50,746 nt of DNA, taken from contig JAGGUN010000017.1 of the NCBI GenBank assembly GCA_021158465.1, positions 1 to 50,746 on the forward strand. The letters are read 5' to 3'. The first letter of the stretch is position 1. Every line of letters begins with the position of its first letter. The notes below the pieces were generated by a model that ran no database searches, had not been told where the DNA came from, and was given only the letters and a program-made list of their open reading frames with translations. The position numbers and the translations under genes are program-made. The stretch is from a bacterium. Its GTDB lineage: Bacteria > UBP14 > UBA6098 > 4484-93. Below are positions 1 to 50,746 of the stretch, piece after piece.

Positions 1-75
1 CCTTGGCGGAGCAGCAAACACCACAGCCGAAAACAACAGCACCAAAACCACCGCAAGTGTTGTTCTATGCACCAT
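1..75 (-). CDS. Secreted protein, N-terminal fragment cut by the window edge
   Basis: Only the first 25 codons lie in the window, read leftwards from an ATG at 75-73. They encode a textbook signal peptide: a short basic start (MVHRTT), a hydrophobic core of Leu/Val, and a likely cleavage after VFA-A. The residues just after it, PPR, match the position of the I/VPR that opens the mature part of the two other secreted proteins in this cluster (379-1203 and 1764-4682). I infer that this is a third member with the same N-terminal module, but the body is outside the window. A weak AGGGGG ribosome-binding site precedes the ATG. Confidence 0.6.
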   Translation of the reverse strand, partial: MVHRTTLAVVLVLLFSAVVFAAPPR

Positions 76-140
76 AGCGACCCCCTGGTTTATTTTTTAA
101 TTTTCTATCTGCTCACTTTTGGCATTCTGCGACAAATGGC

Positions 141-296
141 GGGCGATTGAAATCGCTCACATCATTAGCCGAGCGGTTAAAACCGCTCGCTGAATCTTTT
201 TTCCTAAACCCGACCTCCGGTCGGGTTTCTTATCCCTCAGCGAGGTATTTCAATACCTCGCAACTTTCGGATATTCGGCATCGGATTTCATCCCGA
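141..296. repeat. Cluster of short palindromes with a shared TTGAAA-like core
   Basis: Three perfect palindromes have different stems but similar A/T centres: GCGATTGAAATCGC at 143-156, GAGCGGTTAAAACCGCTC at 171-188, and a 10-bp stem GCGAGGTATT with a two-base TC loop at 240-261. Their centres read TTGAAA, TTAAAA and TTTCAA, the last being the reverse complement of the first. A fourth, imperfect one (TCGGATTTCATCCCGA) is at 281-296. A GC-richer 10-bp stem with a TCC loop lies among them at 206-228. The pattern resembles interspersed REP-like hairpins more than an operator. The function is unknown. Confidence 0.55.
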
Positions 297-326
297 CGGA
301 GAAGAATTTTTCAATTTGTTTTCCTC

Positions 327-363
327 AAAACAAAACCAGACCCATCCCCTGACCGAGGATGGG
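327..363 (-). terminator. Intrinsic terminator after the 274-residue secreted protein
   Basis: Read on the minus strand, CCCATCC and GGATGGG (arms 357-363 and 341-347) form a stem closed by a 9-base loop, followed after TCTGG by TTTTGTTTTG. It lies just downstream of the stop codon at 379 and is correctly oriented to end that transcript. Confidence 0.55.
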
Positions 364-378
364 GCTGGATTAACCACG

Positions 379-1203
379 CTACTTCAAAGGTACGCAGCAT
401 CGGTAGGACTCCAAATTCCAAACTGCGCGTTCGTCAGTGTCCCAGCAGTTCTCGGTAACGCAGATCACAGCGGACCATGAGCTTTCAGATGATGATGAGT
501 GTGGGCTCAATCCCGCAGTCCAATAATGATCGACACCTATCCCTGTCTGCGCGTAAAAAGACCTATACTCCGACCGAGTGCAGAGTCTCCCACCCAAATC
601 CTCGCAGGCGGCTTCTGCGGCGTACCAAGGGTCACCATAATCAAAGGCAGAGGAAATGCAGAAATTGTAAGGACCGCCGGTGTGATTTGTTATCAAAGTC
701 CAGGTCAAATTACCTGAAGAGGGCAGTTCTGAGCAGGAGGAAACCAATCCTCTAATTCGGGAACTTGTGCCCTCAGGTCCGAGGCGGAAATCCTGCTTGT
801 TCAAAGAACTGGAAGCATAATCAGCGGTATCCGCATAAATGGAGCGGAATGCAAAACTTACCGGGGCAAGTTTTTCGCGAGGCGTCATCTCCGGGGCATC
901 GCGCACCTCGAGGGCAATCCAATACGGACGGTCAAACTTGAGTGTGTCTCCTCCGTTGATACTCAAATCAAGTTGAACATCGAACAAACCATTGACTACA
1001 TCCACAGTCATTGTATCACACCAGAGCAGATTCCCACCCGTTTCGGCATCGTAGATGCGAAATGTTATCGTGCAGGTGTCGTTAATTGCGACGCCGTCAG
1101 CATCTGTTAGTTTTGCCTGGTAGTTGATGACCCTTGGCACCTCCGCCAGGGCTGAAACAGCTACCAGTAATAAGATAGCCGCGAGAGTGAGTATCTTTCT
1201 CAT
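379..1203 (-). CDS. Secreted protein: N-terminal surface module plus FGE/C-type-lectin-like C-terminus
   Basis: The 274-residue product has a signal peptide (residues 1-20, cleavage near ALA-E). A module of about 110 residues starting VPRVINYQAKLTDADGVA follows; it is nearly identical in its opening to the start of the 972-residue protein at 1764-4682. The C-terminal third is Cys-rich and contains AACEDLGGRLCTRSEY and ends with SYRCCVPLK. This recalls the core of formylglycine-generating-enzyme-like or C-type-lectin-fold domains, where a Gly-x-Arg-Leu-(C)-Thr-x-x-Glu signature is common. Catalytic activity is unlikely; a carbohydrate or protein ligand-binding surface domain is my inference. 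The start has a good Shine-Dalgarno (AGAAGGGG). Six Cys in the C-terminal domain could form disulfides. Confidence 0.75.
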   Translation of the reverse strand: MRKILTLAAILLLVAVSALAEVPRVINYQAKLTDADGVAINDTCTITFRIYDAETGGNLLWCDTMTVDVVNGLFDVQLDLSINGGDTLKFDRPYWIALEVRDAPEMTPREKLAPVSFAFRSIYADTADYASSSLNKQDFRLGPEGTSSRIRGLVSSCSELPSSGNLTWTLITNHTGGPYNFCISSAFDYGDPWYAAEAACEDLGGRLCTRSEYRSFYAQTGIGVDHYWTAGLSPHSSSSESSWSAVICVTENCWDTDERAVWNLESYRCCVPLK

Positions 1204-1248
1204 TCTTGCACCCCTTCTGGTTTTGTGAATTTCACTTTTCGTGGATAA

Positions 1249-1740
1249 TTACTCCAATTTATCCGGCGACTTTGCAATTGCTATCCATAAGAACTCTATA
1301 CTGGAGTGCCCTTCGTTATTTTCAACCACCGTAAAACCTTTCTGATCGATGCTGCTGATATGTAATCCGTTGCAGTTACCGAGCGGAGTAACTGTAATTA
1401 TCGGCGATGCGCCGTCGGCGATAGCTGCGCTCATTGTCCCCGTGAATTCGATTCTGGCTGTGCCGTTCTCCAATCTACCTCGACCTGCATCCATACCAGA
1501 GAATCTTGCCTTCTTTATTTCCTTCTTTTGGGGCAATGGGGTCGCAGGTAATGTTATAGTTTCTGTACGGAAGTTCATTTCCTGTGTTTCAGGTGCTCTT
1601 TTGGCTTTTGTCTCTTCTTGCATTGTCCTCTCAGCAGTGGTTGTCTTGTTCGCCTCGGATGTTGTCTGCTGAGCAATAGCGACACTGCCAAATAATAGAA
1701 ACAGAGCCAAAACCATTGTGAGTATCCTTTCCTTCTTCAT
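1249..1740 (-). CDS. Small secreted protein with beta-sandwich-like C-terminal module
   Basis: The 163-residue product starts at the ATG at 1740, which has AGGAGATAAA in front of it; an ATG five codons earlier lacks such a site. A signal peptide (to about AIA-Q) is followed by a low-complexity Thr/Glu/Lys linker, then a compact domain from about residue 85 to the end with phrases such as NGLHISSIDQKGFTVVE and EFLWIAIAK. From memory, this domain type is usually found at the extreme C-terminus of long secreted proteins with G/Y-rich tail-fibre-like repeats. Here it is a separate small protein directly downstream (23 bp) of just such a protein. That suggests the two products act together, or that an ancestral protein was split. 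Function is not known. Confidence 0.65.
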   Translation of the reverse strand: MKKERILTMVLALFLLFGSVAIAQQTTSEANKTTTAERTMQEETKAKRAPETQEMNFRTETITLPATPLPQKKEIKKARFSGMDAGRGRLENGTARIEFTGTMSAAIADGASPIITVTPLGNCNGLHISSIDQKGFTVVENNEGHSSIEFLWIAIAKSPDKLE

Positions 1741-1763
1741 TTTATCTCCTTTCATAATTTCGG

Positions 1764-4682
1764 TTAATTCTTAACCTCAAACACCGTGAGGACACGAGAA
1801 TACCAATCCGTGTCGGTTGAATTGGTGTAATATTGGAGCGTATAAGTGTGTTCCCCGGCTGAGGGGTTGTCTGTTCCTGAAATGGCAGAGTTTACCCAGC
1901 CGTCATACGCGGTTCCACCACTAATTGATGAGAAGTAGAATGTCTGCGTAGCAGCGGATCCGAGGATCTGGCTGCCGTCTCGAACAACACGGAAATAGTA
2001 TGTGCTCTCCCCCAAACCGTTCTCGGGGTCGTTGTCGTAGGCGTTCACATACGCTGTGAATATGACAGTGCTACCGCTTGAGCCTGTGCCGTGGGTTTTG
2101 ATGGTTACCGATGTAATATCGGTCCAGGTTGCGCCTGTCCAATTGGTAATATACCCATTGGAGCCTGCAGTCTGGTTCCAAAAATCACCGTCCATCCTGC
2201 AGGCAAAGCCATAAGGACCGCTATCGTCGGATTCACGCATCTTGGTTGCCAGCCAAGTTCTTGGTGCACTCCCGAATTCATACGAGGCAATGAGAGCGCA
2301 GGAGTTCTCATCATGGATGTAACTGTAAGCTCCTACCGCCGCAGTGTATGGGTTTCCCCAGTATGCGTAACCTTTGACACCGGCATTGATGCTCGAGTTC
2401 TCCCATCCTGAGCCACCGAGAGCGCCAGAGCTTTCTCCAAGGTAACCATGAACGGCGTTCTTGCCGGCGCCGCTCACGCCACTGCTGACATGATAGTAAC
2501 CATAGACCCCGTTGGAGGGACCACCGAGGTAGCCATAAGGCCAATCGGTGCTGGAACTTGCACTGATATTCCTTCCAAAGACCCCCGCATAAGATGCGTC
2601 ATCGGTTTGTCCCATTACACCTGCTTCGCCGGTAGAGAATCCTGACACTCCTTGCGATCCGGTTGAATAGCCGAAGACACCGACTGTGCTCCCACCGTTG
2701 CTGTATGTGCCACAGCCGGAGTAGCTTATTCCAGGAGGTGTTCCTGTGTATCCGAGATAGGCGAAGTTTGTTGAGCTCGCATACCCATAGACCCCTGCAT
2801 CCGATTGCCCGAGGATACCGTAACGGGTGCCATCTGTCCCATAGACACCATAACTATTTCCCCTAAAATAGCCGGCGTATGTGCCGCCGTATGAGTAGAT
2901 GCGGTAGCTGCTGTTTATGCCTGTGCCTATTGCTACATTGGTGCCATCGTCATAGAAAGCGGAGTTACCCAGTGTGTGGGTTCCTGTCCATCTTGCTGCC
3001 CGGCCGGGCGTTCCGCTGCCGCCGACACCGCCAGCAGATGTGGTAATATTGTACGAACCATCAGCATCCTCGGTTACTGCCACAGAGCCATCGCTGGAGC
3101 GGATGAGGAGATTGCCACCAGAGTCTCGGTAGTGATTTGCGCTTAGGGTCCCGTTCACCTTGACATCCCCATCGAAGTAGCCAGCGTGCGTTCCACCAGT
3201 GCTATTACCATAGACACCGTAGCTCTGCCCGCCGAGGTATCCATACGGTTTTCCTGCTCCACCTGTTCCATAGACACCGTACCCTGGGTTGCCACCTGTT
3301 GTTCCATAGACACCGTAGCTGATAACACCCGGGTTGTAAGCCTGTCCCCAGACGCCGTAGTTTGTTGCTCCAGGGTTAGTGCCGATGCTACTTCCCATCA
3401 CTCCGTATTTATCACCTGTACCGGTGGCATCGTTTAAGCCATAAACCCCGACATTGCTGCCACCAGTTCCTGTTGCATTCCCAAATACTCCGCGATTGCC
3501 TCCACCTGTGCCTGTTGCCACACCTTGGACGCCGGTGTTGGTGCCTTTACCGTAGATCCCGTGGCCACTTGCGCCGATGTAGCCGTAGTTGTTGTCATCG
3601 TAACGACCATAAATAGCATATGCTTCTGGCTGAGCATCAGCGCTCGCATAGATTCCTACGCGGTCCACCGCGGGACCACTCCATGAGCCGTCATGAATTA
3701 CGCCGTAGACCGCTATACTCTTGGAGCCATAGTCAGCCCGGACATCAGAATACACACCGTAGAGCAAGCCGTGGTCGTTGTTGCTGTTGGCGCCAGCTTT
3801 TACGCCTACGAACTGCCATTCTGTTGTGGCGCCGGAGTTTTTGGCGAATCCGCTGACGCCGTATCCTGGTCCAGTGCTCGTGTTCACCGAGCCGCTTGCC
3901 CCTACATAATAGCTACCGCTCTTGCCACCAAGGTAACCGTAGCAGCTGTTGTCCTGATATTCACCATAGATGCGAGCATCCGGAAAACCGCCAGGTGTAG
4001 CAGTTTCATATACCTTGATATGCTCTGAGGCATCATCTGCTGGGTAAAGGTAGTCGCCTGCATCTATCCATTGACCTCCGCCGGCTAAGGGCTGCCATGT
4101 CCCAACACCAGTCCCATCGGAGGTCAGAACATAACCAGCAGATGCACCAGTGGGCATCCTGAAACCAGTCATATTCACCGTGCCGTTAACATCTAATTTG
4201 TAGAGTGGACTCGCAATCCCGATGCCGACATTGCCTATTGGTGCTGGAGTGATACCCGTATAGATGTCGCTTCCGGATATCTGCCAGTCATTGTCGGCTC
4301 CTGTTGTGTCCGCATAAATTGCCCTGAATGCGTATGGAACCGTTGAGAGCATCTGCCTTGGTGCCAGAGTTGTCCCCTCAACCGAGGTCTCTACCCAGTA
4401 TGTGTCGGCAAATGAGAGGTCGAGCTCTATTATAGTTCCAAGCTGGACATCGAATAGTCCGTTGGTGACGGTGACATCTGTGTGTGTCTCAGGTCCCCAG
4501 ACACGGATTCCACCTGTTGGAGCATCCCAGATGCTGAATGTGATATCGTAGTCCCCATTGAGAGCCACACCATCGGCATCCGTCAACTTTGCCTGGTAGT
4601 TTATAACCCGTGGGATGTCGGCGAAAAGCCAGCCCCCCCAAGATGTGAGCAGAAGAATAAACAGGATAGCAAGCCTTTTCAT
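1764..4682 (-). CDS. Secreted repeat protein with G/Y-rich YGVYG repeats (tail-fibre-like)
   Basis: The 972-residue product has a signal peptide (cleavage near LFA-D) and the IPRVINYQAKLTDADGVA module shared with the gene at 379-1203. A segment like the start of tail-fibre or S74-type shaft proteins follows (VGIGIASPLYKLDVNG, then GYVLTSDGTGVGTW). From about residue 230 to 830 there are many degenerate repeats built on GVYG, YGYLGG and GVFG, rich in Gly, Tyr, Ser and Asn, probably a beta-helical or trimeric shaft. The last 150 residues look like an independent beta domain. At the DNA level the phrase ccatagacaccgta recurs (for example near 3208, 3269 and 3305). Ribosome site AGGAGGGG. The likely role is a cell-surface fibre. 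No peptidase or enzymatic motif was seen. Confidence 0.75.
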   Translation of the reverse strand: MKRLAILFILLLTSWGGWLFADIPRVINYQAKLTDADGVALNGDYDITFSIWDAPTGGIRVWGPETHTDVTVTNGLFDVQLGTIIELDLSFADTYWVETSVEGTTLAPRQMLSTVPYAFRAIYADTTGADNDWQISGSDIYTGITPAPIGNVGIGIASPLYKLDVNGTVNMTGFRMPTGASAGYVLTSDGTGVGTWQPLAGGGQWIDAGDYLYPADDASEHIKVYETATPGGFPDARIYGEYQDNSCYGYLGGKSGSYYVGASGSVNTSTGPGYGVSGFAKNSGATTEWQFVGVKAGANSNNDHGLLYGVYSDVRADYGSKSIAVYGVIHDGSWSGPAVDRVGIYASADAQPEAYAIYGRYDDNNYGYIGASGHGIYGKGTNTGVQGVATGTGGGNRGVFGNATGTGGSNVGVYGLNDATGTGDKYGVMGSSIGTNPGATNYGVWGQAYNPGVISYGVYGTTGGNPGYGVYGTGGAGKPYGYLGGQSYGVYGNSTGGTHAGYFDGDVKVNGTLSANHYRDSGGNLLIRSSDGSVAVTEDADGSYNITTSAGGVGGSGTPGRAARWTGTHTLGNSAFYDDGTNVAIGTGINSSYRIYSYGGTYAGYFRGNSYGVYGTDGTRYGILGQSDAGVYGYASSTNFAYLGYTGTPPGISYSGCGTYSNGGSTVGVFGYSTGSQGVSGFSTGEAGVMGQTDDASYAGVFGRNISASSSTDWPYGYLGGPSNGVYGYYHVSSGVSGAGKNAVHGYLGESSGALGGSGWENSSINAGVKGYAYWGNPYTAAVGAYSYIHDENSCALIASYEFGSAPRTWLATKMRESDDSGPYGFACRMDGDFWNQTAGSNGYITNWTGATWTDITSVTIKTHGTGSSGSTVIFTAYVNAYDNDPENGLGESTYYFRVVRDGSQILGSAATQTFYFSSISGGTAYDGWVNSAISGTDNPSAGEHTYTLQYYTNSTDTDWYSRVLTVFEVKN

Positions 4683-4782
4683 ATTATCCCCTCCTAATAT
4701 TTGTATTTCACCGCTCTCCAGAAGCGGTTCCTACCTGTCAAGGAATATCTCTTGTAGTTCCCCCTCGCACCCGTTGGGGATA

Positions 4783-4811
4783 TATTTACCTTTCTGAGGA
4801 AATTCCTGCAA
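4783..4811 (-). promoter_or_regulatory. Possible promoter of the G/Y-repeat protein gene
   Basis: On the minus strand TTGCAG (4806-4811) and TAAATA (4783-4788) are separated by 17 bp, about 100 bp before the ATG at 4682. The match is only moderate. The leader downstream contains a small hairpin (ACCGCT/AGCGGT). A consensus TTGACA at 4736-4741 lies closer to the gene but has no -10 box at the right distance. Confidence 0.25.
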
Positions 4812-4844
4812 AGTTTCTCTACTCTCTCCCCCCCTTAATTCGTT

Positions 4845-5816
4845 CTATTCGCCTAAACATACAACCTTGATAATAATCTTCTCTGTATTACCGTAGTTTT
4901 TCCTTGATGCGGATGGCATAACGAGCGAAAGCCAGAGGGCTGTCTCCTCTTCTGGGAAGAGTTTTTCTCCATAAGATATATTCCCTCGCCCGAAGACAGG
5001 TCCGTGAGCACGCTTCAGGTCGAGGGTTATGACATCCTCATCTCCCAGTTCATTGAAGTCCTGCTCTGAGATGTCGGTCTCATTCGGCTTTGTAAAGATG
5101 GCACTTAGAAGGTATCTGTCTTCAGCGATCTCTGCTCTTTTCTCTGCCGGTAGCCAAAAGCTTCTCTCCGTTGTGTCTATCGCCAGTGCAAAATTCTCCA
5201 CTCCATCGCCCGTGTTCTTTATCAGTATCCGCTCCTCCGGTGTCATAGTGACGACCTCCATCGGCTCTCTTTCATCCCCTGTGTCCCACTCTCCTCTCGA
5301 AAGAGAGAACCTTAAAACAGGTGTAATCTGTGGACCTGAAAACTGCCCAGACAAAGCAGTTCTATTGTCCTTTGTCTTTGTGCTGAAGTAGTAGATGAGA
5401 TCATTTGTACCCTCGATATGATAGGAGAGGCGCATCCTGCGGGCAAAAACCAACCCCTTCTTTGGCTCATCGCCCCTCTCGAGCGACATTGTAAAGACCT
5501 CATTGGAGGAGATGAAGTTGTCGTTGTTGGTGTCTATGTGTGCCAAGACATATTCGGGGAAAAACCCATCCCTGTCGATGTATTCTATCCGGAAGACGAA
5601 ATCTGTTAGCGATGTCCCACGGTCGGGCTCGACTCCATCGTTTTTGTAGCCCTTATTCCCAACGGGAACAAGTTGCTGGGAAAGGGCAACAATCGGAACG
5701 GAAAAAAGAATTACCAGAGAAACCAATACCCTCTTCGTTCGTCTAACTCCCTGCTTTCCGCTAAATCCAAGCTTTGCAAATAACCCTTCAAATAGCCTCT
5801 TTTCTCTTGAATTCAA
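4845..5816 (-). CDS. Secreted protein of unknown function with an EF-hand-like loop
   Basis: The 323-residue product is not recognised as a whole. A hydrophobic segment at about residues 29-46 (VLVSLVILFSVPIVALS) acts as a signal peptide or anchor behind an unusually long basic N-terminus. About residues 60-110 resemble a surface beta domain, and DTNNDNFISSNE fits the spacing of a calcium-binding EF-hand loop (D, N, D, S and E at positions 1, 3, 5, 9, 12). The rest is beta-rich without known motifs. No ATG exists near the N-terminus; the only usable upstream start is TTG at 5816, with no clear ribosome site, so the true start is uncertain. It is the first gene of the minus-strand secreted-protein cluster. 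Confidence 0.6.
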   Translation of the reverse strand: MNSREKRLFEGLFAKLGFSGKQGVRRTKRVLVSLVILFSVPIVALSQQLVPVGNKGYKNDGVEPDRGTSLTDFVFRIEYIDRDGFFPEYVLAHIDTNNDNFISSNEVFTMSLERGDEPKKGLVFARRMRLSYHIEGTNDLIYYFSTKTKDNRTALSGQFSGPQITPVLRFSLSRGEWDTGDEREPMEVVTMTPEERILIKNTGDGVENFALAIDTTERSFWLPAEKRAEIAEDRYLLSAIFTKPNETDISEQDFNELGDEDVITLDLKRAHGPVFGRGNISYGEKLFPEEETALWLSLVMPSASRKNYGNTEKIIIKVVCLGE

Positions 5817-5880
5817 TTTAATAACTTCTTATTATAAGTCAAGTTTTTTATTTTATTTTATCGGAGGAGGCGGGGTAAAG

Positions 5881-6621
5881 ATGAGTGCTTCCTGCAATGT
5901 GTTCGATGTTGGGAATAGCAGGATAGAGTTTGTCCGCTTTGGTGAGAGCGGAGTGATAGAGGATTTTTTGTTCATACAGGGTGCAGATACTTTCCCTTCT
6001 GCGGTTTCGGAGTATATTCTGGACGGTGAGAACCTTGTTTTATCCGTCAATCCGGCGGCAGGAGGTCTCCTTATATCGAGGCTTGAGCATATAGGCGTCT
6101 GCCCGAAGGCTCTCACCGCTGCCGATTTCTCACCTGCTCTGGAAATCGACTATGATGTCTTCTCTCTTGGTGTTGACAGGATTGCATCCGCATTTGCATC
6201 CATTCATCTTGGTGGAAGATCTCCCTTGAAGGTGGTGGTGGATGCGGGAACCGCTGTTACTGTGGATGTTGTTCACGACGGCAGATTTACAGGCGGAGTG
6301 ATTCTCCCAGGCTGGCGGGTTGTTTCGCACTCGTTATCCAACATCTGTGCGCTACTGCCTGAGCTCAAAGAACTTCACTTTACCAGACCTTTCGGGAAGA
6401 GAACGGATGAGTGTATAAAAGCAGGTATCAGGAATTCGCTTGTTGGTGGAGTGATGAGGAGCATCAAGCATATACAAGAAGCCATCGGAGAGGAAGCGGA
6501 GATATTTTTGACAGGCGGTGACGCAAATCTTATCTTTCGCTATCTTCCTGCTGGGACAAGATACTACCGCTTTCTTGTGCATCTGGGGGCATACATCCTT
6601 TTTCTCGACGGCTACCTATGA
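5881..6621 (+). CDS. coaX: Type III pantothenate kinase
   Basis: Catalyses ATP-dependent phosphorylation of pantothenate, the first step of coenzyme A synthesis, in the cytoplasm. The 246-residue product shows the family's ASKHA-fold signatures: DVGNSRIEF near the start (phosphate loop), GVDRIASAFAS in the middle, DAGTAVTVDVV at about residue 120 and GGVILPGW after it, with a late LTGGDA. The length is normal for CoaX. The ATG follows a strong Shine-Dalgarno (GGAGGAGG). Its last 92 bp overlap the end of the convergent gene on the other strand. coaD, a later step of the same pathway, is elsewhere in the window (42595-43074). Confidence 0.93.
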   Translation: MSASCNVFDVGNSRIEFVRFGESGVIEDFLFIQGADTFPSAVSEYILDGENLVLSVNPAAGGLLISRLEHIGVCPKALTAADFSPALEIDYDVFSLGVDRIASAFASIHLGGRSPLKVVVDAGTAVTVDVVHDGRFTGGVILPGWRVVSHSLSNICALLPELKELHFTRPFGKRTDECIKAGIRNSLVGGVMRSIKHIQEAIGEEAEIFLTGGDANLIFRYLPAGTRYYRFLVHLGAYILFLDGYL

Positions 6622-8560
6622 GCCTCAGCCCGAAAAATACCACGGGTAACCCCACAACTGCAAGATACCAAGGAATATCCCCATCGAACAGCCCGATGTT
6701 CGCTGCAATAACTCCGAGTGAGTTGTTTGCTATATGTGCAAGCATCGGAAGGTAAAGGCTGTTTCCCCTCACAGCGATAAAACCCAAGACAGCACCGAGG
6801 GCAGTTGCTCCGACAAACCTGTATGGATCGAGGTGGAATGCACCGAATGCAACAGCAACAAGAAGTATTGCCCCCGTGTTCGATAGCCTCTGACGATATC
6901 CTGAGAGCATATACCCACGGAAAAGATACTCCTCGCATATTCCGGGCAGTATCCCAAGCATTGCCACAAGATAGAGAAGTGGTCTTGCCCTGCTGGCGGA
7001 GATAAGCTTCTCCATCTGGTCGACATACATATCCGGCATCGGCAGAAAATGCGATTGCAAAGCTTGCCATCCGCTCGCTGCTGCCCAGGCACCGAGAGCG
7101 ACAATGAGTGTAAGAGCAGCGTCTCTGAAGGTTGGCGGGTTTAGCATAAGGCGGTGCCTCGCGTCTATCTTGAAGATTCTTATGGCAAGTAGGACAGGCA
7201 AAAGCACAAGGATAAGTTCTGTTATGAGCAGTCCGTTGAATATATCCTTTGCCTGTAGTGGCGCCCCGACGAAGATGAGAAGCAAAAGGGAGAATATCAC
7301 GAGTAGTGTCGAGTCGAGAATATCCGGCAGTCTTCTTGTACGAAGCAAAAAAGCAAACGGTTTCCCTGTGCCAACGAGAACCTCTTCCTTCTGCAAAAGC
7401 GATACGGATAGCTTTATCATAACCGCTGCATACAGAAGCGATGACAAGAACGCAATAGCAAGGTGCAACCAGTTCTCCTCACCAAGCAACATCCCCTTAA
7501 AGACCAGTGCTATATTCATCACAGGAACAAGCGAGGATGCAACAGAGGATTTTAGCCCTGGCACAAGCGCAGCAAAGGCTGGAAGTTCACCAACGATGAA
7601 TACCGGCGTCAGATAGTGCTGCCCCTCTTTATAGCTCTGGGCGAATGAGGAGATGGCAAGAAAAATAGCTGAGAATAGCCCCGAAAGCGGCAGGAGCATA
7701 AGCAGTATCAACAAGATGTTCCTACCAGATATGGAGAAGTTTATATTCTCCACACCGGAGAGTGACCCTGCCATATAGGAGAATGTAAGCCCTATACTCC
7801 CAAGGTTCAAGACGGCAGTTGCAACGGAGATTGAGAAGACAGCAAGATATTTACCGAGGATAACGGATTCTCTCGAGACTGGTGAAACGAGAACCGTTTC
7901 GAGTGTTCCACGCTCCTTCTCACCTGCGATGAGGTCAATGGATGGGTAATATGCCCCGTTTATCACCATAATTATGAGTATGAACACAAGGATTCCACCA
8001 AAAAGATACGCCCCCATCTTGCCAGATGGTGCAACATTGGCTCTTTCAACCGCGATCGGTTTTGCAAACCCCTCCGGCAATGAGCGCTTCCTTAACCTTT
8101 CGGATAAAAGGGCGTCCTCGAGCGAATCTATTATCTCCTCTACCCTCCTCTCTGCTGCCTCCGATATCTCGTCTGCACGGTCGAAAACAATCCGTATCTT
8201 ACCAGATAACCCAGATGAAACCTGCTCATCAAACCCGTCCTCAACAACCAGAGCAATATCATAGTTGCCAAGGAGAGACGAATCCGATGGGAAACTATCC
8301 TCCTCGACATAATCTATCTGGAATTGAGGGTCGAGTGTGAACCGTCTGATAAGCTCCTTCCCATCCTTGCCAACAAGTCGCATCCTGTATGTCCGGGCTT
8401 CAATCTTCTTCATCTGCAGAACGGTTACCTGGGAGACCCCTATCATCAATAGAGGATACAAAATGAGGGGCAGAATAACCATAACAAAGACGGTGCGCCT
8501 GTCACGGAGAAGCTCCCTTATCTCTTTTCTGAATACAGTCTTTACCTGGTGTAAAGGCAT
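6530..8560 (-). CDS. ABC-2 (NatB-like) permease fused to CPBP/CAAX intramembrane protease
   Basis: The product is 676 residues from the ATG at 8560. The N-terminal ~400 residues look like an ABC-2 exporter permease: one N-terminal membrane helix after KEIRELLRDRRT, a large extracytoplasmic loop, then a helix bundle with AGEKERGTLETVLVSPVSR, a typical NatB phrase. The C-terminal ~280 residues are a CPBP-type intramembrane metalloprotease with CEEYLFRGY (EExxxR), AFGAFHLDP (FxxxH) and HIANNSLGV (HxxxN). Such fusions are known; an ATP-binding subunit is required but none is next to it. A GTG seven codons upstream (8581) is an alternative start, but it lies inside what looks like the promoter. 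The 3' end runs 92 bp into coaX. Confidence 0.85.
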   Translation of the reverse strand: MPLHQVKTVFRKEIRELLRDRRTVFVMVILPLILYPLLMIGVSQVTVLQMKKIEARTYRMRLVGKDGKELIRRFTLDPQFQIDYVEEDSFPSDSSLLGNYDIALVVEDGFDEQVSSGLSGKIRIVFDRADEISEAAERRVEEIIDSLEDALLSERLRKRSLPEGFAKPIAVERANVAPSGKMGAYLFGGILVFILIIMVINGAYYPSIDLIAGEKERGTLETVLVSPVSRESVILGKYLAVFSISVATAVLNLGSIGLTFSYMAGSLSGVENINFSISGRNILLILLMLLPLSGLFSAIFLAISSFAQSYKEGQHYLTPVFIVGELPAFAALVPGLKSSVASSLVPVMNIALVFKGMLLGEENWLHLAIAFLSSLLYAAVMIKLSVSLLQKEEVLVGTGKPFAFLLRTRRLPDILDSTLLVIFSLLLLIFVGAPLQAKDIFNGLLITELILVLLPVLLAIRIFKIDARHRLMLNPPTFRDAALTLIVALGAWAAASGWQALQSHFLPMPDMYVDQMEKLISASRARPLLYLVAMLGILPGICEEYLFRGYMLSGYRQRLSNTGAILLVAVAFGAFHLDPYRFVGATALGAVLGFIAVRGNSLYLPMLAHIANNSLGVIAANIGLFDGDIPWYLAVVGLPVVFFGLRLIGSRREKGCMPPDAQESGSILSQQEDSER

Positions 8561-8567
8561 AAAGGGT

Positions 8568-8595
8568 ATTTTAATCCACACAAGCCCCTTGTCAA
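8568..8595 (-). promoter_or_regulatory. Promoter giving a probably leaderless mRNA for the permease/protease fusion
   Basis: Minus strand: TTGACA at 8590-8595, a 16-bp spacer, TAAAAT at 8568-8573, then seven bases and the ATG at 8560. Transcription would start at or beside the A of the ATG, and the ATG has no Shine-Dalgarno. If the upstream GTG (8581) were used, the TTGACA...GGGG stretch would be its leader instead. Confidence 0.6.
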
Positions 8596-8607
8596 CCGAT
8601 TTATTTC

Positions 8608-8635
8608 TTGCATTTTGTTAGAAATGGTGTATTAT
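8608..8635 (+). promoter_or_regulatory. Candidate promoter of the rimP-nusA-infB operon
   Basis: TTGCAT at 8608-8613 and TATTAT at 8630-8635 with a 16-bp spacer, 32 bp before the rimP ATG. It sits back to back with the promoter of the divergent permease/protease gene. Confidence 0.4.
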
Positions 8636-8667
8636 AGATAGATTTTTAACCTGTTGGAACCTGTGTT

Positions 8668-9108
8668 ATGAAAGAGTTACTGCCCGAGATTGAAAAGCTT
8701 ATCGTTCCTTACCTTGAGGAGCAAGGTTGTGAGCTTGTCGAGATCGAAACAAAGGGGGCAGGCAGGTCAAGGGTTCTCCGAGTTTATGTTTATAAGGAAG
8801 GCGGGTTGCCGATATCAACAATAAAGGAGTTATCGAGAGGGATTGAGGAGATACTTGATGCCGAGGATATTATCCAGGGACCATATATCCTTGAGGTTTC
8901 GTCTCCCGGGCTCGACAGGAAGCTAACCACTGTCCGGGACTTTCAAAGGGTGGTAGGTGAGGAGGTTAAGCTTTTTATGAAGGATGGGAGGGTTATCCTC
9001 GGTTATCTCAGCTCCGCTGGTGATGTACTTCATCTTCGGAGTGAGGATGGAGGGGTCGATATCCCTGTGGATGATGTGGAGTTCGGGAAGATTGTGATAA
9101 AGTTTTGA
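8668..9108 (+). CDS. rimP: Ribosome maturation factor RimP
   Basis: Assists assembly of the 30S subunit. The product has 146 residues, the normal length. The N-terminal alpha/beta domain includes LEVSSPGLDRKL at about residues 75-86, the best-conserved family signature, and an SH3-like domain follows (GEEVKLFMKDGRVILGYL). It is the first gene of the translation operon, 23 bp before nusA, the canonical order. The ATG has no evident Shine-Dalgarno. Confidence 0.93.
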   Translation: MKELLPEIEKLIVPYLEEQGCELVEIETKGAGRSRVLRVYVYKEGGLPISTIKELSRGIEEILDAEDIIQGPYILEVSSPGLDRKLTTVRDFQRVVGEEVKLFMKDGRVILGYLSSAGDVLHLRSEDGGVDIPVDDVEFGKIVIKF

Positions 9109-9131
9109 TATTAGGAGGAAAGCTGTAGGAT

Positions 9132-10391
9132 ATGAATGCATACGAGATCTTGGAGGCTTTGGAGGGGTTGCTTGCCGAGCGGAATATCGAAAAGGAGGTT
9201 CTGCTTGGGATAATAAAGGATGCTATCCTCCGTTCGATAAGGAAGAGGTATGGCAGCTCCGACAACTGTGAGATTATCATCGACACCGATACGGGCGAGA
9301 TAAAGGCTTATGCGAAGAAGCTTGTGGTTGAGTATGTTCTGGATGACACGAATGAGATCCTGCTCGAGGACGCTCTCAGGATAAACCCGGATGTTGCTCC
9401 TGGTGACGAAATACAGGTTGAGCTGGATTTTTCAAAGTTCGGTAGGAATGCAGCCCTGTCCGCCAAACAGGAACTGTTTCAGAAGCTTCGAGAGGCTGAG
9501 AGACTGAAGGTATATGAAGACTTTAAGCATAAGCAAGGTGAAATAGTCTCCGGGGTTGTCCAGAGGATAGATAGAGGGAATGTGATGGTGAACATTGGGA
9601 AGGCGGAAGCTCTTCTCCCTCGCTCCGAACAGATCCCAGGTGAGCGCTACCAGCAGAACCGCAACATCAGAGCGTATGTTTTGGATGTTAGGAAAGAGCC
9701 AAAAGGGACTGCGCAGATAATCCTTTCCCGCAAATCTCCGGAGTTCCTGAGGAAACTCTTTGAATTCGAGGTACCTGAGATTTACGACGGCAAGGTAGAG
9801 ATAGTTGCTATCGCCAGGGAAGCAGGAGAGAGGTCAAAGATCGCTGTCTCTACATACGATGAGAGGATTGACCCGGTTGGTGCCTGCGTTGGTATGAAAG
9901 GGATGCGCGTTCAGAGCGTTGTCAGAGAGCTGAACAACGAAAAGATTGACATCATCGCATATGACACCGACCCGGCAAAGTACATTGCGAGAGCCTTAGC
10001 TCCAGCTACTACCTCGCATATGGAGCTTTATCCTGCGGAGAAGAAGGTTACAGTTGTTGTTCCGGATGAGGAGCTTTCACTTGCCATCGGTAAGGGTGGA
10101 CAGAACGCCCGACTCGCTGCAAAGCTTACTGGCTGGAGAATAACGCTCTTTGGCGAGAGCCAGTATGAGTCCCTCCTAAGAAGTGTCAGCGAGGTTCCTG
10201 GTGTGGGTAAAAAGCTGAAAAAGGAGTTGGAGGATATGGGCATCGATACCGTTCAAAAGCTTGCTACAACACACCTGGAGATATTGAAATCTATACCTGG
10301 CATCGGTGATGCGAAAGCGGCAAAACTTCTTCAGAAGGCAAGAGAGATAGTCGAAGAGATAAATAGGAGTAACGCCTTTATTACGATGTAG
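9132..10391 (+). CDS. nusA: Transcription termination/antitermination protein NusA
   Basis: RNA-polymerase-binding elongation, pausing and antitermination factor. The product has 419 residues. The N-terminal polymerase-binding domain runs to about residue 130. An S1 domain follows (GEIVSGVVQRIDRGNVMVNI), then two KH domains (VGACVGMKGMRVQSVVREL; AIGKGGQNARLAAKLTGW). A C-terminal helix-hairpin-helix region is also present (VPGVGKKLKKELEDMG and IPGIGDAKAAKLLQKA). The order and spacing fit the family, and its place between rimP and infB is universal. A GGAGGA Shine-Dalgarno lies upstream, slightly far from the ATG. Confidence 0.95.
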   Translation: MNAYEILEALEGLLAERNIEKEVLLGIIKDAILRSIRKRYGSSDNCEIIIDTDTGEIKAYAKKLVVEYVLDDTNEILLEDALRINPDVAPGDEIQVELDFSKFGRNAALSAKQELFQKLREAERLKVYEDFKHKQGEIVSGVVQRIDRGNVMVNIGKAEALLPRSEQIPGERYQQNRNIRAYVLDVRKEPKGTAQIILSRKSPEFLRKLFEFEVPEIYDGKVEIVAIAREAGERSKIAVSTYDERIDPVGACVGMKGMRVQSVVRELNNEKIDIIAYDTDPAKYIARALAPATTSHMELYPAEKKVTVVVPDEELSLAIGKGGQNARLAAKLTGWRITLFGESQYESLLRSVSEVPGVGKKLKKELEDMGIDTVQKLATTHLEILKSIPGIGDAKAAKLLQKAREIVEEINRSNAFITM

Positions 10392-10404
10392 CGCTGGAGG
10401 CATA

Positions 10405-12930
10405 TTGGCTAGGAAAAGGATTTTTGAGTACGCCAAGGAGAACGGGCTGAACAGTAAGGATCTGGTAGAGCTGTTGCGTAAGAACGGATTTGCTGTCAAG
10501 AGCCATATGAGCGTGCTTACGCCCCAGATGGAGGCGGTTCTTGTGGTTCGAACGCTTGATATGGCGTCCGTCGAGGAAGAGGAACGCCTCCTCGCTGAAG
10601 AGGGGGAACGGGAAGAAAGAGAACGCCTCCGCAGAGAAGAAGAACTCCGTCGAAGAGCAAGAGAGCGACTTGAAGAAGAGGCAAGAAAGCGGCGTGAAGA
10701 GGAAGAGCGAAGGGAGGCAGAAGAGAGAAGGCGGCTTGAGGAGGAGAAACGGAAAAAAGAAGAGGAGGAAGAACGAAGAAAGGCAGAAGAAGAGAAGAGA
10801 CATCGTATAGAGAAACTGATTGAGACACCAGAGATAAAGAAGATCAAGGAAGCCGTTCCTGTTGAGCCTGTCGAAGGAAGACCCGCTGCAAAGGCAGAAC
10901 CTCCGCCTACTCCCCAGATAACAGAACCAGTTGTCATCGAAGGCGAAGTAGAGAAGAAGGGCAAGAAGAAGAAGAAAAAGAAAAAGGCTGAGCCTATTGA
11001 GTTACCTGGGAAGGGTAAGAAGAGCGCAGCACAGAAGAAGAGGAGAAGAAGAGCAATAATCGAAATCGACGAGGAAGACCTCCAGCGCACCGTGAGGAAA
11101 ACCGTTGCCAGAATTGAGCTGGGGGCTAAAAGAAGTGTAAAGAAAAAATACAAAAAGAAAGAAAGGGAGGAGAAGGAGGAGGTCAGAAATGTCATTGTTC
11201 TTCCTGGTTCTGTAACTGTTAGGGAGCTATCCAGGAAATCTGGCGTTCCAGTGAATGAGATATTAGGTAGATGTCTTGAACTTGGGATAATCGCCACCAT
11301 CAACCAAAAGCTCGATGTAGACACCGTAGAGCTTGTGGCAGAATCGTTCGGTTTTGAGATAAAGTGGGCAACACCCGAGGAGATGGTCATGCCAAAAGAG
11401 GAAGAGGAGGAAGGAGAACTTGTCCCTCGCCCTCCAGTGGTGACGATTATGGGTCATGTTGACCACGGAAAGACATCTATACTCGATTTTATAAGAAAAA
11501 GTTCCGTCGCTGCGGGGGAAGCAGGAGCGATAACCCAACATATCGGTGCTTACCAGGCAGATACTCCGCACGGGAAGATAACATTTATCGACACGCCCGG
11601 ACATGAGGCTTTTACAGCAATGAGGGCTCGTGGTGCGCAGGTGACAGATATCGTCGTTCTCGTTGTTGCCCAGAATGATGGCGTTCAGTCGCAAACCATC
11701 GAATCGATAAACCACGCGAAGGCTGCCGGTGTTCCGATAGTTGTCGCTATAAACAAGATGGATCTCCCAGGTGCCAACGCCGACCGCGTCATCTCTGAGC
11801 TCGCAAAGCACGGTGTCCTGCTCGAGGAGATAGGTGGGGATGTACTCGCCGCGCGCGTCTCAGCAAAAACAGGCGAAGGGATAGACGAGCTCCTTGAAAA
11901 TATTATACTCCAGGCGGAAATGCTTAACCTCCGGGCGAATCCCAAGAAAGCCGCAAGAGGCGTTGTTGTAGAATCCCGACTGGATAGGGGGCTCGGTCCC
12001 GTTGCAACCGTTCTTGTGAAGGATGGCACCCTCCGTAAAGGTGACGCGTTCGTCAGCGGGACAACATACGGTAAGGTGAGACTGCTCTTGAGTGAAAACA
12101 AGAAGCCTGTCAAGGAGGCAGGACCAGCAACTCCTGTTGTGGTCACAGGGTTCGCGGGGTTAGCTGAAGCCGGCGACGATTTCTTTGTTACCCCCTCCGA
12201 GAAGAGGGCAAAAGAGATAAGCCTTGCACGAGAAGAGGCAAGGAAAGGAACGATAGCAACGAGACGCGGGATCTCGCTTGAGGAGATGCTAAAAAGCATC
12301 AAATCTGGTGAGGTTGAACAGTTTAATATTATCTTAAAGGTCGATACGGATGGTTCCGCAAAGACGCTCTCCGATTTTATCTCCTCAAAAGAGGTCGAAG
12401 GAGTGAGGGTTGAGATTCTTCATGCCGGTGTCGGGAATATTACCGAGTCCGATATACTCCTGGCGGAGGCATCCGGTGCGGTAGTGTTCGGCTTTAACGT
12501 CAAAATGGAACCGTCGGCAAGGGAAGCTGCAAAGCGAGCCGGTGTCGATGTCAGGATTTATAAGGTAATATATGACCTCGAAGAAGATCTTGAGCTTGCA
12601 CTCTCAGGAAAGCTCAAACCGAAGCTCGTCGAGAAGAAACTCGGTGTCGCTGAGGTGCGACAGGTATTCAGCATATCTAAACAAGGGAAGGTCGCAGGCT
12701 GTTTTGTGCTTGATGGGCTGGTCAGAAGAGGTGCGAAAGCAAGGGTCCGCCGTGTGGACAAGATCGTTGGCGAGGGAGAAATAAGCTCACTCAAACGGTT
12801 CAAAAACGATGTTAAGGAAGTCCCTGTCGGATACGAGTGTGGACTCATTATAAGCGGCTTCGACGACTTCCAACAGAATGACCTCATCGAGGTCTATCAA
12901 CTTGTCGAGGAAGCGGCAAAAACAGGATAA
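10405..12930 (+). CDS. infB: Translation initiation factor IF-2
   Basis: GTPase that places initiator tRNA on the ribosome. The product has 841 residues. A small N-terminal IF2N domain covers residues 1-50 ([20 protein letters not shown]). It is followed by a highly charged Glu/Arg/Lys coiled-coil stretch (about 55-140), a Lys-rich linker and a second IF2N domain near residue 265. The GTPase core begins at about residue 340 with GHVDHGKT (G1), DTPGHEAF (G3) and NKMDLPGA (G4). Beta-barrel domains and the tRNA-binding C-terminal domain complete it. Translation begins at TTG (10405) behind GGAGG, 13 bp after nusA. Confidence 0.95.
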
Positions 12931-12931
12931 G

Positions 12932-13216
12932 ATGCTCATCGGGATACTGACAGTGGAACTCTTTATCCCTGACTCCCACTCCCTAAAGGAGAAACGAGCA
13001 GTTGTCAAAGGGTTGAAAGAGAGAATAAGACACAGATTCAATGTCTCTGTTGCGGAAACCGACTATCACGAGCTTTGGCAGAGAGCGGAAGTAAAATTTT
13101 TGATGGGTAGTATGAGTAAAAAGATACTCGACTCTACATTTGATAGTATCGTTAACTTTATCGCTAATGCAAACAACGGCAGCGTTCTGGGCAACTACTC
13201 TATAGAGGTAATATGA
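12932..13216 (+). CDS. ylxP: YlxP-like protein (DUF503)
   Basis: The 94-residue protein begins MLIGILTVELFIPDSHSLKE and contains KRAVVKGLKERIRHRFNVSV, the typical DUF503 opening. The family sits between infB and rbfA in many bacteria; a role in ribosome function has been suggested but is not settled. The ATG follows the infB stop by one base and its end overlaps rbfA by ATGA, so translation is probably coupled on both sides. Confidence 0.9.
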   Translation: MLIGILTVELFIPDSHSLKEKRAVVKGLKERIRHRFNVSVAETDYHELWQRAEVKFLMGSMSKKILDSTFDSIVNFIANANNGSVLGNYSIEVI

Positions 13217-13590
13217 GAAAGAGGAGAACAAGCCGCCCGATTAGGCTTGCACAGAATCTTAAGCGAGAGATATCATACATTCTCCAGGAGAAGATAAAAG
13301 ACCCGAGAATGGGTTTTGTTTCTATTGTGGGGGTTATACTTTCTCCTGATTTAAGGGTTGCAAAGGTGCACTATAGCGTTTTTGGGGGTGAGAAAAAGCG
13401 GAAATCGACACAGATATTCCTTGAGCGTTCGAAACCTTATATCGAACACATTCTTGCTGAAAGGCTTTTTGTAAGATATACTCCCGAGCTTATATTTGTC
13501 TATGACCCGCTCATCGAGGAGAGCGTCAGGATTAATGAGATTATCGATGAATTCGGAAAAGGTAGCGGAGCTGATAAAGAACAGGATTAG
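13213..13590 (+). CDS. rbfA: Ribosome-binding factor A
   Basis: Binds the 30S subunit during 16S rRNA 5'-end maturation. The product has 125 residues, with the KH-like family pattern: RLAQNLKREISYILQEKIKD, then DPRMGFVSIVGVILSPDLR. It overlaps ylxP by 4 bp at its start, and its end overlaps the start of nrnA by about 40-55 bp. Confidence 0.93.
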   Translation: MRKRRTSRPIRLAQNLKREISYILQEKIKDPRMGFVSIVGVILSPDLRVAKVHYSVFGGEKKRKSTQIFLERSKPYIEHILAERLFVRYTPELIFVYDPLIEESVRINEIIDEFGKGSGADKEQD

Positions 13591-14521
13591 GAGCAAAGAG
13601 CGCTTTATCGTTGCCTCCCATATTGATCCGGATGGAGATGCTGTAGGTTCTCTTCTGGCGATGGTAAGATTCCTTGCCAATATAGGGAAAACGGTATCAG
13701 GGTATCTACCATCTGGTATTCCGAAAAGATACGAGTTCCTCGCAGACGAAGACAGTGTTCTGCAGAAGGTGCCGAAGGGGGATTTCGATGTCGCCGTGAT
13801 ACTCGATTGCTCTTCCTTGGATAGGCTTGATCTGCCGTTTATCCGTTTCCTTAACCGGAAGAATGTCGAGCGGATAGTCATCGACCACCATAACAGCAAA
13901 GACCCTTTCGGTGATATCTCCCTTGTGTGTGATGGTGTATCGTCGACCGGTGAGATACTGCTTTCCCTCTTCGAACAGCTCTCCCCATCTGCCATAACAC
14001 CTGGTGTTGCTTCTCCGCTTTACACCGCACTCCTGACCGACACAGGCAATTTCTCCTTCCCGAATACATCAGCAGAGACTCTTGAATCCGCTGCAAAGCT
14101 TGTGAGGTATGGTGCCCAACCATCATACATCTCTACCAAGATATACGATGAACTCCCCGTGGAATATCTTAAGAACATCGGAGTGGCTTTTCACAATATG
14201 GAGTTTTTCCCTGAGCTTGGCATAATGTTTGTCTCTCTTCCTCAGGATGAGGTAAAGCAGTTTGACCCATCTTTCGTTTTTACCGAGGGGGTGGTGGATT
14301 TCACTCTGAAGGCTCGAGGGGTGAAGATTGGAGTGCTCTTCAAGCAGGTGGACAGTAATTTCACCCGGATTTCCCTACGGTCGGTGGAATCGGTAGATGT
14401 TGGGCAGTTCGCCAACTCGTTGGGTGGAGGAGGACACAAGAATGCCGCGGGTATATCACTGTCTCTTTCACTTGAGGAGAGCAAGAGGTTCCTTCTAAGA
14501 CGGCTAAAGAAACTTCTATGA
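13535..14521 (+). CDS. nrnA: DHH-family oligoribonuclease/phosphatase NrnA-like
   Basis: Degrades very short RNA oligonucleotides and/or dephosphorylates pAp. The product has about 328 residues. The DHH catalytic motifs are visible: SHIDPDGDAVGS, ILDCSSLDR and VIDHHNS. The DHHA1 substrate-binding motif GGGGHKNAAG lies near the C-terminus. The start is ambiguous: ATG at 13535 has CAGGATTA before it, ATG at 13547 lies four codons later, and both are inside the end of rbfA. It overlaps truB by 4 bp. The placement between rbfA and truB is common. Confidence 0.9.
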   Translation: MRLSMNSEKVAELIKNRIRSKERFIVASHIDPDGDAVGSLLAMVRFLANIGKTVSGYLPSGIPKRYEFLADEDSVLQKVPKGDFDVAVILDCSSLDRLDLPFIRFLNRKNVERIVIDHHNSKDPFGDISLVCDGVSSTGEILLSLFEQLSPSAITPGVASPLYTALLTDTGNFSFPNTSAETLESAAKLVRYGAQPSYISTKIYDELPVEYLKNIGVAFHNMEFFPELGIMFVSLPQDEVKQFDPSFVFTEGVVDFTLKARGVKIGVLFKQVDSNFTRISLRSVESVDVGQFANSLGGGGHKNAAGISLSLSLEESKRFLLRRLKKLL

Positions 14522-15231
14522 GAGACATCAGCGGAATAATTGTGGTCAACAAGCCTCGTGGGATAAGTTCCTATGGCGTTGTTGAGAAGATAAAAAAGGC
14601 GACAAGGATAAAGAAGGTTGGCCATGCTGGCACCCTCGATCCATCTGCAGATGGGGTTCTGGTCGTATTGCTCGGCAGGGCGACAAAATTATTCGAGACT
14701 ATCTCATCCGCCACAAAGGAGTATCATGGGACGATCGCCCTGGGCAGAATGACTGATACACTCGATGTTGAAGGGAAGGTTATAAAACTCTGCCCCGTAC
14801 CAGATCTAACGGAAGATGAAGTGAAGCGGAAGGCACGAGACTTTATCGGCTGGATAAAGCAGGTCCCTCCTCGCTTTTCCGCGCTTTCTATCGGTGGGAA
14901 AAGAGCGTATGAGCTTGCAAGAAGAGGTGAGGAATTTACCCTTGCACCGAGGGATGTTTACATCGAGGAGTTTGAAATAACAAAGGTTTCGCTCCCAGAG
15001 ATAGAGTTCAAGGTGGTTTCATCGAAAGGGATGTATGTCAGAAGCCTTGCTCGTGACTTTGCATACTCTCTCGGCAGCTGTGGATACCTGCTCAGATTGA
15101 CAAGGACCCGTGTTGGACAGTTTCTACTTGACAAATCATACGAAATTGATGATATGTTAAAATTTTTGAGAGAAGGTAATATCGACAGGGTTGTTATCCC
15201 TGTTAGGGAACTGCTGGGGAGCAGAAGATGA
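14518..15231 (+). CDS. truB: tRNA pseudouridine-55 synthase TruB
   Basis: Converts U55 of the tRNA T-loop to pseudouridine. The product has 237 residues. The catalytic motif GHAGTLDPSADGVLVV at about residues 36-51 carries the active Asp, and YHGTIALGRMTDTLDVEG follows. The KGMYVRSLARDFA motif is also present. At 237 residues it is short compared with E. coli TruB (about 310); it appears to lack the C-terminal PUA domain, as many bacterial TruB proteins do. It overlaps nrnA by 4 bp (ATGA). Confidence 0.93.
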   Translation: MRDISGIIVVNKPRGISSYGVVEKIKKATRIKKVGHAGTLDPSADGVLVVLLGRATKLFETISSATKEYHGTIALGRMTDTLDVEGKVIKLCPVPDLTEDEVKRKARDFIGWIKQVPPRFSALSIGGKRAYELARRGEEFTLAPRDVYIEEFEITKVSLPEIEFKVVSSKGMYVRSLARDFAYSLGSCGYLLRLTRTRVGQFLLDKSYEIDDMLKFLREGNIDRVVIPVRELLGSRR

Positions 15232-15247
15232 AACAGTTCTTTGAATT

Positions 15248-16159
15248 ATGAAGAGGTTTTTTTACCCGGATGATGCTTTTCTGTTGGAGGGAACTGTTGT
15301 AACCGTTGGTAACTTTGATGGTGTTCATCTTGGTCACAGGCGAATCCTGGAGAGGGTCCTTTCCGAGAAGAAGCGTCTCGGTCAGGAGAGTGTTCTCGTG
15401 ACATTTTCTCCACATCCTCGCTCGGTTCTGACGGGAGAGAAGGTTAAGCTCTTGTCGACACTGGAGGAGAAGCAGTTACTTCTCGAACCTTGGTGTATAG
15501 ATAACCTTGTTGTTGTGAGGTTTGATAGAAGGTTTGCCAGCCATTCGTACCGCTGGTTTCTCGAGAGGTTCCTCATTAACAAGCTTGGAGCGACAACGCT
15601 TGTTGTCGGCTATGACCACTCATTTGGCAGGGACGGCAAGGGTAAGGTTGAGCAAATGGTTCATCTCGGCAGGCTGTTTGGCTACCGAGTGGATATCGTC
15701 AAGCCGGTCGAACGGAACGGTGAGGAGATAAGGTCCGGAAGGATACGAAAGATGCTACTGTCGGGCAGATTTGCGGAGGCTGTCTCTATGCTTGGACACC
15801 CGTATCTTGTCCATGGAAAGGTTATCCCTGGGAAGGGGATAGGGAAGAAACTCGGATACCCGACGGCAAACCTGGGTGTCGCTGAGAATAAACTTCTTCC
15901 AACCCCAGGTGTCTATACGGCGAACGCGACCATCAAACGGATGAAGAGACGGTATCCAGCGCTTGTCTATGTCGGCTCATCACCTACATTTGGTGGAGAG
16001 AATATTCAGGTGGAGACCTATCTTCTCAATTTTACGGAAGAGATATACGGCGAATATTTGAGCTTGGAGATCGGCGAGCGGATAGGGGATGAGGTAAGGT
16101 TTCGGGACGAGACGGAGTTAAAGAGGAAAATAGAGGAATATACGAGAAAGATAAAGTAA
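15248..16159 (+). CDS. ribF: Bifunctional riboflavin kinase/FMN adenylyltransferase
   Basis: Makes FMN and FAD from riboflavin. The product has 303 residues. The N-terminal nucleotidyltransferase domain has TVGNFDGVHLGHRRIL (the HxGH motif) and VTFSPHPRSVL. The C-terminal riboflavin-kinase domain starts near residue 190 with PGKGIGKKLGYPTANLG and includes LLPTPGVYTA. There is no convincing Shine-Dalgarno; it follows truB by 16 bp. Position before rpsO is typical. Confidence 0.94.
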   Translation: MKRFFYPDDAFLLEGTVVTVGNFDGVHLGHRRILERVLSEKKRLGQESVLVTFSPHPRSVLTGEKVKLLSTLEEKQLLLEPWCIDNLVVVRFDRRFASHSYRWFLERFLINKLGATTLVVGYDHSFGRDGKGKVEQMVHLGRLFGYRVDIVKPVERNGEEIRSGRIRKMLLSGRFAEAVSMLGHPYLVHGKVIPGKGIGKKLGYPTANLGVAENKLLPTPGVYTANATIKRMKRRYPALVYVGSSPTFGGENIQVETYLLNFTEEIYGEYLSLEIGERIGDEVRFRDETELKRKIEEYTRKIK

Positions 16160-16168
16160 GGAGGAGGC

Positions 16169-16432
16169 ATGCGCAGAGGTTCGGCAGCGAGGTTGATAAA
16201 GCGGTTTGGAAGGCATAAGTCCGACACCGGCAGTCCTGAGGTCCAGATTGCTATTTTTACCAAGAGGATAAATGACCTCGCACATCACCTTAAGGAGCAT
16301 CCGAAGGATTTTAATGTCAAGCGTTCATTTTATATTCTGATTGGGAAACGCAATAGGATGCTGAAATATCTGAAGAGAACGAACTTTGAGAAGTATGTTG
16401 AAGTGGCAGAGAAGTTGAAGATAAGACACTAA
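16169..16432 (+). CDS. rpsO: Ribosomal protein S15
   Basis: Primary 16S rRNA-binding protein of the 30S platform. The product has 87 residues with RHKSDTGSPEVQIAIFTKRI and HPKDFNVKRSFYILIGKR, close to the family consensus and normal in length. A strong AAGGAGGAGG precedes the ATG. It lies directly upstream of pnp, as in most bacteria. Confidence 0.96.
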   Translation: MRRGSAARLIKRFGRHKSDTGSPEVQIAIFTKRINDLAHHLKEHPKDFNVKRSFYILIGKRNRMLKYLKRTNFEKYVEVAEKLKIRH

Positions 16433-16555
16433 ATTCTTATTTGTGGATGTGGAATAGGTTATTGCGAGCCAAGGGTAGGGCAATCTTTGGCATGTGCGGG
16501 TTAGATGCTTTGTCGCTGTATTTCCCACAATGAGAAAACAGAGAAAGGAGATAGA

Positions 16556-18685
16556 ATGGAGGTTGTTGAGAGGGAAATAATGGGCAGGCTGTTCTCTATT
16601 GAGACTGGTAGGGTAGCAAGGCAAGCGAACGGTTCGGTGGTTGTTCGTCTTGGTGGGACGGTAGTTCTTGTTGCCGCCTGTGCAAGCAGGGAGCCAAGAG
16701 AGGGGATAGACTTTTTCCCTCTAACGGTCGAATACAGGGAGCGGCACTATGCTGCTGGTCAGATACCAGGCGGTTTTTTCAAGCGAGAAGGGCGCCCAAC
16801 AGAAAGAGAGATACTATGTGCACGGCTCATAGATAGGTCACTGCGCCCGCTCTTCCCCGATGGAATGAGAAACGAGGTCCAGGTTATATCCACCGTTGTC
16901 TCTTTTGACCAGGAGAACGACTCCGACATACTCGGTGTAATAGGTGCTTCCGCTGCTCTCTGTATCTCTGATATTCCGTTCGATGGTCCTGTTGGCACTG
17001 TGAGGGTGGGGCTGATTGGTGATGAGTTTGTCCTCAATCCGTCATTCCTCGAGCGAGAGGAGAGCTCACTCGACATCGTGGTTGCGGGAACAAAGGAAAA
17101 TGTTGTTATGGTAGAAGGCTCAGCCTCCGAGATACCAGAAGAAAAGCTCGTTGAGGCGATGAGGTTTGCTCATTCTGCCATTGTCCAGATAGTCGATATG
17201 GAAAGCGAGCTTGTGGGCAAGGTCGGTAAGGAGAAGTTCAGGTTTGAGGTTCCTACTCCGTCAGAAGAGCTGGTAGCCCGTGTCGAAAAACTGGCAACTC
17301 CCGGCATTATCAAGGTCCTCTCCATTCCGGAGAAGAAGCGTCGTGAGGAGGCTTTGCTGAAGTTAATAGATTCCGTTCGTGATGCGGTTTTAGATGATTT
17401 TCCCGATGGTGTAGGGTTCGTCCCTGAGATTATACACGATATGAAGAGGCGAGAGCTTCGGCGGATGATTTTGGAGGAAGGGCGTCGCGTTGACGGTAGG
17501 AGACCGGCTGAGATCCGCCCGATAACGGTGGAGGTGGGTATAATTCCAAGAGCACACGGCTCAGCCCTTTTCACACGTGGTGAAACACAATCTCTCGGTG
17601 TCCTCACCCTCGGGACAAAGCTCGATGAGCAGAGGATAGAAAACTTAGAAGGGGAATCCAGCAAGCGGTTTATGCTCCATTACAACTTCCCTCCCTTCTC
17701 TGTTGGGGAGACCTCTCCTGTACGGGCTCCATCTCGCAGGGAGATTGGTCACGGACATCTCGCTGAGATGGCTTTGTCCGCCGTTATCCCAAACGAGGAG
17801 GTGTTCCCCTATACGATAAGGATAGTCTCCGATATACTCGAGTCCAACGGCTCATCCTCTATGGCGACGGTATGCTCCGGTAGCCTTGCCCTTATGGATG
17901 CTGGTGTCTCCATCAAGGCTCCAGTAGCTGGTATCGCTATGGGGCTTATCAAAGAAGGAAACCGAGAGGTTATCTTAACCGACATCATCGGAGCAGAGGA
18001 CCATAACGGCGATATGGACTTCAAGGTTGCAGGTACAGCAGATGGAGTTACTGCGTTTCAGATGGATGTCAAGGTGAAAGGGCTCTCGTTTGAAACGATA
18101 TCTGCTGCTCTGGAGCGCGCCCGTGAAGCAAGGATGTCCGTGCTTGAGAAGATGAACCAGGTCATCTCACGCCCGAGGGAGTCCCTTTCGGTTTATGCTC
18201 CAAGGATAACGACCATCCGAGTGAACCCAGATAAGATAGGTGAGATAATAGGAACCGGCGGCAAGGTGATACGGGCAATTCAAGAAAGGACAGGAACAAC
18301 AATCAGTATCGATGATACCGGTCTCGTCCAGATTGCAGCCTACGATGATGCAAGCAGTCGCGCTGCCCTAAAGGAGATAGAATCGATAGTCGAAGAAGCA
18401 GAAGTAGGAAAGGTATATGAGGGAACGGTAAAAAGGATAACACCTTATGGCGCTTTTGTGGAGATACTCCCGAATACCGATGGGCTCCTTCATATATCTG
18501 AGATAGAACACCGAAGGATCGAGCGGGTTGAGGATGTGCTTAGGGTAGGTAGTAAGGTGACCGTCAAGGTAATAGGTATAGATGAGTCCGGCAGAATAAG
18601 ACTCTCCCGAAAGGCTCTCATTAAGAGGGAAGGTAGCAGCGATCATTACTATTCTCACCGGTATAAGAGAAGGAGGAATGATTAG
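16556..18685 (+). CDS. pnp: Polyribonucleotide nucleotidyltransferase (PNPase)
   Basis: 3'-to-5' phosphorolytic exonuclease of RNA decay. The product has 709 residues from the ATG at 16556, which follows AAAGGAG; an ATG 17 codons upstream lacks such a site. It contains two RNase PH domains (GRPTEREILCARLIDRSLRP in the first; DHNGDMDFKVAGT in the second), a linker helical domain, a KH domain (IGEIIGTGGKVIRAIQERTG) and a C-terminal S1 domain (GTVKRITPYGAFVEILP). Its last eight bases overlap the start of the zinc-ribbon protein downstream. The 123-bp rpsO-pnp spacer has no gene. Confidence 0.96.
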   Translation: MEVVEREIMGRLFSIETGRVARQANGSVVVRLGGTVVLVAACASREPREGIDFFPLTVEYRERHYAAGQIPGGFFKREGRPTEREILCARLIDRSLRPLFPDGMRNEVQVISTVVSFDQENDSDILGVIGASAALCISDIPFDGPVGTVRVGLIGDEFVLNPSFLEREESSLDIVVAGTKENVVMVEGSASEIPEEKLVEAMRFAHSAIVQIVDMESELVGKVGKEKFRFEVPTPSEELVARVEKLATPGIIKVLSIPEKKRREEALLKLIDSVRDAVLDDFPDGVGFVPEIIHDMKRRELRRMILEEGRRVDGRRPAEIRPITVEVGIIPRAHGSALFTRGETQSLGVLTLGTKLDEQRIENLEGESSKRFMLHYNFPPFSVGETSPVRAPSRREIGHGHLAEMALSAVIPNEEVFPYTIRIVSDILESNGSSSMATVCSGSLALMDAGVSIKAPVAGIAMGLIKEGNREVILTDIIGAEDHNGDMDFKVAGTADGVTAFQMDVKVKGLSFETISAALERAREARMSVLEKMNQVISRPRESLSVYAPRITTIRVNPDKIGEIIGTGGKVIRAIQERTGTTISIDDTGLVQIAAYDDASSRAALKEIESIVEEAEVGKVYEGTVKRITPYGAFVEILPNTDGLLHISEIEHRRIERVEDVLRVGSKVTVKVIGIDESGRIRLSRKALIKREGSSDHYYSHRYKRRRND

Positions 18686-19424
18686 GAAAAGAACAAACAA
18701 GAAGAAGCCAGAAGAAGAGCAAATCCAGGGCGTATCCTTTAAGAAGAGGCTTGTTCCCCTGAGACACTCCCCAAGATTTTATACTATGCTTGAGAAGCAG
18801 GGGATAGCCTTCTGCGGCTACTGTGGCCAGCGGATTATGCCCTATGCTTGTAAGTTCATCGGCAACAGCGACACAAACATCCCTGTATACTACAGTTGTG
18901 CTGTTCGCTGTGAACGGTCAGGGATATTTAGCTCATCCTTTATCGATAGGACGATAATCAAGGCTATCTCCAAAAGGCTCAAGAAGAACTTCCCCGACGA
19001 CGAACTCCCCTATGTTACCCCACTTGATATCGAGGATGTGACATCAAGGCTGGAGGAACTCTACGAGAAAAAGGTAACCCTTTCCTATCAGCTTCCCTAT
19101 GTTACAAGCAGATTTAAGGATGTGGTTGAGGAGCTTAAGCAGCTGGATGTACTTATAGAGGAGACAAGAGAGGAGTTGGAACGGTTCGATTCTGTCCGGG
19201 TCGATAAGAACCCATACCTACGCTTCTTGTGGTACATAACCGAGGGAGAGATAAAATCTCTCGGGCTTTTTGTCAGGAGAGAGATAGCGAGAAGCTTGAT
19301 CGTGAACGCCCGCTTCTTCTCAGACTATATTATACTTAAGCTCAAACCGGCAGCCTCAGATGCGGAAGGGAAACCCGGTGAGATGGGAAGGATAATCTCC
19401 ATAAATCTGAGGTATGACATATAG
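18678..19424 (+). CDS. Zinc-ribbon/coiled-coil protein resembling the tail of a large serine recombinase
   Basis: The product has 248 residues. After a basic N-terminus, residues about 50-85 contain CGYCGQRIM, then YYSCAVRC, a Cys4 zinc-ribbon pattern. A segment like SSFIDRTIIKAISKRLKK, a charged helical stretch (about 120-175) and a short C-terminal region follow. This order (zinc beta-ribbon with CxxCG...YYxC, small helical part, coiled coil) is that of the C-terminal half of large serine recombinases, but the catalytic resolvase domain is absent and there is no room for it upstream. The ATG overlaps the pnp stop by 8 bp, with AAGGAGGA inside pnp, so it is a translated member of the operon and not obvious debris. 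The homology is by pattern only. Confidence 0.65.
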   Translation: MIRKRTNKKKPEEEQIQGVSFKKRLVPLRHSPRFYTMLEKQGIAFCGYCGQRIMPYACKFIGNSDTNIPVYYSCAVRCERSGIFSSSFIDRTIIKAISKRLKKNFPDDELPYVTPLDIEDVTSRLEELYEKKVTLSYQLPYVTSRFKDVVEELKQLDVLIEETREELERFDSVRVDKNPYLRFLWYITEGEIKSLGLFVRREIARSLIVNARFFSDYIILKLKPAASDAEGKPGEMGRIISINLRYDI

Positions 19425-19445
19425 TATCTCTACCATTAAGGAGGA

Positions 19446-21326
19446 ATGATGAGAGAAAGGATTCTGGCTGTCTTTTTCGTTCTCCTTATAACTGTTGGAT
19501 TGGAGGCAAACAGCTATGACAGGATACGGTCTGCTTACCGGTTCGATTTTTCAAGCGTTGTTGTCTCTCCTGTCCCTGGTCAAGCGGTCGCCCTCGAGAA
19601 ATTCGTATCCGAAAACGGGATGGTAATAAGGAAGGTAACAAGGCTCTGGGATTACTATAGGGTGGAGTTCGACAACCCATACGATGACCCCGAGCTTGCT
19701 CGTGAGATAATGGCAAAAGAAGGGATGGACGGTCTGGTCAATCTTATCGAAGTTGCCGAGGATTATGTTATGGGGGTGGTGGACCTTATTGCAGCAAGTA
19801 AGCTTGCTCGCCTTGTTGAGCCGAATTATCTCTTCTGGGGTAACTATACACCGAATGACCCCTTTTTTGTTGATTCCGATGACCCATCTCCTGGGGCTCC
19901 TCCCAACCAGTATGCATTCTTCATTACCAACGCGGAAGCTGGCTGGGACTCAACCACAGGCTCACCAGATGTAAAGATACTGATTATCGATTCTGGCGTT
20001 GACCTTGACCATCCTGACCTCCTTCCCAATATCTGGGTCAATCCAGGTGAGGATATAGACGCCGACGGTATCCCTTACGACCTCGATGATGTTAACGGTA
20101 TCGACGATGACGGAAACGGTTTTGTCGATGACCTGAATGGGCACGACTGGGTAGGACCTGCCGATGGTCTGATGTTTGGTGGTGTTTCCCCTGCCGAGGA
20201 CTGGAACCCTGATGTCCACTATTATGGGGACGATGGCTGGGGCGAACCTGACCCATCCTGTGGGGATGGAGTTGATGCCTCGGGTTTCGGGCTTATGCCG
20301 CCGGATATTGGAGTGTCCCACGGAACGCACTGTGCGGGTATCGCAGCAGGTGTTATAGACAACGAGTATGGTATTGCAGGCGCAGCAGGACATTGCAAGA
20401 TAATCGCCGCAAGATGTATGAACCCTGAAGGCTCAGCCGAGATGGATGCTCTTATCGCTGGGATCGAGTATGGCATCATTGTTGGTGCCGATGTTATAAG
20501 TATGAGCTTTGGTGGGCTGTTCGGCGTTCCAGCAGCCCTCGAGGAGGCTTGCGATAGCGCATATCGGGCAGGCTGTATCCTTGTCGCTGCATCCGGTAAC
20601 AACGGAACGAGCGGGGTCGCACCGCCTGCCTCATATTCATCTGTTCTTGCTGTTGGCTCGTTTAACAAGGACAGAGAAAGGTCATATTTCTCCCAGTATG
20701 GCGAGGGACTTGATGTCTTGGCTGGTGGTGGAGATGCCGAAGCAAGCGGATTTATGATGAACTACACCGAGGTTATCTGGTCGACCTGGGTGGCATCTGT
20801 CGCGGACGAAGATTCCGGTATGACACCCGGCGGACATTATTTCCGCGGTGAGGCTGGCACATCGATGGCTTGCCCGCATGCGGCTGGTCTCGCGGCACTT
20901 ATCAGGTCAGCTCTGCCCGATGCCTCACCTGAGGAGGTCTACAATATTATCCGAGATAATGCTCAGGATGTCGGTGAACCCGGCTGGGATGAGGAAACAG
21001 GTTTCGGCATTATCGATTTTCATGCAGTCTATTCCGCTGTTCAGGAACTCATCCCGAAGAAGGTTTCTCTTAAGCTGTTTCCACCTGTTCCCAACCCATG
21101 CAATCCAGAGGCTCAAATAGATTTTGTGCTCGATAAGCCAGGAACGGTCGAGCTTGCACTCTACAATCTTGCAGGCGAGAAGGTGAATGATATATACTCA
21201 GGTTATCTTCCATCCGGCAGGCATAGTGTAGCTTTCAATGGAGAAGCTCTTCCGTCTGGTGTGTATCTTGTCCACCTATCAGAGAATAGCAACACAACCA
21301 CGCAGAAATTGGTACTTTTGAGATAA
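19446..21326 (+). CDS. Secreted subtilisin-family serine protease with C-terminal sorting module
   Basis: The 626-residue product has a signal peptide (1-22), a propeptide-like region to about 150 and a peptidase S8 domain. The catalytic triad is visible as Asp in LIIDSGVDLDHPDL (about 181), His in SHGTHCAGIAAG (about 291) and Ser in GTSMACPHAAG (about 474). Asp-rich stretches such as DVNGIDDDGNGFVDDLNG suggest calcium binding. The last ~85 residues (VSLKLFPPVPNPCNPEAQ to LVLLR) match FlgD-like/type IX secretion type A sorting domains (PNPxNP near the start, GxYLVHL, final KxxLL). It is likely exported and attached to the surface. Strong AAGGAGG; two adjacent ATGs (19446 and 19449) are possible starts. 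Confidence 0.92.
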   Translation: MMRERILAVFFVLLITVGLEANSYDRIRSAYRFDFSSVVVSPVPGQAVALEKFVSENGMVIRKVTRLWDYYRVEFDNPYDDPELAREIMAKEGMDGLVNLIEVAEDYVMGVVDLIAASKLARLVEPNYLFWGNYTPNDPFFVDSDDPSPGAPPNQYAFFITNAEAGWDSTTGSPDVKILIIDSGVDLDHPDLLPNIWVNPGEDIDADGIPYDLDDVNGIDDDGNGFVDDLNGHDWVGPADGLMFGGVSPAEDWNPDVHYYGDDGWGEPDPSCGDGVDASGFGLMPPDIGVSHGTHCAGIAAGVIDNEYGIAGAAGHCKIIAARCMNPEGSAEMDALIAGIEYGIIVGADVISMSFGGLFGVPAALEEACDSAYRAGCILVAASGNNGTSGVAPPASYSSVLAVGSFNKDRERSYFSQYGEGLDVLAGGGDAEASGFMMNYTEVIWSTWVASVADEDSGMTPGGHYFRGEAGTSMACPHAAGLAALIRSALPDASPEEVYNIIRDNAQDVGEPGWDEETGFGIIDFHAVYSAVQELIPKKVSLKLFPPVPNPCNPEAQIDFVLDKPGTVELALYNLAGEKVNDIYSGYLPSGRHSVAFNGEALPSGVYLVHLSENSNTTTQKLVLLR

Positions 21327-21404
21327 GAAGCGAAATAACAGATGATGCAAGATAAGGGTAGGTGATTTGGTTTTCTGTTCGGGTTTTGTTCTCCTGCCTA
21401 TGCT

Positions 21405-21977
21405 TTACCTATAGAGCTTATACCTCTCGATAATTTCTATCACCCCGTTCGGCACAAGGTAGCGGATACTCTTACCTGCTTTTATCCTCTCTCGAATCTC
21501 CGTCGATGAGATGCCGATATACGGTGTCGGAATGAATATGACCTCACCAGGAAGGTTTTCAGGGTATTTGTCACCTGTTCTCCTTGCTACTGTTATATGT
21601 GCAAGCTCCCAGAGCCTTTTCCAGTTGTGCCAGGATTCGATCTCTGTGAGCGAGTCCCCGCCGATTATGAGATATAACTCAGACCCGGGGAAATCCTGCT
21701 TTATCCTTTCAAGCGTATTTACCGTATACGGTTCCTGCCCTTCTTCGAACTCGACAGTGGATAGTTGAAAGTATCTGTTCCCCTCGATTGCCCTCTTCGT
21801 CATAATTAGCCGTATCTCCGCTGGGGCAAGCTCGGTCGGGTTCTTGTGAGGTGGATTCTTTGATGGGACAAACAGAACACGCTCGAGTGAGAGATACTCT
21901 CTTGCTATCTCGCAGATGACAAGATGCCCCATATGTGGTGGGTTGAAACTCCCCCCGAAGATGCCCAGCTTACTCAT
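21405..21977 (-). CDS. nadD: Nicotinate-nucleotide adenylyltransferase
   Basis: Makes deamido-NAD from nicotinate mononucleotide and ATP. The 190-residue product has GIFGGSFNPPHMGHLVICEI at the start (HxGH nucleotidyltransferase motif), VPSKNPPHKN, and ISSTEIRERIKAGKSIRYLV near the end, all characteristic. Its start overlaps the end of the bamD-like gene by 8 bp, implying coupled translation. It converges on the subtilase gene; the 78 bp between them show no clear terminator. Confidence 0.94.
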   Translation of the reverse strand: MSKLGIFGGSFNPPHMGHLVICEIAREYLSLERVLFVPSKNPPHKNPTELAPAEIRLIMTKRAIEGNRYFQLSTVEFEEGQEPYTVNTLERIKQDFPGSELYLIIGGDSLTEIESWHNWKRLWELAHITVARRTGDKYPENLPGEVIFIPTPYIGISSTEIRERIKAGKSIRYLVPNGVIEIIERYKLYR

Positions 21978-22701
21978 CTTTTAGTTTCTCAAGCTCCCTT
22001 TCTGATTCTCGAGCGATCTTCTTTTCTGGAGATTTTATCAGCTCTTTAAGGAGTGAACTTGCCTTCTCTCTCTCCCCAAGATGAAGGTATGTCTTTGCAA
22101 GGAGCAGTCTTGCCTCATCGATGAATGTTACCTCAGGGTACTCATCTACAAGCTCCTCAAGGTATATCTTCGCTGCTTTAAACTGCGAGATCTTGAAGTA
22201 GAATTTGGCGCTCAAAAGCTGTTTTCTGGCGAGCTTTTCCCTGGCTTGTTTTATTCCTTCCTTTGCCTCTGGCACGAGCGGAGAATCTGGATAACTCTCG
22301 ATGAAGTTTCGGAAATAGAGTATTGCCCTCCTCGTGTAAGATTGGTCAAGTTCGGGTCTCGGTGAGAGTGCAAGATAACATTTGCCAAGCATAAGGTCCG
22401 CCTCGGGTGCATACTCCGATGTCGGGAAGTTCGTCGTTACAAAGCGGAACTTCGACAGTGCTGCCTCAAAATCCTTATCTTCATAAAGGCATTTGCCGAG
22501 CATAAAATGCACCCTTGCAACATCCGGGGAGAGCGGCTCAACGGTGAGATAATCTGTGTATAATTTTTCCGCCTTCGAGTAGTTCCCCTTCGAGAATTCC
22601 TCATCTGCTTTTGCAAGGATCTCCACCGCTGAGGGTTTCTCCTGATGGAATGCAGCGCAGGATAAAAACAAAAGCGATGCTATTATGACCAGTTTTCTCA
22701 T
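21970..22701 (-). CDS. bamD: BamD-like outer-membrane assembly lipoprotein
   Basis: TPR lipoprotein of the BAM complex that inserts beta-barrel proteins. The product has about 243 residues from the ATG at 22701. A short signal peptide ends in a lipobox-like LFLSC (Cys 14 is the predicted lipidated residue). Repeated helical pairs follow: FSKGNYSKAEKLYTDYLT, FEAALSKFRFVTTNFPTSEY, and YTRRAILYFRNFIESYPDS, the last matching BamD. There is no Shine-Dalgarno; a -10-like box lies only ten bases before the ATG. A TTG seven codons upstream is an alternative. General TPR lipoproteins look similar, so the exact BamD role is probable rather than certain. Confidence 0.8.
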   Translation of the reverse strand: MRKLVIIASLLFLSCAAFHQEKPSAVEILAKADEEFSKGNYSKAEKLYTDYLTVEPLSPDVARVHFMLGKCLYEDKDFEAALSKFRFVTTNFPTSEYAPEADLMLGKCYLALSPRPELDQSYTRRAILYFRNFIESYPDSPLVPEAKEGIKQAREKLARKQLLSAKFYFKISQFKAAKIYLEELVDEYPEVTFIDEARLLLAKTYLHLGEREKASSLLKELIKSPEKKIARESERELEKLKDE

Positions 22702-22711
22702 AGGTGAGGTT

Positions 22712-22739
22712 AAGATAAGCAAGAATTTATATTAGTCAA
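22712..22739 (-). promoter_or_regulatory. Promoter of bamD-nadD with almost no leader
   Basis: Minus strand TTGACT (22734-22739), 16-bp spacer, TATCTT (22712-22717), then ten bases and the ATG at 22701. The mRNA leader would be about three bases, which fits the absence of a Shine-Dalgarno. Confidence 0.45.
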
Positions 22740-22856
22740 GAGGTTCTATCCGGAAGTTGCTGAGAATACAGGTGCTTTTGATAGCGGTTTCTGTGGGGCA
22801 AGAGATTTTAATACTCGTATTAGCATATTATTTCGCTTAAATCGTTGTGGCTTGCC

Positions 22857-23825
22857 TCAGACCACCTTTGCACGCAAGAGGTCGTGTAGGTGGATAAACC
22901 CTTTGATCCGATTTTGCTTGTCCACAATTGGCAGTCCGGTTATCTTATTTTCCTCCATAATCCGTACCGCTTCATAGGCGAGCACATCCCCGGAGATGCT
23001 CTTGGGCGATAAGGTGGCGAACAGACTTATGGGTTTCACAAGGAGCCTGGCATCTCCGATATGCGACTGAATGGTTCTTCTGAGGTCTCCATCGGAGAAT
23101 ATCCCGAAGAGCTTTTCGTCTTCATTGACAAGGAGTGTGTGCCCAAGTTTCTTTGTGGTCATCTCCATTATCGCTTCCGAGAGCGGTGCGTCCTTTGAGA
23201 CGATCGGTATATCTTCTCCTTTGTGCATAAGCTCCTTGACCCTTGTCAGCATCTTGCCTATGTTTCCCCCAGGGTGTATCAAAGCAAGCCTCTCTGGTGT
23301 TATCCCTTTCTTCAGTATGAGCGAGACAGCGAGTGCGTCTCCTACGGCAAGCGTCGCGACAGACGACGATGTGGGAACGATACCAAATGGGCAGGCTTCC
23401 TTCTTCACTCCCGTATCGATGTGGACATCGCTCATCCGCGCAAGCTCCGATTTGGCGTCAGATGTGATAGAGATAATCTTCACTCCGAGCCTCTTCAGCG
23501 GTTCTATCAGTCGCAGAATCTCCTTTGTCTTTCCGCTCTTCGAGATGAATACGACCGTGTCATTCTCCGTAACCATCCCGAGGTCCCCATGGGCGGCTTC
23601 CGCTGCGTGGATGAAGAACGAGGATGTTCCTGTGCTTGAGAGGGTAGCAGATATCTTCCTTGCAACAATCCCTGATTTGCCAAGCCCGATGAATATAACC
23701 CTCCCTTTGGTGTTGTATATAAGCTCAGAAGCCGCATCGAGTGCGCCGTCTATCCTCCCAATGAGTGAGAGTATAGCATTTGCCTCTTCCCGTAGCAGAT
23801 TTTCTACTATTCTTTCCATATTCAT
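22857..23825 (-). CDS. kdsD: Arabinose-5-phosphate isomerase (KdsD/KpsF type)
   Basis: Interconverts ribulose-5-phosphate and arabinose-5-phosphate, the entry to Kdo for lipopolysaccharide or capsule. The product has 322 residues. The SIS sugar-isomerase domain includes VIFIGLGKSGIVARKISATL, HAAEAAHGDLGM and ISKSGKTKEILRL, and GGNIGKML lies at its end. Two C-terminal CBS domains (from about residue 205) complete the family architecture. The ATG follows the stop of the giant surface protein by one base, with no strong ribosome site, so it is probably translated by coupling; a second ATG lies two codons later. Confidence 0.92.
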   Translation of the reverse strand: MNMERIVENLLREEANAILSLIGRIDGALDAASELIYNTKGRVIFIGLGKSGIVARKISATLSSTGTSSFFIHAAEAAHGDLGMVTENDTVVFISKSGKTKEILRLIEPLKRLGVKIISITSDAKSELARMSDVHIDTGVKKEACPFGIVPTSSSVATLAVGDALAVSLILKKGITPERLALIHPGGNIGKMLTRVKELMHKGEDIPIVSKDAPLSEAIMEMTTKKLGHTLLVNEDEKLFGIFSDGDLRRTIQSHIGDARLLVKPISLFATLSPKSISGDVLAYEAVRIMEENKITGLPIVDKQNRIKGFIHLHDLLRAKVV

Positions 23826-23826
23826 T

Positions 23827-26800
23827 TTATGGGGCTAACACCGTTATTACTGCACTCATTGTTATCCCTCCTCTGCTGTCACTGTCTGCTGCCAGAACGG
23901 TAACAGGTGTATCCACTCCCACCATCGGCGCAGTGAACTGGGTTGTGAATGAGCCCGAGGCATTAGTATATCCGGTCAGCACAGAGAAACTGCCGCCGCT
24001 GGGTGCTGAGAATGTAACCATATGCCCACCGAGCGGGTTGCCAAACTCATCCCTTATCCTGATGGTAACGGAGCCTGTTGCCCCCGATGGGAGGGTTGTA
24101 GGGGCGATAAGCTCCGAGTTATCGGTGCTCGCATAGGAGGTTAGAAGCGTTATTGTGTCCACATTCGACCAGACGCCATCTGCAAACGCCCTTATCTCTG
24201 CCCATCCGCCGACACCGTCATCTGCCACATCTAAGGCAGACCAGGACATATCCCTCGTCAGGGTTCTCGATGTGTATGTCCCTGTTGCAACGGATGCAAG
24301 GCACTCATTTGTCGTGTGGATATCCTCTGTTATCGATCCGTATGTTGCCATAAGCCTGATGTCTGTCCCGTTTATCACCGGGTAGCTGTTCACATCCCAG
24401 GCTTGAACCTGTATGGTCGATGTGCTTGTGTTGTCGGCAAGGATTGAATCTGGATAAAGGTCTATAATTGCAAGGGAATCTACTACGCCGTCCAGCTCTC
24501 CCTCCTCATCCCACCAACCAGCTGTGTTCATAAAATGAAGCGAGTCAGAGGCGATGGAATCGGGGGATGCGAATGTCCTGACCTCTGCTTTTACCCAGAT
24601 GTCCTTGTAGGTTGAGAGGTCCGTTATCGTGTCTCGCATACTATACCAGACTGCCTTGGCGAAGCCGAGCGAGTCGGTTACCACAACCCCTGTGATTGAG
24701 CCGTGGTTCGACCATAGATAAACAGCTGTCCCCTCTGCAACGGGGTTTCTCATCGAGTCGGTAACCATTATCATCACGGTATCGGGGATACCGTCTATCA
24801 AGAGTCCCGGCACATTGCAGTCTCCTGAGAGCGAGATGTATGCAGGGAAACCGGAGTTTATCGTTATCCTCGGTGCTGCTGTCGATATTGTATCCCCGTG
24901 TGAGTCGAGTGTCAATGCCTGCACAACGACTGTCCCGGAGCGCATACCTGCCCGGAATGTCGCCGATGCGATCCCTGAGTGGGTGTATGCAGGGTCAGGA
25001 TATGCCGGGTTTAGCGTGCATGGTGGAACCGACGGCGGCGGGGCGTTGATAATCCGGAACCAGACCCGTGTGCTGTCCTCGACATCGTTGCCGTTTCTAT
25101 CGACGATATGCGCATATATCACGGAGAAGTCCCTCTCACCAACTCCGCGGACATATATAGAGGAATCAGACACGGAGAGCTCCATACCATAAGCAGAATC
25201 CGGTTTTATCGTGATGAACGACTGGCAGCCCAGGGAATCTCTACCTGTCCTGAGGTAAGCGGTTATCGTTGCGAGTCCTGCCTGCGTCCCCGGCTGGAAA
25301 AGTGTCCGAACGGTTCCAGCTATATCTGTCAAAAGGACGCTGTCGGCTATCCCTCCAAGGGTCGTGGCAAACCTCACGGCGTATCCCTCACCGACTGGAT
25401 TTCCAAGAGTATCGAGCACCGAGACCGTTATATGGGCAGACTCATCCCTGCCAGCGGTAAGAACCGAAGCATCGGTCTCGCAGATAAGCTCGGATGGTAC
25501 CCCTGTGGTGAAGGTAACCACCACCGTCTCGGATACCGTATCTGCGGTTGCTGTCACGGTAGCCGATGTGGGGGATGTCGACGAGTAGAGCCTTGTCTCG
25601 CACACGCCGTCGAGCGTATAGGCAATGGATGGGACGATGTATCCAGCGGTTGTGACAAAGTTCACACTTACACTGTCGGAGACGGGATGTCCAAGAGAGT
25701 CGAGAACAATAGCCCTGATATTCGAATAGCTCATACCATCTGCAGGAATTATAACCGGGATAGCCGCAAGCTGCATCTCTGCTACAGGTGTCGGGGTGTA
25801 TCTCAGGTTCATCAATCCGCTCGCTCCACCACAGGTCGCAGAAAGTGCCGCCTGTCCGGATGCTCGCGGAGCAGTGACGGTGAAATTCGCCCGACCGCTG
25901 TCATCTGTTACCGTGTATGTTGGTGTGACCGTTCCCTTTCCTGCCGGTTCGATCTGGAGTTCCACTGCCCTGCGTGGTATCGGGTTCCCGTAAGCGTCCT
26001 CCACAGTGAGAACAGCTGAGCCCGTGTCTGATCCATCGGCTACGAGCGTCATCGATGACGGATTAAATATAATCACAGCCGGCTCACCCGTCTCGAATGT
26101 TACTCCCACCGTGTCTGATGCCACCGACCCGGAGTATGCATAAACAGAACATTCCCCTGCTGTGGTTGTGCTTAAGAGCCTTATCTCCGCAATCCCGTCC
26201 TCGGTTAGTGCCCAGGATGGTGAAAGAACCCCTTCGCCATAAGCGATGGCAAAGTTTATCGGGGTGCCATCGGTCACATAGCCTGTGCTCTCAGTGAAGC
26301 AGTGCGCCTGAAGCGTCGAGAATGAATGCCCATCTGCTAAGATCGAAAACGGATCCGCAGTCAATACTATACTGTAAAGCTCCGTATTCACAAGTCGTAT
26401 CTGGCACACACCCATTTCTACTCCACCGTAGGAGGCTCGAATTGTTGCAATTCCAGGAATTTCCCCTGCACGATATACTGTGGAGGTTATGCCAGAATCG
26501 TCGGTTGCCCCGACGGAAAGCACACTCCCGTTATCTACGGAGAAATTGATTATCCATCCAGCATTCACCGGATTACCTGCAGCATCCTTTACCTCTGCAG
26601 AGATATTGACAGTAGTTATCCCATCTGCATCCACCTCGTCGGTGTCGGGAGTAAGATAAATCACTGCTGGTTCTCCAGCGAGGAACTCAATTTCTGTCGA
26701 GTCGAAATGCGTTCCGTCTCCGGCGAAGGCGAAAAGTGTATCCGTCCCGCAGGTTGTGAAGGATGTGAGCGTTGCAGTCGCTATCCCTGATGAAGTTATT

Positions 26801-29800
26801 GTCCTCACAGGGTCGATGGAGCCGAACCCAAGAGAATCGAACCACACAGGTGTTCCATCGGAGACAGGAGAACCACCTGCCGAAAGCACCGTCACGAGGA
26901 CATCGGCAGTGGACTCCCCGTCGGCAGTAATCCTCGACGGAACGACGGCGAGTCGGACAGATACTACATCCGTCGATACGAACCCAACGACACAGCTTGC
27001 TGTGGCGTCTCCACTTCTTCCCGTCACATTCGCCCAGCCAAGCTCAAGACCGCTCGTCAGAACCACCTCCGTGCTTCCTGCCTCTGTGTATGCTGTCGGA
27101 ACTATTGTCCCGAGTGTTGTCTCAAAATCGACCCTCGTTCCATCCTGAACCCTGTTCCCATAAGCGTCATAGACCCGCACCCAGATGGATGTTGTGTCAG
27201 CCCCATTTGCAACAAGTGTTGCAGCCCCTGACCATATCTCCATTATCGCTGGTTCGCCAGGAACAAACGAAACAATGGTCGATTCTCTGACCGCCCCGAC
27301 AGAAGCAACAACGAATACCGTATCGAGGACATTTATTGTCGATGTTAAGGTTGCTCTGGCAACGCCAGATTCCGTTGCGGCGACAGGAGGCGTGACAATA
27401 CCGGCGGTTGTCCTGAAGTGGACAAGCGTTCCATCGGAGACAGGGAACCCGAAAGAATCGAGAACAGTTGCTATGATATTTGCCTCATCCTCGCCGCTTG
27501 CAATGAGCCTGTTTGGGGATACAACGAGACTTATCGACGCCGCCTCCACAGGGTGAACGGTTACAATGGCATATCCGGTTGCTGAGCCAGCTTGAGCGGT
27601 TATCACACCCGTTCCGAATGTTAGCCCTGTGGTAAAAATAGATGACGCATAGCCGGAGTCGTCGGTGGCGGAAACCTCTGTTATGCTTCCGATGGTCGTG
27701 GAGAAGCTGACGCCGGTTCCCGGTGTGACGACATTGCCGAACTGGTCGAGGACCCGAACAGTCACGGTCATCGTGTCACCGCCGTTGGCGTAAAGGGTGC
27801 CGGCAGGGAGATTGGAAAACTCAATTATCGCAGGCTCGCCCGGCTCGAATATCACGACAACGGTATCTGACTTCCCAGCGTTTATCGAGACAATGACGGT
27901 GTCACTCCCTGCGATATACCCGCTTGTGAGCTCGCTCGATGCTGTTCCACCCACTGTGTAGTCAACGTTCCTGGAAAGGATCCCTGTGCCGATTGAGGTG
28001 AAGAATACAGGCAAACCATCAGATACAGGTCTCCAGACACTATCTACCGAATCTATATTCATAACACTGACGGTAATAAGTGAGCGTGATTCTCCGTCTG
28101 CTGTTATCCTCGGTGGGTTGGCAACAGCGAATACTGTATCCCCGTCAATTGGGATGAACTGGATGGGGAATGCACCCAAAGCTGCTCCTGCCTGTGCTGT
28201 TACGACTGCGGGACCTGTCGTGCTGCTGGAGATGTAGGACAATGCAACGCCTGAGTCAGATTCTGTCACAGCGCTCTCGACTATTGTCCCCACCGTTGTG
28301 GAGAACCTCACCTCTGTTCCGACAGTCACTGGGTTCTCAAAAGCGTCACGAACATATACCCTCACAGGCCACAACCCACCGTCCGCAGGCAAGGTATCGT
28401 GCGTGGTGAATGTATCAAACACAATATGTGCCGGCTCACCTGGGATAAACTGGATGTCGAATGTATCGGCGATTGTGGCGCCAGCAGAAGCTATTATCCG
28501 ACAGGTGCCTGTCTCGATGGGTGCCCGAATCGTTGCTGTTGCACGTCCAGCAGTCGTTAGGGCAATCCTCGGGGTTATTACCCCCTGCACGAACCCTGCT
28601 GATGTGTCCTGACTAAATGTTATCCTCGTGTTGTCGGATACCGGCAGACTGGAAGCATCATATACATCGGCAGTGATCGTCGCCTCCGAGACCCCATCGG
28701 CTACAAGCATTATCGGGTCGACTACAAGGTGTATCTCCGCTGCCTCAAGCCTGTAGAATGTTACCTGCGTATACCCGATTATCTCACCTGCTCGCACGGT
28801 TACAATGGCATCTCCCGTCTCGGTTGAGCTGGTGAGGATTGCGTAGGTACAGCCGAGCGTATCGGTAACAGCTGTGGGCGTTATCTCACCGAGTGAAGTC
28901 TCAAAACTGACACCTATCCCCGCACCGACAGGATTGGAATATCTGTCGTAGATGCAAACGGTTATCTTCGATGTTGTGACGCCATCCGCTGGGATGCTGT
29001 CCTCGCCTGGAGTGACCGTTATATCCATTCTCGACGGTTCTCCAGGAATAAAGTTCACCGAGACCTCGCCCGTGATCGTATCTGTTGCTGGAGCGGATGG
29101 TATAACCGTTGCAGTAACAAGCCTCCTCCCAACCGCAAGTGTGTCCGAACGCACATAAACACTTGCTAATCCTCCCTCTGTTGTGGTGACGGACGGAATA
29201 AGCGTTCCGTAGTCTTCCTCAACAGAGAACTGAACTATTGTCCCATTGGACACAGGAAAGCCCGATGAGTCATATACCTCACAGGTTACATTCGTCTCGC
29301 TTTCGCCATCTGCTACCACATTCACCGGATTTGCTGTCAGTAGAGCAACCGCCGCTTGAACAGGAACGAATCTGGTTGCACCGAACCCTACCGCTTCCCC
29401 ACTCCTCGCAATGATTGAGACATCACCAGGGGTAAGCCCTGCGGTTATCCGCACCCTTGCAATGCCCGATGTGTCGGTTATAGCAGGCGTCTCTATCGTC
29501 CCGAGGTTTGTCTCAAACGAGACCGACACCCCTCCCGGTGCATGGTTACCAAACTCGTCGAGGAGCTGTGCATACACCCAGCAGCTTGCATTCCCGTTTG
29601 CAGGAAGGGAGGTTGAATCGACACTGACATTAATAACCGTCGGTGGACCACCCTCAAGCCGTATCCTCACAGAGTCCCTCACGGTATCGCTTTCGACAAC
29701 GCAGGAGGCAACAATCCAGCAGACGCCTATGAATGTCCCCGCAGTGAATGTATTGACTGCTGTCCCACCGATAGTAGGACGCATAGCAAGCAGCGTCCCA

Positions 29801-32800
29801 AATGTGTCCGGATGAACCTCAAAATAGACAGGCGTCATGTCAGATACGATCGTTCCCTCGGAATTATATACCGTTGCCGTTATGGTCGATTGGGATACTC
29901 CATCAGCCGTCAGCTTGTTCGGATTAGCTGTTAGAACTATTGCACCGACACCTGTGGTATCGAAGAATACCGTTATCTGGTTGTATATATCCCCGCTCTG
30001 TGCCGAGACACGGCATATTCCCGGTATGTTTGAACTCGTTAGGGTTGCTGTTGCCGTTCCTGTGGCATCGGTGAATGTGTTCGTCGGTTCAATTGTTCCC
30101 CTTGATGCACCGAAGCTAACAGGCTCCCCTGCTCGAAGTGTATTCCCGAACCTGTCCAGAAGGACAGCCTCGATTGCCGATGTTGATACCCCGTTTGCTG
30201 GGATGGTATCAGGTGTTGCGGTGAGCGTAATCCTGTCCACAGGACCTGGTATAAGCTCGATGTCAGCGTCTCCGGAGACCGGACCAGAATAAGCCCTCAC
30301 CGTATTCAACCCTGTTCGTGTTCCTGCCCTGAATGTTGCTGTTGCCTGCCCCCCCTCCGTGTGAACAACAGTCGGGATAACAACACCGAGCGTATCCGCC
30401 GATACCACGGCAAAATGTATCGGTGTTCCATCGGTTATCGGGTTGCCAAGCGAGTCGTAGACCATAGCCTGCAGAACCGATGTCTCGAAGCCATCGGCGA
30501 CAAGCTGTGAAGGGTTGGCAGAAAGTATTATCGTATGGACATCCGTGTTCTCAAAATAGATGGACATCTCCGTTCTTGCATCCCCACTTCTTGCTCGAAC
30601 GATTGCCTCACCAGCCTCGGTCGAGGAATAGAGGCTGACTCGCACCGTTCCATCTGAGCCTGTTAGCTCGACATCCGGAGAAAGCGTTCCGAGTGTCGTC
30701 TCGAAATAAACTGTGTCTCCCGATGATACCGGGTTACCGAACCTGTCGAACAGGGCAGCATAAATATTCGTTCCAGAAACCCCATCTGCGGCAAGTGTCG
30801 TGTCATCCGACCAGATTGCAATGCTCTCAGGCTCGCCCGGCTCGATGGTAACCGTTGCCGTATCGGAAATTCCACCTGCATCGGCTATTATCATAACTCC
30901 GCCTGTATACTCCCCACTTATAAACTCGGCGGATATCCTTCCCGAGTCCGTGTATGCGGTCGGTGGGACGATGTATCCCAAGCTATCCGGCTCGAGTGTG
31001 AAGATAACAGGTGTTCCATCGGATACAGGGTTACCGAGCGAGTTCCTGACAAATCCTGTTATATGAACGGTTGAATCACCGCCTGTCGGGACACGCCTCG
31101 GCTCTGCCTCGATTACAATCGTTCCGACATCGGAGTTGGTGAAGGCTACCTGGCAGTTCCCGACAGCATCCCCAGATGTCGCAACGATAAGAGCCACTCC
31201 TGGAATAGTGCCTGAGTGGAGGGTCGCAGTAACCTCTCCTATATCATTTGTTATGTCTATCGAATCTATCTCACCAAGCGTGGTGGAGAAATGAACTATA
31301 TGTCCCGCTGTTACGAGGTTTCCTTGAGCATCTTTTACAACGCCATAGATTGTGGATACTGTGTCTCCATTTGCCGGGATATCGGAGGGAACTGGTGTCA
31401 GCTCTATTGTTGCTGGCTCACCAGGGACAAAGTTTATGTTTATGGAGTCGGCGACCCCTCCGCCGGCATCGGCTGTCACCCAGATGACAGAGGGAGTTGT
31501 TGATGCTCGAAGGGTCGTCTCAACCATACCCGAATCGGTGTACGCCACTCCCGGAAATATAAATCCTCCTGTTGTTCGGAAGAATATCGGTGTTCCATCG
31601 GCGACTGAAACACCCGATGAATCATATGCGATAGCGTATACCCTTGTTGTGCTTCTGCCGTCAGCAACGAGCATCGTTGAGTCGGCGTATATCGATATGC
31701 TTGCCACGACGAGCTGTGTGAACTCGACGAATCCCTGCGCCACAATTTCTCCTGATGTTACCGTGACAACTGCTCTCCCCATCTCCGTTGCGCTTGTAAG
31801 CTCACTTTGTGCCGTGCCGGAGCTATCCGTATAGACGGGGGAAATTATACTGCCGAGTGTCGTCTCGAACTCCACCCTGACACCGCTTCCAACGGGGTTG
31901 CCGTATTCGTCCCTCACCGTTGCCGATATGTTGGATATGGAATGCCCGTCAGCAGGTATGGAGTCGGGTGAGATAGACAATGTTATGTTTGCTGGCTCTC
32001 CGGGGACAAAATCGACATATGTAGTATCGGAAAGCCCCAGAAGGCTTGCGATGATTGTTGCCCTGCCAACAGTTGTCTCGCTCGTCAGGCTCACTGTTGC
32101 CTCACCCCCAACGGTCGTTGCAATGGTGTCTATCGTGCCGAACGGCGTCGTCGTTGTGTCGAAATATGAGTGAAATATGACAATTGTCCCATCTGCAACA
32201 GGGTTCCCATAGGTATCCAGAAGCCTCGCCTTCACCTCCGATCTGCTCGTTCCATCCGCTGTGATCCTGTTCGGGTTTGCCGAGACGGATATGAAGGCAG
32301 CAGGTGATACGACAAACTCTACATCGCACTCGCCGAACCCTTCCTCGCAGCTCACCTCGACCGTTGCCCTGCCAACTGTCGGAGAGGAGGTCAGATATAC
32401 CGTTGCTCTACCGACTGAATCGGTATAGGCGTTGCTTCGAACTGAGCCAAGGTTTGTAGTAAAGTTCACGAGTCTTCCCGATTCAACAGGGTTGCCGTAC
32501 TCATCCGTGAGGCTCGCCACAATAGTCGACCTACTTCTACCGTCCGCCGCTATGCTTTCCGGCGTCGCCGTGACAGTTATGTATCTGCACCTGCCAGCTG
32601 TGAACCTGACAAGTATCGTGTCTGCTGCTATCCCTGCCGTTGCAATCACCGTGTCAACACCAGCAACTGTCCCAGGTGAAAGCACAGCGGTTGCAACACC
32701 ACTTTCCGTGTAGGATGTCGGCGGAAGAACATCTCCAAGGGAGGATGAGAAACTGACCGGGACGCCGTCCGATACTGGTCGCCCAATGCTGTCGAGGACA

Positions 32801-35586
32801 AGCGCAGACAGTGTTATCGTTCCTGCACCTATCTGTGTGGACGACACATCTGATGATAGGATTATCTGCGACGGTGTCGCAGGCTGGAAGTAGACCAAGA
32901 CTTGTCCGTATGCTCCCCCAGCGTGTGCCTCGACGAGGGCTATACCGTTTGTTGCAGAGCTTGTGAGAATTGCGGAGAAGCTGCCTGCCGAATCTGTCGG
33001 GACAGTCTCGGGTATTATCTCTCCGAGGCTCGTTGAGAGGCTGACGAGCACATCCCTGCCGACAGCATTGCCATACTCATCATAGACAGTCCCCGTTATA
33101 TCTGATGTCGAGTGCCCATCGGCAGGGAGGGTATCGGGGACTGCACTCATTTCAATCCTCGCTGGCTCACCAGGGACAAAATCGACATAAACCGTGTCCG
33201 ATATGCTTGTCGTGTCCGAGTTTGCCACGGTTGCAATCACCTCCGCCGTTCCAACGATCGTCTCGCTGACAAGCCGGAGCCTTACATAGCCGCTTTCTGT
33301 GTAGCCTCGATATGTGGAGAGAATGCTTCTGGTGATGGCAGATGCAAACGAATTGCTACCGGTCTTCTTTGCCAGGTCCATAAGTGTTCCCCTGTCCGAA
33401 ACCAGGTCGACAGGCGTTCCATCGGCGGCAGGACGACCCATCGTGTCGGAGACATAGACCTCAAGCTCGGAATAAGACTCTCCGTCCGCTGTGATGCTCC
33501 TTGGAGATGCCGTCAGACGAATGCTCGACGGATAGCTGCGAACAAAGTATATATATGTCTGCCCGAAAGCTCCTTCTGCTGTCGCTGAGATGGTCTTCCT
33601 GCCCGGTGATATCGAGCTTGTTACCTGTGAGCGTGTTACGCCGTAGGCGTCCGTGTAGGAGGTGGTAGGGTCGATCCTGGCATTGGAGTCCGAACAGCTA
33701 AACTCCACCCGGACACCAGCTGAAACAGGGTTCGAAAACTCATCAAGGACGGTCGCTTCTATCTCGGTTGTGTCGGTTCCGTCTGCGAATATCGAATCAC
33801 GCCCGACAGTTACGGTTATCGAGTTCGGAGGACCCGGCAAAAACGGCACAAATATTGTATCCGTTGCAGCTCCTGTCCCACAGGATTCCGCCTCAGCGAT
33901 AACGGATGTCGTCCCGGCAACGGTCGATGAAACGAGCATAACCTCCGCCCAGCCATCCGATGTGTATGCCGTGAAACGGGATTCCTTCGGTAGAAAACCG
34001 CTCACAACTCCAAGATTTAATATCCTTTTCGTCCTCGGAGAGATAAGTACTCCATCGGAGGCTGTGAATGTAACACTGACATTATCAGATACAGGGAAGG
34101 AGTTTTCATCTAACACCTGTGCTCGTATTAGGGTTGATGAGTTTCCATCAGCAGGAATAGAGGACGGTGTTGCCATAAGGTTTATTGAGGTGGCACAGCT
34201 TGTCGTGAAATATACGGATGTTTGACCAGTTGCTCCCCCGGCTGTTGCTGATATAATGCCAAATCCTGGAGTAGTCGATGATGTCAGGACTGCTCTTGCC
34301 ACCCCGAGTATATTGGTGGTCGTTATGCTCGGATAGATACTCCCGCGGTCGGCTGAGAAGGTAACCTCTGTTCCCTCGAAAACCGGATTGCTGTACGCAT
34401 CAACAACCGTTGCAGTGATTGTCGTTGTGTCTCTTCCATCTGCTGTGAGGACAGTGTCAGCAGCAACAACATCTACCCTGTCTGGCTCGCCAGGGTCAAA
34501 ATATATCCTTATCGTGTCAGATACGCCGGATACAGATGCAGAAACGACCGCTGTGTCCACCGTTGTTGACGCGATAAGCTTCGCAAACGCCCGCCCGTTG
34601 ACAGTGTAAACATATAGCTGGTCAGACTTTGGTAACTTTGCAGGCAATCTCCTCTTCTTTGCCGAATGCCTCTCCTTGATGAACGGAGCAAAATTGTCGA
34701 AGGATGCCACCGCCTCGTAGGGAACGAGGTTTCCACCCGTTGTTACAAGTGATACCCGTGTTCCATCAGGGGCAAGACCACCCAGAAGTGTATATACAGT
34801 CACCTGAAGGACCGCTTCGTCCGTGCCGTTTGCTGTCAGGTTGAAGAGGTCGCTTGTCAGCACTACGCTCGATATCGAATCCTCAACAAATGTCACCTGG
34901 ACAGAATCCCGTAGGCTATCCCTGTGCGTTGCGACAATCCAGACCTGCATAGCTGTCGATGGGGATGGGACATAAGCCCTTGCGACGCCCGATTCATCCG
35001 TCAGCCCAGAGTTGACAGGGTAGACGACAATTCCTACCTGGCTTGTCGAGAATGTAACCTGCCTTCCCAGAAGCGGATTGCGGTTGTCGTCCATAAGGCG
35101 AGCCGCAACAACACAGGAATCATCCTGATTCACTACAGCAGAATCCTTCTCGACCCAGATGTCGAGATAGACCGCTGGCTTGTGCCCATATTCGTAAACG
35201 GTTACAACAATGGTCTTCGTGCTCTGCTCATAAACGGATGCAGTAATCGTTGCCGTGTGAACGACCGAGTCCCTCGGTGTGTTGAGCGTTGTGAAAGCCC
35301 AGCCGGAATCGTTCGAGAACACACTCGTGCGGGTGAGCGTTCCATAATCCGTCTCGAATATCACCTCGACATCACCGACGGAGTTTGAATCCTGGTCTAT
35401 GACATGAGCAGAAATGAGAACGCTCTGCGTCGCCTCAATCTCTGTGGCGGAGGCAAAAAGCGTGTCGAGCACTATACCCTCTTCACCTGATATCGGATTG
35501 AGATTCCCTCGCTGCTGACAAGAGGAGAAAACAAGAAATAAAGAGAGAAGAAAAATTGCGGCGGAATATATGCCATTCCTTCGCAT
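23827..35586 (-). CDS. Giant surface lipoprotein of about 36 Ig-like (Big_1/invasin-type) domains
   Basis: The 3,919-residue product has a signal peptide ending in LVFSSC, a lipobox, so Cys 22 or so is probably lipidated and +2 Gln favours the outer membrane. Nearly all the rest is bacterial Ig-like domains of invasin/intimin type, about 100 residues each, with the signatures ADGxSxSxI, YGNPV, TTLGxI, YTDSxGxAxxxLTS and VxFVPGEP. They alternate: one type carries VSDGTPVxF and ends in FVPGEPAxI; the next carries EYGNPV and TTLG and ends in VxFxxxxVxxI. About 16 such pairs with a period near 200 residues lie between residues about 165 and 3,360. The last 550 residues are more divergent repeats. 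No C-terminal sorting signal or barrel domain is seen. Start: ATG with TAGGAGGG. A rod-like adhesin is the likely role. Confidence 0.9.
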   Translation of the reverse strand: MRRNGIYSAAIFLLSLFLVFSSCQQRGNLNPISGEEGIVLDTLFASATEIEATQSVLISAHVIDQDSNSVGDVEVIFETDYGTLTRTSVFSNDSGWAFTTLNTPRDSVVHTATITASVYEQSTKTIVVTVYEYGHKPAVYLDIWVEKDSAVVNQDDSCVVAARLMDDNRNPLLGRQVTFSTSQVGIVVYPVNSGLTDESGVARAYVPSPSTAMQVWIVATHRDSLRDSVQVTFVEDSISSVVLTSDLFNLTANGTDEAVLQVTVYTLLGGLAPDGTRVSLVTTGGNLVPYEAVASFDNFAPFIKERHSAKKRRLPAKLPKSDQLYVYTVNGRAFAKLIASTTVDTAVVSASVSGVSDTIRIYFDPGEPDRVDVVAADTVLTADGRDTTTITATVVDAYSNPVFEGTEVTFSADRGSIYPSITTTNILGVARAVLTSSTTPGFGIISATAGGATGQTSVYFTTSCATSINLMATPSSIPADGNSSTLIRAQVLDENSFPVSDNVSVTFTASDGVLISPRTKRILNLGVVSGFLPKESRFTAYTSDGWAEVMLVSSTVAGTTSVIAEAESCGTGAATDTIFVPFLPGPPNSITVTVGRDSIFADGTDTTEIEATVLDEFSNPVSAGVRVEFSCSDSNARIDPTTSYTDAYGVTRSQVTSSISPGRKTISATAEGAFGQTYIYFVRSYPSSIRLTASPRSITADGESYSELEVYVSDTMGRPAADGTPVDLVSDRGTLMDLAKKTGSNSFASAITRSILSTYRGYTESGYVRLRLVSETIVGTAEVIATVANSDTTSISDTVYVDFVPGEPARIEMSAVPDTLPADGHSTSDITGTVYDEYGNAVGRDVLVSLSTSLGEIIPETVPTDSAGSFSAILTSSATNGIALVEAHAGGAYGQVLVYFQPATPSQIILSSDVSSTQIGAGTITLSALVLDSIGRPVSDGVPVSFSSSLGDVLPPTSYTESGVATAVLSPGTVAGVDTVIATAGIAADTILVRFTAGRCRYITVTATPESIAADGRSRSTIVASLTDEYGNPVESGRLVNFTTNLGSVRSNAYTDSVGRATVYLTSSPTVGRATVEVSCEEGFGECDVEFVVSPAAFISVSANPNRITADGTSRSEVKARLLDTYGNPVADGTIVIFHSYFDTTTTPFGTIDTIATTVGGEATVSLTSETTVGRATIIASLLGLSDTTYVDFVPGEPANITLSISPDSIPADGHSISNISATVRDEYGNPVGSGVRVEFETTLGSIISPVYTDSSGTAQSELTSATEMGRAVVTVTSGEIVAQGFVEFTQLVVASISIYADSTMLVADGRSTTRVYAIAYDSSGVSVADGTPIFFRTTGGFIFPGVAYTDSGMVETTLRASTTPSVIWVTADAGGGVADSININFVPGEPATIELTPVPSDIPANGDTVSTIYGVVKDAQGNLVTAGHIVHFSTTLGEIDSIDITNDIGEVTATLHSGTIPGVALIVATSGDAVGNCQVAFTNSDVGTIVIEAEPRRVPTGGDSTVHITGFVRNSLGNPVSDGTPVIFTLEPDSLGYIVPPTAYTDSGRISAEFISGEYTGGVMIIADAGGISDTATVTIEPGEPESIAIWSDDTTLAADGVSGTNIYAALFDRFGNPVSSGDTVYFETTLGTLSPDVELTGSDGTVRVSLYSSTEAGEAIVRARSGDARTEMSIYFENTDVHTIILSANPSQLVADGFETSVLQAMVYDSLGNPITDGTPIHFAVVSADTLGVVIPTVVHTEGGQATATFRAGTRTGLNTVRAYSGPVSGDADIELIPGPVDRITLTATPDTIPANGVSTSAIEAVLLDRFGNTLRAGEPVSFGASRGTIEPTNTFTDATGTATATLTSSNIPGICRVSAQSGDIYNQITVFFDTTGVGAIVLTANPNKLTADGVSQSTITATVYNSEGTIVSDMTPVYFEVHPDTFGTLLAMRPTIGGTAVNTFTAGTFIGVCWIVASCVVESDTVRDSVRIRLEGGPPTVINVSVDSTSLPANGNASCWVYAQLLDEFGNHAPGGVSVSFETNLGTIETPAITDTSGIARVRITAGLTPGDVSIIARSGEAVGFGATRFVPVQAAVALLTANPVNVVADGESETNVTCEVYDSSGFPVSNGTIVQFSVEEDYGTLIPSVTTTEGGLASVYVRSDTLAVGRRLVTATVIPSAPATDTITGEVSVNFIPGEPSRMDITVTPGEDSIPADGVTTSKITVCIYDRYSNPVGAGIGVSFETSLGEITPTAVTDTLGCTYAILTSSTETGDAIVTVRAGEIIGYTQVTFYRLEAAEIHLVVDPIMLVADGVSEATITADVYDASSLPVSDNTRITFSQDTSAGFVQGVITPRIALTTAGRATATIRAPIETGTCRIIASAGATIADTFDIQFIPGEPAHIVFDTFTTHDTLPADGGLWPVRVYVRDAFENPVTVGTEVRFSTTVGTIVESAVTESDSGVALSYISSSTTGPAVVTAQAGAALGAFPIQFIPIDGDTVFAVANPPRITADGESRSLITVSVMNIDSVDSVWRPVSDGLPVFFTSIGTGILSRNVDYTVGGTASSELTSGYIAGSDTVIVSINAGKSDTVVVIFEPGEPAIIEFSNLPAGTLYANGGDTMTVTVRVLDQFGNVVTPGTGVSFSTTIGSITEVSATDDSGYASSIFTTGLTFGTGVITAQAGSATGYAIVTVHPVEAASISLVVSPNRLIASGEDEANIIATVLDSFGFPVSDGTLVHFRTTAGIVTPPVAATESGVARATLTSTINVLDTVFVVASVGAVRESTIVSFVPGEPAIMEIWSGAATLVANGADTTSIWVRVYDAYGNRVQDGTRVDFETTLGTIVPTAYTEAGSTEVVLTSGLELGWANVTGRSGDATASCVVGFVSTDVVSVRLAVVPSRITADGESTADVLVTVLSAGGSPVSDGTPVWFDSLGFGSIDPVRTITSSGIATATLTSFTTCGTDTLFAFAGDGTHFDSTEIEFLAGEPAVIYLTPDTDEVDADGITTVNISAEVKDAAGNPVNAGWIINFSVDNGSVLSVGATDDSGITSTVYRAGEIPGIATIRASYGGVEMGVCQIRLVNTELYSIVLTADPFSILADGHSFSTLQAHCFTESTGYVTDGTPINFAIAYGEGVLSPSWALTEDGIAEIRLLSTTTAGECSVYAYSGSVASDTVGVTFETGEPAVIIFNPSSMTLVADGSDTGSAVLTVEDAYGNPIPRRAVELQIEPAGKGTVTPTYTVTDDSGRANFTVTAPRASGQAALSATCGGASGLMNLRYTPTPVAEMQLAAIPVIIPADGMSYSNIRAIVLDSLGHPVSDSVSVNFVTTAGYIVPSIAYTLDGVCETRLYSSTSPTSATVTATADTVSETVVVTFTTGVPSELICETDASVLTAGRDESAHITVSVLDTLGNPVGEGYAVRFATTLGGIADSVLLTDIAGTVRTLFQPGTQAGLATITAYLRTGRDSLGCQSFITIKPDSAYGMELSVSDSSIYVRGVGERDFSVIYAHIVDRNGNDVEDSTRVWFRIINAPPPSVPPCTLNPAYPDPAYTHSGIASATFRAGMRSGTVVVQALTLDSHGDTISTAAPRITINSGFPAYISLSGDCNVPGLLIDGIPDTVMIMVTDSMRNPVAEGTAVYLWSNHGSITGVVVTDSLGFAKAVWYSMRDTITDLSTYKDIWVKAEVRTFASPDSIASDSLHFMNTAGWWDEEGELDGVVDSLAIIDLYPDSILADNTSTSTIQVQAWDVNSYPVINGTDIRLMATYGSITEDIHTTNECLASVATGTYTSRTLTRDMSWSALDVADDGVGGWAEIRAFADGVWSNVDTITLLTSYASTDNSELIAPTTLPSGATGSVTIRIRDEFGNPLGGHMVTFSAPSGGSFSVLTGYTNASGSFTTQFTAPMVGVDTPVTVLAADSDSRGGITMSAVITVLAP

Positions 35587-35638
35587 ACTGCCCTCCTATG
35601 ATGAAGGTAGTTCTGAAATCGGATTATATGTTAAAGTA

Positions 35639-35667
35639 ATTCTAAACAAAAGAGATGGATTTGTCAA
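35639..35667 (-). promoter_or_regulatory. Proximal promoter of the giant surface protein
   Basis: Minus strand TTGACA (35662-35667), 17-bp spacer, TAGAAT (35639-35644), about 50 bp before the ATG at 35586. Close to the sigma-70-type consensus. An AT-rich dyad (GATATT/AATATC, 35684-35701) sits just upstream of the -35 box. Confidence 0.7.
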
Positions 35668-35725
35668 GATATATTTTCGGTTGGATATTTAAATAAATAT
35701 CAAGCAGTTATGAAATTCTCTTAAG

Positions 35726-35754
35726 ATTATATATGAGAGGTTAAAGCAAATCAA
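35726..35754 (-). promoter_or_regulatory. Distal promoter upstream of the giant surface protein
   Basis: Minus strand TTGATT (35749-35754), 17-bp spacer, perfect TATAAT (35726-35731), about 87 bp upstream of the proximal promoter. It would give a leader of about 130 bases. It sits just after the end of the preceding gene (35784). Confidence 0.6.
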
Positions 35755-35783
35755 CGGGTATATAAAGGGGAAATGGAGTATCT

Positions 35784-36839
35784 TTAAGTTGTCCTCATCC
35801 GCTCAATGAGGCAGATTCTACCTGCTTTTCTTATTTCATTCTCATATTCCCTTTCTATATCTGTGCAACCGCGTGCTAACAATTTGAACTGTTTCTTGTA
35901 AGTGTTGAATCCTAAAGTATAGACATCCTTTACAAGGTCAGCGTTTCTGCCTACTCCAGCTATATACACTGAAAAGGCACCATTCCTGAAGGCATAGTTC
36001 ACAGCTGTCTTGTGTCCTGTTATCTCGGTGGTCTCCGCCCGTTTAACAAGGACTATTTGAGTTCTTATGAATTCTCTAATGAAGTCTAACGGAGGGTCTT
36101 CTCCCCGTGCTTTTCTATATTCATCCATATTGGCAATGTCATAGAGGAAGTCTATGAATTCCTCGATTTCTCTGTTGAGCTTATCGCTTCTTCTTTTTCT
36201 TTTCCGGGAGAGATTTAGCCCGAGTTCATTGAGTTCTCTCAGGAAAACAGGAGTGAAAAATCCTGCCTTCTTGATTTCGGCGGTCTTGTCCATAAAATTT
36301 ATTACATCTTTATTGTCCATTTGGGGACTCAGATAATGCTCATTGTAATATCTGAAAGCCTTCTTGCCTCTGTCGAGAGCTATCCGATGAGCAAACTCCA
36401 GAAGAAGGGCAGCAAACAGTCCACCGCTCAAATAAGGTCTTGCATCGGGGAGAAAGCTTTTCTCGAGGTATTTCATCACAGCCTCTATGTAGTTGCGGTT
36501 CTCATCCATATTGTAGCCCAGCCGGATAATGACTTCCCCCTCTTCGGTGAGGATAGTTTCTTCTTCCTCAAGTCTTACCCATTCTACCTTTACCTTTTCG
36601 TCGATTAGAATGTTGCTTCCGAAGGCTCTGGTGTTAGCGACCTTTATCTCTTGATTAAGATAGGTTTCTATGTTAGATTTGATACTCTTTGTTTTTAAGG
36701 TTCGGGTGTGGAAGAAGAAGGCAAGCCATCTGAGGATTGAATTTCTGACCCTTTTTATGGTAAAAAAATTCCATGCCTTTGGGAGAATATATCCTATAAA
36801 GGCGGCGATGATATACCCTATAATCTCGTTCCAGGTCAT
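35784..36839 (-). CDS. Membrane-anchored protein of unknown function
   Basis: I do not recognise this 351-residue protein. The first ~25 residues (IIGYIIAAFIGYILPKAW) form one probable membrane helix, followed by basic residues. The rest is predicted soluble and mixed: an Asn/Glu-rich segment (VRLEEEETILTEEGEVII), a short hydrophobic patch (GGLFAALLLEFAHRIAL), a basic cluster (SRKRKRRSDKLNRE) and a C-terminal region ending near ARGCTDIEREYENEIRKAGR. It overlaps the zinc-ribbon gene upstream by 4 bp (ATGA), so the two form one transcription unit. Sampled base composition (24 G+C of 60 at 36121-36180) is lower than that of its neighbours, hinting at acquisition. A two-gene defence or toxin-antitoxin-like unit is possible but unproven. 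Confidence 0.7.
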   Translation of the reverse strand: MTWNEIIGYIIAAFIGYILPKAWNFFTIKRVRNSILRWLAFFFHTRTLKTKSIKSNIETYLNQEIKVANTRAFGSNILIDEKVKVEWVRLEEEETILTEEGEVIIRLGYNMDENRNYIEAVMKYLEKSFLPDARPYLSGGLFAALLLEFAHRIALDRGKKAFRYYNEHYLSPQMDNKDVINFMDKTAEIKKAGFFTPVFLRELNELGLNLSRKRKRRSDKLNREIEEFIDFLYDIANMDEYRKARGEDPPLDFIREFIRTQIVLVKRAETTEITGHKTAVNYAFRNGAFSVYIAGVGRNADLVKDVYTLGFNTYKKQFKLLARGCTDIEREYENEIRKAGRICLIERMRTT

Positions 36840-37057
36840 TCGGAGCTTGTCCTAATACTTTTGGATACACACTTCGGGGAATTACAAAATACTACCAGTT
36901 TCCCGTTCCTCCTGGAGACTGCGCCGAAGTTATCGAGGGTTATTATTTCACCACAACCTTCGCACTTGACCATACCGGACCGAATATCTTCGAGCAAGCC
37001 TATCTTTTCGAGGAATTCCTCAAGTTCTTCATCGTAGATGGCTTTCAATGTTTTCAT
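36836..37057 (-). CDS. Small zinc-ribbon protein
   Basis: The 73-residue product has a helical N-terminus (DEELEEFLEKIGLLEDIRSG) followed by KCEGCGEIITLDNFG and VFCNSPKC, a Cys4 zinc-ribbon pattern (CxxC, 21 residues, CxxxxC). Function is unknown. It is the first gene of a two-gene unit with the membrane-anchored protein downstream (ATGA overlap). AGGGGG lies before the ATG, and a near-consensus promoter lies 28 bp further upstream. Confidence 0.75.
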   Translation of the reverse strand: MKTLKAIYDEELEEFLEKIGLLEDIRSGMVKCEGCGEIITLDNFGAVSRRNGKLVVFCNSPKCVSKSIRTSSE

Positions 37058-37084
37058 TTTATTCCCCCTGTTGTATTTGTAAAA

Positions 37085-37113
37085 AATATATCATCCTCCT
37101 GCCTACCTGTCAA
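37085..37113 (-). promoter_or_regulatory. Promoter of the zinc-ribbon/membrane protein unit
   Basis: Minus strand TTGACA (37108-37113), 17-bp spacer, TATATT (37085-37090); the start codon is at 37057. One of the best sigma-70-type promoters in the window. Confidence 0.7.
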
Positions 37114-37143
37114 GTCGAAACTTACCCTGAGATATTTTCTTGC

Positions 37144-37172
37144 TTGACTTTGTGGTTTGAATCCTTTAATTT
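37144..37172 (+). promoter_or_regulatory. Candidate promoter of pth-hppA
   Basis: TTGACT (37144-37149), 17-bp spacer, TAATTT (37167-37172), 23 bp before the pth ATG. An overlapping alternative is TTGAAT (37157-37162) with TTTTAT (37180-37185), which would leave a leader of only a few bases. Confidence 0.35.
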
Positions 37173-37195
37173 CTCAAACTTTTATTTTTCAAGAT

Positions 37196-37777
37196 ATGGG
37201 TAATCTTCGAGCAATCATCGGGCTTGGCAATCCGGGTGCAAGATATGCCAGAACCAGACACAATACAGGTTTTATCGCAGTCGATTTCCTTGCCTCACAC
37301 TACGGAGCGAATCTTGTGGCAGGCAAAGGGAGGTTTGTGTTTGGCAAAGCTGATATATGTGGCAGGGAAGTATTTTTTGTCAAGCCGACGACATTTGTGA
37401 ATGAGAGCGGGGTGGCTGTGCTCGATTTCCTGGACTATTCCAAGCTTTCCTGTGAGGATATGCTCGTTATACTTGATGATATGGCGCTTCCTCTGGGGGC
37501 ATTGCGGCTAAGGATGGCAGGTTCTGATGGTGGGCACAACGGGCTTGCATCCATTATCTATCATCTTGAAACAGAGATTTTCCCCAGACTGAGGATAGGC
37601 ATAGGGATGCCGGATATCCCTTGGATAGATTATGTCCTGTCGAACTTCACAGAGGAAGAGGAGAAAAGGTTGATGGAGACGGTAAAGAGCCTGCCCGATG
37701 TCATTGAGAATATTGTTTTGAAGGGATACGATTATGCTATGACTGTTTTTAACAGGAGAGAAAGGGAGGCGGAATGA
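37196..37777 (+). CDS. pth: Peptidyl-tRNA hydrolase
   Basis: Releases tRNA from prematurely dropped peptidyl-tRNA. The product has 193 residues from the ATG at 37196, beginning [20 protein letters not shown]. Family motifs: RHNTGF (catalytic His), [10 protein letters not shown] (Asn), [11 protein letters not shown] (Asp) and GSDGGHNGL. There is no Shine-Dalgarno. It overlaps hppA by 4 bp (ATGA), an unusual partner for pth. Confidence 0.94.
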
Positions 37778-39732
37778 TTTACATAATCCCTTGTATAGGG
37801 GTTTTCGGTGTGATGGTTGCACTTGGGATATACTTTTATCTCAAGAAGCTTCCCACCGGGACAGATAAGATGAGGAAGATTGCCGGGCACATAAGGGTCG
37901 GTGCTTTGGCGTTTCTGAAGCGGGAGTATTCCATACTTTTTGTTTTCATAGCGGTTGTTTTTGTTCTACTCACCTTTGGGATCTCTTATAAGATAGCGCT
38001 TGCTTTTCTTTTGGGGGCGCTTCTTTCTATGTCTGCTGGTTTTCTTGGGATGATGTCGGCAACTGACGCCAATGTGAGGACAGCGGAGGCGGCAAGGAGC
38101 TCTGGGCGTTCTGCTGCTTTCCAAACTGCCTTCCTCGGGGGAAGCGTTATGGGGCTTGCTGTGGCGTCGCTTGGGCTCTTCGGAACAGGCTTACTATTTA
38201 TTATTCTCGGCAAGCCTGAGACAGCGCATCTGATAAACGGGTTCGCTATGGGGGCATCGTCGATTGCACTTTTTGCCAGGATTGGCGGGGGTGTCTATAC
38301 AAAATCTGCCGATGTCGGTGCCGACCTCGTCGGTAAGGTGGAGGAGAATATCCCGGAGGATGATCCGCGCAATCCGGCGACCATCGCAGATAATGTCGGT
38401 GATAATGTTGGCGATATCGCTGGTATGGGTGCAGACATATTCGAGAGTTATGTCGGTGCGATGATAGCGACATTATCCATTGCCACAACGCAGGCTCTCG
38501 GTGCATCCTATATGGTGTTGCCGTTTGCCATAGCAACTGTGGGACTTGTTGCATCGTTTCTTGGGATAATCTCTGTCAGGGTGTTTGGAAGGGAACGCCC
38601 GCAGTCTGCCCTGAACAACTCGACATATGTGGCGAGCGCACTGCTTTTTATATTCTCATACTTTCTGATAAGAGGACTGGGGGTGAATATCGGTGTTTTC
38701 TGGGCAATGCTTATTGGTAACCTCGTTGGCATAGGAATTGGTCTTATAACGGAGTTTTATACATCAGGCAGTCCGATACTGCGGATTGCCCACTCGAGCG
38801 AGACGGGCGCCGCGACCAACATCATAACAGGGATTGCCGTCGCAATGGAAAGCACCATCTTGCCTGTTATCGTTATATGCGTGGGCATATTCCTTTCCTA
38901 CCGTTTTGCCGGACTTTATGGCATAGGGATGTCGGCTGTGGGGATGCTGGCGACCGTTGGTATAACTATGTCTGTCGACGCCTATGGTCCGGTAGCTGAC
39001 AATGCAGGTGGCATCTCGCAGATGTCTGGGCTTGGCGACGATGTCAGGGAGATAACCGACGGTCTCGATGCCCTTGGCAATACGACGGCAGCTATCGGTA
39101 AAGGTTTTGCTATAGGCTCTGCCGCACTGACTGCTCTTGCCCTTTTCTCTGCGTATTCCTCGGCAGCCCATCTTAGTGTTGTCAATCTGACGACTGCGAG
39201 GGTTGTCATAGGACTGTTCATCGGTGCTGCTGTTCCGTTCATTGTGGGGTCATTGACGATGCGCTCGGTCGGAAAAGCGGCGTTCAAGATGGTTGAGGAG
39301 GTTAGGAGACAGTTCAGGGAGATAGAAGGACTGCTCGAGGGAAGAGCGGAGCCTGATACCGCAAGATGTGTTGACATAGCCACAAAGGGTGCACTTACGC
39401 AGATGATAGCGCCAAGCTTGATTGCCATACTTACTCCAATCGTTGTTGGTTTTGTCTTGGGTGCCGAGGCTCTCGGTGGTACGCTTGCTGGAGCGACGCT
39501 TGTTGGAGTGTATCTCGCCCTTATGATGGCGAACGGTGGTGGAGCTTGGGACAACGCCAAGAAGTTTATCGAGAGAGGTAACCTGGGAGGGAAAGGTTCA
39601 CCTGCTCATCAGGCTGCTGTCGTCGGGGATACCGTCGGTGACCCGCTGAAGGATACATCGGGACCATCAATGAACATCCTTATCAAGCTTATGTCGATTG
39701 TCTCGCTTATTCTTGCACCGTTTCTCATATAG
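37774..39732 (+). CDS. hppA: Membrane-bound pyrophosphatase, K+-dependent type
   Basis: Couples pyrophosphate hydrolysis to H+ or Na+ export. The 652-residue product is almost wholly hydrophobic with about 16 membrane helices. The catalytic signature [20 protein letters not shown] lies at about residues 178-197, followed by [20 protein letters not shown]. In the K+-dependence motif the sequence reads [15 protein letters not shown] (about residue 434). Ala at the position where K+-independent enzymes have Lys indicates the K+-dependent class, which includes Na+ pumps. Which ion is pumped cannot be told by eye. It provides energy conservation from biosynthetic pyrophosphate, typical of energy-limited anaerobes. 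Confidence 0.94.
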
Positions 39733-39747
39733 CAAAAGGAGGGAAAG

Positions 39748-41643
39748 ATGAAAAGTTTATTCAGTGGTCTTGTTCTTGTTCTTGCTTTGTTTTCTGTGCT
39801 GTTTGCTTCTGGGGTAAAGTTTCCTGCTCCTCGGCTTTGTCCACCTGAGCTGTCGGGTGCGAAAAGCAGTATGGTTACGCTGCCGTATTCTACGAGTTTT
39901 GAGACAGCGGCGGAGCGTGCTGACTGGACGGTCTATACGCTTGGAAGCAGTGCGGTTTCCTGGAGCGTTGCCGACGATAACGCTGCTACGGGGGAGTATT
40001 CCTTTGTTCATTGGTGGAACGATGCACATCTGGACGGCTGGCTCGTTTCACCACCGCTCGAGCTACCGGATGGAGCTGATCCTTACCTGACATTCCAGCA
40101 GTATACATTGTGGACATTCGACTACAGGTACCACGGTGTTGCAATCTCAAGCGGTTCACCCGACCCAGAGGATGGGGATTTCGTTGAGCTTGCTGAGATA
40201 GACTTCTTCTCTGATGAGGAGTGGAGCGAGGTTGGACCGATTGACATTACAGGCTATTCAGGCACAGTTTATCTTGCGTTCCACTATGAGGGTACCGATG
40301 GAGATGTTTGGTATGTGGATGATGTTTTTGTCGGTGTGCCGCTCGAGCACGATGTTGCCTGCGAAGGTCTGAGCATAGAAAATCCGTTTGTAGAGCCGGA
40401 TATTCCGCTGACTATATCTGCGACATTGGACAACTCCGGGCTTTCAACGGAGAGTTTCTATGCTATAATCGATGTTCAAGAAAACGGTGTCCCCTTCTTT
40501 ACTGATTCTGTCGAGGTTTCCTCCCTTGCACCGGGAGGTTCGAGGGATGTTACCTTTTCCTCATTCACGCCATCTGCCGGGAATATTTATCAGGTCTATG
40601 TTTTCCCAAGGCTTGAAACGGATGAGTATACCGGTAACGACACAACAAGTATCCAGCTTTACACCTATACAAATCCGATGAAGCCGTTGCTTCAGGCGTT
40701 TGAATCGGTAGCTTGTCCTTACTGTTCGCGGGCTGCTGAGGGGTTGCGTATGCTGGAGGCGGAATACGACACATCGATTATCATCGCTGTCTATCACTCG
40801 ACGCTTTCCATCGGTTCTGACCCGTTTTACTCCAGAGAGTTTGAGGATGTGGCTGACTACTATGGCGTATCAGGTTTTCCAACCGTCTGGACGAACGGGT
40901 CAATCGAGGTAAGCGGTGGTTATCCATCGTCTGAGTCCTATGGACTTCACTACTACGAGGATGCAGTGGAGCAGATACTCTCATATCGCTCCCCGTTTAT
41001 CGTCGATATAACCGTCGATACGATCGATATCCTCTCTGCCCGCATATCTGTCGATGTCGAGGTGACAGGTGAGATTCCCGATGATATGGATGCTTACCTC
41101 AGACTTGCCCTCGTTGAAGATAGTATATCCTACCACTGGGCTCCTGGTTCACCTGCTCATAATTATGTTCTTCACTGCGTTCGTTCACTTGTTACACCGA
41201 CATCATCGGGGGTTCATCTACCTGTTTACCGTGGATACGAGGAGAGCTTTGATTTTGATATAACACTCTCCGGCTCCTGGGACCCGAGCAGACTGTTTGT
41301 TTTAGCATACATTCAGGATCACCCATCGAGGTTTATCTGGCAAGCGAAACAGGTGAAGCTGGAGCCGTCGACGGGTATGGATGAGAAGAGGAGTCCTTCC
41401 GTTGTGTCTGTGAGCTTCTTCCCGAATCCGTTCAACGCTTATGTAAGGATACTCGTGAACTCCCCTGAGCCGGGTGGGATTTGCATATACAACATAAAAG
41501 GGGAGGCTGTCGATAGGTTTTCCGTTGAGAATGGAGAGACAAATATCCTGTGGAACGCATCGGGTCTCCCGACAGGTCTGTATCTCTATCGCTTCGAAGG
41601 GGAAAGCAGCAGTGTATCGGGCAGGGTTATACTTTTGAAGTAG
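39748..41643 (+). CDS. Secreted Omp28-like protein with CPYC thioredoxin-fold domain and sorting module
   Basis: The 631-residue product has a signal peptide (1-20). A jelly-roll/cleaved-adhesin-like domain follows (LPYSTSFETAAERADW to WYVDDVFVGVPL, about 45-200), and then an Ig-like domain. An Omp28-type thioredoxin-fold domain carries FESVACPYCSRAAEG (CPYC, about residues 322-325) and GVSGFPTVWTNG (the cis-Pro region). The last ~75 residues (VSFFPNPFNAYVRILV to GRVILLK) form a FlgD-like/type IX sorting module, as in the subtilase at 19446-21326. It is probably a cell-surface protein; redox activity through CPYC is possible. Good AAAGGAGGG, 15 bp after hppA. Confidence 0.85.
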   Translation: MKSLFSGLVLVLALFSVLFASGVKFPAPRLCPPELSGAKSSMVTLPYSTSFETAAERADWTVYTLGSSAVSWSVADDNAATGEYSFVHWWNDAHLDGWLVSPPLELPDGADPYLTFQQYTLWTFDYRYHGVAISSGSPDPEDGDFVELAEIDFFSDEEWSEVGPIDITGYSGTVYLAFHYEGTDGDVWYVDDVFVGVPLEHDVACEGLSIENPFVEPDIPLTISATLDNSGLSTESFYAIIDVQENGVPFFTDSVEVSSLAPGGSRDVTFSSFTPSAGNIYQVYVFPRLETDEYTGNDTTSIQLYTYTNPMKPLLQAFESVACPYCSRAAEGLRMLEAEYDTSIIIAVYHSTLSIGSDPFYSREFEDVADYYGVSGFPTVWTNGSIEVSGGYPSSESYGLHYYEDAVEQILSYRSPFIVDITVDTIDILSARISVDVEVTGEIPDDMDAYLRLALVEDSISYHWAPGSPAHNYVLHCVRSLVTPTSSGVHLPVYRGYEESFDFDITLSGSWDPSRLFVLAYIQDHPSRFIWQAKQVKLEPSTGMDEKRSPSVVSVSFFPNPFNAYVRILVNSPEPGGICIYNIKGEAVDRFSVENGETNILWNASGLPTGLYLYRFEGESSSVSGRVILLK

Positions 41644-41650
41644 TTTTTGC

Positions 41651-41678
41651 TTGGATTTGCAGATAATATGATTATATT
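41651..41678 (+). promoter_or_regulatory. Promoter of the ppiC-coaD-hgdBC operon
   Basis: TTGGAT (41651-41656), 16-bp spacer, TATATT (41673-41678), about 40 bp before the ATG at 41720. Gene spacing downstream is so tight that this one promoter could serve five genes to 46046. Confidence 0.5.
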
Positions 41679-41719
41679 TTTCAGGCTTTTGGGGTGTTAG
41701 TTCTAATAAAGGAGGGAGA

Positions 41720-42598
41720 ATGAAAAGGGTATTATTTCTGGTCGTTGGGTTGGTTTTTCTGTTTTCTTTGGCTGCTTTTGCTGGCGGTGGTGATGAGCTG
41801 GTGGCGACTGTGAACGGGGAGAAGATAACAAAAGATGATGTCCTCTATGAGATTTCGCTCTATCCCCTCGACAAGAAGGATTGGGCTTTCAGCGAGGAGG
41901 GGCTTTCCCAGATACTCAGCAATATCATAGAGAGGAAATTGCTTGTCAGGGAAGCCCTCTCTTTGTCTATTGACACGATGGATGCGGTGAAGCGGGAGAT
42001 TGCAAGGGCAAAGGAGGATATACTCATAAGGCATCTCCTCTCACCGAAGATGAAAGCTGCCGTAGCGGGGATATCAGAGGATAAGCTGCGGGCGTATTAC
42101 GATGAGAATGACACCCTTTTCATTGAGCCGGAGAAGGTGCATGTGTATTACATCGTAACAGACTCGCTCGAGCTGGCGAAGAAGATATACAAGAAGCTGA
42201 AGAAAGGCGAGAGCTTTGAGGCGCTCGCAAGGAAATACTCGATATCCTCGGAGCGAGACAGGGGTGGCAATGCAGGGTATCTGACCAGAGACATGTTCAG
42301 GGATAAGAATCTGGCTGATACCGCCTTTTCGCTTAAAATAGGGGAAATAAGCGATATTATCACATCCGGTGGGCTTCACTACATTATGAAGGTAACAGAC
42401 AAGATTGCATCGTATAAGCCAGATTTTGAGGATATTAAGGATGCCCTTTCCCAGAGGGTGGCTGCTGACCTGCAGAATAAGGTTGTGGATGACTACAAAT
42501 CAGAGTTGAGGAAGAAAGCGAAGATATCGATTGATAACTCTGTCCTTTATTCTATCCAGCCAAAGACGCTGAAACCGTCCGAGCCGATAGGGGAATGA
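41720..42598 (+). CDS. Exported peptidyl-prolyl isomerase, PpiC/SurA-like
   Basis: Folding catalyst for proteins crossing the periplasm. The 292-residue product has a signal peptide (1-22, FAG-G). A SurA-like N-terminal chaperone region follows (LVATVNGEKITKDDVLYEIS), and then a parvulin domain at about 130-230 with SFEALARKYSISSERDRGGN, GYLTRDMF and IGEISDIITSGGLHYIMKV. A charged C-terminal tail completes it. Strong AAAGGAGGG. Its stop overlaps coaD by 4 bp. Confidence 0.9.
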   Translation: MKRVLFLVVGLVFLFSLAAFAGGGDELVATVNGEKITKDDVLYEISLYPLDKKDWAFSEEGLSQILSNIIERKLLVREALSLSIDTMDAVKREIARAKEDILIRHLLSPKMKAAVAGISEDKLRAYYDENDTLFIEPEKVHVYYIVTDSLELAKKIYKKLKKGESFEALARKYSISSERDRGGNAGYLTRDMFRDKNLADTAFSLKIGEISDIITSGGLHYIMKVTDKIASYKPDFEDIKDALSQRVAADLQNKVVDDYKSELRKKAKISIDNSVLYSIQPKTLKPSEPIGE

Positions 42599-43074
42599 GG
42601 GTAGCGGTCTATTCTGGGACATTCGACCCGGTAACACTGGGGCATCTCGACCTAATATCGAGGGCTACAAGACTTTTTGATTCAGTAGTCGTTGCAATTG
42701 GTGTTAATCCGAGGAAGAAACCTCTTTTTTCGCTCGAGGATAGGCTGTATATGCTTCGGGAGGCTACTGTACACTATCGCGGGGTGAGCGTCGACTACTA
42801 TGAGGGGTTGCTTGCAGCATACGCACGGAGGATAAAAGCAACGGCAATAATCAGAGGGCTCAGGGCAGTGTCGGACTTCGAGTATGAGCTGCAGATGGCT
42901 CTGGCAAATAGGAAGCTCTTCCCCGAAGCAGAAACGATATTCCTTATGCCAAGCGAGAAATTTACATACCTCAACTCAACGCTCGTGAAGGATATACTCC
43001 TCTCCAACGGAGAGATATCTTCCTTTGTGCCGCCGGTTGTAATCGAAGTAGCGAAGAAGCGCGGGCTTATTTAG
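42595..43074 (+). CDS. coaD: Phosphopantetheine adenylyltransferase
   Basis: Transfers AMP to 4'-phosphopantetheine, the penultimate step of CoA synthesis. The 159-residue product has the canonical length and the motifs YSGTFDPVTLGHLDLI (TxGH), NPRKKPLFSLEDRL and IIRGLRAVSDFEYELQMA, plus TYLNSTLVKDI. The ATGA overlap with ppiC implies coupled translation. It is followed after 9 bp by the HgdB-like gene. Confidence 0.96.
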   Translation: MRVAVYSGTFDPVTLGHLDLISRATRLFDSVVVAIGVNPRKKPLFSLEDRLYMLREATVHYRGVSVDYYEGLLAAYARRIKATAIIRGLRAVSDFEYELQMALANRKLFPEAETIFLMPSEKFTYLNSTLVKDILLSNGEISSFVPPVVIEVAKKRGLI

Positions 43075-43083
43075 AGCATCCTA

Positions 43084-44064
43084 ATGGAGAAAGTAGGTTT
43101 CACCACGACGATACCGGTGGAGGTCATCCTGTCCGGAGGGTATCAGCCTGTTGACCTGAACAACCTATTTATCACATCGCGGGAGCGTGAGAGCTTTGTC
43201 CAGATTGCCCGATTTGCAGGCTACCCCAGGAATATCTGCGAATGGATAAAGGGACTGTTTGGGGCTGTTGTATCCTCCGGTGATATCAAGAAGGTTGTCG
43301 CCGTTACGAGAGGCGACTGCTCCAATACACAGGCTCTTATGGAAACGCTCGAGGCAAGGGGAATCGACATTATTCCGTTTGAGTTCCCATACAACAGAAC
43401 TCCTCGGATCCTCAGGGAGCATATGATTGAGTTCGCAGATACACTTGGAACAACGCTCGACGCCGCAGAAAAGAAGAGGGAAGAGCTTTTACCCATAAGG
43501 AGGAAGCTTTGGGAGCTTGACCGTCTGACATACGAGGAATACAGGGTCTCGGGTAGGGAAAACCACCTCTGGCTTGTTTCGTCCTCGGATTTCAACGGCG
43601 ACCCGGAGAGGTTCTTCTCGGAGATCAGTGAGTTCCTTCTGGATGTGAAGCAGAGGGATCCTATCTATAAGCGGCTTGTTCCGCTTGGGTATATCGGTGT
43701 TCCGCCAATATTCGACGACCTCTACGATGTGATAGAGCAGTACGGTGGGACGGTGATCTTCAACGAGATACAGCGTCAGTTCGCCTTCCCGTATGAGGTG
43801 AGTGATATTGTTGAGCAGTATTTGCGATATACATACCCATACTCGATTTTCTTCAGGCTCGATGACATAAAGAAAGAGATAAAAAGAAGGGGTATCCGAG
43901 GTGTAATACATTATGTTCAATCGTTCTGTTTCCGCCAGATTGAGGATATAATTATAAGGGGGGCTCTCGATGTTCCGGTGCTTACTGTCGAGGGAGGAGA
44001 ATCGTTCCGTGTGGACGAGCGGACAAAGATAAGGATACAAGCGTTTATCAAGATGCTAAGATGA
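43084..44064 (+). CDS. HgdB-like subunit of the 2-hydroxyacyl-CoA dehydratase superfamily
   Basis: The 326-residue product belongs to the iron-sulfur enzyme family that uses ATP-driven, very low-potential electrons. It opens with VEVILSGGYQPVDLNNLF and has ARFAGYPRNICEWIKGL. It contains exactly three Cys (about 52 in NICEW, 79 in GDCSN, 281 in SFCFRQ), the number needed for one site-differentiated [4Fe-4S] cluster. That argues against the double-cubane type, which from memory needs more Cys. No HgdA-like second subunit is present; the dedicated activase follows with an ATGA overlap. The substrate is unknown, and nothing nearby suggests amino-acid fermentation. Confidence 0.82.
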   Translation: MEKVGFTTTIPVEVILSGGYQPVDLNNLFITSRERESFVQIARFAGYPRNICEWIKGLFGAVVSSGDIKKVVAVTRGDCSNTQALMETLEARGIDIIPFEFPYNRTPRILREHMIEFADTLGTTLDAAEKKREELLPIRRKLWELDRLTYEEYRVSGRENHLWLVSSSDFNGDPERFFSEISEFLLDVKQRDPIYKRLVPLGYIGVPPIFDDLYDVIEQYGGTVIFNEIQRQFAFPYEVSDIVEQYLRYTYPYSIFFRLDDIKKEIKRRGIRGVIHYVQSFCFRQIEDIIIRGALDVPVLTVEGGESFRVDERTKIRIQAFIKMLR

Positions 44065-44807
44065 TCCAGCTGGGGTTCGACATAGGGAGCAGGTTCGTTA
44101 AGATTGTGTCGAACGATGACGGAAAGCTGTCTGATTTTTTGATGATAGATACGATGGAATTTTACAAGGGGTATGGAGTGAGGGGGGAGAGAGGGTTTCA
44201 AGTGGATTTTGCCAAGCTGGGGGTGGACAGGTTCGACAAGATTGTTTCGACAGGGTACGGTAGGGAGAATGTGAAGCTTGCTGGAGCAGTAGCTATCCCG
44301 GAGACAGAGGCTCATGCGGTTGGAGCAGCTTATCAGACAGCTCTTTCTGATTTTGTCCTCCTCGACCTCGGTGGGCAGGACTCGAAGGTTGTGCTTGTGA
44401 GGGGTGGTGATGTAGTAGATTTCTATATGAACGACAGATGTGCCGCATCCACAGGGAGGTTCCTTGAAAACAGCGCGAAGGTTTTGGGGCTCAGCCTTGA
44501 AGAGCTATCGGGCTTCTGGGAAGAGCCTGAGAAACTTACCTCCACCTGTGCGATATTTGCTGAGAGCGAAATTATTGGGAAGATTGCATCAGGGGTCGCA
44601 GTTGAGCGGCTTGCAGCAGGTGTTAATCATTCTGTCGTGGCGAGGTTTCTGCCGTTTTTGAAGCGGTTCGATGAGAGGAGGCTCGTCGTTGTTGGCGGTG
44701 TCGCAAAGAACAGCGCCATTGTCCATATACTGAAGGATATGGAATATGAGGTGGTAATCCCAAGATACCCACAGTTTAACGGAGCGATCGGTTGTGCTGT
44801 CTGCTGA
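44061..44807 (+). CDS. HgdC-like ATP-dependent activase (BadF/BcrD family)
   Basis: A homodimeric ATPase that injects one electron into its partner dehydratase or reductase. The 248-residue product has LGFDIGSRFVKIV (phosphate 1), LLDLGGQDSKVVLV (phosphate 2) and VVVGGVAKN (adenosine motif). Two Cys, about 127 in MNDRCAASTGRFLE and 163 in TSTCAIFAESEI, are spaced as in known activases that bind a [4Fe-4S] cluster between subunits. The ATGA overlap with the HgdB-like gene strongly implies that the pair works together. The glycosyltransferase follows after 3 bp. Confidence 0.88.
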   Translation: MIQLGFDIGSRFVKIVSNDDGKLSDFLMIDTMEFYKGYGVRGERGFQVDFAKLGVDRFDKIVSTGYGRENVKLAGAVAIPETEAHAVGAAYQTALSDFVLLDLGGQDSKVVLVRGGDVVDFYMNDRCAASTGRFLENSAKVLGLSLEELSGFWEEPEKLTSTCAIFAESEIIGKIASGVAVERLAAGVNHSVVARFLPFLKRFDERRLVVVGGVAKNSAIVHILKDMEYEVVIPRYPQFNGAIGCAVC

Positions 44808-44810
44808 AAT

Positions 44811-46046
44811 ATGCTGAATATTCTCTTCATATCGTTCTTCTTCCCACCGATGGGTGGGACAGGCATTCTTAGGGCAGCGAAGCTTGTAAAGTATTTCCCT
44901 CGATTCGGAATAAGACCTTATGTTGTCGCTGTGAAGCCGAATGGATTCCCATGGATAGACCACTCTTTCGATAACGATATAAGAGATGCAATTGTTCTAA
45001 GGACTTCCCATCCTCCGTTTTTCCCTGTTGGAGGTGTTGGCAGGAGACCGAACTTTTTCCCGGCGAGTGACTATATATTCCTTCCGGATAACAAGCTCTG
45101 GTGGATGCCGTATCTTTATTCGGCTGCAATGGATCTTGCAGCTGCTGTCAGTTTCGATGCCGTGTTTGTTGAGCTTCCGACATTCTCAAGCCTGCTTGCT
45201 GGCAGAAGGGTAGCAAGGAAGCTTGGCATCCCATATTTTGCAGATTTCCGCGATTCTTGGTGCCAGAACCCTGCAAGACCGCGCCTGCCAGCTACTCACA
45301 GAAGATACAACAGATACCTCGAGGCAACTGCCCTATCCGATGTTGAGTATGTCTTCACCGTGAATGATAGCATAAGGGAGGAGCTTTTACTTCATCACAG
45401 GCATCTTGGCGGGAAGGTGGCAACAGTCTACGGCGGATTCGACAAAGAAGAGATTGTAAAAACTGTCAGGAAAAACGACAGGATGAGTATCACCTATCTC
45501 GGCACGGTTTATCGGCAGTTTCGCTCGCCTTACCCGTTCCTTCTTGCGTTTTCACGGGTTGTAAGAAGTAATCGGGGGTTCAAGGAGAAGGTGGTGTTGC
45601 GCTTTGTCGGGCGGTATACGGGGGCTCTCCTGGAATGGATAGATGAGCTTGGAATAGCGGATATAGTTGATGTTATAGACTATCTCCCGCACAGTGAGGC
45701 TGTTCGTTTCGGGATGCGCTCTGATATCTTGCTCTTTCTCCTTGACCCACTCACAGCTTCATACGGGCAAACATCGGGGAAGCTCTTTGAATACCTTGGG
45801 ATGGGGAAGCCTATCTTCGCTGTCGTACCACAGCTCTCCGAAGCAGCAGATATAATAAGAAGGTTTAACGCCGGGTTCGTTGCATCCCCGCGGATGATAG
45901 ATGAGATCGAAAGAGCTCTTTTGGACTCGTTCTCGTTATGGGAGAGAGGAGAACTTCCTGAGAAGGTAGGCGGACATGAAAGTTTCCTGTATCCGCACAA
46001 TGTTGAGAGGATGGCTGAGATAATTAAGCAGAGGATAGGGGGTTAG
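44811..46046 (+). CDS. Glycosyltransferase, GT4-like
   Basis: The product has 411 residues. The N-terminal Rossmann domain opens MLNILFISFFFPPMGGTGIL, typical of GT-B fold sugar transferases of family 4. It continues with a donor-side domain holding MSITYLGTVYRQFRSPYPFL and the late phrase GKLFEYLGMGKPIFAVVP (a conserved E in the nucleotide-sugar site). It probably adds a sugar to a surface polysaccharide or lipid; donor and acceptor cannot be told. Its role beside the HgdBC pair is unclear. The end is only 7 bp from the convergent DUF366 gene. Confidence 0.85.
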   Translation: MLNILFISFFFPPMGGTGILRAAKLVKYFPRFGIRPYVVAVKPNGFPWIDHSFDNDIRDAIVLRTSHPPFFPVGGVGRRPNFFPASDYIFLPDNKLWWMPYLYSAAMDLAAAVSFDAVFVELPTFSSLLAGRRVARKLGIPYFADFRDSWCQNPARPRLPATHRRYNRYLEATALSDVEYVFTVNDSIREELLLHHRHLGGKVATVYGGFDKEEIVKTVRKNDRMSITYLGTVYRQFRSPYPFLLAFSRVVRSNRGFKEKVVLRFVGRYTGALLEWIDELGIADIVDVIDYLPHSEAVRFGMRSDILLFLLDPLTASYGQTSGKLFEYLGMGKPIFAVVPQLSEAADIIRRFNAGFVASPRMIDEIERALLDSFSLWERGELPEKVGGHESFLYPHNVERMAEIIKQRIGG

Positions 46047-46053
46047 ATTGGCA

Positions 46054-46614
46054 TTATTTGATCTCTCGTATACTCCAGACCTTCTCTCTCACCTCTCGCA
46101 TCTCCAGTTTGTACTGGTCAACGATAGCCTCAGCGAGGTCGAAAGGGTCAACGCCAAGTTCGGTTAGCCCTACGGCAGGTTGTGTGGCGCCTGTTGGATC
46201 TATGTTTATCCCGAGATGTATCTTGGTCGATACAGGAGTCTTGGCAACAGCCGTTACGGTCAACTTGCGGTTGTTGAGAAAGAGGTCGTCATGCCAGCGG
46301 ATTATCTTAAGGTTTGGGCTAACACGATGCTCCAGCTTCTCCTCGGCTATCAGAACCAAAAGATACTGCCTCAATACTGCCATCTCAAGATAAGGCTGGA
46401 ACTGCTCGGCGACGAAATGAAGCATATCCTTTGCATAAAGACCAGGTCCTTTTTTTCGTTTCCGCAGGTCCATGAAGTCCTGCTCCGGGATGTTGCATCT
46501 GCCGTGAAACGCAACAATGGAGTCACCTAAAAGCTCAAACCTCTCGTGAGCCCAGTGGGGCCTCATCGCAGAGATATCAAATTCAATCGGCTCCCTGATT
46601 ATGAGCGACTTCAT
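46054..46614 (-). CDS. DUF366 family protein
   Basis: The 186-residue product matches my memory of DUF366: RPHWAHERFELLGDSIVAFH near the start, then KDMLHFVAEQF, and KIHLGINIDPTGATQPAVGL late. Its function has not been established to my knowledge. It is the last gene of a unit with the symporter and its small subunit; its start lies inside the small-subunit gene (32 bp overlap) and is preceded by AAGGAG at a rather long distance. Confidence 0.8.
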   Translation of the reverse strand: MKSLIIREPIEFDISAMRPHWAHERFELLGDSIVAFHGRCNIPEQDFMDLRKRKKGPGLYAKDMLHFVAEQFQPYLEMAVLRQYLLVLIAEEKLEHRVSPNLKIIRWHDDLFLNNRKLTVTAVAKTPVSTKIHLGINIDPTGATQPAVGLTELGVDPFDLAEAIVDQYKLEMREVREKVWSIREIK

Positions 46615-46726
46615 TTCGCTTCTTCTCCTTACTTCCTCTTTTTACGGCTATTGTTATGCACCATATAGCTCCTCCATAAAGAACAATACAACCGAAAGCG
46701 AACATTATCCAAGCTGAAACGGGCAT
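46583..46726 (-). CDS. MetS-type small subunit of the NSS amino-acid transporter
   Basis: A 47-residue protein (48 if the ATG at 46729 is used). It begins MPVSAWIMFAFGCIVLYGGA, one membrane helix, then a basic cytoplasmic tail (KRGSKEKKR). Size, topology and position right behind an NSS-family transporter match the MetS/small-subunit family required by some bacterial methionine/alanine importers. AAGGAG at the end of the transporter gene favours the second ATG. The first ATG abuts the transporter stop (TAAATGATG), so translation is coupled. It overlaps the DUF366 start by 32 bp in another frame. Confidence 0.8.
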   Translation of the reverse strand: MPVSAWIMFAFGCIVLYGGAIWCITIAVKRGSKEKKRNEVAHNQGAD

Positions 46727-46729
46727 CAT

Positions 46730-48199
46730 TTACTCCTTCCCCTTCAACCTTCCAAGGATGAGAGATACTATGATAACAACTGCCACCAGAAGCCAGCCAC
46801 CAACCAATGTTGACCAGAAGGGATAATTTTCATAAGGTCTTTTTATCTCTGTTATGATGTTGAGGAGTATGACAATTGCGAGAACAATCGGGGTTACGAA
46901 TCTTATCATAACATTCCACCATTTGCCGATAGGAAAGTCAGAGACAGAATTTATCTCCCGACGGAATCTGTCTGTTGTGAAGAAGTATCCTACAATAATG
47001 CACTCCGCAAACCCGACAGGTGCGAGCCCGAAATTGTTCATCCAGTGGTCTACTATGTCGAGCCAGTATAGCCCAGCCTGCGTTGTGTAGATTATCCCGA
47101 CAAGACAGAGTATCACCGAATACCCGATTATGACCGCCTGCTTGTTTGCAATCCTGAATTTGTCCTGAATACCTGCTACAACCCCCTCGACTATCGAGAA
47201 GGCAGAATCTATTCCGAGGGTCAAAAGCATAAGGAAGAATACCACACCGAACGCTCCCCGTGCAACGGGCATCTTGGCAATCGCCGCCGGGTAGACAACG
47301 AACGCAAGCCCAGGTCCGGCGGATACAACCTGAGATATATCTCTTTGTGTGGCGAATGCAAAGAAGCCGAGAACAGAAAACACAGCGAACCCAGCAAGAT
47401 ACGATATTCCTGCATCGACAAGGCTTGTTATGAAGGCGTCGTTGGTGATGTCAGAACCCTTCGGCTTGTAGCTTGCATAAGCGATAAGTATCCCGAATCC
47501 GAGTGAAAGTGAGAAGAATACCTGCGAGTATGCGGCGAGCCAGACAGATGGTGAAAGAAGCTTGGAGAAATCCGGTGTGAGATAATATGCCAACCCCTCT
47601 GTTGCCCCAGGGAGTGTCAGCCCGCGGATGACAAGAACGACCATAAGCAAAACCGGCAGCGGAACGGTCAGCATAACAACCTTACCGACGCTCTCTGTCC
47701 CCTTCGAGATGCAGAGGTATATCAAGAGCCAGGTGAGGATAAGCCCAAGCAGTATCGGGACAGAGATCGAGCCAAGTTCACCAGGACCAGAGGATATCCG
47801 CAGGAAATCCTTCATAAAGAAGCTCTCTTCCCTGCCAGCCCAGCTGAGCGTGATTGAATGGAACAGATAGTTGAAACTGTACGACATAATCACGGCATAG
47901 TAGGAGACGATCAGCGTTCCGACGCCAAGTGCCCACCAGCCGACGAACTCGAACCGCTTTTTTATCTTCGCGAAAGCCAGGGGCGCAGAACTCTGAAAGA
48001 ACTGACCGAGCCCATACTCGAGTATCATAAGCGGGATGCCTGCTGTGAAGAGTGCAATAAAGTAAGGTATGAGAAATGCACCACCACCGTTCGTATAGGC
48101 GACATAAGGGAAACGCCATGCATTGCCAAGCCCCACAGCAGAACCAACTGCAGCAAGTATGAAAGGAAGCCTGCTACTCCAACGCTCTCTCTTTGCTAT
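46730..48199 (-). CDS. Sodium-coupled neurotransmitter/amino-acid symporter (NSS family), apparent AUA start
   Basis: The product has 489 residues and probably 11-12 membrane helices. The family N-terminus reads AKRERWSSRLPFILAAVGSA, then VGLGNAWRFPYVAYTNGGGA (helix 1 with its unwound Na+/substrate site). YSQVFFSLSLGFGILIAYAS lies in helix 6. No ATG, GTG or TTG exists in frame between the upstream stop and a GTG inside helix 1. The only codon at the right distance (6 bp) from the strong AAAGGAGG is ATA at 48199-48197, which would put the start exactly where homologues begin. A substrate such as Met or Ala is suggested by the MetS-like partner. Confidence 0.88.
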   Translation of the reverse strand: MAKRERWSSRLPFILAAVGSAVGLGNAWRFPYVAYTNGGGAFLIPYFIALFTAGIPLMILEYGLGQFFQSSAPLAFAKIKKRFEFVGWWALGVGTLIVSYYAVIMSYSFNYLFHSITLSWAGREESFFMKDFLRISSGPGELGSISVPILLGLILTWLLIYLCISKGTESVGKVVMLTVPLPVLLMVVLVIRGLTLPGATEGLAYYLTPDFSKLLSPSVWLAAYSQVFFSLSLGFGILIAYASYKPKGSDITNDAFITSLVDAGISYLAGFAVFSVLGFFAFATQRDISQVVSAGPGLAFVVYPAAIAKMPVARGAFGVVFFLMLLTLGIDSAFSIVEGVVAGIQDKFRIANKQAVIIGYSVILCLVGIIYTTQAGLYWLDIVDHWMNNFGLAPVGFAECIIVGYFFTTDRFRREINSVSDFPIGKWWNVMIRFVTPIVLAIVILLNIITEIKRPYENYPFWSTLVGGWLLVAVVIIVSLILGRLKGKE

Positions 48200-48237
48200 C
48201 GTATCCCTCCTTTCCCATAAGGATTACATCTGTGAAA

Positions 48238-48265
48238 AATATAATAGCATACGAAGGATACGCAA
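48238..48265 (-). promoter_or_regulatory. Candidate promoter of the NSS transporter unit
   Basis: Minus strand TTGCGT (48260-48265), 16-bp spacer, TATATT (48238-48243). An overlapping alternative is TTGTAT (48265-48270) with TATTAT (48241-48246) and an 18-bp spacer. It stands back to back with the cdd promoter. Confidence 0.4.
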
Positions 48266-48275
48266 TACAAAATGT

Positions 48276-48304
48276 TTGATTTTTGCAAAATTTGTGCTTA
48301 ATTT
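48276..48304 (+). promoter_or_regulatory. Promoter of cdd, probably leaderless
   Basis: TTGATT (48276-48281), 17-bp spacer, TAATTT (48299-48304), then seven bases (AAAAACA) and the ATG at 48312. The geometry is the same as for the permease/protease gene, and there is no Shine-Dalgarno. Confidence 0.5.
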
Positions 48305-48311
48305 AAAAACA

Positions 48312-48683
48312 ATGGATATGAAAAAGCTTATTCATCTGGCAAAGAAGGTATCGGAGAATGCGTATGCACCGTATTCGAAGCTAAAGGTTGGTGCAGCAAT
48401 CCTTACGAAGACCGGGAAGATATTCTCCGGATGCAATGTTGAGAATGCGTCGTATTCGCTTACTATCTGTGCGGAGAGAAACGCTCTGTTCTCTGCTGTG
48501 GCAAGCGGGGAGAGGGATTTTGTTGCCCTCGCTCTGTATTCCGAGGATAAGATGCTCCCCTGCGGCGCCTGCCTGCAGGTTCTATCGGAGTTCTCCGATG
48601 ATATGACAATATTTGTTGCCTGGGATGGTGGAGTCGAGGAATACAGATTATCCGAGCTTCTGCCGAAGAGATTCCCCCTTTAG
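48312..48683 (+). CDS. cdd: Cytidine deaminase
   Basis: Deaminates cytidine and deoxycytidine in pyrimidine salvage. The 123-residue product has the zinc-site motifs TICAERNALFSAV (with the proton-shuttling Glu) and LPCGACLQVL, plus the substrate segment CNVENASYS. Length is normal for the homotetrameric class. The start is at 48312 (or the ATG two codons later). Its stop codon overlaps the convergent lipoprotein gene by 4 bp. Confidence 0.94.
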   Translation: MDMKKLIHLAKKVSENAYAPYSKLKVGAAILTKTGKIFSGCNVENASYSLTICAERNALFSAVASGERDFVALALYSEDKMLPCGACLQVLSEFSDDMTIFVAWDGGVEEYRLSELLPKRFPL

Positions 48684-49066
48684 TCTTCCTTTGGCTCCAA
48701 TATCTGGATGACACGCTGTTTAACAAATTCGTATTCTGCCGGCTTGGATGGGAACTGGGCACGACTTACAACTTTGCCTTCCTCTGTCCTGTCGTAGAGA
48801 TAGTATCTGCGCCTTCCACCGACTATATTTGCCTCGAGCCACATCTCGCGAACAGGATACCGGCTCCTGAATATCACAAAGCGATATATCCATTCGCCTG
48901 TCTTTGGCTTCTTTTTACCGCTTTCGAGGGCGAGAACAACCAGATTTCCAACCTTGAACTCGTCTATAACCTTATGACCTGTCCTGTAATCGACATATTT
49001 CCCGTGATATACCTCCGCACAGGATAACAGGAAGAAAATCATAACCGGAACCATCCATCTTTTCAA
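48680..49066 (-). CDS. Small lipoprotein of unknown function
   Basis: About 128 residues starting at TTG (49066), which follows AAAGGGGGG; the frame is open further upstream, but those codons have no signal peptide and no ribosome site. The N-terminus LKRWMVPVMIFFLLSC is a lipoprotein signal with Cys at about 16. The mature part is beta-rich and basic, with no known motif (for example VGNLVVLALESGKKK and GEWIYRFVIF). It overlaps the cdd stop by 4 bp tail to tail. Confidence 0.7.
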   Translation of the reverse strand: MKRWMVPVMIFFLLSCAEVYHGKYVDYRTGHKVIDEFKVGNLVVLALESGKKKPKTGEWIYRFVIFRSRYPVREMWLEANIVGGRRRYYLYDRTEEGKVVSRAQFPSKPAEYEFVKQRVIQILEPKED

Positions 49067-49135
49067 GTTTCCCCCCTTTATTTTTAGGGTTTTCAATCTA
49101 ATCAATTTTTGCCGATATTCAAGCCCGAATTGCTC

Positions 49136-49163
49136 TTGACAGGGGAAACCGTTTCGATATATT
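49136..49163 (+). promoter_or_regulatory. Promoter of the small membrane protein gene
   Basis: TTGACA (49136-49141), 16-bp spacer, TATATT (49158-49163), 26 bp before the TTG start at 49190. Confidence 0.65.
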
Positions 49164-49189
49164 GAACTTCTTGTTGCAAGGAGGTAGCC

Positions 49190-49423
49190 TTGCGGACACT
49201 CATTCAGGTTATAATACTCTTTGTCTCGCCGATAGTTGTGTATAGGGCAGTGCCGACACGCTCCTGGTGGGGGGCGCTCGGGATTGTCGCATTTGTTTTC
49301 ACATTCTTCTGGACACGCCATGCGAAGGTTGGCAGGCAGGATAGATTTGTCAGGCAGGTTCTGTTCTCACTTCTTATCACCGGTGCCATCACAGCGATTT
49401 TTATGTATTTCTCCCGAATGTGA
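49190..49423 (+). CDS. Small membrane protein of unknown function
   Basis: A 77-residue protein from a TTG start (49190) behind AAGGAGG. There are three hydrophobic stretches (IQVIILFVSPIVVY, GALGIVAFVFTFFW, VLFSLLITGAITAIFMYF) separated by basic residues. It is not recognised. A consensus-like promoter and a good ribosome site argue that it is real despite its size. Confidence 0.6.
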   Translation: MRTLIQVIILFVSPIVVYRAVPTRSWWGALGIVAFVFTFFWTRHAKVGRQDRFVRQVLFSLLITGAITAIFMYFSRM

Positions 49424-49438
49424 GCCAAAGATTTTCTC

Positions 49439-49467
49439 TTGCAATGGGAAGAAGAAACTATTATATT
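49439..49467 (+). promoter_or_regulatory. Promoter of the acyl-ACP-reductase-like operon
   Basis: TTGCAA (49439-49444), 17-bp spacer, TATATT (49462-49467). The leader would be about 85 bases and includes a small open reading frame. Confidence 0.5.
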
Positions 49468-49494
49468 TAAAAAAATTAAAAAATGAGGGATAAA

Positions 49495-49593
49495 ATGGTG
49501 GAGCGAAGAACAGCGCAGGATATGGCGGGTATTCGGAAATTTGGACAATGGAGGTGTTATGAACTTCGCAATTCTTGGACATTTGATGTATGA
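49495..49593 (+). CDS. Possible upstream leader ORF overlapping the reductase start
   Basis: ATG at 49495 behind GAGGGATAAA opens a 32-codon frame that runs across the start codon of the reductase gene in another frame and stops at 49593. The peptide (opening MVERRTAQDM, rich in Arg and Trp) resembles nothing known. It could be a translational control leader or chance. Confidence 0.25.
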   Translation: MVERRTAQDMAGIRKFGQWRCYELRNSWTFDV

Positions 49594-50530
49594 GGGGCAA
49601 GCAGAACAGATGCCTCAAGATTGGATTAGGGACAATCTCGTCGTTTCCCCGCAATTCAGTTTTGATGGCACAAAAGGGAATTTGATTGCCTTAAAACTTT
49701 CCGCAAAGCAGATGGTGGAAATGCCGATTGAGCAAGTTCGGCAAAAGGTTCTCGATGCCGCTGTTTTTGCACAGGATGAATTTGGTGCTGAGCTTATTCA
49801 ACTCGGCGCACTGACAACATCTGTTACATCTGGTGGAAAATGGCTCATCGAGCAAAAAGAATATACTGGCTATGCAAATCACGGAGATAGCTATACCGCA
49901 GCCGTTACCTGTCAAGCTGTATTGAAAGCTATAAATTTGGCAGGATTTCAACCATCTCGATTAACCCTTGCAATTGTCGGGGCTTATGGTGTCATCGGCG
50001 AGGCGGTTTCGCGGATACTTGTTCCGCAATTTGGACATTCCATTCTGATTGGTCGAAAAGCCGAGAAATTTGAGAAACTTGAAAAGGAGCTAACCGGAAA
50101 CTATGAGACAACCACAGATTTGAAAACAAAAGAAGCGGATATAATAGTAACTGCAACAAATCATCCAACAGCACTTCTTAAATCGGAGCATCTAAAGAAA
50201 AATGCCATAGTTGTAGATGTCTCACAGCCGCCGAATGTATCACCTGAATTGTGCAAACAAAGACAGGACATTATTCGCATCGATGGTGGTTTCGTCGATT
50301 TCCCAGTGAAATATGACCTCGGTATCCCCGGAATGCCAAAAGGGAAAAACTTCGCCTGTATCGTGGAAGTGATAATGCAGGCGTTGGAAAATGAGAAAGC
50401 AAATCATGTTGGCTCTATCGATTTAAATCATTTGATGAAAACAGAAAAATGGGCAAGAAAATACGGCTTCATTCTGAATGAACTGACAAACTTTGGAATG
50501 CCTATCACAATCCCGAAGGAGACAAGATGA
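49559..50530 (+). CDS. Acyl-ACP/acyl-CoA reductase-like protein (cyanobacterial AAR family)
   Basis: The 323-residue product opens MNFAILGHLMYEGQAE, parallel to the IGHLTS opening of cyanobacterial long-chain acyl-ACP reductases. It has the NADPH-binding motif AIVGAYGVIGEAVSRIL at about residue 140 and KNFACIVEVIMQALE late. There Cys 267 aligns with the Cys of the FAC motif that forms the acyl thioester in those enzymes. The family reduces fatty acyl thioesters to aldehydes. It overlaps an acyl-CoA synthetase gene by 4 bp, so the substrate may be supplied by that partner. Base composition (20 G+C of 60 at 50101-50160) is well below the rest of the window, suggesting transfer. A shikimate-dehydrogenase-like enzyme is the alternative. 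Confidence 0.72.
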   Translation: MNFAILGHLMYEGQAEQMPQDWIRDNLVVSPQFSFDGTKGNLIALKLSAKQMVEMPIEQVRQKVLDAAVFAQDEFGAELIQLGALTTSVTSGGKWLIEQKEYTGYANHGDSYTAAVTCQAVLKAINLAGFQPSRLTLAIVGAYGVIGEAVSRILVPQFGHSILIGRKAEKFEKLEKELTGNYETTTDLKTKEADIIVTATNHPTALLKSEHLKKNAIVVDVSQPPNVSPELCKQRQDIIRIDGGFVDFPVKYDLGIPGMPKGKNFACIVEVIMQALENEKANHVGSIDLNHLMKTEKWARKYGFILNELTNFGMPITIPKETR

Positions 50531-50746
50531 TAGAAGTAACAGGTGACAGAAATCTTGGACCAGGGGAGCTTGAAAGAAAACCTTGGCTCAAAAGTTATCC
50601 GCCGGATGTGCCGTTTCATTTGCATTATCCAGAGATTCCGCTTTACGCGTTTCTGGATGAAGTGGCTAAAGACTGGCCGGATAAAATAGCACTCGTTTTT
50701 GCCCCAACTGGAACAGAGATGACTTATGCCGAGCTGTTGGAAAAAA
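50527..50746 (+). CDS. Acyl-CoA synthetase (AMP-binding family), cut by the window end
   Basis: The first 73 codons only. The opening RKPWLKSYPPDVPFHLHYPE followed by IPLYAFLDEVAKDWPDKIAL and TYAEL is the usual N-terminus of long-chain fatty acid-CoA ligases. It overlaps the reductase stop by ATGA. It would activate fatty acids with ATP, feeding the reductase upstream. The catalytic motifs lie beyond the window. Confidence 0.78.
   Translation, partial: MIEVTGDRNLGPGELERKPWLKSYPPDVPFHLHYPEIPLYAFLDEVAKDWPDKIALVFAPTGTEMTYAELLEK

Follow-up and report, generated by a model that had tools for sequence, protein, structure and literature searches.

A stand-alone HgdB-like protein and its activase form a distinct branch of the radical dehydratase/Birch-reductase superfamily in anaerobes

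Some of biology's most demanding reductions, Birch-type ring reduction among them, become possible when ATP is spent to fire an electron into a [4Fe-4S] cluster. In this study, we report a pair of adjoining genes for an HgdB-like protein and its activase, located on a 50,746-nucleotide stretch of bacterial DNA (contig JAGGUN010000017.1; hereafter the window), and show that by family and fold the pair belongs to the BCR/HAD radical-enzyme superfamily. The pair is a distinct branch of this radical dehydratase/Birch-reductase superfamily and occurs in anaerobes of several phyla.

The gene pair, its family and its cysteines

The gene for the HgdB-like protein (43084-44064, + strand, 326 aa) is followed by that of the activase, an ATPase of the HgdC/DCCP-R type (44061-44807, + strand, 248 aa). 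The two open reading frames overlap by 4 bp, as the sequence-only reading had noted, and the shared ATGA at 44061-44064 places the start of the activase inside the stop of the HgdB-like gene. The probable operon neighbours are coaD upstream (42595-43074, + strand; TIGR01510, 186.7 bits) and a glycosyltransferase gene downstream (44811-46046, + strand; Pfam Glyco_transf_4, 29.7 bits). In a scan for promoters and terminators, sites were no commoner than in shuffled sequences. Elsewhere in the window, positions 39748-41643 (+ strand) encode an Omp28-like protein whose domains include choice-of-anchor J and, at the C-terminus, a T9SS-type sorting domain, and positions 23827-35586 (- strand) hold a single open reading frame of 3919 aa that begins like a lipoprotein.

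Profile search matched the HgdB-like protein to Pfam HGD-D over its full length (97.6 bits, cut-off 28.4). Its AlphaFold model (pLDDT 94.1, pTM 0.91) matched the folds of DCCP, HadC, BzdN and MbdN in the PDB, with TM scores of 0.76-0.84 by query length and E values of 1e-9 to 4e-16. It is this full-length HGD-D match together with the common fold that places the protein in the superfamily. The activase scored 191 bits against the acyl-CoA dehydratase activase profile TIGR00241 (cut-off 125.4), and its closest solved relatives are 4eht and 1hux. As in a partner ATPase with two cluster cysteines, its Cys127 (codon 44439-44441, + strand; motif DRCAAS) and Cys163 (44547-44549, + strand; TCAIFAES), which are predicted to ligate a dimer-bridging cluster, are invariant in 14 activases of the phylum.

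The HgdB-like protein contains three cysteines, all of them predicted cluster ligands: Cys52 (codon 43237-43239, + strand) in the motif PRNIC, Cys79 (43318-43320, + strand) in GDCSN and Cys282 (43927-43929, + strand) in FCFRQIED. The sequence-only reading, which had put them at about 52, 79 and 281, was right in the count and in the first two positions, while the third sits at 282. Each of them is conserved in 60/60 aligned homologues, no other cysteine column is conserved, and in a profile alignment they fall on PRNLC, GETTC and LQFC of DCCP. The double cubane of BzdN is held by six cysteines (36/73/100/263/293/327), and the single catalytic [4Fe-4S]-OH2 cluster of BzdO by three (95/128/380) (PMC11971306). 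By alignment, the counterparts of BzdN Cys 73, 100 and 327 are retained in the single-cubane HgdB-like family, whereas the distal-cubane positions are cysteine in 0/60, 0/60 and 1/60 of its members, against 15/15 in DCCPs. Since the three cysteines are the proximal-cubane ligands of DCCP and BzdN and the distal ones are absent, a single [4Fe-4S] cluster with an open iron is predicted for the HgdB-like protein, in line with the earlier suggestion that its cysteines suffice for one such cluster. Identity as a double-cubane protein was rejected by the cysteine pattern, by the tree and by the curated profile NF040772, against which the protein scored 29.7 bits and the family 30-49 bits (cut-off 350).

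The sites near the lost distal-cubane columns are occupied by the near-invariant residues T7-T9, E228-x-Q230-R231-Q232 and Y249-T250-Y251. In BzdO, Trp46 and the substrate ring fill the space of the lost sub-cluster (PMC11971306), and by analogy the polar residues of the present family may line a substrate pocket.

Distribution, pairing and phylogeny

One scan of named genomes found 258 relatives of the HgdB-like protein, of which the best 80 were kept. Among these best 80 of 258, the nearest was that of candidate division Zixibacteria bacterium 4484_93 (87% identity), and the remainder were about 50-56% identical over the full length. The same best 80 included Bacillota (Desulfosporosinus, Pelotomaculum, Sporomusa, Pelosinus and Thermosyntropha), Desulfuromonadia (Geobacter, Pelobacter), Nitrospirae, Chloroflexi and Armatimonadetes. 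In a sample of 400 Chloroflexi genomes, 22 carried a member of the family at 374-544 bits, and the next-best matches scored below 43 bits.

A tree of 59 proteins, including E. coli YjiM, DCCP, HadB/C, BzdN and MbdN/O, was built by a quick search without bootstrap and contains long branches, as does that of the activases. In it the HgdB-like family forms its own clade (support 100) on a long branch, apart from DCCP, HadB/C, BzdN and MbdN/O. The cognate activases likewise form their own clade (support 100), a grouping that is partly score-based since they were defined by profile score (at least 214 against at most 182). The invariant C52/C79/C282, the FCFRQIED motif, the separate HgdB-like clade and the separate activase clade occur together. 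The protein fell within no sampled clade of known substrate, which leaves standing the earlier suggestion of a new one. Assignment as a 2-hydroxyacyl-CoA dehydratase was rejected because there is only one HGD-D protein and it lies outside the HadB and HadC clades; assignment as a class I benzoyl-CoA reductase was rejected because it lies outside BzdN, MbdN and MbdO and matches no NCBIfam Bcr/Bzd subunit. A literature search of limited coverage found no paper on the short single-cubane family, so that earlier notice of it is possible.

The assembly that contains the window (54 contigs, 97.6% complete) encodes exactly one HGD-D protein and one activase, and thus no HgdA-like subunit of that Pfam family was found in it. 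The absence of an HgdA-like partner from the surroundings of the pair, pointed out in the sequence-only reading, therefore extends to the whole assembly, and in the loci of relatives with a usable gene call no second dehydratase subunit adjoined the gene. A hidden HgdA partner was accordingly rejected. The HGD-D protein is also the sole one in at least three further genomes (G029, G035 and G038).

Among 17 genomes of the phylum, 14 have both HGD-D and activase and the other three lack both; of these three, one (G006) is only 74% complete, and the sole HGD-D protein found in another (G002) is a Cys-poor paralogue. The HGD-D and activase genes lie apart in three genomes (G003, G005 and G007), which shows that their co-occurrence is not mere proximity. 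Cytochrome oxidase subunit I (COX1) was found in 0/17 of the phylum genomes, as expected for anaerobes. Elsewhere, an activase gene lies at most 400 bp behind the HgdB-like gene on the same strand in 68/100 loci, and at least one activase was found in 25/25 genomes searched, mostly genomes without an adjacent one. Three of these 25, with genomes of 1.4-1.5 Mb, hold exactly one activase each. In one Chloroflexi group the activase is non-adjacent and of a more distant type, and the dedicated pairing is therefore not universal.

Two side observations concern related proteins. The diverged paralogue of G004 (L049:8256-9245) and G002 (L062:2-889), 36% identical and with most cluster cysteines lost, adjoins in both genomes a gene of a common small family (221-229 aa) and is possibly a non-catalytic derivative. 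A further architecture was seen at three loci (L295:7002-9215, L296:7408-9564 and L297:4256-6481), where activases adjoin proteins of 720-740 aa; in G026 and G041 these give two matches to the C-terminal region of HGD-D within a single frame.

Gene neighbours and candidate substrates

The sequence-only reading took the neighbouring coaD and glycosyltransferase genes as a hint that the substrate might be a CoA thioester or a glycan precursor. This was not borne out, as the two genes adjoin the pair in G000 and G001 alone, both of the window's own genus, and elsewhere its neighbours are other housekeeping genes; we do not regard them as functionally linked to the pair. The CCA-adding enzyme gene adjoins the activase in three phylum genomes. 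In Bacillota the order is gerM-murI-HGD-activase-rph-rdgB, in Desulfuromonadia murI is divergent from the pair, and in Desulfosporosinus the order is glmS-glmL-glmE-mal-HGD-activase. Class I fumarase-type genes adjoin the pair in several lineages, and enolase-like and GAPDH-like genes adjoin the HGD gene in one Chloroflexi group; the murI, rph, rdgB, enolase-like and GAPDH-like genes were assigned by reading the sequence, without an HMM test. Such varied neighbours trace out no common pathway, and they argue for a housekeeping role and against inferring the substrate from them.

The ketyl-radical mechanism is that of 2-hydroxyacyl-CoA dehydratases and class I benzoyl-CoA reductases, and the pair might in the same way dehydrate or reduce a CoA thioester. 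Superfamily membership and fold agree with such classical acyl-CoA chemistry, to our knowledge every characterised relative with a catabolic role has a CoA ester as its substrate, and coaD adjoins the pair in the window's genus. We nevertheless consider it unlikely, given that the coaD adjacency is limited to this one genus, that genes of CoA-ester catabolism lie beside the pair in no lineage seen, and that the HgdB-like protein falls outside the HadB/C and Bzd/Mbd clades and is about 50-100 residues shorter than their subunits.

Somewhat less probable still is a role in sulfur chemistry, in which the open iron would bind sulfide, giving a [4Fe-5S] cluster as in TudS, and the pair would reduce, remove or transfer sulfur, with a small PF11823 protein as carrier in some genomes. 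The four PF11823 genes of the phylum all lie beside the pair's activase and keep a Cys-Gly motif. The order is repeated, with a double-cubane protein, in yjiM-yjiL-ytiA of E. coli K-12 (L177:8669-10851), where ytiA, directly behind yjiM-yjiL, is a PF11823 gene (putative Se/S carrier, 48.9 bits); this three-gene unit deserves a test. In Slackia, too, PF11823 genes are clustered together with those of an activase and an HGD subunit, and in the part of PMC5322559 available they are listed together, the pair being given no role. TudS, with its [4Fe-5S] cluster, is a partial relative within the superfamily (PMC11971306). Against this, PF11823 was not found in the window's genome or in 13/17 phylum genomes, and it adjoins the pair in 0 of 100 other loci except two that repeat the same phylum genomes. 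A general link to PF11823 was rejected, the pair-adjacent genes being confined to four genomes; in 28 host genomes, the majority of PF11823 genes are found away from the pair. SelD scored below the cut-off in 17/17 phylum genomes, so that selenium metabolism via a PF11823 carrier was also rejected, and, with no PF11823 found in the window's genome, sulfur is a weak lead.

The lineage-specific neighbours suggest two further roles. In Desulfuromonadia and Desulfosporosinus, metH-like and glutamate mutase genes lie near the pair, as would fit a role, like that of RamA or RACo, in reducing Co(II) to Co(I) and so activating corrinoid proteins or other enzymes. This is highly improbable, since the metH context is confined to one lineage and the B12-binding_2 domain was not found in the well-assembled pair-bearing genomes G003, G008, G014 and G016. 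Activation of B12-binding_2 corrinoid proteins was rejected, this domain not being found in the window's genome either. In the Desulfosporosinus-type loci (L071-L089) the pair stands between methylaspartate ammonia-lyase and citrate-lyase-like genes, where the mesaconate hydratase of the methylaspartate pathway might be expected. An enzyme of a glutamate pathway, catalysing for instance the mesaconate step in the methylaspartate route or a reaction of D-glutamate, would accord with the glm gene order, with a murI neighbour in Bacillota and Desulfuromonadia and with the fumarase-type genes. However, murI, rph and rdgB commonly stand together as a housekeeping cluster, and other lineages have enolase/GAPDH-like, coaD or CCA-enzyme neighbours; with its supporting neighbours specific to particular lineages, the glutamate pathway was rejected and is given next to no weight.

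A bolder reading, which we hold to be less likely than not, makes the pair a dedicated core enzyme of anaerobes. It would be a homodimeric single-cubane radical reductase whose substrate, unlike a CoA ester, might be some housekeeping molecule that carries sulfur or is related to nucleotides, and it would constitute a new catalytic branch of the superfamily. With one copy and one activase even in 1.4-Mb genomes, the pair looks like a core trait of anaerobes, and it probably serves such a core role and not a catabolic pathway.

Proposed mechanism and comparison with known systems

The family, fold and cysteine pattern of the pair, its separation as a clade and its genome-wide co-occurrence are computed observations, and on these we consider it fairly likely that the two proteins make up an ATP-driven reductase of very low potential with a mechanism of the DCCP/benzoyl-CoA reductase type. 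The activase is predicted to form a homodimer around a single [4Fe-4S] cluster, which Cys127 and Cys163 from each chain would bridge, and ferredoxin or flavodoxin would supply this dimer with one electron. After a change of shape driven by ATP, the activase would fire the electron into the HgdB-like partner. The partner is probably homodimeric too; in each of its chains, Cys52, Cys79 and Cys282 would ligate one [4Fe-4S] cluster and leave the fourth iron open for substrate. The pair probably carries out one very difficult reduction. Its function is open to direct testing, since the two genes are small, the conserved motifs are sharp and there are hosts in culture, such as Desulfosporosinus, Pelosinus and Sporomusa.

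The published scheme of the superfamily starts with double-cubane homodimers, which lead to TudS and to reductases and dehydratases that are heterodimeric; in the available part of the source it shows no homodimeric single-cubane member (PMC11971306). The present single-cubane stand-alone family, if homodimeric as proposed, would fill this missing slot.

The thiouridine desulfidase TudS is a superfamily relative with a single [4Fe-5S] cluster; it has one domain only, and in the available part of the source no activase is reported for it (PMC11971306), whereas the pair has one. The class I benzoyl-CoA reductases BzdNO/MbdNO have the same fold, and the three-Cys cubane pattern of BzdO is common to the HgdB-like protein. 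Unlike the stand-alone pair, they are heterodimers in four-gene systems, with a double cubane in BzdN, and the acid-base pair Glu65/His131 of BzdO is not obviously retained, Thr82 and not His following Cys79 here. HadBC (PDB 3o3m) and HgdAB, which act on CoA esters in fermentation, share with the pair the fold, the three cysteines per subunit and the activase family, but they are heterodimers, whereas one subunit gene is present here, and at 15-17% identity they lie in a separate clade. The best match in both sequence and fold is DCCP (22% identity, TM 0.79-0.84 by query length), which with DCCP-R (PDB 6eno, 7yyl), and in E. coli as YjiM/YjiL, is likewise a stand-alone HgdB-like gene with an activase and no second subunit. 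DCCP has six ligand cysteines for its [8Fe-9S] cluster, whereas the single-cubane family lacks the three distal ones and forms a clade of its own.
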